Virus record (IMG/VR): IMGVR_UViG_3300027861_000184
Coordinates: 1 to 25,079 of that record
DNA length: 25,079 bases
Reading direction: 5' to 3' (one strand)
From: a virus
Every line of letters starts with the position of its first letter. Position 1 is the stretch's first letter. Shown here piece after piece: positions 1 to 25,079 of this stretch. The notes beneath the pieces are model-generated. The model saw only the letters and a list, made by a program, of their open reading frames with translations. It was not told the origin of the DNA and ran no database searches. A program made the translations under genes and the position numbers.

Positions 1-113
1 TATTATCTAATGGTGATGTAATAGAAATAACACAAGAAATGTTAGATTATTATAAAAGATGTAAAACCATATTTGGTATGACTAACTATGTTAAACTAAC
101 AAAACAAAGATGA
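1..113 (+). CDS. 3' end of an unknown gene, cut by window edge
   Basis: A reading frame is open from the window edge to a TGA at 111-113 and gives about 36 residues ending in KLTKQR. Its stop overlaps the next start as ATGA, a usual sign of translational coupling, so the epimerase-like gene that follows is probably in the same operon. The visible tail is mixed polar and charged, with no motif I recognise. No function is assigned. Confidence 0.6.
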   Translation, partial: LSNGDVIEITQEMLDYYKRCKTIFGMTNYVKLTKQR

Positions 114-553
114 TAAAAAAGTTTACAGATAACAGAGGTGATTTTGTTTTATTTAATGCGAATAAATGTGACCAAGTAAATGTTGTTACCAATACCTACA
201 TGCACACATTTAGGGGGCTACATTATCAAACAAATCCATCACAAGCGAAAACAGTTAAGGTTATACAAGGTAAGGTTTTGGATATTCTTGTTAGTTTATC
301 AACAGGCAAGGTAGAGTTTTATCTTTTAGATGAAACCACTGACCCACTTTATGTTAGTAGTGAATACGCACATGGGTATCTAACACTAGAACCTAACACT
401 ATATTCACATACGCTGTTGAGGGGGAATATAATCCAGACTCAGAACATAGTATTGTATGGGAAGATGTAGAATCGGTTAAAGAGGTAATATTATCACATG
501 TGGGTGATAAAGCTAATTTGGTTATATCTGATAAAGATAAAAAAGGTAAGTAG
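110..553 (+). CDS. dTDP-4-dehydrorhamnose 3,5-epimerase-like (RmlC family) protein
   Basis: The 147-residue product matches the RmlC cupin family: DNRG at residues 7-10, FRGLHYQ at 34-40 (His38 is in the position of the RmlC catalytic base), a conserved lysine in the KTVKV segment at 47-51, AHGY at 87-90 and YNPDSEH at 107-113 followed by VWED. In the family these enzymes epimerise C3 and C5 of a dTDP-keto-sugar. It is shorter than typical RmlC (about 180 aa), so the C-terminal part is reduced, and it could be a 3-epimerase or a WxcM-like isomerase instead. It overlaps the upstream gene by 4 bases. Together with the two glycosyltransferases at 22893-24829 it hints at phage-encoded sugar modification (inference). 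Confidence 0.82.
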   Translation: MIKKFTDNRGDFVLFNANKCDQVNVVTNTYMHTFRGLHYQTNPSQAKTVKVIQGKVLDILVSLSTGKVEFYLLDETTDPLYVSSEYAHGYLTLEPNTIFTYAVEGEYNPDSEHSIVWEDVESVKEVILSHVGDKANLVISDKDKKGK

Positions 554-555
554 TT

Positions 556-726
556 ATGAATAAACACTCAGAACATTTAGATTGGATACATAATAGAATT
601 ATAGAAGTGTATGGTGAAAGTAAAAATGTCGATTTTTTAATCAAGTTTAGGGAAATAATTAAATCCATAAAAGCTCAAGAGGATTCGTCTAAAGATTATT
701 TAAAGTTTATTGAACAAAAAAAATAA
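556..726 (+). CDS. small hypothetical protein (56 aa)
   Basis: An ATG two bases after the previous stop opens a 56-codon frame ending at TAA 724-726. The product starts MNKHSEHLDWIHNRI and is rich in charged residues and predicted-helical segments, with a lysine-rich tail. There is no signal peptide or membrane segment. Tight spacing to the epimerase-like gene supports it being a real operon member. It resembles no family I can name. Confidence 0.6.
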   Translation: MNKHSEHLDWIHNRIIEVYGESKNVDFLIKFREIIKSIKAQEDSSKDYLKFIEQKK

Positions 727-746
727 TTAAACTGATACTTATATCT

Positions 747-845
747 ATGAGTGAAGTGTTTATTGAAAAATTATTATTAATCTGTGCGTTTTTAGTGGTT
801 GGTTATTTAATAGATAAGATAGACAAAAAATTCCCAAATAAATAA
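747..845 (+). CDS. tiny membrane peptide (32 aa)
   Basis: This 32-codon frame starts at ATG 747 and ends at TAA 843-845. The peptide has a short acidic N-terminus, one hydrophobic segment (about residues 9-21, LLLICAFLVVGYL) and a charged tail, DKIDKKFPNK. That is the layout of a single-pass small membrane protein. It lies between other tiny genes with gaps of 20 and 3 bases. Function unknown. It is short enough that chance cannot be excluded, but position and hydrophobic profile argue for coding. Confidence 0.5.
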   Translation: MSEVFIEKLLLICAFLVVGYLIDKIDKKFPNK

Positions 846-848
846 TTT

Positions 849-1031
849 ATGATTGTTAGATTCGAATACGAAAGAGAATTGCCAACTCAAAGGCTTGGTG
901 ATGGCTTGGTTGATTGGGTTAAACCTCAATATGAAATAATTTCTGGTGAATTAAACATAGAGAGTTTTTTAAATCAAATATCAAGGGAAATTGGTATTAA
1001 AAATATTAAAATATTAGATGAAATTAAATAG
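849..1031 (+). CDS. small hypothetical protein (60 aa)
   Basis: The start lies 3 bases after the previous stop and the end overlaps the next gene by 14 bases. The 60-residue product begins MIVRFEYERELPTQRLGDG and ends in an isoleucine/lysine-rich segment. It has no membrane segment or cysteine and no motif I can name. The short overlaps on either side suggest a compact operon of small accessory genes. Confidence 0.6.
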   Translation: MIVRFEYERELPTQRLGDGLVDWVKPQYEIISGELNIESFLNQISREIGIKNIKILDEIK

Positions 1032-1248
1032 ACATAATTTAATTAAATGGTTAAGTGTTATATTAACCATTATAGCAGCACTCACCATATCTTTAAGGGT
1101 TACCGAAATTGTTACTAGTTATTATTTATTTTTGATTGGTCATATAACAATGTCTTTTATTTTATATAGAGATAAGGATTGGAGTTTATTCTTTATGAAT
1201 TTGGTGTGGGTAATTATAGATATTATTGGAATTATAAAATGGTCTTAG
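1018..1248 (+). CDS. small three-helix membrane protein
   Basis: This 76-residue protein has three hydrophobic stretches at about residues 10-27, 33-50 and 56-73, separated by short charged loops (RVTE, YRDKDW). It ends GIIKWS. The pattern of evenly spaced short helices with an N and a D in the last one (MNLVWVIIDIIGIIKW) resembles small PnuC/YgjV-like integral membrane domains found in phages, but the match is by eye and weak. It starts inside the end of the preceding gene (14-base overlap). Role unknown; a transport or host-membrane role is only a guess. Confidence 0.65.
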   Translation: MKLNRHNLIKWLSVILTIIAALTISLRVTEIVTSYYLFLIGHITMSFILYRDKDWSLFFMNLVWVIIDIIGIIKWS

Positions 1249-1298
1249 CGTTAAATATTAGCTAAACCCAAATTAAATGGCTTTTTTTTATTTTATCA

Positions 1299-1314
1299 AC
1301 ATATTTATAATAAA
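1299..1314 (+). promoter_or_regulatory. putative phage late promoter motif
   Basis: ACATATTTATAATAAA lies 18 bases before the ATG at 1332. It shares the core ATATTTAT(A/T)A with at least seven other sites placed just upstream of genes on both strands. Assignment to the gp55-like sigma is inference. Confidence 0.5.
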
Positions 1315-1334
1315 ACAAAATAATTTAAATTATG
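1315..1334 (+). promoter_or_regulatory. A/T-rich translation leader shared with the capsid gene
   Basis: ACAAAATAATTTAAATTATG, running into the start codon, is the same as the leader of the major capsid gene at 14788-14808 except for one extra A there. There is no Shine-Dalgarno sequence. A shared leader may mark strongly translated genes (inference). Confidence 0.4.
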
Positions 1335-1592
1335 GCAATAAATAGGAGAATAACTTCAGTAATTAAGCGTTGGGACAATGCTGATTTTAATGCACACAAA
1401 TATACTATAATATATTCTAGCACAGACTCAAATGCTATTATAAATGGTGAAGAAGTTTTTTTAGTAGCCACAACTCAGTTAGACTTTAATATTAGTAGTA
1501 TTAGTGCTGACACAAATAACGTATACGTGTTAGGAGATAAAATAGATGTTGTTAACGGTAGTACAACACTTAACGGTTACCCTAATCCGTAG
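1332..1592 (+). CDS. small structural-type protein, first of a tandem paralogous pair
   Basis: The 86-residue product aligns along nearly its whole length with the next gene's product. Shared features are a D/N-ADF segment near residue 16, an A-(I/V)-ING segment in the middle, NVYVLGD/NIYVIGS near residue 65, and VNGSTTL/INGPQTL leading to an identical C-terminal YPNP. Both are predicted to be beta-rich, with no cysteine, signal peptide or membrane segment. The gene has its own putative late promoter and a leader nearly identical to that of the major capsid gene, which suggests strong late expression. A minor capsid, decoration or tail-decoration role is plausible but not shown by sequence. 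Confidence 0.75.
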   Translation: MAINRRITSVIKRWDNADFNAHKYTIIYSSTDSNAIINGEEVFLVATTQLDFNISSISADTNNVYVLGDKIDVVNGSTTLNGYPNP

Positions 1593-1609
1593 TAAAAAAA
1601 AATATAGTT

Positions 1610-1864
1610 ATGCCTTTAAAAAGTGGAGTTTACACAGTAATAGATTTAGCAGCTGATGCTGATTTTACAAAATACACATATAACCAGGTTTATGCTGGGG
1701 CAACTGGAGCTGCTGTTATAAATGGGACCACAGTTAATATGATTGGTGGGTCAACAATAGATATATTGGTTAAAACTATAAGTGGTGCAAATATTTACGT
1801 TATTGGTTCGCCAATAAACGTTATTAATGGGCCACAAACGCTTAGTCATTATCCTAACCCATAA
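1610..1864 (+). CDS. small structural-type protein, second of a tandem paralogous pair
   Basis: This 84-residue protein begins 17 bases after its paralogue and clearly arose by tandem duplication: both end in YPNP and share the ADF, ING and YVxG segments at matching positions. It is richer in Ala/Gly than the first copy (VYAGATGAAVINGTT). No promoter motif separates the two, so they are probably co-transcribed. Function is unknown. A virion surface role would fit the beta-rich composition and location beside structural genes, but that is inference. Confidence 0.75.
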   Translation: MPLKSGVYTVIDLAADADFTKYTYNQVYAGATGAAVINGTTVNMIGGSTIDILVKTISGANIYVIGSPINVINGPQTLSHYPNP

Positions 1865-1884
1865 TAACTTTGCAAAAAAAGATA

Positions 1885-1900
1885 ATATTTATTAATAAAG
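1885..1900 (+). promoter_or_regulatory. putative phage late promoter motif
   Basis: ATATTTATTAATAAAG ends 9 bases before the ATG at 1910. The identical 16-mer occurs on the - strand at 18570-18585, again just before a structural gene. Confidence 0.55.
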
Positions 1901-1909
1901 TTAATTAAG

Positions 1910-2695
1910 ATGAAAAATAGAAACATTATAAAACCAACTGGTTTAAAAGGAAAAAAAGTGATAAACAGAATGAAAGAACTTATGGGTTCTACATCAATTA
2001 ACGAAGACGTTAAGGGTTCTGTTGTTGAACTAACTAAAGAAGGTCCAGATGGTAAGGTTTATGCAGTCATAAGGGAAAATCATGAATACTATATTAAAGT
2101 ATCTGAAAATAAAAATAATCTTGTAACTGAAGATTTTAATTACATTGGTGGGTTACAAAACAAGAAGGATAAATCTTATCCATCTTACGCTAAAGCTATT
2201 AAGCAATTAAACCTTAAGTTTATGAGTCTTAATGAGGCTATTGGTAAGTCTGGTCAAGTAAATGTATTTGAAGATGATAACTTACTTACAGAGCATCACC
2301 CACTTAAAGCTGATATGAAATTATCTGCTGATAAGGGTATTGGTGATGGTGCTGAATATGTAGTTGATAAGAAAGGTACTGAATTAAAGTACGATTCTAA
2401 AGAAGGTAAAGAAGATGATGGTTTCGGTGATAACGTTGCTGATTCTACTGCTGAAAAAGATATAGAGAAAGTTAAGTTAAGTGAAACTGAAAAGGCTATC
2501 GATTCAATGATTACTGGTGAAGAAGTTATTGAAGAAGAACCTAAAAAAGGTTTTTCAATTTCTAGGGCTATCCAAGAAATGGATAATGTTATTGATTCTC
2601 TTGCTACAGAAGATAATAAGGTTGATGAAATCCTTGAATCTCTTGGTGAAACTGAAAGAGCTATCATGATAGAAGCTTTAAAAAAAAAAGATTAA
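1910..2695 (+). CDS. acidic phage structural protein, probable N-terminal part of a frameshifted fusion
   Basis: This 261-residue product has a basic start (KNRNIIKPTGLKGKK), then a segment around residues 60-110 with EYYIKV, DFNYIGGLQNK and SYAKAIKQLNLKFMSLNEA that I associate with conserved virion or prohead proteins of T4-like environmental phages (from memory, no search). The rest is acidic and low complexity. Several LxE or IxE triplets (SINE, SLNE) resemble gp21 prohead-protease sites. The frame ends at a 10-A run: the last codons are TTA AAA AAA AAA GAT TAA. The next gene's frame is open across this point, so the two may be made as one 745-aa protein (see 2677-2726). Confidence 0.75.
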   Translation: MKNRNIIKPTGLKGKKVINRMKELMGSTSINEDVKGSVVELTKEGPDGKVYAVIRENHEYYIKVSENKNNLVTEDFNYIGGLQNKKDKSYPSYAKAIKQLNLKFMSLNEAIGKSGQVNVFEDDNLLTEHHPLKADMKLSADKGIGDGAEYVVDKKGTELKYDSKEGKEDDGFGDNVADSTAEKDIEKVKLSETEKAIDSMITGEEVIEEEPKKGFSISRAIQEMDNVIDSLATEDNKVDEILESLGETERAIMIEALKKKD

Positions 2696-2726
2696 AGAGT
2701 AGTGATTCATCTCTAAATGAGATGAG
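2677..2726 (+). promoter_or_regulatory. candidate -1 frameshift site with downstream hairpin
   Basis: T TTA AAA at 2677-2683 is a canonical -1 slippery heptamer in the correct phase of the upstream frame, and lies within a T3A10 tract (A-run 2680-2689) four codons before the TAA at 2693-2695. A -1 shift enters the downstream frame, which has no stop before ATG 2722. A hairpin follows: 2706-2713 pairs with 2719-2726 (core CATCTC/GAGATG, 5-base loop), and it encloses the ATG at 2722. The 22-base spacer between heptamer and stem is longer than usual, so slippage on the A-run by polymerase or ribosome, or a sequencing error, are alternatives. Confidence 0.45.
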
Positions 2727-4146
2727 ATTCGATGGTAAGAAACCAATCGAGTTTTCCGATGAAACTGTTGAATTAGAACAGGATAATCTAGAAGAAGAGA
2801 CTAAATATAAGTTGAAGCTGGACGCACCGAGCGAGCCAGCTTCTTCTGTTTCTGATGATGAGGAGTCATTAGATGCTTTCGCTGATGCTGAAGGTGATGA
2901 AGAAGTTGATTTATCTTTCAGTGATGAAAAAGAAGGTAAGGGTGGTAATGAGAAGCCATTCGATGATGAGCCATTCGATGCTGGTATTGAGGTTGATGAA
3001 GATGAAGACCCAGAAAAATTCATACAACAACTTGCTGGTAAATTAGGTACATCTCTTAGGAAGTATAATGATGAGAGAGGTGAACCAGATTTTGATTTAG
3101 AGAAATACGCTATTAATAGTGTAATATCTGCTACTCATACAGCTGAAATGGACGAAGAGGACCAAAAGGATATTATTAAGAAAGTTAAGATGTCTGGTGC
3201 TGGTGATGAGAATGATGATATTGATAAGGATTTAGATATGGATTCTGAAGAACCTAAGGATGATGAACCTAAAGGTGAGGAACCTATGGGTGATGACCTT
3301 GGTTTTGGGGATGATGAAGAAATATCTGAAATGATTCCAGGTATCCATTCGGCTTTATTAACTAAAGAGGAAGATGTTTTTACAATAAACCTTAGAAACA
3401 TTAAACAGGACGCTGAGGATATGTTAGCTATACCTACAGATGTTCGTGATGAAAAACTTAAAGGGCATAAGTGGGCTGACGACCATATATCAACATCAGC
3501 TGATGATGCTGAAGAAGTTGCTGATTTTTTAACAAATGAAGGTGGTAATCCTTGTTGGGATGGGTATGAGAGAGTGCCTGGAACTAAAGAGGGTGAAAAG
3601 GGTTCTTGTAGAAAGAAAACTAATGAAGCGTTAAACGAAGCTGAATATAAGGGTAAAAAGGTTACGCTTAATAAACCACAATCATGTTCAAATGACAGTA
3701 CTTGTAAAAAGAAATATAAGGTTCACGTTAAAAATGATAAGGGTAATGTTATTAGGGTACAATTTGGTGACCCTAATATGGAAATCAGAAGAGATAACGC
3801 TGAAGCTAAGAAATCTTTTAGAGCTAGACATAAGTGTTCTGAAAAGAAGGATAAGACAACTGCTGGTTATTGGTCTTGTAAGATGTGGAGTAATAAAAAA
3901 GTGTCTGATATTACCGAAGATTTGGATAATTCAGAAAAAAATCTTATATTTGAAGAAAACATTAATATGAGAGATATTATATTGCACGATTTACATGAAA
4001 CAACTAGACCAGCTCCAGTTAGGGAAGAACCAACTGTTGTTCCAGAGAGAGAGAAGTCTCCATCACCAAGAAGGAGAAGAATATGGGAAACTAAACCATC
4101 GGTTAAACCAAACCCTAAGATGGAAGTAAATAATGATATTGAGTAA
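2722..4146 (+). CDS. acidic phage structural protein with Cys-containing phage domain
   Basis: The 474-residue product has three parts. Residues 1-95 are highly acidic. Residues about 100-156 (IQQLAGKLG, KYAINSVISATH, MDEEDQKDIIKKV) form a helical block. Residues 270-390 hold a cysteine-bearing domain: NPCWDGYERV (Cys278), GSCRKK (Cys296), Cys322 and Cys328, FGDPNMEI, FRARHKC (Cys372) and YWSCKMW (Cys386). I recognise FRARHxC...YWSC from unnamed structural proteins of T4-like environmental phages. The tail is proline- and arginine-rich (SPSPRRRR). Cys/His spacing could bind a metal, but this is unproven. The ATG lies inside a hairpin, and the frame is open upstream to 2677, so this may be the C-terminal part of a fusion with 1910-2695. 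Confidence 0.8.
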   Translation: MRFDGKKPIEFSDETVELEQDNLEEETKYKLKLDAPSEPASSVSDDEESLDAFADAEGDEEVDLSFSDEKEGKGGNEKPFDDEPFDAGIEVDEDEDPEKFIQQLAGKLGTSLRKYNDERGEPDFDLEKYAINSVISATHTAEMDEEDQKDIIKKVKMSGAGDENDDIDKDLDMDSEEPKDDEPKGEEPMGDDLGFGDDEEISEMIPGIHSALLTKEEDVFTINLRNIKQDAEDMLAIPTDVRDEKLKGHKWADDHISTSADDAEEVADFLTNEGGNPCWDGYERVPGTKEGEKGSCRKKTNEALNEAEYKGKKVTLNKPQSCSNDSTCKKKYKVHVKNDKGNVIRVQFGDPNMEIRRDNAEAKKSFRARHKCSEKKDKTTAGYWSCKMWSNKKVSDITEDLDNSEKNLIFEENINMRDIILHDLHETTRPAPVREEPTVVPEREKSPSPRRRRIWETKPSVKPNPKMEVNNDIE

Positions 4147-4568
4147 TGGAAGAATTATATTTAATATATGTTAATAAGATTGGTGAAGATTGGACTGGAA
4201 AACATCTTTATGAATTCTTATTTTCAGATACAACTGAAAATGTAGATGGTGATGATTGGGATGCTTATCCAGCTTCTGGTAGACCAGCACCACCTAATAG
4301 TGGTTTTGTTAAAAAGGTTGGTAAGTTAGTATCTGATGAATTAAAATTTAAATTAGTTCAAAATAGTTCTGAGTTTGCTGTTTGGGATGCCGTTGATGGT
4401 GTTATTTCATTAGCTTGGGAAGATATGGAGGATTATGATGATTACCCAGAAAATAGAGTTGCCTTCCATTTTGGTGATTCTATTAAGGATGTAGAAGATA
4501 AATTATATGCACATGATTTGGTTCTAGAATATAACGTTACAGTTAAAAATGTAAGTGATGAGAATTAA
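4146..4568 (+). CDS. conserved-looking hypothetical protein (140 aa)
   Basis: The start overlaps the previous stop as TAATG and the end overlaps the next gene, so it is translationally coupled on both sides. The product is acidic and rich in aromatic residues. It begins MEELYLIYVNKIGEDWTG and contains DDWDAYPASGRPAPP around residues 36-50 and a VWDAVDGVISLAWEDMEDYDDYP segment near 80-102. No cysteine cluster, membrane segment or catalytic motif is visible. Placed among phage structural genes it is probably a virion or assembly protein; function unknown. Confidence 0.75.
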   Translation: MEELYLIYVNKIGEDWTGKHLYEFLFSDTTENVDGDDWDAYPASGRPAPPNSGFVKKVGKLVSDELKFKLVQNSSEFAVWDAVDGVISLAWEDMEDYDDYPENRVAFHFGDSIKDVEDKLYAHDLVLEYNVTVKNVSDEN

Positions 4569-5058
4569 GAAAAAAAGTATTGGTGAAAATTTAAAAAAAA
4601 CTGAAGATGAGTTAAACGCTATTAAAGGTATGGTGTACCAAACCAGTGATGAGTTACGTAACATGGGTATACCTGATGATGAGTCTAAAGAAATTGCAAC
4701 AAAGGTGGTTACAAAGAGTTATGTTGATAGTAATGACGAAGATTCAATGAATGAGGTTGATAGTGTGGCTGATACTAGTGGTACCGATATTGATTTACGT
4801 ATGCAAGTTAAAATTCTTTCAGATGCACTAAATTATTATTTAGATAAAAATAATCATGAAATGGTTAAGGAGCTTAGGTTTGATATTAAAGAATTGAATA
4901 GAGAAATATTTAATAGAGGTATGACTGTCTCAGAATTAAGTGAGAGTGCTAGACCTAAAATGACTAAAGATGAGTTAACCGAAAGTGTTAAAAGAAATAC
5001 AACAAAAAAAAAGAAAGTTATAAAAACAATTAGTGTTAAAAATTTAAGAAATGAGTAA
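4558..5058 (+). CDS. coiled-coil-type hypothetical protein (166 aa)
   Basis: ATG at 4558 is preferred to the GTG one codon upstream (4555). It overlaps the preceding gene's end by 11 bases, and its own end overlaps the next start by 8. The protein is basic at the start (RIKKKSIGENLKK), acidic in the middle and helical around residues 78-120 (MQVKILSDALNYYLDKNNHEMVKELRFDIKELNREI), which looks like a coiled coil. It ends in a strongly basic TTKKKKVIKTISVKNL tail. Not recognised; probably a structural or assembly component from its position. Confidence 0.72.
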   Translation: MRIKKKSIGENLKKTEDELNAIKGMVYQTSDELRNMGIPDDESKEIATKVVTKSYVDSNDEDSMNEVDSVADTSGTDIDLRMQVKILSDALNYYLDKNNHEMVKELRFDIKELNREIFNRGMTVSELSESARPKMTKDELTESVKRNTTKKKKVIKTISVKNLRNE

Positions 5059-6241
5059 ATACAGAGACTTAGCTAAAAAAGCTTTAGAAGAAAATAGAAA
5101 AGAAAATAAAGGGGTTATTAATGAAAATCTTTTTTATGAGGAAGGTGTTACTGAAAGAATGCATCCAGAACTTGAGGATAGGATAAGAGAAGGTAGACAT
5201 TCTTTAGCTGAATGTGGTGTTATGCCAGAGGGTGACATAATTACTACAGAGATGAAGTTAATTCGTGAAAGATTTAAAGAAGTTGTGATGAAGTGTAGAG
5301 AGGCTTTTGATATGGATAACGTTGATGAGTCTGTTATCATGAAAGAACAAATGCCTTTGGTTATGGGTGCAATGGCTATGGAAGAAGAACATAAAGAAAA
5401 TCTTGAGAAATTAGCAGTTGAAATGATTATGGAGGAGTTTGATATTCCAGAGGGTGCTGTTGAGTTTGATGCTAAGTTAGTTACTTCTGGTATTAATAGG
5501 GAAGGTACTATTGATGCACCTATGGAAAGTTTAGATGAAGAGTTTAATGATAATGATGAAAAGGTTGTTGCTAACGAATATGTTAAGAAGAGAAGAGTTC
5601 TTAATGCAATGACACAGGGGGCAGCTAAGAGTGTTAACCACATGTTTCATATGGTTCACGAACAATTAACAGATATGAACCCTAGATTACCAGGAAATTA
5701 TAAGAAAATGATGTCGGCTGCTGATTATATGTATTTTGTAATTCCAGATATGGATTTAGGGGTTAATGCTGGTAAATGTGATTGTAACTACCAAGACACT
5801 GAAGAAGGTGTTTCAAAACCAGTTATTAAGGCTGAAGCTATGGTTTTCCCAGTATTAGTTCATGAATTATATAAGGGTGTTATGGAAGTGTTATCAGCAC
5901 ATGGATTACCAACACAAGAAAATATCGCTGAATATGTTATAGGTAAGGCTGATTTTGTTAAGGCTGAACCAGATGATATGAGGTTCGGTACCCCAATGTG
6001 GAGAAGATTTTGTGATACAATACCAGCTGATGATTTTAATTTAAAACATCATGTATATGCTGATATGGCTGCATTACCACCAAAAGAATTTAATTCTATT
6101 ATGAAAGAGGTTTTAGGTAAAACCAAAAGAGGTAAAACAATAATCTCTGAAATGATTAACGAAATAAAGAGGGAAATGCAAGAAGATGGTTACAATGAAG
6201 CTATGGGTGATAGTCTTTTTGAAATCGATGATTTATTTTAA
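5051..6241 (+). CDS. phage structural-module protein of unknown function (396 aa)
   Basis: A 396-residue, methionine-rich, mostly helical protein. The region around residues 181-236 (KKRRVLNAMTQGAAKSVNHMF, then PRLPGNYKKMMSAADYMYFVIPDMD) is the best conserved-looking part and resembles unnamed proteins encoded beside the terminase in large T4-like phages (memory only). A CDC pair lies near residue 244. It starts 8 bases inside the previous gene and ends just before a strong terminator, so it closes the 1299-6289 transcription unit. No enzyme motif is visible. A head- or neck-related role would fit the neighbourhood but is inference. Confidence 0.78.
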   Translation: MSKYRDLAKKALEENRKENKGVINENLFYEEGVTERMHPELEDRIREGRHSLAECGVMPEGDIITTEMKLIRERFKEVVMKCREAFDMDNVDESVIMKEQMPLVMGAMAMEEEHKENLEKLAVEMIMEEFDIPEGAVEFDAKLVTSGINREGTIDAPMESLDEEFNDNDEKVVANEYVKKRRVLNAMTQGAAKSVNHMFHMVHEQLTDMNPRLPGNYKKMMSAADYMYFVIPDMDLGVNAGKCDCNYQDTEEGVSKPVIKAEAMVFPVLVHELYKGVMEVLSAHGLPTQENIAEYVIGKADFVKAEPDDMRFGTPMWRRFCDTIPADDFNLKHHVYADMAALPPKEFNSIMKEVLGKTKRGKTIISEMINEIKREMQEDGYNEAMGDSLFEIDDLF

Positions 6242-6263
6242 TATAACCTAATCAAACCAATAG

Positions 6264-6289
6264 AAGAAGTCGCATATGCGACTTTTTTT
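6264..6289 (+). terminator. Rho-independent terminator
   Basis: AAGTCGC (6267-6273), loop ATAT, GCGACTT (6278-6284) form a perfect 7-bp stem that can be extended by A/T pairs, followed by a T-run to 6289. It lies 25 bases after the stop of the 396-aa gene and before the terminase promoter motif. Confidence 0.88.
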
Positions 6290-6305
6290 GTTTTTACATG
6301 TATTG

Positions 6306-6320
6306 ACATATTTATATAAT
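6306..6320 (+). promoter_or_regulatory. putative phage late promoter motif before terminase
   Basis: ACATATTTATATAAT lies between a terminator and the terminase start at 6338, exactly where a new transcript must begin. It shares its core with the motif upstream of the protease and other late genes. Confidence 0.6.
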
Positions 6321-6337
6321 AGAATAAACGTATAAAT

Positions 6338-8134
6338 ATGCTTACTAATACAGAAATACTTACTGAATATATTAAATGTATACAAAACCCAGTCCATGCT
6401 ATAGAGTCATATCTAGAGACTAAGGATTTAACTCAAGGTGGTTTTGTACCTTTCAGGTTATTTACTAGACAAAAAGAAATTGTTAACTCTTATGAGAAGC
6501 ATAGGTTTAATCTAGTGACAAAACCAAGACAAGCTGGTATATCTACAACGACTCAAGCTTATATGGCTATAAAAGCCGCATTTTGTGACCCAGATAGTCC
6601 AGAGACAATTCTAGTAATTGCCAACAAATTAAAACTAGCCCAAAAGTTTGTTAGAGGTATTAAGGATTATTTAGCTCAAGTACCTAGGTGGGCTTGGGGG
6701 CCAGATTATTATGGTTCTGATGAGAATGAAAAAAGAAGTATATTTGTTACAGATTCTAAGATTGAGCTTGAATTACCTAATGGTACTCAGATTATTGCTG
6801 TAGCAACTTCTGAAGACGCTCTTAGGGGGTATACACCTTCTTACCTGGTGTTTGATGAGGCTGCGTTTATTGATAATGGTGACGCTGTATATGCAGCAGC
6901 TATGTCGTCTTGTGCTACTGGGGGTAAGGTAATGCTTATTTCTACACCTAACGGTATGGACCCTCTTTATTATAAAACATATGAACAATCTAAAATAGGT
7001 AAAAATACTTATAATGTTATTGAAATGAGATGGTATGAAGACCCTAGATATAATAAGGATTTAAGGTGGATTAAGAGAAATGAACAGGGTGATGTTATTG
7101 AAGAGATAGAAGAATTTGAATTTATTGTTGGAAAGTATGAAGATAAGTTAAAGAGTGGTTATAAACCTACTTCTAGTTGGTATGAGGGTATGTGTCAAAC
7201 TCTTAATAATAACTCTAGGAAAATAGCACAAGAATTAGATGTATCATTCTTGGGTTCTGGTGGTAACGTTATTAACGATGAGGATATTACATTCCATGAA
7301 GAAAATAATGTTAAAGACCCTATTTGGGTTGATGGTAGAGAAAAAGAATTCTGGATTTGGGAGAAACCAGAAGAAGGGCATAAATATATTTTAGGTGTTG
7401 ATGTTGCCAGGGGTGATGGAGAAGATTTATCAACAATGGTTATTATAGATTTCACCACTATGACGCAAGTTATGGAATTTCAAGGTAAAGTAAGACCTGA
7501 TAAATTAGCTGAATTTGTTTATGAGTATGGTAATTTATATAAGGCTTATACTGTGGTAGATATTACTGGTGGTATGGGTGTCTCAACTGTATTGAAGTTA
7601 CTTGAACTAAACTATAAACATTTACATTATGATGAACCTAAAGGTAAAATACTTAACAGTAAAAAAGCACAGTTGGATTTACATGTTAAGAATAATCAAA
7701 CACCAGGTTTTAATATTAACGGAGTTAGGTCACCAATGCTTGACCACTTAGAGTTTATGATTAGAAGTAATGGTGTTAAGATTAGGTCTAGAAGAACTAC
7801 GTCTGAAATGAAGACGTTTGTTTATAAAAACGGTAAGCCAGACCATATGGATGGTTATCATGATGATTTATTAATGGCTTTTGCGATGCCTCTTTGGGTA
7901 TTGGAACATTCATTTAAGAAATTAGAAAAGATGGAGAAGCAATCTAAGGCTATGCTTAATAGCTGGTCTGTTGGCGGGTCCACACAAAATAAAGATAATT
8001 ATAACACTGGGTTTGTACCATCAAACCAAAGAAATAAAAAATCACTACCCAAACCTAAGTTTGACCCAAAAGTGTCTAAGAACATGCAAGACCCTAATGG
8101 TGATTATTTATGGTTGTTTAGTGGCACTAAGTAA
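6338..8134 (+). CDS. terL: terminase large subunit (gp17-like)
   Basis: This 598-aa packaging motor cuts phage DNA and pumps it into the prohead through the portal using ATP. The N-terminal ATPase has KPRQAGIST at residues 62-70 as the Walker A-like loop, VFDEAAF at 171-177 as Walker B with catalytic Glu174, and STPNG at 202-206 as the coupling motif. The C-terminal RNase H-fold nuclease shows VDVARG (Asp355), VVDITGG (Asp408) and YHDDLLMA (Asp509/510). Length matches T4 gp17 (610 aa). The Walker A-like loop lacks the usual GK(T/S) lysine; K62 or R64 would have to serve, as in some divergent terminases. The gene starts a unit after a terminator. The small subunit is not in the window. Confidence 0.97.
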   Translation: MLTNTEILTEYIKCIQNPVHAIESYLETKDLTQGGFVPFRLFTRQKEIVNSYEKHRFNLVTKPRQAGISTTTQAYMAIKAAFCDPDSPETILVIANKLKLAQKFVRGIKDYLAQVPRWAWGPDYYGSDENEKRSIFVTDSKIELELPNGTQIIAVATSEDALRGYTPSYLVFDEAAFIDNGDAVYAAAMSSCATGGKVMLISTPNGMDPLYYKTYEQSKIGKNTYNVIEMRWYEDPRYNKDLRWIKRNEQGDVIEEIEEFEFIVGKYEDKLKSGYKPTSSWYEGMCQTLNNNSRKIAQELDVSFLGSGGNVINDEDITFHEENNVKDPIWVDGREKEFWIWEKPEEGHKYILGVDVARGDGEDLSTMVIIDFTTMTQVMEFQGKVRPDKLAEFVYEYGNLYKAYTVVDITGGMGVSTVLKLLELNYKHLHYDEPKGKILNSKKAQLDLHVKNNQTPGFNINGVRSPMLDHLEFMIRSNGVKIRSRRTTSEMKTFVYKNGKPDHMDGYHDDLLMAFAMPLWVLEHSFKKLEKMEKQSKAMLNSWSVGGSTQNKDNYNTGFVPSNQRNKKSLPKPKFDPKVSKNMQDPNGDYLWLFSGTK

Positions 8135-8148
8135 AAAAACTAAGAATT

Positions 8149-8397
8149 ATGGGATTAGGACCAAAAGTATTTATTGGAAGTAAAAGAGGTGAAAGACCTA
8201 CGCGACTATATAAGTGGTCACCAGACACATCGGTTAAAAAAAAACCTAAAGCAAGTACAACTGGTAAAAAATATTTTTGTGTGACTCCAAATGGGTCCCA
8301 AGGTAACGATTTTATATCAAATTATAGCTATGTTGTTGTACTAATTGACGGTGAAACTCACAGACAAGCTTATGTACAGTGTGGTTATGTAGAATAA
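8149..8397 (+). CDS. small hypothetical protein between terminase and portal (82 aa)
   Basis: It starts 14 bases after the terminase stop behind the leader TAAGAATT, which also precedes the gene at 12185. The 82-residue product is basic in its first half (KRGERPTRLYKW, SVKKKPKAS) and beta-like in its second half (SYVVVLIDGE, RQAYVQCGYVE). There is no membrane segment. In T4 the tail sheath and tube genes (18, 19) occupy this interval. This protein is far too small to be the sheath and shows no resemblance to the tube that I can see. Confidence 0.68.
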   Translation: MGLGPKVFIGSKRGERPTRLYKWSPDTSVKKKPKASTTGKKYFCVTPNGSQGNDFISNYSYVVVLIDGETHRQAYVQCGYVE

Positions 8398-8445
8398 ACA
8401 TTTAATTTTTAAAAATTTTTAGTATAATTAAATAAAATAAGAGTT

Positions 8446-10518
8446 ATGGCTAAACAAAAGTTAACGGTATTCCAAAGACTGAATAATATTTTCAGTCCAG
8501 ATGGTATAAATGTACCGAAAGATAAAACTAATAGATATTCTATTGGTAATGATGTTTTATTAAAAACACAAGATAAACAAGAGTATGAATATGCTAAATT
8601 ACAAGCACAACAAAACAAATACCTTGGTGGTATGTGGAGAAAGGTTGATGGTGAGTTATTTAGACAATCCATTCATTATGAAACAACCCGTATAGGTTCG
8701 TATAGTGATTTTGAATCTATGGAGTTCTATCCAGAAATATCTGCTGCGTTAGATATTATGATGGAAGAATCTACGACAATAAATGAAAAGGGTAGGGTTT
8801 TAAATGTTTATTCTGATTCAGATAGAGTTAAAACCATATTAGAAGATTTATTTTTTAATAGGTTAGATATACACACTTCACTACCTATGTGGACAAGAAA
8901 CACATGTAAATATGGTGATAACTTTGTTTTTTTAAATATTGACGATAGAGCTGGTGTAATTGGTGTCAGACAAATGCCTAACTTTGAAATAGAAAGAAGA
9001 GAAGGTGATATATTTAAAGGTTTAGCTACTAATAATAATAGTGTTAATGGTGAAGAAGAATCTGATTCTAAAGTTAAATTCTTTTGGAGAGGAAGAGATA
9101 TGGAATTTAATTCTTGGCAGATAGCACACTTCAGACTTCTTGGTGATGATAGAAGGTTACCATACGGTACATCTATACTTGAGAAAGCTAGAAGGATTTG
9201 GAAACAATTAATACTATCTGAAGATGCTATGTTAATATATAGAATTACTAGGGCTCCAGAGAGAAGAGTATATAAAATATTCGTGGGTAATATAGATGAT
9301 GAGGATGTACCAGCATACGTAGACGAAATCGCTAATAGATTTAAGCGTACACCTATTGTTGACCCTCAAACAGGTCAGGTAGACCTTAAATATAATCAGT
9401 TGGCTAATGACCAAGATTTCTTTATTCCAGTTAGAAGTGAGGACGCACCAAGTCCAATTGACACGCTACCTGGTGCTTCTAATCTTGACCAGATAGCGGA
9501 TATTGAATATTTACAAAGAAAATTATTTACAGCTTTAAGAGTACCTAAAGCGTTCTTAGGTTTTGAAGATGCTGTTGGTGAAGGAAAGAATCTAGCTTTA
9601 CAAGATGTAAGATTCAGTAGAACTGTAAACAGAATTCAACAAGCTATGATTATGGAATTAAATAAGATAGCTATCTTACATTTATTCTTGTTAGGTTTAG
9701 AGGACGAGTTGGATAATTTTACACTTACTTTAAATAATCCATCAACACAAGCTGAAATGCTTAAGGTTGAACAATTACAAGGTAAGGTTACGTTATATAA
9801 AGATGCTGTTTCTGATGCTGGTAATGGATTCGCACCAATGAGTATGACAAGGGCTAGTAGAGAGATTCTTGGTTGGTCTGATGATGAAATCAAGAATGAT
9901 TTATTATTACAAAGAATGGAGAAAGCTGCGGCTGCTGAATTGGAAAACACAGCAAATGTTATTAAACATACTGGAACATTCGATGAAGTTGATAAGATTT
10001 ATGGTGATATGGAAGCTGCGTTAAGTGGTTCTGATTCTGATAATAAAGATGATTCTGGTGATGAAGGTGGTCCGTCTGGTGGTGGCGGTGGCTTCGGAGG
10101 AGGCGGTGGCTTCGGAGGAGGCGGTGGTCTAGACTTCGGTGATGCTGGTGATGATGAAGGTGGTTTAGACTTCGGTGATGATGAAGGTGAAGATACTGGT
10201 GGTGAGGATACTGGTGGTGAAGATACTGGTGGTGAAGATACTGGTGGTGAAGATACTGGTGGTGAAGATACTGGTGGTGAAGAAGCTGGATTTGGAGAAG
10301 GTGTTAGAGTTGAGAGAGATAAACTTATTGTTGAGAATAAAAAAATAAATAAACGTAAAAATACAAGACCAAACAACTTTAATGATTTATTAAAAACTAT
10401 TAAACCCAAAGGAAAAACAATATTAAATGAGAGGGTTAAGGTTGTTGATAAAAACGTTAAGATTAATGAAGCTATCAATGGTATGATTAGTGATATTGAT
10501 AAAATGCTAGATGAATAA
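8446..10518 (+). CDS. portal protein (gp20-like) with extended low-complexity C-terminus
   Basis: The portal is the dodecameric ring at one head vertex that nucleates prohead assembly and passes DNA. The 690-aa product has the T4-type portal core to about residue 500: YPEISAALDIMMEE near 95-108, KYGDNF at 155-160, RITRAPERRVYKI at 266-278, and the hallmark LPGASNLDQIADIEYLQRKLFTALRVP at 341-367. T4 gp20 is 524 aa. The excess is a C-terminal extension with an acidic linker, Gly-Phe repeats (545-561), seven tandem GEDTG-like units (581-615) and a basic tail (from 621) holding LNE and INE triplets that resemble prohead-protease sites. The leader has no Shine-Dalgarno. Confidence 0.95.
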   Translation: MAKQKLTVFQRLNNIFSPDGINVPKDKTNRYSIGNDVLLKTQDKQEYEYAKLQAQQNKYLGGMWRKVDGELFRQSIHYETTRIGSYSDFESMEFYPEISAALDIMMEESTTINEKGRVLNVYSDSDRVKTILEDLFFNRLDIHTSLPMWTRNTCKYGDNFVFLNIDDRAGVIGVRQMPNFEIERREGDIFKGLATNNNSVNGEEESDSKVKFFWRGRDMEFNSWQIAHFRLLGDDRRLPYGTSILEKARRIWKQLILSEDAMLIYRITRAPERRVYKIFVGNIDDEDVPAYVDEIANRFKRTPIVDPQTGQVDLKYNQLANDQDFFIPVRSEDAPSPIDTLPGASNLDQIADIEYLQRKLFTALRVPKAFLGFEDAVGEGKNLALQDVRFSRTVNRIQQAMIMELNKIAILHLFLLGLEDELDNFTLTLNNPSTQAEMLKVEQLQGKVTLYKDAVSDAGNGFAPMSMTRASREILGWSDDEIKNDLLLQRMEKAAAAELENTANVIKHTGTFDEVDKIYGDMEAALSGSDSDNKDDSGDEGGPSGGGGGFGGGGGFGGGGGLDFGDAGDDEGGLDFGDDEGEDTGGEDTGGEDTGGEDTGGEDTGGEDTGGEEAGFGEGVRVERDKLIVENKKINKRKNTRPNNFNDLLKTIKPKGKTILNERVKVVDKNVKINEAINGMISDIDKMLDE
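10084..10128 (+). repeat. 18-bp glycine-rich tandem repeat in portal gene
   Basis: GGCGGTGGCTTCGGAGGA occurs at 10084-10101 and 10102-10119, followed by a half unit. It encodes GGGFGG. Its GGC, GGA and TTC codons make it much more GC-rich than its surroundings. Confidence 0.85.
10186..10290 (+). repeat. 15-bp tandem repeat encoding GEDTG in portal gene
   Basis: Six near-identical copies of GGTGAAGATACTGGT run from 10186 to 10275, one with a GAG variant. A seventh degenerate unit (GEEAG) ends at 10290. The repeat is in frame, so gain or loss of units only changes the length of an acidic linker. Confidence 0.92.
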
Positions 10519-10535
10519 AGTTTTTGTGTAAAACC

Positions 10536-10552
10536 GTATATTTATAATTAAA
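10536..10552 (+). promoter_or_regulatory. putative phage late promoter motif
   Basis: GTATATTTATAATTAAA starts 17 bases after the portal stop and ends 9 bases before ATG 10562. It has the same core as the sites before the terminase and protease. Confidence 0.5.
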
Positions 10553-10561
10553 GGTTTAATT

Positions 10562-11326
10562 ATGAAAAATTTTGGTAAAATTAAAAATATTTTTAATACT
10601 ATATTAGCTGAAGCTATAGCTAGTAAAGATGTGGATAAGAAAAAGCTATTTAACAAATATGTAACTTCTTTAAAAGAAAGTGAAATACTTAAGACTCAGT
10701 TTAGCGTTTACACGTCTATTGAGAACTTAATAGAAGAAAATAAATTCAAGGCTAGTGAGAAAATTAAGATGAATGTTGATACTCTTAAATCATATACAAA
10801 AGAGGATATCATAAATACTAACAATAAATTAATGGAGTTGGCTGGTGATGTTAAAGTTGATAGTAAGTACGATAAACAATCCATTCATGAATCAATCACT
10901 AACTTAATTTTTTCTGATGACATTAACAAATATGTTGATTCATTAAATGAAGCGGTTGAATATGCCAAATCCAACACACCTAAAGAAGTTTTTGAATCCG
11001 CTGGAATTCCAAACAGTATATTAACTTCAATTGTTGTTGATAAGTTTAACGCTAAATATAATTCTTTAGATGAGTCTAGTAAAAAACTAATTAAGTTAGT
11101 TTTTGAAGGTACTGAAGAAGATAAAGCAAAATTATTTGAAACTTCAGTTAAAGATTGTTTAGATTTAATTAATGAAAAACTTAATAATGAATTTAGAGGT
11201 GAAGATGTTGCTATAAAGGAAAGTCTTTTATCTGCAAAAGAAAACTTATTAGGTAGAATATATGTTAAAGAATCTTTCGATAAAGATATCGTTAAAATTT
11301 TAAGTCTTAAAAGTGATTTAGAATAA
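10562..11326 (+). CDS. helical phage protein of unknown function downstream of portal (254 aa)
   Basis: A 254-residue, lysine/glutamate-rich, almost entirely helical protein with no cysteine-rich or membrane region apart from a single Cys. The segment KYVTSLKESEILKTQFSVYTSIENLI around residues 28-53 looks conserved and resembles proteins next to the portal in other T4-like environmental phages (memory). Several SLNE, SLDE and LINE triplets fit prohead-protease sites. The place between genes 20 and 21 is that of the prohead-core proteins gp67/gp68 in T4, so an inner-core role is a reasonable guess. It has its own late-promoter motif and is followed after 1 base by the PAS gene. Confidence 0.78.
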   Translation: MKNFGKIKNIFNTILAEAIASKDVDKKKLFNKYVTSLKESEILKTQFSVYTSIENLIEENKFKASEKIKMNVDTLKSYTKEDIINTNNKLMELAGDVKVDSKYDKQSIHESITNLIFSDDINKYVDSLNEAVEYAKSNTPKEVFESAGIPNSILTSIVVDKFNAKYNSLDESSKKLIKLVFEGTEEDKAKLFETSVKDCLDLINEKLNNEFRGEDVAIKESLLSAKENLLGRIYVKESFDKDIVKILSLKSDLE

Positions 11327-11327
11327 A

Positions 11328-11777
11328 ATGAAACATTCTAAAGAAAATATAAATAAGTTAAAACTACTTGTTGAGGAGTTAACCATTAGAGATAATGATG
11401 CTTTTGAAAGAAAAGAATTATTAGAATTATTAATGGGGATTACTTCTGATGGTTATTGGGATTGGAACTTAAAAACTAATGAAGTATTTTTAAATTCTAA
11501 CTACAAAAAACAATTGGGTTATAAACCAGAAGAATTAAAGAATGCAAAAGAGACTTGGGAGAAGTTAATGTTTGATGATGATTTAAAACTTATGGAAGAA
11601 AAGGTTAAAGCTCATGTTGATAGTAATGGAACTATACCATTTAAAATGATTGCTAGGTATAAACACAAAGACGGACGAACAGTTAAAATTTTGTGTAGGG
11701 GTAAAGTAGTTGAATGGGATAATAATAACGAGCCTGTAAGAATTGTTGGTACACACGTTGACCTGACTGATATTTAA
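11328..11777 (+). CDS. stand-alone PAS-domain protein
   Basis: The 149-residue product is a short N-terminal helix (residues 1-38) followed by one PAS_3/PAC domain: DGYWDWNLKTNEVFLN at 41-56, YKKQLGYKPEEL at 59-70, a W...DD segment at 77-85, then HKDGRTVKILCRG at 113-125 and EPVRIVGTHVDLTD at 135-148. PAS domains sense ligands, redox state or light, or mediate protein contacts. Here there is no kinase, cyclase, HTH or other output domain. The gene sits 1 base after the preceding frame in the head-assembly cluster, so it is co-expressed with portal and core genes. Partner and signal are unknown. Confidence 0.9.
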   Translation: MKHSKENINKLKLLVEELTIRDNDAFERKELLELLMGITSDGYWDWNLKTNEVFLNSNYKKQLGYKPEELKNAKETWEKLMFDDDLKLMEEKVKAHVDSNGTIPFKMIARYKHKDGRTVKILCRGKVVEWDNNNEPVRIVGTHVDLTDI

Positions 11778-11791
11778 ATAAATTTATTTAT

Positions 11792-12130
11792 ATGAAAACT
11801 AATAGTAATGGTGTTAATCAAAATGGTTGGAATGAGTATTCTAAATTAGTTTTAGCTGAATTAGAAAGACTTAATGAAAACGATGAAAAAATTCAAGTGA
11901 TATTGTCTGAAATTAACCTTAAATTAGGTAGGTTAGATAATATTGAAAAAGACGTATCTGACATTGAAAAATGGAAAAGATATATGGATGATGTAGCTAG
12001 CCCAAACACACTTAAAGAAATGAAAAAGAGTGTTGACTCTTTAGTTACCTTTAAAACGATGGCGACAACTATTTGGGCTGTGGTTCAGATAGGTTTTGGT
12101 ATATTCATCGCATTATACAAGATAAAATAA
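11792..12130 (+). CDS. coiled-coil protein with C-terminal membrane anchor
   Basis: The 112-residue protein has a polar N-terminus, a heptad-like coiled coil at about residues 15-62 (LAELERLNENDEKIQVIL, then LGRLDNIEKDVSDIEKW) and one hydrophobic segment at 92-109 (TTIWAVVQIGFGIFIALY) ending in IK. The topology is like small XhlA-type hemolysin/holin-associated proteins, but I see no clear family signature. The gap to the PAS gene is 14 bases. It could be a lysis factor, a membrane tether for prohead assembly, or neither. Confidence 0.75.
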   Translation: MKTNSNGVNQNGWNEYSKLVLAELERLNENDEKIQVILSEINLKLGRLDNIEKDVSDIEKWKRYMDDVASPNTLKEMKKSVDSLVTFKTMATTIWAVVQIGFGIFIALYKIK

Positions 12131-12184
12131 ATGTTTGACTTTTTAAAATTAAATCAGTATTCTTAATAAAAATATTTAAGAATT

Positions 12185-12628
12185 ATGATTACAAAAACAG
12201 GAAAACAGTTAACGATTAAAGATTATGACAACTATAAAGTATTGTCTGGTACCGTAGATAATAGGAACCCAAAAACACTTTATCTAAATATATCTGCTTG
12301 GGGAGACCCTATATTGGATGATGAAACCCTTAATTACAATGATGTGGTAAGGTATCTAACAAAATCAATCAAGGTTGAAATTCATAATAAATTAGATAAT
12401 AAATTATTTATGAATAATAGAACTATAGTTGATTTTGATATGAGAACTTCTGGTATAGGATACGGTAAAAGGAGTTATATGAATTGCGAGATAACTTTAT
12501 CACAAAGAAATACATTTAAATTACAAGAAAAAGAAATGCAAGATAGTTTTGATAAACTTATCCAGCATATAATAAATAATGTGTTTGATGATAATATTTA
12601 TTTTAAATTTCATAAGAGAAAAAAATAA
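12185..12628 (+). CDS. conserved-looking phage protein of unknown function (147 aa)
   Basis: The product begins MITKTGKQLTIKDYDNYKV. It contains KTLYLNISAWGDPI around residues 30-43, NRTIVDFDMRTSGIGYGKRSYMNCEITL near 78-105, and a basic C-terminus KFHKRKK. The middle block resembles unnamed proteins I associate with T4-like phages (memory). It has no membrane segment. It is the last gene before a strong terminator. Its leader, TAAGAATTATG, matches that of the 8149 gene. Confidence 0.75.
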   Translation: MITKTGKQLTIKDYDNYKVLSGTVDNRNPKTLYLNISAWGDPILDDETLNYNDVVRYLTKSIKVEIHNKLDNKLFMNNRTIVDFDMRTSGIGYGKRSYMNCEITLSQRNTFKLQEKEMQDSFDKLIQHIINNVFDDNIYFKFHKRKK

Positions 12629-12634
12629 ACAAAG

Positions 12635-12663
12635 AACCTCGATTTAATAAATCGGGGTTTTTT
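12635..12663 (+). terminator. Rho-independent terminator
   Basis: AACCTCGATTT (12635-12645), loop AAT, AAATCGGGGTT (12649-12659) give an 11-bp stem with one T·G wobble, followed by a T-run. It separates the portal-side genes from the protease transcript. Confidence 0.9.
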
Positions 12664-12673
12664 ATTTTAATAG

Positions 12674-12688
12674 ACATATTTATATAAA
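12674..12688 (+). promoter_or_regulatory. putative phage late promoter motif before protease
   Basis: ACATATTTATATAAA lies directly after a terminator and ends 9 bases before ATG 12698. Its first 13 bases are the same as in the terminase site. Confidence 0.6.
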
Positions 12689-12697
12689 AAGAAAGAT

Positions 12698-13393
12698 ATG
12701 TCTGATATAAAAATTATAAAACCTGGGCAAAGCGGATTTGGGTATCTAATAGAACAAGATGCTGGATATATTTCTCCAGATGATTCTAGAAATAAAGTAT
12801 TTGTTAGTGAAATTAAAAAATTAGATAAAGGACAACCAATCATGGCTGAACCACTAGTATTATATGTAGTACTACAAAAGTGGGGTGTTAAAAATAGAAA
12901 CGGTAGAATATACCCGAAAGAAATTTTAGAAAGGGAGGTTGATAGATACCAAGAACTAATTAAGGAGAGGAGAGCTATTGGTGAGCTGGACCACCCAGAA
13001 TCGTCAATCATTGCTGGTGATAGAATATCACATAATATTATAGAAACTTGGTGGGAAGGTAAAACGCTGATGGGTAAGATGGAAATTCTTATGACCCCAG
13101 GTTATGTTAATTATGGTATTGTATCCACTAAGGGTGATGAAGTTGCTAACTTAATTAGAAATAATATTATGATTGGTGTGTCTTCTAGAGGTGTTGGTTC
13201 TCTTAAACAAATCAATGGTGACCAAATAGTTCAAGATGACTTTGAGATAATCTGTTGGGATGTTGTAACATCGCCAAGTACACCTGGGTCATGGATGTTT
13301 AAAGATAAAGAAGAAGCGAAACCGTTTACAGAATCTGTAAAAGAAAAGTCAGATTTACTAATTGATAATATCAATAAATTTTTATTAGATTAA
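12698..13393 (+). CDS. prohead core protease (gp21-like)
   Basis: The 231-aa serine protease processes scaffold, capsid and core proteins during head maturation, usually after (I/L)xE. Family hallmarks are present: VLQKWGVKNRNGRIYP at residues 58-73, AIGELDHPES at 93-102 with catalytic His99, and MIGVSSRGVGSL at 158-169 with the nucleophile at Ser162 or Ser163 (herpes/T4-type protease fold). It lies immediately upstream of the scaffold and major capsid genes, the T4 21-22-23 order. It has its own late-promoter motif after a terminator. Length is close to T4 gp21 (212 aa). Confidence 0.95.
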   Translation: MSDIKIIKPGQSGFGYLIEQDAGYISPDDSRNKVFVSEIKKLDKGQPIMAEPLVLYVVLQKWGVKNRNGRIYPKEILEREVDRYQELIKERRAIGELDHPESSIIAGDRISHNIIETWWEGKTLMGKMEILMTPGYVNYGIVSTKGDEVANLIRNNIMIGVSSRGVGSLKQINGDQIVQDDFEIICWDVVTSPSTPGSWMFKDKEEAKPFTESVKEKSDLLIDNINKFLLD

Positions 13394-13431
13394 AGTTTTT
13401 TAATAGAAAAACGGTTTTTTGAATAAAACCC

Positions 13432-13448
13432 ACATATTTATAAACAAG
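13432..13448 (+). promoter_or_regulatory. putative phage late promoter motif before scaffold
   Basis: ACATATTTATAAACAAG has the shared core and lies 53 bases before the scaffold ATG, the longest leader among these sites. Scaffold and capsid are needed in large amounts, so an extra promoter here is plausible. Confidence 0.55.
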
Positions 13449-13468
13449 TGAGGATTATATCCTTGTTT
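13442..13468 (+). other. leader hairpin upstream of scaffold gene
   Basis: AGGAT (13451-13455), loop TAT and ATCCT (13459-13463) form a 5-bp stem. AAACA (13442-13446) pairs with TGTTT (13464-13468) across a 4-base bulge. It starts inside or just after the promoter motif and so would be near the 5' end of the mRNA, where it could stabilise the transcript. No T-run follows, so it is not a terminator. Confidence 0.35.
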
Positions 13469-13501
13469 CAATAATTATTTTTAAAAAAAAAATGAAAAAA
13501 A

Positions 13502-14770
13502 ATGGCAAATGAGAAATCAATTTTAGATGAAGCTTTATTGGATGCTAAAAGAATTCAAGAGGCTCTGAATGCCAACACAAAAGAAATACTTCGTTCTATT
13601 ACGAAAGAAGAAATTGATAGTGTAGTGAAAGAATCTTTAGAAGAAGATTATTTAGAAGAAGATGTTGAGGATACTGAAGAAATCGAAATGGATGACGTTG
13701 AAGGAATCGAAACTGGTGAAGAAGCTGGTGAAGAATCTGAAGAGTTAGAGATGGATGATGAAGAAGTTGAACTCGAAGTTGGTGACATCGAAAACTCAGA
13801 AGAAGGTGATGCCCTTGAGGGTGATTACGAATCTGGAATGGATGCTGTAGCATCGGATGACGAAGTTGAGATGGACATGACAGCAGCATCTGACGAAGAC
13901 GTTATCGCAGTTTATAAAAAATTAACTGGAGATGATGAAATCGAAGTTGTAGTTGATGACGAAGCTGGTGAAGTACATTTATCTGTTGAAGAACCTGGTG
14001 AGTATGTTATTAAAACAAACGAACCTAGTGAAGAAGCTGGTGAAGAACTTGACATTGAAATGGAAGAGGGTTATTATGAAGAATCTGAAAACATGGAAGA
14101 AGGTGAAGACGTTAACGAAAAAGTTGTTTATGAAATCGCTTTAGATGAAGAAGAAGAAGAAGAAGAAGTAATGGAAGAAGGTGAACACATGGAAGAAAAA
14201 GAAATGTGTGAAGAAGAAGAAGTTACTGAAGAAGGTATGGAAGAACTTGACGAGCAAATTCCAGTAGGTCTTGCACAAGAAAAAAGGACTGAAGGACAAA
14301 AAGCTAATATAGGACAACCTAGACCTAGAAAAGTTAATGAAACTGAATCTAAAGTAATCAAAAAATATAACGCATTGTTAACAGAAGCTAAAGAGCTTAA
14401 GGGTAGAAATGAAGAATACAAAGGCGCTCTTAAACAGTTTAGAACTATGTTAGCTGAAACAGTTGTTTTCAATTCCAATTTAACTTATGTAACTAAGTTA
14501 TTTATGGAGCATTCGACTACTAAAGTAGAAAAAGATTCAATCTTTAAAAGATTTGATAATGAGGTTTCTACACTTAAGGAGTCTAAAAAGTTATATAAGT
14601 CAATTGACAGTGAGTTGAAAAATAGAAAACCAATTAACGAATCAATTGATAATAAGATTTTAAAAGAAGTTACATCAAGTAAGTCTACTCAATTAAATGA
14701 GTCTACAGCTTATGTTGATAAGGAAACTTCTAGAATTATGGACTTGATGAAACGAGTTGATAATAAATAA
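13502..14770 (+). CDS. prohead scaffold/core protein (gp22-like)
   Basis: The 422-aa product is the internal scaffold around which the capsid assembles and which the protease later digests. Residues about 40-260 are extremely acidic (long Glu/Asp runs; pure GAA repeats around 14146-14166). A helical C-terminal part holds KVIKKYNALLTEAKELK, FRTMLAETVVFNSNLTYVTKLFMEH and STTKVEKDSIFKRFDNEVSTLKES, typical of gp22-like scaffolds. Multiple LTE, LAE and INE triplets are expected protease sites. It lies between protease and capsid genes. T4 gp22 is shorter (269 aa); the acidic insert explains the extra length. Start at 13502; an out-of-frame ATG at 13492 precedes it. Confidence 0.88.
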   Translation: MANEKSILDEALLDAKRIQEALNANTKEILRSITKEEIDSVVKESLEEDYLEEDVEDTEEIEMDDVEGIETGEEAGEESEELEMDDEEVELEVGDIENSEEGDALEGDYESGMDAVASDDEVEMDMTAASDEDVIAVYKKLTGDDEIEVVVDDEAGEVHLSVEEPGEYVIKTNEPSEEAGEELDIEMEEGYYEESENMEEGEDVNEKVVYEIALDEEEEEEEVMEEGEHMEEKEMCEEEEVTEEGMEELDEQIPVGLAQEKRTEGQKANIGQPRPRKVNETESKVIKKYNALLTEAKELKGRNEEYKGALKQFRTMLAETVVFNSNLTYVTKLFMEHSTTKVEKDSIFKRFDNEVSTLKESKKLYKSIDSELKNRKPINESIDNKILKEVTSSKSTQLNESTAYVDKETSRIMDLMKRVDNK

Positions 14771-14787
14771 TAGTAAATAAAACAAAA

Positions 14788-14808
14788 ACAAAATAATTTA
14801 AAATTATG
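14788..14808 (+). promoter_or_regulatory. A/T-rich translation leader of the capsid gene
   Basis: ACAAAATAATTTAAAA then TTATG matches the leader at 1315-1334 with one inserted A. There is no Shine-Dalgarno and no ATATTTATA motif here, so the capsid gene is probably read from the scaffold promoter. Confidence 0.4.
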
Positions 14809-16599
14809 TCACATTTATTAAATTCTGGGGTTGTTGGAAATATCGGGTTAGACCACATGAAGGAAATCCGTAAACAAACTCAAGCAAAATGGGATTCTTT
14901 AGGATTCTTAGATGGTCTTAAAGGTCATGTAAAAGAAAACGTTGCTCAATTATTTGAGAACCAAGCGTCTTCTTTATTAACGGAAGCTACTGACGCTGCA
15001 AATAGCGGGTCTTTTGAGACTGTAGTATTCCCAATCGTTAGAAGAGTATTCTCTAAATTATTAGCTAACGATATCGTATCAGTACAAGCTATGAACATGC
15101 CAATTGGTAAGTTATTCTACTTCGTACCACAAACTTCTAGTAGAGTTGATGGTTCTGGAGCAGCTGGTGACTTCTATCAAGATGGTGCTACTTTCTCTGC
15201 ACATACTGCAATGGAGAAAGGTTTACCAGAATGTACTGGTTTCGGAGATTGCGCTGTAACACCATATAAAGCAAAAAATCTTTACGATTTATATTATAAT
15301 GACGGGTTATTTGATAACTCAAAAGGAACTGCATCTCTTTCTGTAGGTAATGGTAATTTAGTAACTTTAACTTCTGAAGGTACTTTTTCTGCTGCTGCTA
15401 ATTTAGGTGCTTTACCAACTGCAACTGATGCTTCTTTAAGAGCTGCTATCATTCAAGTTTCTGGATTCTCTAGTACTAATAAAGGTAGATTAGATGGACC
15501 AGATGGTAACGAAATGGATACTGAAGCTTTCTTAGCGTCTTTAAAAGTTGTTAACGGTGCTGGTGAAGATTTAATTGACCAAGATGGTGCAACTATTATC
15601 GCTGATGGTGCTGAAATTCCATTCAGATTGGTAACTCAGAAATACGGTAAAGGTATCGTTTCTTATGATGATATCTGTGACGTTAATGGTGTATTATACT
15701 TAGAGTTAGATTTAACTCACCCAGCTGTTACTACATCTACTTATGATGGATACGTTGGTGCTGCATCTGGTTCTACTAGTGCATTATCTGCGATTGTTGC
15801 TGGTGATTTCGATATTTCTTGGGCTACTTATGCTTCTCTAGAATTAGAAACTGAATTAGGTGAAGTTTCTTTCAAATTAGACGAGGTTGTTGTATCTGTA
15901 GAAGAAAGAAAATTAAGAGCTACATGGTCTCCAGAATTAGCACAAGATGTTAGTGCATTCCACAACATTGATGCTGAAGCTGAATTGACTGCAATGCTTT
16001 CTGAGCAAGTTGCTGCTGAAATCGACAGAGAAATCTTAAGAGATATCAGAAAAGCTGCTGCTTGGCAACTAAGATGGGATTACAACGGATGGAGAAAAGC
16101 TTCTTCTGCTGCATCACCATATACACAAAAAGACTGGAATCAAACTTTAATTACTAAAGTTAACCAAATTTCAGCTCAAATCCATAAGTCTACTTTAAGA
16201 GGTGGTGCTAACTTTATCGTAGTATCTTCTGAATTATCTGCAATCTTTGATGATTTAGAGTACTTCCACGTAAGTGATGCTAACCCAGAGCAAGACCAAT
16301 ATAACATGGGTATTGAAAGAGTAGGTTCTTTATCTGGTAGATACCAAGTATATAGAGACCCATATGCTCCTTCTTTCTCAATGATTATTGGACATAAAGG
16401 TAAATCATTGTTAGACACTGGTTACATCTACGCACCATACGTGCCAATGCAACTTACGCCTACAATGTACAATCCTTTCAACTTCGCTCCAGTGAAGGGG
16501 ATTATGACAAGATACGCTAAAAAAGTTGTAAACAATAGATTCTACGGACACGTAAGAGTTGATGGTGTACCTACATTTAACGTAGCTGAATTAAGATAA
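14806..16599 (+). CDS. major capsid protein (gp23-like)
   Basis: The 597-aa protein forms the icosahedral shell. The N-terminal delta domain (residues 1-60) ends LFENQASSLLTE before Ala61, matching the gp21 cleavage site of T4 gp23 (after Glu65). The HK97-like fold follows: VFPIVRRVF at 74-82, RKLRATWSPELAQDVSAFHN, AEAELTAMLSEQVAAEIDREILRDI, then YQVYRDPYAP and IYAPYVPMQLTPTMYNPFNF near the end. T4 gp23 is 521 aa. An Ala/Ser/Thr-rich stretch at about residues 180-330 is the likely insertion domain. Codons shift towards TTC, TCT and GGT compared with neighbours, as expected for a very highly expressed gene. It ends before a strong terminator. Confidence 0.97.
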   Translation: MSHLLNSGVVGNIGLDHMKEIRKQTQAKWDSLGFLDGLKGHVKENVAQLFENQASSLLTEATDAANSGSFETVVFPIVRRVFSKLLANDIVSVQAMNMPIGKLFYFVPQTSSRVDGSGAAGDFYQDGATFSAHTAMEKGLPECTGFGDCAVTPYKAKNLYDLYYNDGLFDNSKGTASLSVGNGNLVTLTSEGTFSAAANLGALPTATDASLRAAIIQVSGFSSTNKGRLDGPDGNEMDTEAFLASLKVVNGAGEDLIDQDGATIIADGAEIPFRLVTQKYGKGIVSYDDICDVNGVLYLELDLTHPAVTTSTYDGYVGAASGSTSALSAIVAGDFDISWATYASLELETELGEVSFKLDEVVVSVEERKLRATWSPELAQDVSAFHNIDAEAELTAMLSEQVAAEIDREILRDIRKAAAWQLRWDYNGWRKASSAASPYTQKDWNQTLITKVNQISAQIHKSTLRGGANFIVVSSELSAIFDDLEYFHVSDANPEQDQYNMGIERVGSLSGRYQVYRDPYAPSFSMIIGHKGKSLLDTGYIYAPYVPMQLTPTMYNPFNFAPVKGIMTRYAKKVVNNRFYGHVRVDGVPTFNVAELR

Positions 16600-16624
16600 T
16601 AAATAATTAATCTTATATAAACTT

Positions 16625-16655
16625 AAAAGGCTTCTCATTAGAGAGGCCTTTTTTT
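16625..16655 (+). terminator. Rho-independent terminator after the capsid gene
   Basis: AAAAGGCTTCTC (16625-16636), loop ATTA, GAGAGGCCTTTT (16641-16652) form a 12-bp stem with one wobble and a T-run to 16655. It sits between convergent units. Read on the - strand the stem is followed by TTTT, so it may also stop the 16660-16884 transcript. Confidence 0.92.
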
Positions 16656-16659
16656 GTCT

Positions 16660-16884
16660 CTATTCGTTTCTATTTGTTTGTATTTCACTTATCTTATCCA
16701 CAATACTTTTTGGATTATTGGGGTTGCTGAAGAATTCTACAAATGTGTTGGTGTAGTAACCTACAGTACCATACTCTCTCTGTACTTTCTCCATTACAAT
16801 TCTTTTGTTCATACAAATATAATAATCTGTTACATCGTGTGCAGTATGTACGGTGTCTACGTATGTTAATTTATTTTCAATCAT
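16660..16884 (-). CDS. small hypothetical protein with host-type promoter (74 aa)
   Basis: I choose ATG at 16884 rather than the upstream ATG at 16932, because the longer version would be translated from a terminator hairpin and lie within the promoter. The 74-residue product begins MIENKLTYVDTVHTAHDVTD. It is mixed polar and has a YGTVGYYTNTFVEFFSNP segment near residues 37-54. It shows no membrane segment and no motif I recognise. A Bacteroidetes-type promoter ends 4 bases before the ATG, which implies an almost leaderless mRNA. Lone, opposite to the head genes and with a host promoter, it looks like an early or accessory gene. Confidence 0.65.
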   Translation of the reverse strand: MIENKLTYVDTVHTAHDVTDYYICMNKRIVMEKVQREYGTVGYYTNTFVEFFSNPNNPKSIVDKISEIQTNRNE

Positions 16885-16888
16885 AACA

Positions 16889-16920
16889 CAAATATAGATA
16901 AAAAAAATGGGATATGCAAA
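16889..16920 (-). promoter_or_regulatory. Bacteroidetes-type host promoter (-33 TTTG, -7 TATATTTG)
   Basis: Read on the - strand: TTTG at 16920-16917, a 20-base spacer, then TATATTTG at 16896-16889. This fits the published Bacteroidetes consensus TTTG-N(19-21)-TAnnTTTG. The predicted transcription start falls at or next to the ATG at 16884. Confidence 0.6.
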
Positions 16921-16930
16921 AGCATACCCC
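16900..16930 (-). terminator. Rho-independent terminator of the metallothionein-like gene
   Basis: On the - strand a 9-bp stem (16930-16922 with 16917-16909, one G·U wobble, loop TTTT) is followed by an 8-T run at 16907-16900. Its loop contains the -33 TTTG of the next promoter, so termination and initiation signals overlap. Confidence 0.75.
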
Positions 16931-16959
16931 AAAATAGTTAATAATTACTGATTGTTATT

Positions 16960-17034
16960 TTATTTTTTACAACAATCACACTTGCAGTTTTCACCGCATT
17001 TTCCATTACAATTACATTTTTCACAATTACACAT
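16960..17034 (-). CDS. metallothionein-like Cys-rich peptide (24 aa)
   Basis: An ATG at 17034 opens a 24-codon frame to TAA at 16960-16962. Nine of 24 residues are cysteine (positions 2, 4, 7, 9, 13, 17, 19, 21, 22), arranged CxCxxCxC-x3-C-x3-CxCxCC with Lys, Asn, Gly, Glu and Asp between them and no hydrophobic residue. This is the composition and spacing of small metallothioneins, which bind Zn, Cu or Cd through thiolate clusters. A terminator follows 30 bases downstream, which supports a real transcript. It lies between structural modules on the - strand. Metal binding is inferred from composition only. It may be co-transcribed with the structural genes upstream. Confidence 0.7.
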   Translation of the reverse strand: MCNCEKCNCNGKCGENCKCDCCKK

Positions 17035-17057
17035 AATAATTTATTTTAATTTACTTG

Positions 17058-17157
17058 TTATTTACAAAGCCTAGTTGCTATTTTATGGGTTATAGTGTTA
17101 AACTGGTCTTCATCATTACTAGACTTACTTAACCCTATTTTTAATTAAACCTTTCAT
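17058..17157 (-). pseudogene. small gene interrupted by a frameshift
   Basis: The ATG at 17157 overlaps the stop of the upstream structural gene as TAATG, a strong coupling signal. It encodes only MKGLIKNRVK before TAA at 17125-17127. Removing one base in the A5 run at about 17143-17147 (or a +1 shift) gives an uninterrupted 32-residue protein ending ITHKIATRLCK at TAA 17058-17060. The rescued part (SKSSNDEDQFNTITHK) reads like a real protein. It may be a decayed gene, a recoded gene, or a homopolymer error in the sequence. Confidence 0.45.
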
Positions 17158-18563
17158 TATTGACTAATTCTTAAATCTGATTGACTTACAATGTCAAAAC
17201 TAAGTGCTTCAGATATTGTGTTCACTTCTAAATTAGATTCTACCTTAACATCTAAATAATAAGTGTTAGGTACAAGGCTTGCAGTGTCTAATAAGAAGTA
17301 ATTATTATTATTTGTCATCTCAACGTCTTGGAAGTCAATTACAGTGTATTGGTTCTTACCTTCTTTAACGTATAAACGGTATTTAAGGCTGTCTACAGTC
17401 TCTTTTTGTTCTACAGTATATGGAATTCTGGTTGACACAAGAACCTTTCTTATATCACCTCTATGAATCCTCTCGTCTCTTTTAATACCAGTAACATTAA
17501 GTCCTATTCTTTTTGGTAACATATCAGCATCACCAATATTAAAATAACCAGTACTATCTTTAAGTGTAAAATCTAATTCTACGTTAGGTCTTGCTATACC
17601 GTTAATAGATATACCAGACCAAACATCAGTGAATTGTATACAATCAACATTCTCAACAGTTGTTGGTACATTTATATCTATTGAATAAACACCCTTGGTT
17701 ACGTGTGTAACATCTGTAGGTGTGTAAGCTGAAAATAAATCGCCATCACCGTTGTATATGTTAACACTTGGTATAGTGTCTAGATTTGTTGGGTTTCCAG
17801 CCAAATTAACATATAAATATAATTCATTATTTTTATCTAAGTAGAAATCTGTTCTATCATCTTTTATATGTGAATCATAAATACTCTCTACATATGGTTC
17901 ATAGAATGTTTGTGTGTGTCTTGTGAAGAACCCAACATATTGATAGTCTGTTGTTGGTGTTTCTTCTAATACTCTTGTAAATGCTATACCTAATCCATTG
18001 TTAGTATTACCAGTTAGATAACCGTTAACAATATCGGTTACATCTATTTCTATATTTTCATTACCTTTATCGAAATGTTGTGTTGCTAATACTGTTGATG
18101 CTCCAGAGTAAACTCCGTTACCACCTGGCCAAGGTGTGTTTGTTCTTGCGTCTAACCAATTTGATGGTGAGAATGACTCAGATGTTTGACCACCTATGAA
18201 TGCACAACTAGCGTAATCATATCCGCAACCTTCATCCCATTCTTCATCTACTGGGAATAATATTAAATCAAAAGAACATGTTCTTTCTTTACCATCACAA
18301 GTTTCTCTACCTAATAATTCTAAATCGAATGCACCTGTGTTGGTCATTCTAAGCGTATGTTTTAGTTTTGATAAATCTGTGTATGTGCCACCAGTATATA
18401 AGTTTTTAAGTCTATATTCATCAAAATAGAATATAAATCTACTATATGATTGTGAGGTTAAATCCCCACCATAAAATAATTCAGTAACTGGGTTTAAACC
18501 TGTGTTTACATTACTATTATAAACTAGTGTATTGTTTTTATCAAAAAATGTTCTTATTACCAT
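17157..18563 (-). CDS. virion structural protein, beta-rich (468 aa)
   Basis: The 468-residue product is beta-rich with many Tyr, Asp, Asn and Thr. Residues about 35-230 (YSRFIFYFDEYRLK, WDEGCGYDYASC, NIEIDVTDIVNGYLTG, GLGIAFTR) resemble a DNRLRE-like carbohydrate-binding fold; the remainder looks like Ig-like or fibre modules. It has no signal peptide, and cysteines are clustered in the N-terminal third. An identical late-promoter 16-mer to that at 1885-1900 lies 6 bases upstream. It follows the baseplate-hub-like gene. It is probably a baseplate or tail-fibre-associated protein. The assignment is from composition and context. Confidence 0.72.
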   Translation of the reverse strand: MVIRTFFDKNNTLVYNSNVNTGLNPVTELFYGGDLTSQSYSRFIFYFDEYRLKNLYTGGTYTDLSKLKHTLRMTNTGAFDLELLGRETCDGKERTCSFDLILFPVDEEWDEGCGYDYASCAFIGGQTSESFSPSNWLDARTNTPWPGGNGVYSGASTVLATQHFDKGNENIEIDVTDIVNGYLTGNTNNGLGIAFTRVLEETPTTDYQYVGFFTRHTQTFYEPYVESIYDSHIKDDRTDFYLDKNNELYLYVNLAGNPTNLDTIPSVNIYNGDGDLFSAYTPTDVTHVTKGVYSIDINVPTTVENVDCIQFTDVWSGISINGIARPNVELDFTLKDSTGYFNIGDADMLPKRIGLNVTGIKRDERIHRGDIRKVLVSTRIPYTVEQKETVDSLKYRLYVKEGKNQYTVIDFQDVEMTNNNNYFLLDTASLVPNTYYLDVKVESNLEVNTISEALSFDIVSQSDLRISQ

Positions 18564-18569
18564 CTTATA

Positions 18570-18585
18570 CTTTATTAATAAATAT
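18570..18585 (-). promoter_or_regulatory. putative phage late promoter motif
   Basis: On the - strand it reads ATATTTATTAATAAAG, identical over 16 bases to 1885-1900, and ends 6 bases before the ATG at 18563. Confidence 0.58.
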
Positions 18586-18594
18586 CTGAAAATA

Positions 18595-19638
18595 TTAATT
18601 AATTCGTATATTTTTAGATAACATAGCTTTTTCTAGAGTATCCGCTTGTTTAATAAAATTGTGCATTGTACCTTTTTCTGAGCCTTTGTTTTGAGACGGT
18701 GGTTTATTTATTTGATGCACATGGTTAATCAAAGCATTTTTAAGTAATAATAGATATTCTATTAAGGTATCACCAAAAACTAATGGGTGAGCTTCGTTTA
18801 ATATTTTACTCATTTCATCGTCTGAGATGTATTGTGCAGCACCAGTAGATTCTGGGTCTACAGATGTTAAATTATATGTATTATCCCTATTGTGTGTTAA
18901 TAAGTTTATTTTATCAGATACAATATTGGTTACTGTGACATTTTTAGTTTTACCATCATCACTATCACCAATACCAAAATTATTTAATTGTTTTTCATCA
19001 AACGTTTGGTTATATTTTATTTGAAAGTACCCTGGATTTTGACTATTAAATGTTTTAGTATCATTTAGAATAAATTTACCAGCCCTTATGAGTATTTCAC
19101 CATCTCTTTGTATTACATCGGTGTTATTTCTACCATCAATTACAATGTGTTTAGGGTCTTCGTAAATACCTTTTGCTGTTGTAATTCTATCTATATCTTG
19201 ACCAGGTGATGTTATACCATCAATTCTATTTGCTGTTGCTGTGGTATCTGCGAAATCACCATTAAATTTAGTTTCATTAGATATAAATGGACCAACATAA
19301 TATCTGTCACCACCTTTTCTGTTATCATCTGGTATTATAACTAAAACTTTCTCGTTATCCTTTGGTATGAAGTTTAAATTTTTTGGTAACAATGGAAAGG
19401 CGTTAGGTAAATCAATATCTGGTGTACCATCATCATATTCTTTACCAGGTATTTTAATTTTTATTGCGTGTCTATCTGCGTTAAATCTTTCGTCTTTTTT
19501 TCTTTTTTTATTATCATTTTTTCTGACATCTACTTTACCAACAATTACCACAATACCTTCAACAAAAGAACCTAGTGCGGTTGTTTTATCAAAACTACTA
19601 TTCCTTAAAGAACCATATTTACCATCAAGTATACCCAT
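18595..19638 (-). CDS. baseplate hub-type protein with OB-fold region (gp5-like)
   Basis: The 347-residue protein has a central-to-N-terminal region that fits an OB-fold hub domain: SFVEGIVVIVGKV at 24-36, RHAIKIKIPG near 56-65, NAFPLLPKNLNFIPKDNEKVLVIIPD at 79-104 and RYYVGPFIS at 112-120. The C-terminal LLLLKNALINHVHQINKPPS with its HVH pair is seen in gp5-like proteins of many phages (memory). No lysozyme domain is visible, unlike T4 gp5 (575 aa). Its start overlaps the preceding gene's stop as TAATG. Probable role: baseplate hub or spike. Confidence 0.72.
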   Translation of the reverse strand: MGILDGKYGSLRNSSFDKTTALGSFVEGIVVIVGKVDVRKNDNKKRKKDERFNADRHAIKIKIPGKEYDDGTPDIDLPNAFPLLPKNLNFIPKDNEKVLVIIPDDNRKGGDRYYVGPFISNETKFNGDFADTTATANRIDGITSPGQDIDRITTAKGIYEDPKHIVIDGRNNTDVIQRDGEILIRAGKFILNDTKTFNSQNPGYFQIKYNQTFDEKQLNNFGIGDSDDGKTKNVTVTNIVSDKINLLTHNRDNTYNLTSVDPESTGAAQYISDDEMSKILNEAHPLVFGDTLIEYLLLLKNALINHVHQINKPPSQNKGSEKGTMHNFIKQADTLEKAMLSKNIRIN

Positions 19639-19814
19639 TACTTAGTTTTTAATCTTTTAGACATAATCTTAGCAGCTATTTTAGCTTGCTCTTCAAGTTC
19701 TATTAATTTATCCCAATCACGAAGCATTTTTTCTTTTAAGTTAAAATGTTCGATTTCCATTTTTTTAATACTCATTAGTATTTCATTATTACCCATATCA
19801 TCATATATACTCAT
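19638..19814 (-). CDS. small helical protein (58 aa)
   Basis: ATG at 19814 to TAA at 19638-19640, sharing one base with the next gene's start. The 58-residue product begins MSIYDDMGNNEILMSIKKMEIEHF. It is almost fully helical, rich in Lys, Glu and Met, with a likely short coiled coil (KMLRDWDKLIELEEQAKIAAKI) and a basic end. It follows the 146-aa gene by 16 bases in a tightly packed structural operon. It could be a small baseplate or chaperone-like assembly protein; no family recognised. Confidence 0.72.
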   Translation of the reverse strand: MSIYDDMGNNEILMSIKKMEIEHFNLKEKMLRDWDKLIELEEQAKIAAKIMSKRLKTK

Positions 19815-19830
19815 AACACTATTTTTTTTT

Positions 19831-20271
19831 TTATGTAATAATACCGTTACCAGAACTTATAATTGTGTTAGCACCTTGTACTAATATTGGACCACCAGCA
19901 TTAGCACCTACAGCAGTCACTTGTATTGTACCTGGAGGGATTACAATATCAACCTTACCGTTTAATCTTATTTCGTCAAGCATTTCTTCAGCAATTTCAG
20001 TTATTGCTATAGCAAATAAATTATCTTCACCACCAAAAACATCAACACCCATAGGTATACCTCTCTGTTCTAACCTAGAAATTAAATTTTTACTTAAGTT
20101 TCTAGCGCTCATACCTGGTCTTAAATTAGCACCAACTAATAGTAGTGGTGGTGGTATGGGTATTTGTGGTTCAATACCAAACGTAGGGCTTCCAAATATT
20201 TTTAATATATTAATGACTGATGAAATATCACTTAAATTAATATTACTGAATATTTTCTTTAACACACTCAT
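19831..20271 (-). CDS. baseplate-region protein of unknown function (146 aa)
   Basis: The 146-residue product has a hydrophobic, Pro-rich centre (FGIEPQIPIPPPLLLVG at about 36-47), LRPGMSARNLSKNLISRLEQRGIPMG, then AITEIAEEMLDEIRLNGKVDIVIPPG and a Gly/Ala-rich end (VGANAGGPILVQGANT, SGNGIIT). The ending looks beta-helical or trimeric. It starts 1 base after the upstream gene's stop. I recall similar sequences beside hub genes in other large myoviruses, but they have no named function. Confidence 0.75.
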   Translation of the reverse strand: MSVLKKIFSNINLSDISSVINILKIFGSPTFGIEPQIPIPPPLLLVGANLRPGMSARNLSKNLISRLEQRGIPMGVDVFGGEDNLFAIAITEIAEEMLDEIRLNGKVDIVIPPGTIQVTAVGANAGGPILVQGANTIISSGNGIIT

Positions 20272-20272
20272 A

Positions 20273-21709
20273 TTATAAAATTTTTATTATTTTACTTAGT
20301 AAATCCGTATACTTATTCCTTGGTATTAAACTAGCCATAACCTTTACGCGATTAGTTACTCTTTCTATTTTATCATCGATTTTTTCTTTTAAAACTTTTT
20401 TCCAATATAACCTTAAAACATAAATTAATACTATTGCTATAATAGACTCAATAAGTTTTTTTCTAATTGCTTTAAAAACTTTTTCATTTGATTTAATTAA
20501 GTCAATCGCGTTGTTATATTTTGGTACGTTACCACCATTAGCTATAGTAAAATTAATCATCAATATTGTAACAAACTTTGGAGATATTAATTGCGTCATA
20601 AACATTAATATTAGTTTATCAATAATCTCTTTAAAAAAATTGTATTTAACACTTTCTGAATCTTCACTTGGGACTTGCCCAGCTTGTATATTAGCTAAGT
20701 TATTTAAAGACTTCTCAACAACAACTAACTCACCTTCCTTATCGTCAATATTTAATAAATCAAACTCATTATTGATTTCTACTATATCTCCTTTGGGTAT
20801 ATCTAGATTTATATTACCACAACATTCTACTTCTAAAATACCTTTTTTCTTATTTGTAGTTAATTTATCTATTTTAGCTAATTCATCATTAGAAAATGTA
20901 TAGACACTTTCTTGAACAACTTCACTATCGGAATCAATTAACTTTTGTAGGGTTTCTTTAAGTTCTACTTCTTTTTTAATTTGTTCTTTAGTTTTGTTTA
21001 TAACCCTAGATGAACTAACTGTACTAAATATCTCTTCTAGTATAGCGTTAACCATTGATTTTGAATCCAGTGAACCTGGACTACCAAAAAGACTTATATT
21101 GTCAATATAATCATTGTTAAAATCAACCATTGATTTACCAGAATCATAAGTAGAATCAGCTTTAAAGGTTAATACGTTATTACCATTAGTTGTTGTTTGT
21201 TCGAATTTACTATTTAAAATACTTTGGAATACCTGTTCAGTATTTTCATCTTGTATTGTGAAATTAAGGTACGTATTGAAATCTTTACTATTAACACCCG
21301 CATTAACATCTGTATATAATAACCCACCATCGATAGTGTTTGGGTCTACTTTCATAATATCGAAAAAATCTAACCCTTTAACATCTATTTTAATACCAGA
21401 ACCTGTTGATTTGAAATCATCAGGTATTGATGGGTTTATATCACAACCACAACTCTCTTTTAGGGTTGTTTTTAAACCTTCTTTTATTTCTTGTTCTAGT
21501 CTTGGTATTTGAAATGTGATGACATCCACAACGATAGTCTTAAGTGCTTGTAATTCACCTAAAACTACTAACATGTCAGCTAAAAACTTCATTATATTTT
21601 TATTATTATTAACCGAATCTAAAGAATCGTTTTTCTTTTTATTAGGTAATAATGCGTTTAGCGCTGATATGTTTGCGAAAATTTCTCTTTTGCCATCAAT
21701 AATACTCAT
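20273..21709 (-). CDS. structural protein with C-terminal hydrophobic segments (478 aa)
   Basis: The 478-residue protein has a helical N-terminus with ALLPNKKKND, a CGC pair near residue 88, long helical and polar stretches, an ECCGNINLDIPKGD segment in the middle, and hydrophobic C-terminal segments: LILMFMTQLI followed by FVTILMINFTIANG, and IESIIAIVLIYVLRLYW near 425-440 before a basic tail. It could insert in a membrane during DNA delivery or be buried in the baseplate or tail. It starts 2 bases after the upstream stop, so it is coupled. No named family. Confidence 0.75.
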   Translation of the reverse strand: MSIIDGKREIFANISALNALLPNKKKNDSLDSVNNNKNIMKFLADMLVVLGELQALKTIVVDVITFQIPRLEQEIKEGLKTTLKESCGCDINPSIPDDFKSTGSGIKIDVKGLDFFDIMKVDPNTIDGGLLYTDVNAGVNSKDFNTYLNFTIQDENTEQVFQSILNSKFEQTTTNGNNVLTFKADSTYDSGKSMVDFNNDYIDNISLFGSPGSLDSKSMVNAILEEIFSTVSSSRVINKTKEQIKKEVELKETLQKLIDSDSEVVQESVYTFSNDELAKIDKLTTNKKKGILEVECCGNINLDIPKGDIVEINNEFDLLNIDDKEGELVVVEKSLNNLANIQAGQVPSEDSESVKYNFFKEIIDKLILMFMTQLISPKFVTILMINFTIANGGNVPKYNNAIDLIKSNEKVFKAIRKKLIESIIAIVLIYVLRLYWKKVLKEKIDDKIERVTNRVKVMASLIPRNKYTDLLSKIIKIL

Positions 21710-21711
21710 AT

Positions 21712-22095
21712 CTAATCATCTTTTTCTTCTTCATTAGAAGAGTCTTCAATAAACTTTCTTATCTGTCTAAAGTCGTTAATATCTACCTTACCACCACTTC
21801 TATCTTTCATAGCGGCCTCAGTATCACCTCTGTGTTTAATGATATCATTTTGTAATTTAGCTATTTCTAGTTTAATTTTTATAGCTGAATCCTTAACTTT
21901 TAGAGCGTTTGTTTTTTCTTTAGCTAATTTAGTTAAATCATCAACATCTTCTGGTTCGGCAGAATTTTCCATTTCATTGATAGTTTTCTGAGCATCATTT
22001 ATATTACCACAAGCATCGCTGTATGTTTCTTGTAATAACCCTTCTAAACTATCAACATTATTGGTTTTTATGTCTTGTTTTTTTTTCCTTGGCAT
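21712..22095 (-). CDS. small coiled-coil structural-module protein (127 aa)
   Basis: The 127-residue product starts with a basic MPRKKKQD. A long acidic/helical region follows with heptad character (about residues 35-95), then RSGGKVDINDFRQIRKFIED and an acidic tail. A late-promoter motif ends 8 bases upstream, making this the first gene of the late structural unit on this strand, directly after the sigma gene. Role unknown; DNA contact through the basic start is speculative. Confidence 0.72.
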   Translation of the reverse strand: MPRKKKQDIKTNNVDSLEGLLQETYSDACGNINDAQKTINEMENSAEPEDVDDLTKLAKEKTNALKVKDSAIKIKLEIAKLQNDIIKHRGDTEAAMKDRSGGKVDINDFRQIRKFIEDSSNEEEKDD

Positions 22096-22103
22096 TTTAT
22101 TTA

Positions 22104-22120
22104 CTTTTATTTATAAATAT
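22104..22120 (-). promoter_or_regulatory. putative phage late promoter motif
   Basis: On the - strand it reads ATATTTATAAATAAAAG and includes the exact T4 late -10 octamer TATAAATA. It lies in the gap after the sigma gene and 8 bases before ATG 22095. Confidence 0.62.
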
Positions 22121-22137
22121 CATAATAGATATTTTTT

Positions 22138-22887
22138 TTATTCAGTTATACCATTTTCAATACCATCTATCTTGACAATAGCGTACATTTCTTTGAATCT
22201 TTTCATTGCTACCCTAATATCTTTAGTGTTTAAACCCGTATAGTTTCTCATACTTTCTAGAACGGAGTTCTTATTGAACTTGGTTCCACCAGCCATAGAG
22301 TCTAGAGTTACTTCCCAGTCTTTTAATATATCTATTAGAGCCAACCCAACCTTTTCTTCGTTTTCAGTTAGTTTTTTCTTACCCACAATACTGTCATCAC
22401 CTTTCAATTCGTTTTTCATACCATCGATTAGTTTTTTTATAAACTTATCCATCGTGAATTCACGGTCATCTATTTCATATTGAAAGTCTTTTTTCTCTTC
22501 TAGAGATGTAGCCATATCTTCATATGAATAAACTTGTTTAGTTTTCTTATCATCACTAATAAGTAAACCTAGTATGTAGTTTTTGCAAATCGTTCCGTAA
22601 TAAGAATAAGCCTTAGTACCTTTAGAATTTTCAAATTTGTGAGCTTTTGTCATTAGGAATGAAAGGGTGTCGCTATGTAATTGTTCAAACGTTTCACTCT
22701 TCCTGTATAACTTGTATTTCCTAATTATCGATTCAATCATCTTATCCAGCGGCTCTCTGAGCCACTGGTTATAGATTGCATTCCTTTCTAAATCATCCTC
22801 AGAATCTAAATAATTTAAGACAGCTTTTTCTTGTTCGGGACCAAAGTACAGGTTTGTTGTTCGTTTACGTCCTCTTTTATTACTCAT
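22138..22887 (-). CDS. late-transcription sigma factor (gp55-like)
   Basis: The 249-residue product has the layout of T4-type late sigma proteins: a helical region-2-like block at about residues 45-125 (LDKMIESIIRKYKLY, FEQLHSDTLSFLMTKAHKFENSKGTKAYSYYGTICKNYILGLL, DDKKTKQVYSYED) that parallels T4 gp55 around its NFDETKYKNPHAY segment. A C-terminal helical part follows (KNSVLESMRNYTGLNTKDIRVAMKRF). It would direct host RNA polymerase to late promoters. T4 gp55 is 185 aa, so this one is longer. It is followed by a TATAAATA-containing motif and is the natural reader of the ATATTTATA sites. Starts 5 bases after the glycosyltransferase stop. Confidence 0.82.
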   Translation of the reverse strand: MSNKRGRKRTTNLYFGPEQEKAVLNYLDSEDDLERNAIYNQWLREPLDKMIESIIRKYKLYRKSETFEQLHSDTLSFLMTKAHKFENSKGTKAYSYYGTICKNYILGLLISDDKKTKQVYSYEDMATSLEEKKDFQYEIDDREFTMDKFIKKLIDGMKNELKGDDSIVGKKKLTENEEKVGLALIDILKDWEVTLDSMAGGTKFNKNSVLESMRNYTGLNTKDIRVAMKRFKEMYAIVKIDGIENGITE

Positions 22888-22892
22888 CTAGA

Positions 22893-23699
22893 TTAGTTTA
22901 CCTCTTCGTATGTTATTTCTCTTTCATTGTCAAAATAATACTCTTTCTTTGCCTGTGCTAACCACCAGTTAGCTTCAACTGGGTTAATCTCGGTTTTGTA
23001 ATTATTAAACAATGAGCCAGGTCTTTGGTTTAAGTGTTTGTAACCATATTTAGGTATTACCATTACTTTGTGGTCTTTAAATGTTAATCTTAATAAGAAT
23101 TCATAAATAAATGTTAACTTAATATTTGATTTAAAACCACCAGCATCCTCAAATGAACTTTTCTTCATTGTAACACCATCGATATTAAAATTTTGGAATG
23201 ATAATAATGCGTTATTATCTAATACTCCTAACTCGTCTGAGAAACTATTAGCCCATACAGCCTCATTGGTTAACCCCATGAAACTACCATCTGGTTCGTT
23301 AATATCAATAATGATAGGCATAAACGTATCAATGTCACTATGTGCTTCTCTATATGTTACAACATTTTTAAACCATTTGGTTGAATATTCATCATCAAAT
23401 TCTAAAATACTAAACCACTCAGTATTACATTGTGATACACCATAATTAACTTGAGTTGCGAAATCAGTTTTACCTGGGTTTTCAATAACAGTTACTTTAA
23501 CACTATAAGTTGTTAAGTCCATGTCTGTTAATGTTTTAGATACTTCAGAACCTTCTGGTACAACAACCAAGACTTCATCTGGTTTAACTTCTTGATTATC
23601 CACGCTAGTTAATGCGGTATTAAATAATTTAATATTATCTTCACCAGTTAATTCGTGTACTGGTAAAACTACTGTGATGTTTGTTTTTTTATTTGCCAT
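22893..23699 (-). CDS. GT2-type glycosyltransferase-like protein
   Basis: The 268-residue protein has a GT-A start, NITVVLPVHE at 7-16, followed by VDNQEVKPDEVLVVVPEG at 33-50, NYGVSQCNTEWFSILEFDDE at about 85-104 (DDE in place of the usual DxD metal site) and a later W-rich acceptor part. The fold transfers a sugar from a nucleotide donor. The substrate is unknown. It sits directly after the second glycosyltransferase and before the sigma gene. It may modify phage DNA or virion proteins or host surface glycans. A catalytic role is not certain because DDE is atypical. Confidence 0.82.
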   Translation of the reverse strand: MANKKTNITVVLPVHELTGEDNIKLFNTALTSVDNQEVKPDEVLVVVPEGSEVSKTLTDMDLTTYSVKVTVIENPGKTDFATQVNYGVSQCNTEWFSILEFDDEYSTKWFKNVVTYREAHSDIDTFMPIIIDINEPDGSFMGLTNEAVWANSFSDELGVLDNNALLSFQNFNIDGVTMKKSSFEDAGGFKSNIKLTFIYEFLLRLTFKDHKVMVIPKYGYKHLNQRPGSLFNNYKTEINPVEANWWLAQAKKEYYFDNEREITYEEVN

Positions 23700-23713
23700 T
23701 TTTACTTTATTTA

Positions 23714-24829
23714 TTATTGAGCAGTTTCTGTGATTTGCTCTAAAACGTTATTAAATTCTGTAATTCTATTTTTAACTAATGTATCATACACAGCTTCAAT
23801 AGATTCTCTCTGTCTTTGGGTGTCGTATACATTCTTAGTTTCTTCCATACCATCTAATAAGTCTTGTGGTAAGTTATCTTCTAACCAAACTTTCATATAA
23901 GTTCCAATTAATTCTGGAATATTTAAATGAGTGTTTGTCCAAATACCATTATTTTTAATTCTACTATTACCTTCAGCGTCAGTTTCTTCCATCCATTCTG
24001 GAATCATATTAGGCATCTTACCAATAACTGGTGTATTACATTGCATAGCTTCTAATGGGAATGTTCCGAAACCAGCTCTATCATCTAACCATACAGCTAA
24101 ACAAGATTTACCTAATTCTTCAGCAAACTTTGTTTTAGGAATCCCTCTTAATTCTTTAAATGTAATCCATTTATATAATGGGTTCTGTAAGTAGAACATC
24201 TTAGCGATTTTAGCTGCATCACCTTGTTCTCTAGCAACAATACTAACTACTGGAATCTTAGGTTTTTCGGAATCAGTAAAATAATCAGCAATACTTACTG
24301 GAACCACATGTGTGTTAATTGATGGGAATAATGTTCTTAAATACCCAGCTTGTTTATCCGAAGTTGTAATAACAGTGTCAAAACCATAATCAGTCCATCT
24401 TCTACCGATAGGTAGTAATTCAGTGATGTAATCATAACTTTGGGACATAACAATCTTCTTACAAGGGAATTGTTTAACTTGGTCCATCACATTTGAGAAC
24501 ACCTCTGGTATAATTATAAAGTCTTGTGGACCTACATTTAACTGTTGTGATTCAATCGACATGTGTGGTAGTTTTGCGTATTCTTCACCTAACCAGTCAG
24601 CAATACCCATACCATCAGCATTACCATATAATCTGTAATCATTTTTTTCATGTAGAATATGTGCTGTATAACCTAACTCATTCAATACCTTAACATGTTC
24701 GTAAATGTTGGCAATCCCAGCTGTTGGGTTACCCATTGTGTCTAATGTAAAGAAATATAAACCAAAATCTTTATTGTCTAATTTTGAGATAATTTCATCC
24801 ACTTTTGTTCTTTCTACTTGTTCACTCAT
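23714..24829 (-). CDS. GT4-type (GT-B fold) glycosyltransferase
   Basis: The 371-residue product follows the GT-B layout: an N-terminal domain with GNPTAGIANIYEHVKVLNELGYTAH at 33-57, a hinge region with PVSIADYF and VVSIVAREQGDAAKIAKMF, and the donor-binding motif AGFGTFPLEAMQCNTPVIG at 252-270 with Glu260 in the conserved position that contacts the donor ribose. It is close to full length for the family. It forms a pair with the GT2-like gene (14-base gap). The leader, AAATTAAATTAAACAAA, has no Shine-Dalgarno. Substrate unknown. Confidence 0.87.
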   Translation of the reverse strand: MSEQVERTKVDEIISKLDNKDFGLYFFTLDTMGNPTAGIANIYEHVKVLNELGYTAHILHEKNDYRLYGNADGMGIADWLGEEYAKLPHMSIESQQLNVGPQDFIIIPEVFSNVMDQVKQFPCKKIVMSQSYDYITELLPIGRRWTDYGFDTVITTSDKQAGYLRTLFPSINTHVVPVSIADYFTDSEKPKIPVVSIVAREQGDAAKIAKMFYLQNPLYKWITFKELRGIPKTKFAEELGKSCLAVWLDDRAGFGTFPLEAMQCNTPVIGKMPNMIPEWMEETDAEGNSRIKNNGIWTNTHLNIPELIGTYMKVWLEDNLPQDLLDGMEETKNVYDTQRQRESIEAVYDTLVKNRITEFNNVLEQITETAQ

Positions 24830-24861
24830 TTTGTTTAATTTAATTTAATTTTATTTATTTA

Positions 24862-25079
24862 TTATTCTACTTCTACTATAATACCATAATCTAGAAGTGT
24901 ATTAAAAGCCATTTTAAATGCTATTGTAGCTTCAGAAAATGCTCTATCAAACCCTAAGGTATCATCAATTTCTTCATTATAAACTAATAGAACTTCCATG
25001 AACCCTCTAATTGATTCATATCTTGCTGCATCGATTTCTCTTGAGCGAGGCATTCTTTTTCTAATGACTTCAGTTATAA
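24862..25079 (-). CDS. 5'-truncated gene of unknown function
   Basis: The frame ends at TAA 24862-24864 and is open to the window edge, so the ATG at 25053 is probably not the start: the upstream residues ITEVIRKR join smoothly to MPRSREIDAARYES. The visible 71 residues are helical and acidic with FMEVLLVYNEEIDD and FSEATIAFKMAFNTLLDYG. It precedes the glycosyltransferases by 32 bases. Not recognised. Confidence 0.65.
   Translation of the reverse strand, partial: ITEVIRKRMPRSREIDAARYESIRGFMEVLLVYNEEIDDTLGFDRAFSEATIAFKMAFNTLLDYGIIVEVE

Follow-up and report, generated by a model that had tools for sequence, protein, structure and literature searches.

A putative minimal metallothionein-like micropeptide gene in a T4-like phage, with homologs in bacterial chromosomes

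In the mammalian metallothionein beta-domain, nine Cys bind three divalent metals (PMC2872756), and the bacterial metallothionein BmtA of marine Synechococcus stores zinc (PMC9337993). The beta-domain (PF00131) resembles the phage peptide described here in its nine Cys, its richness in CxC, and its lack of His and aromatic residues, but it is one of two domains, whereas the phage peptide is free-standing, has 20-26 amino acids across its family, and ends in CxCxCC plus one more Cys. The human metallothionein stretch CKCKECKC has the same CxCxxCxC spacing as the phage peptide; the resemblance to the beta-domain is probably convergent. The likeness of SmtA and BmtA (PF02069, Metallothio_Pro) lies in their being bacterial and cytoplasmic, and SmtA, as does the phage peptide, carries an N-terminal CxCxxCxC and nine Cys in total. 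These proteins differ in their length of about 54-56 amino acids, their His ligands, and their zinc-finger-like fold, the phage peptide being less than half as long and without His. The 25-residue Cu-metallothionein of Neurospora crassa is alike in size, in its CxC-rich sequence, and in being a free-standing single-cluster peptide, and here too convergence is likely; it has seven Cys in a spacing unlike that of the phage peptide, which thus fails the short fungal (Neurospora type) criterion of seven Cys and a specific spacing.

The window, meaning the whole 25,079-nucleotide stretch of DNA analysed, is a 25-kb virus record from a T4-like phage whose capsid gene matches Gp23 (PF07068). On its minus strand, an ORF running from 17034 to 16960, from ATG to TAA, encodes the 24-residue peptide MCNCEKCNCNGKCGENCKCDCCKK, with nine Cys (37.5% of residues) at positions 2, 4, 7, 9, 13, 17, 19, 21 and 22 in the arrangement CxCxxCxC...CxCxCC, and with no His, no aromatic residue, and no signal sequence. 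A sequence-only reading had called this 24-residue, nine-Cys gene at 16960-17034, and its coordinates proved exact, although the strand had not been given. The good terminator that it placed just downstream is also present, as an intrinsic terminator with a 10-pair stem and a 4-nt loop followed by eight T on the minus strand (16908..16931), starting about 29 nt beyond the stop codon; a near relative (L104) has it too. Upstream of the start codon, an A+T-rich leader without a Shine-Dalgarno sequence (17035..17057, minus strand) ends in AATTATT-ATG much as in aligned L104 and L214, and by inference would be the translation start region of the gene.

The assignment to a phage structural region likewise held. 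One border of the slot that holds the gene is the convergent major capsid protein gene of the Gp23 family (14806..16599, plus strand; PF07068, E=3.9e-71), and the other is an upstream minus-strand gene for a 468-aa protein (17157..18563), in the same orientation as the peptide gene, whose product has no family match above the cut-off and is probably structural. Beyond the terminator lies a 74-aa ORF (16660..16884, minus strand) that is conserved in L104 (81% over 74 residues). Flavobacterium phage immuto and Microcystis phage Mel-JY01 are among the nearest isolates by capsid protein, at about 39-42% identity; a comparable peptide ORF was not found in the 30-kb stretches of these two phages that were examined.

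A search of small frames for the Cys spacing, which had been proposed as a check, succeeded: a scan of IMG/VR for CxCxxCxCxxxCxCxCC returned 90 stretches, against zero for the reversed spacing. An initial version of the scan, without restriction on the codons between Cys, had been swamped by low-complexity poly-Cys frames, and it was rerun excluding T-starting codons between the Cys. The pattern demands eight Cys only and leaves a ninth free, and exactly nine were present in all 65 distinct phage peptides of 30 residues or fewer that matched it. An earlier count, made with no limit on length, gave nine Cys in 55 of 57; the remaining two were doubled forms of 43 aa that have 17 Cys. In these viral-contig counts identical sequences were removed, with no further correction for relatedness. 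The usual place of the ninth Cys is the tail, as CCxC or CCC. In the sub-family of the window (the window itself with L104, L214, L034, L218, L217 and L467), alignment showed that the tail Cys is missing and that a Cys stands in a longer linker instead, so that the total remains nine. Nine Cys were also found in copies located through a neighbouring RNA element rather than by the pattern, including one with a shorter linker (L336). The Cys are fixed across the family, and the intervening positions, under loose constraint, hold chiefly K, N, T, D, G and E, with four His or aromatic residues in total among the distinct peptides of 27 residues or fewer. Many copies have an A+T-rich leader lacking a Shine-Dalgarno sequence, as in the window, and others have GAGG- or AGGAG-like sequences (e.g., L253, L254).

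Related forms of greater length were also observed. Peptides of 43 residues and 17 Cys at three loci (L248, L254 and L257) follow a Shine-Dalgarno-like AGGAG and, from their sequences, look like two units joined head to tail. Longer phage peptides matching pattern A (five loci and their kin), with 35-47 residues and 8-12 Cys, some with His, retain part of the spacing only; they were given no assignment and are perhaps further metallothionein-like families. Six other pattern-A matches were rejected for want of an ATG start.

By the broad definition of a metallothionein (small, very Cys-rich, with CxC, CC and CxxC, and with few or no His or aromatic residues), the peptide qualifies, and the description of it as metallothionein-like is upheld by the sequence features of a thiolate-cluster peptide and by conserved Cys number and spacing, metal binding itself being inferred only. 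It was not assigned to any described family. Pfam profile searches with the window peptide and its relatives matched no family, PF02069 and PF00131 included; since the same search detected SmtA (PF02069, 3.9e-21) and human metallothionein (PF00131, 5.6e-23), membership of these two families is not met. However, no Pfam model detects the 25-residue Neurospora metallothionein, so that for very short metallothioneins the lack of a Pfam match is by itself of little weight. The peptides had no match in NCBIfam and no significant match in the PDB, and PHROGs gave only a meaningless one (E=2.2) for a longer relative. The peptide should work like a metallothionein, if the inferred metal binding is correct, yet fits no described family that was found.

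The favoured interpretation, with a probability of roughly 0.7, is that of a minimal one-cluster metallothionein-like peptide, encoded by an accessory gene shared with hosts, that buffers or scavenges Zn, Cu or Cd; metal binding, stoichiometry, translation, and a role in infection are all inferred, whereas the ORF with its coding constraint, the constancy of the Cys number, the existence of bacterial homologs and the accessory placement were observed directly. The constancy of nine thiols led to the inference of a thiolate cluster holding several metals, for which there are no binding data, and a cluster of thiolates alone fits the scarcity of His and aromatic residues. The half-motifs CxCxxCxC and CxCxCC, with a short linker between them and the ninth Cys in the tail or linker, would wrap around such a cluster, which in its simplest form would have three divalent ions bound by nine thiolates (M3S9), or alternatively be a small Cu(I) cluster. 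Absence of a signal sequence suggests that the peptide stays in the cytoplasm. In T4-like phages related to Bacteroidota phages (hosts were assigned by sequence relationship alone), the gene is accessory cargo, and its product would most likely serve during infection to buffer or scavenge Zn, Cu or Cd, and secondarily thiol redox, as the host is taken over.

A phage-encoded thiolate-cluster peptide had been expected to be unusual. The metallothionein-type features stand, but the peptide is not isolated: the family to which it belongs is unannotated, occurs in dozens of phages, and has bacterial members too. A scan of 84,980 bacterial and archaeal genomes gave seven matching stretches, four of which proved to be genuine short ORFs, from records under the names Bacteroidetes, Flavobacteriaceae and Rhodothermaeota; the remaining three (L315-L317) were rejected as Cys runs inside longer or implausible frames. 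Three of the four genuine ORFs belong to one marine flavobacterial genus with small genomes, in which 17 of 25 genomes have matches, as compared with one of 397 genomes sampled from the wider family Flavobacteriaceae. All 13 loci fetched from the genus lie at one chromosomal site, where the gene order is purM-like, glutamine synthetase and Ca/Na antiporter, in many cases a 119-aa ORF, then the peptide and a pirin-like gene, followed in 12 of the 13 by an msrA-like gene (neighbours were named from inspection of their sequences and not from profile searches). Exactly nine Cys are present in 13 of 14 bacterial peptides, and one homolog, MNCDCKVCDCKESCSCSCCDY, is without the last Cys. In this genus the peptide is encoded at a fixed place in the chromosome, and the bacterial copy, as judged from these genomes, is a gene stably kept by a lineage with small genomes. 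As an observation on these chromosomes themselves, an unannotated micropeptide gene lies between the Ca/Na antiporter and pirin-like genes, often after the conserved 119-aa ORF, in L318, L320, L321 and others of the genus.

The broader proposal, toward which the evidence tilts only slightly, is that these peptides form a new minimal family, in which 20-26 residues hold one nine-thiolate cluster and the unit is in some cases doubled, giving 17 Cys, and that this family is common to marine flavobacteria and T4-like Bacteroidota phages, serves the phages as an auxiliary gene controlling intracellular metal, and would be the first phage-encoded metallothionein. No phage metallothionein was found in the literature searched, which was limited to open-access papers, and a review from 2024 on small proteins of phages is silent on metals, zinc and cysteine.

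In phages the position of the gene varies. Only three of 35 capsid-anchored loci (chosen by capsid similarity, not randomly) have it, and the slot between the capsid gene and the 468-aa gene measures 0.2-5.6 kb in such phages. Elsewhere the peptide gene precedes a Pyr_redox-type flavoprotein gene close to a holin gene, or stands before other genes upstream of the terminase gene. Such placement is the pattern of mobile accessory cargo and not of a virion protein. No recognised metal-response gene adjoins the peptide gene in the phages examined. A tblastn search of isolate phages with the peptides gave no match, but its low-complexity filter masks such queries.

Accessory placement in a variable slot is typical of host-interaction cargo, and the same nine-thiol chemistry could be used offensively, with abundant apo-peptide pulling zinc or copper from host metalloenzymes, regulators or defence nucleases for shut-off or counter-defence. 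Such a stripping role is conceivable but unlikely, as the presence of close homologs at one conserved locus of bacterial chromosomes suggests that the role with metal is a housekeeping one, tolerated by the cell.

The very high thiol density, and the placement of some copies before the flavoprotein gene, would be compatible with a thiol redox buffer or electron donor in which Cys acts as reductant and not as metal ligand. This was judged improbable: the fixed Cys number and spacing, with CxC and CC pairs, fit a metal cluster better than a CxxC-type redox pair, and the flavoprotein gene and its RNA element mostly occur without the peptide.

That element is a conserved structured RNA found before the Pyr_redox-type flavoprotein gene of T4-like phages at L231:3299-3400 (plus strand) and at more than 100 further viral-contig sites. 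It consists of a 5-bp stem around ATTCATAGC, an A-rich spacer, GGA[GT]CTGTGGCC, and then a terminator-like hairpin. The stem covaries strongly: each of its positions is paired in 107-109 of the 109 distinct sites, with up to five standard pair types. The loop CATAGC can pair with GCTGTG as a putative pseudoknot, for which there is no covariation support because both are invariant. No Rfam match was obtained at E<5, and the element is a candidate for a new riboswitch-like leader. A nine-Cys peptide lies directly upstream of it at about 25 sites; the notion that the element is part of the peptide gene was dropped, most element sites being without the peptide.

A virion component with a structural metal site, which had also been suggested, has the structural neighbour genes of the window in its favour. 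The gene is, however, absent from most capsid-anchored relatives, lies beside non-structural genes elsewhere (before a flavoprotein gene and near a holin gene in other phages), and is present in bacterial chromosomes. Because it occupies quite different places in other phages, nothing points to a virion metal site, and this explanation is very improbable.

That the nine-Cys ORF is a real protein-coding micropeptide gene, with translation inferred, rests on comparison of relatives. Loss of the frame or of the Cys codons in relatives had been set as a result that would refute the gene; instead both phages and bacteria retain the frame with its start and stop, the Cys spacing and, most of all, the number of Cys. 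Conservation of the window gene extends to L104/L132, L214, L123/L034, L218, L217 and L467. The capsid-anchored relatives were fetched only by their major capsid protein and are independent of the Cys-pattern search; among them, L132 (the same contig as L104) has an identical peptide in the same place and orientation, and L123 (MATCTCKDCDCGGVCKETCTCDCCKK) and L163 (MKCDCQVCKCGTKCECTCCDC) have diverged Cys-rich peptides, also in the same place and orientation. L104, the nearest relative, differs from the window by five synonymous and no non-synonymous changes; L214 differs from it synonymously at seven codons and by five amino-acid replacements, which leave every Cys untouched. Over all codons dN/dS is 0.13-0.20 (length classes with several pairs), a value that is partly circular since eight Cys were selected for by the pattern; without Cys codons it is 0.34-0.66. 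The next ORF upstream, of about 90 aa, is intact in L214, interrupted by a stop in L104, and mostly deleted in the window, where its remnant (17058..17157, minus strand) is MKGLIKNRVK and, in another frame, GLSKSSNDEDQFNTITHKIATRLCK, each ending at a stop codon. The peptide gene has been kept, then, while this neighbour decayed. Capsid-fetched relatives, synonymous-only divergence, the pattern against its reversed control, and bacterial chromosomes are four independent lines in support of gene status. The reading of the ORF as one that arose by chance above non-coding sequence or a structured RNA has in its favour that the region folds better than shuffles (z = -4.1), largely through the terminator. 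It is nevertheless close to untenable, being already contradicted by codon-level conservation; against it stand the synonymous-only divergence from L104, the lack of reversed-pattern matches, conservation in bacteria, and 300 dinucleotide shuffles of the whole window, none comparable: among their ORFs 15-80 aa long and at least 25% Cys, none exceeded six Cys.

With the peptide gene below normal gene-calling limits, and with no phage metallothionein in the open-access literature and family libraries searched, phages may have a class of metal-handling genes that has gone unnoticed. A constant design of nine thiols in very little sequence, together with bacterial homologs at a fixed locus, makes phage management of zinc or copper in the infected cell directly testable, and the peptide provides a natural scaffold of very small size for a one-cluster metallothionein.

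Other features of the window were noted in passing. A minus-strand gene at 22138-22887 has a weak match to sigma-70 region 2 (E=0.006, below the cut-off) and is possibly a phage late sigma factor. The portal-like protein encoded by the plus-strand ORF 8446-10518 is, at 10000-10400, rich in Gly over a long stretch, after which GGEDT repeats occur close to the C-terminus. Unexpected amid head-assembly genes is a gene for a protein with a single PAS domain (11328-11777, plus strand; PAS_3, E=9e-18).
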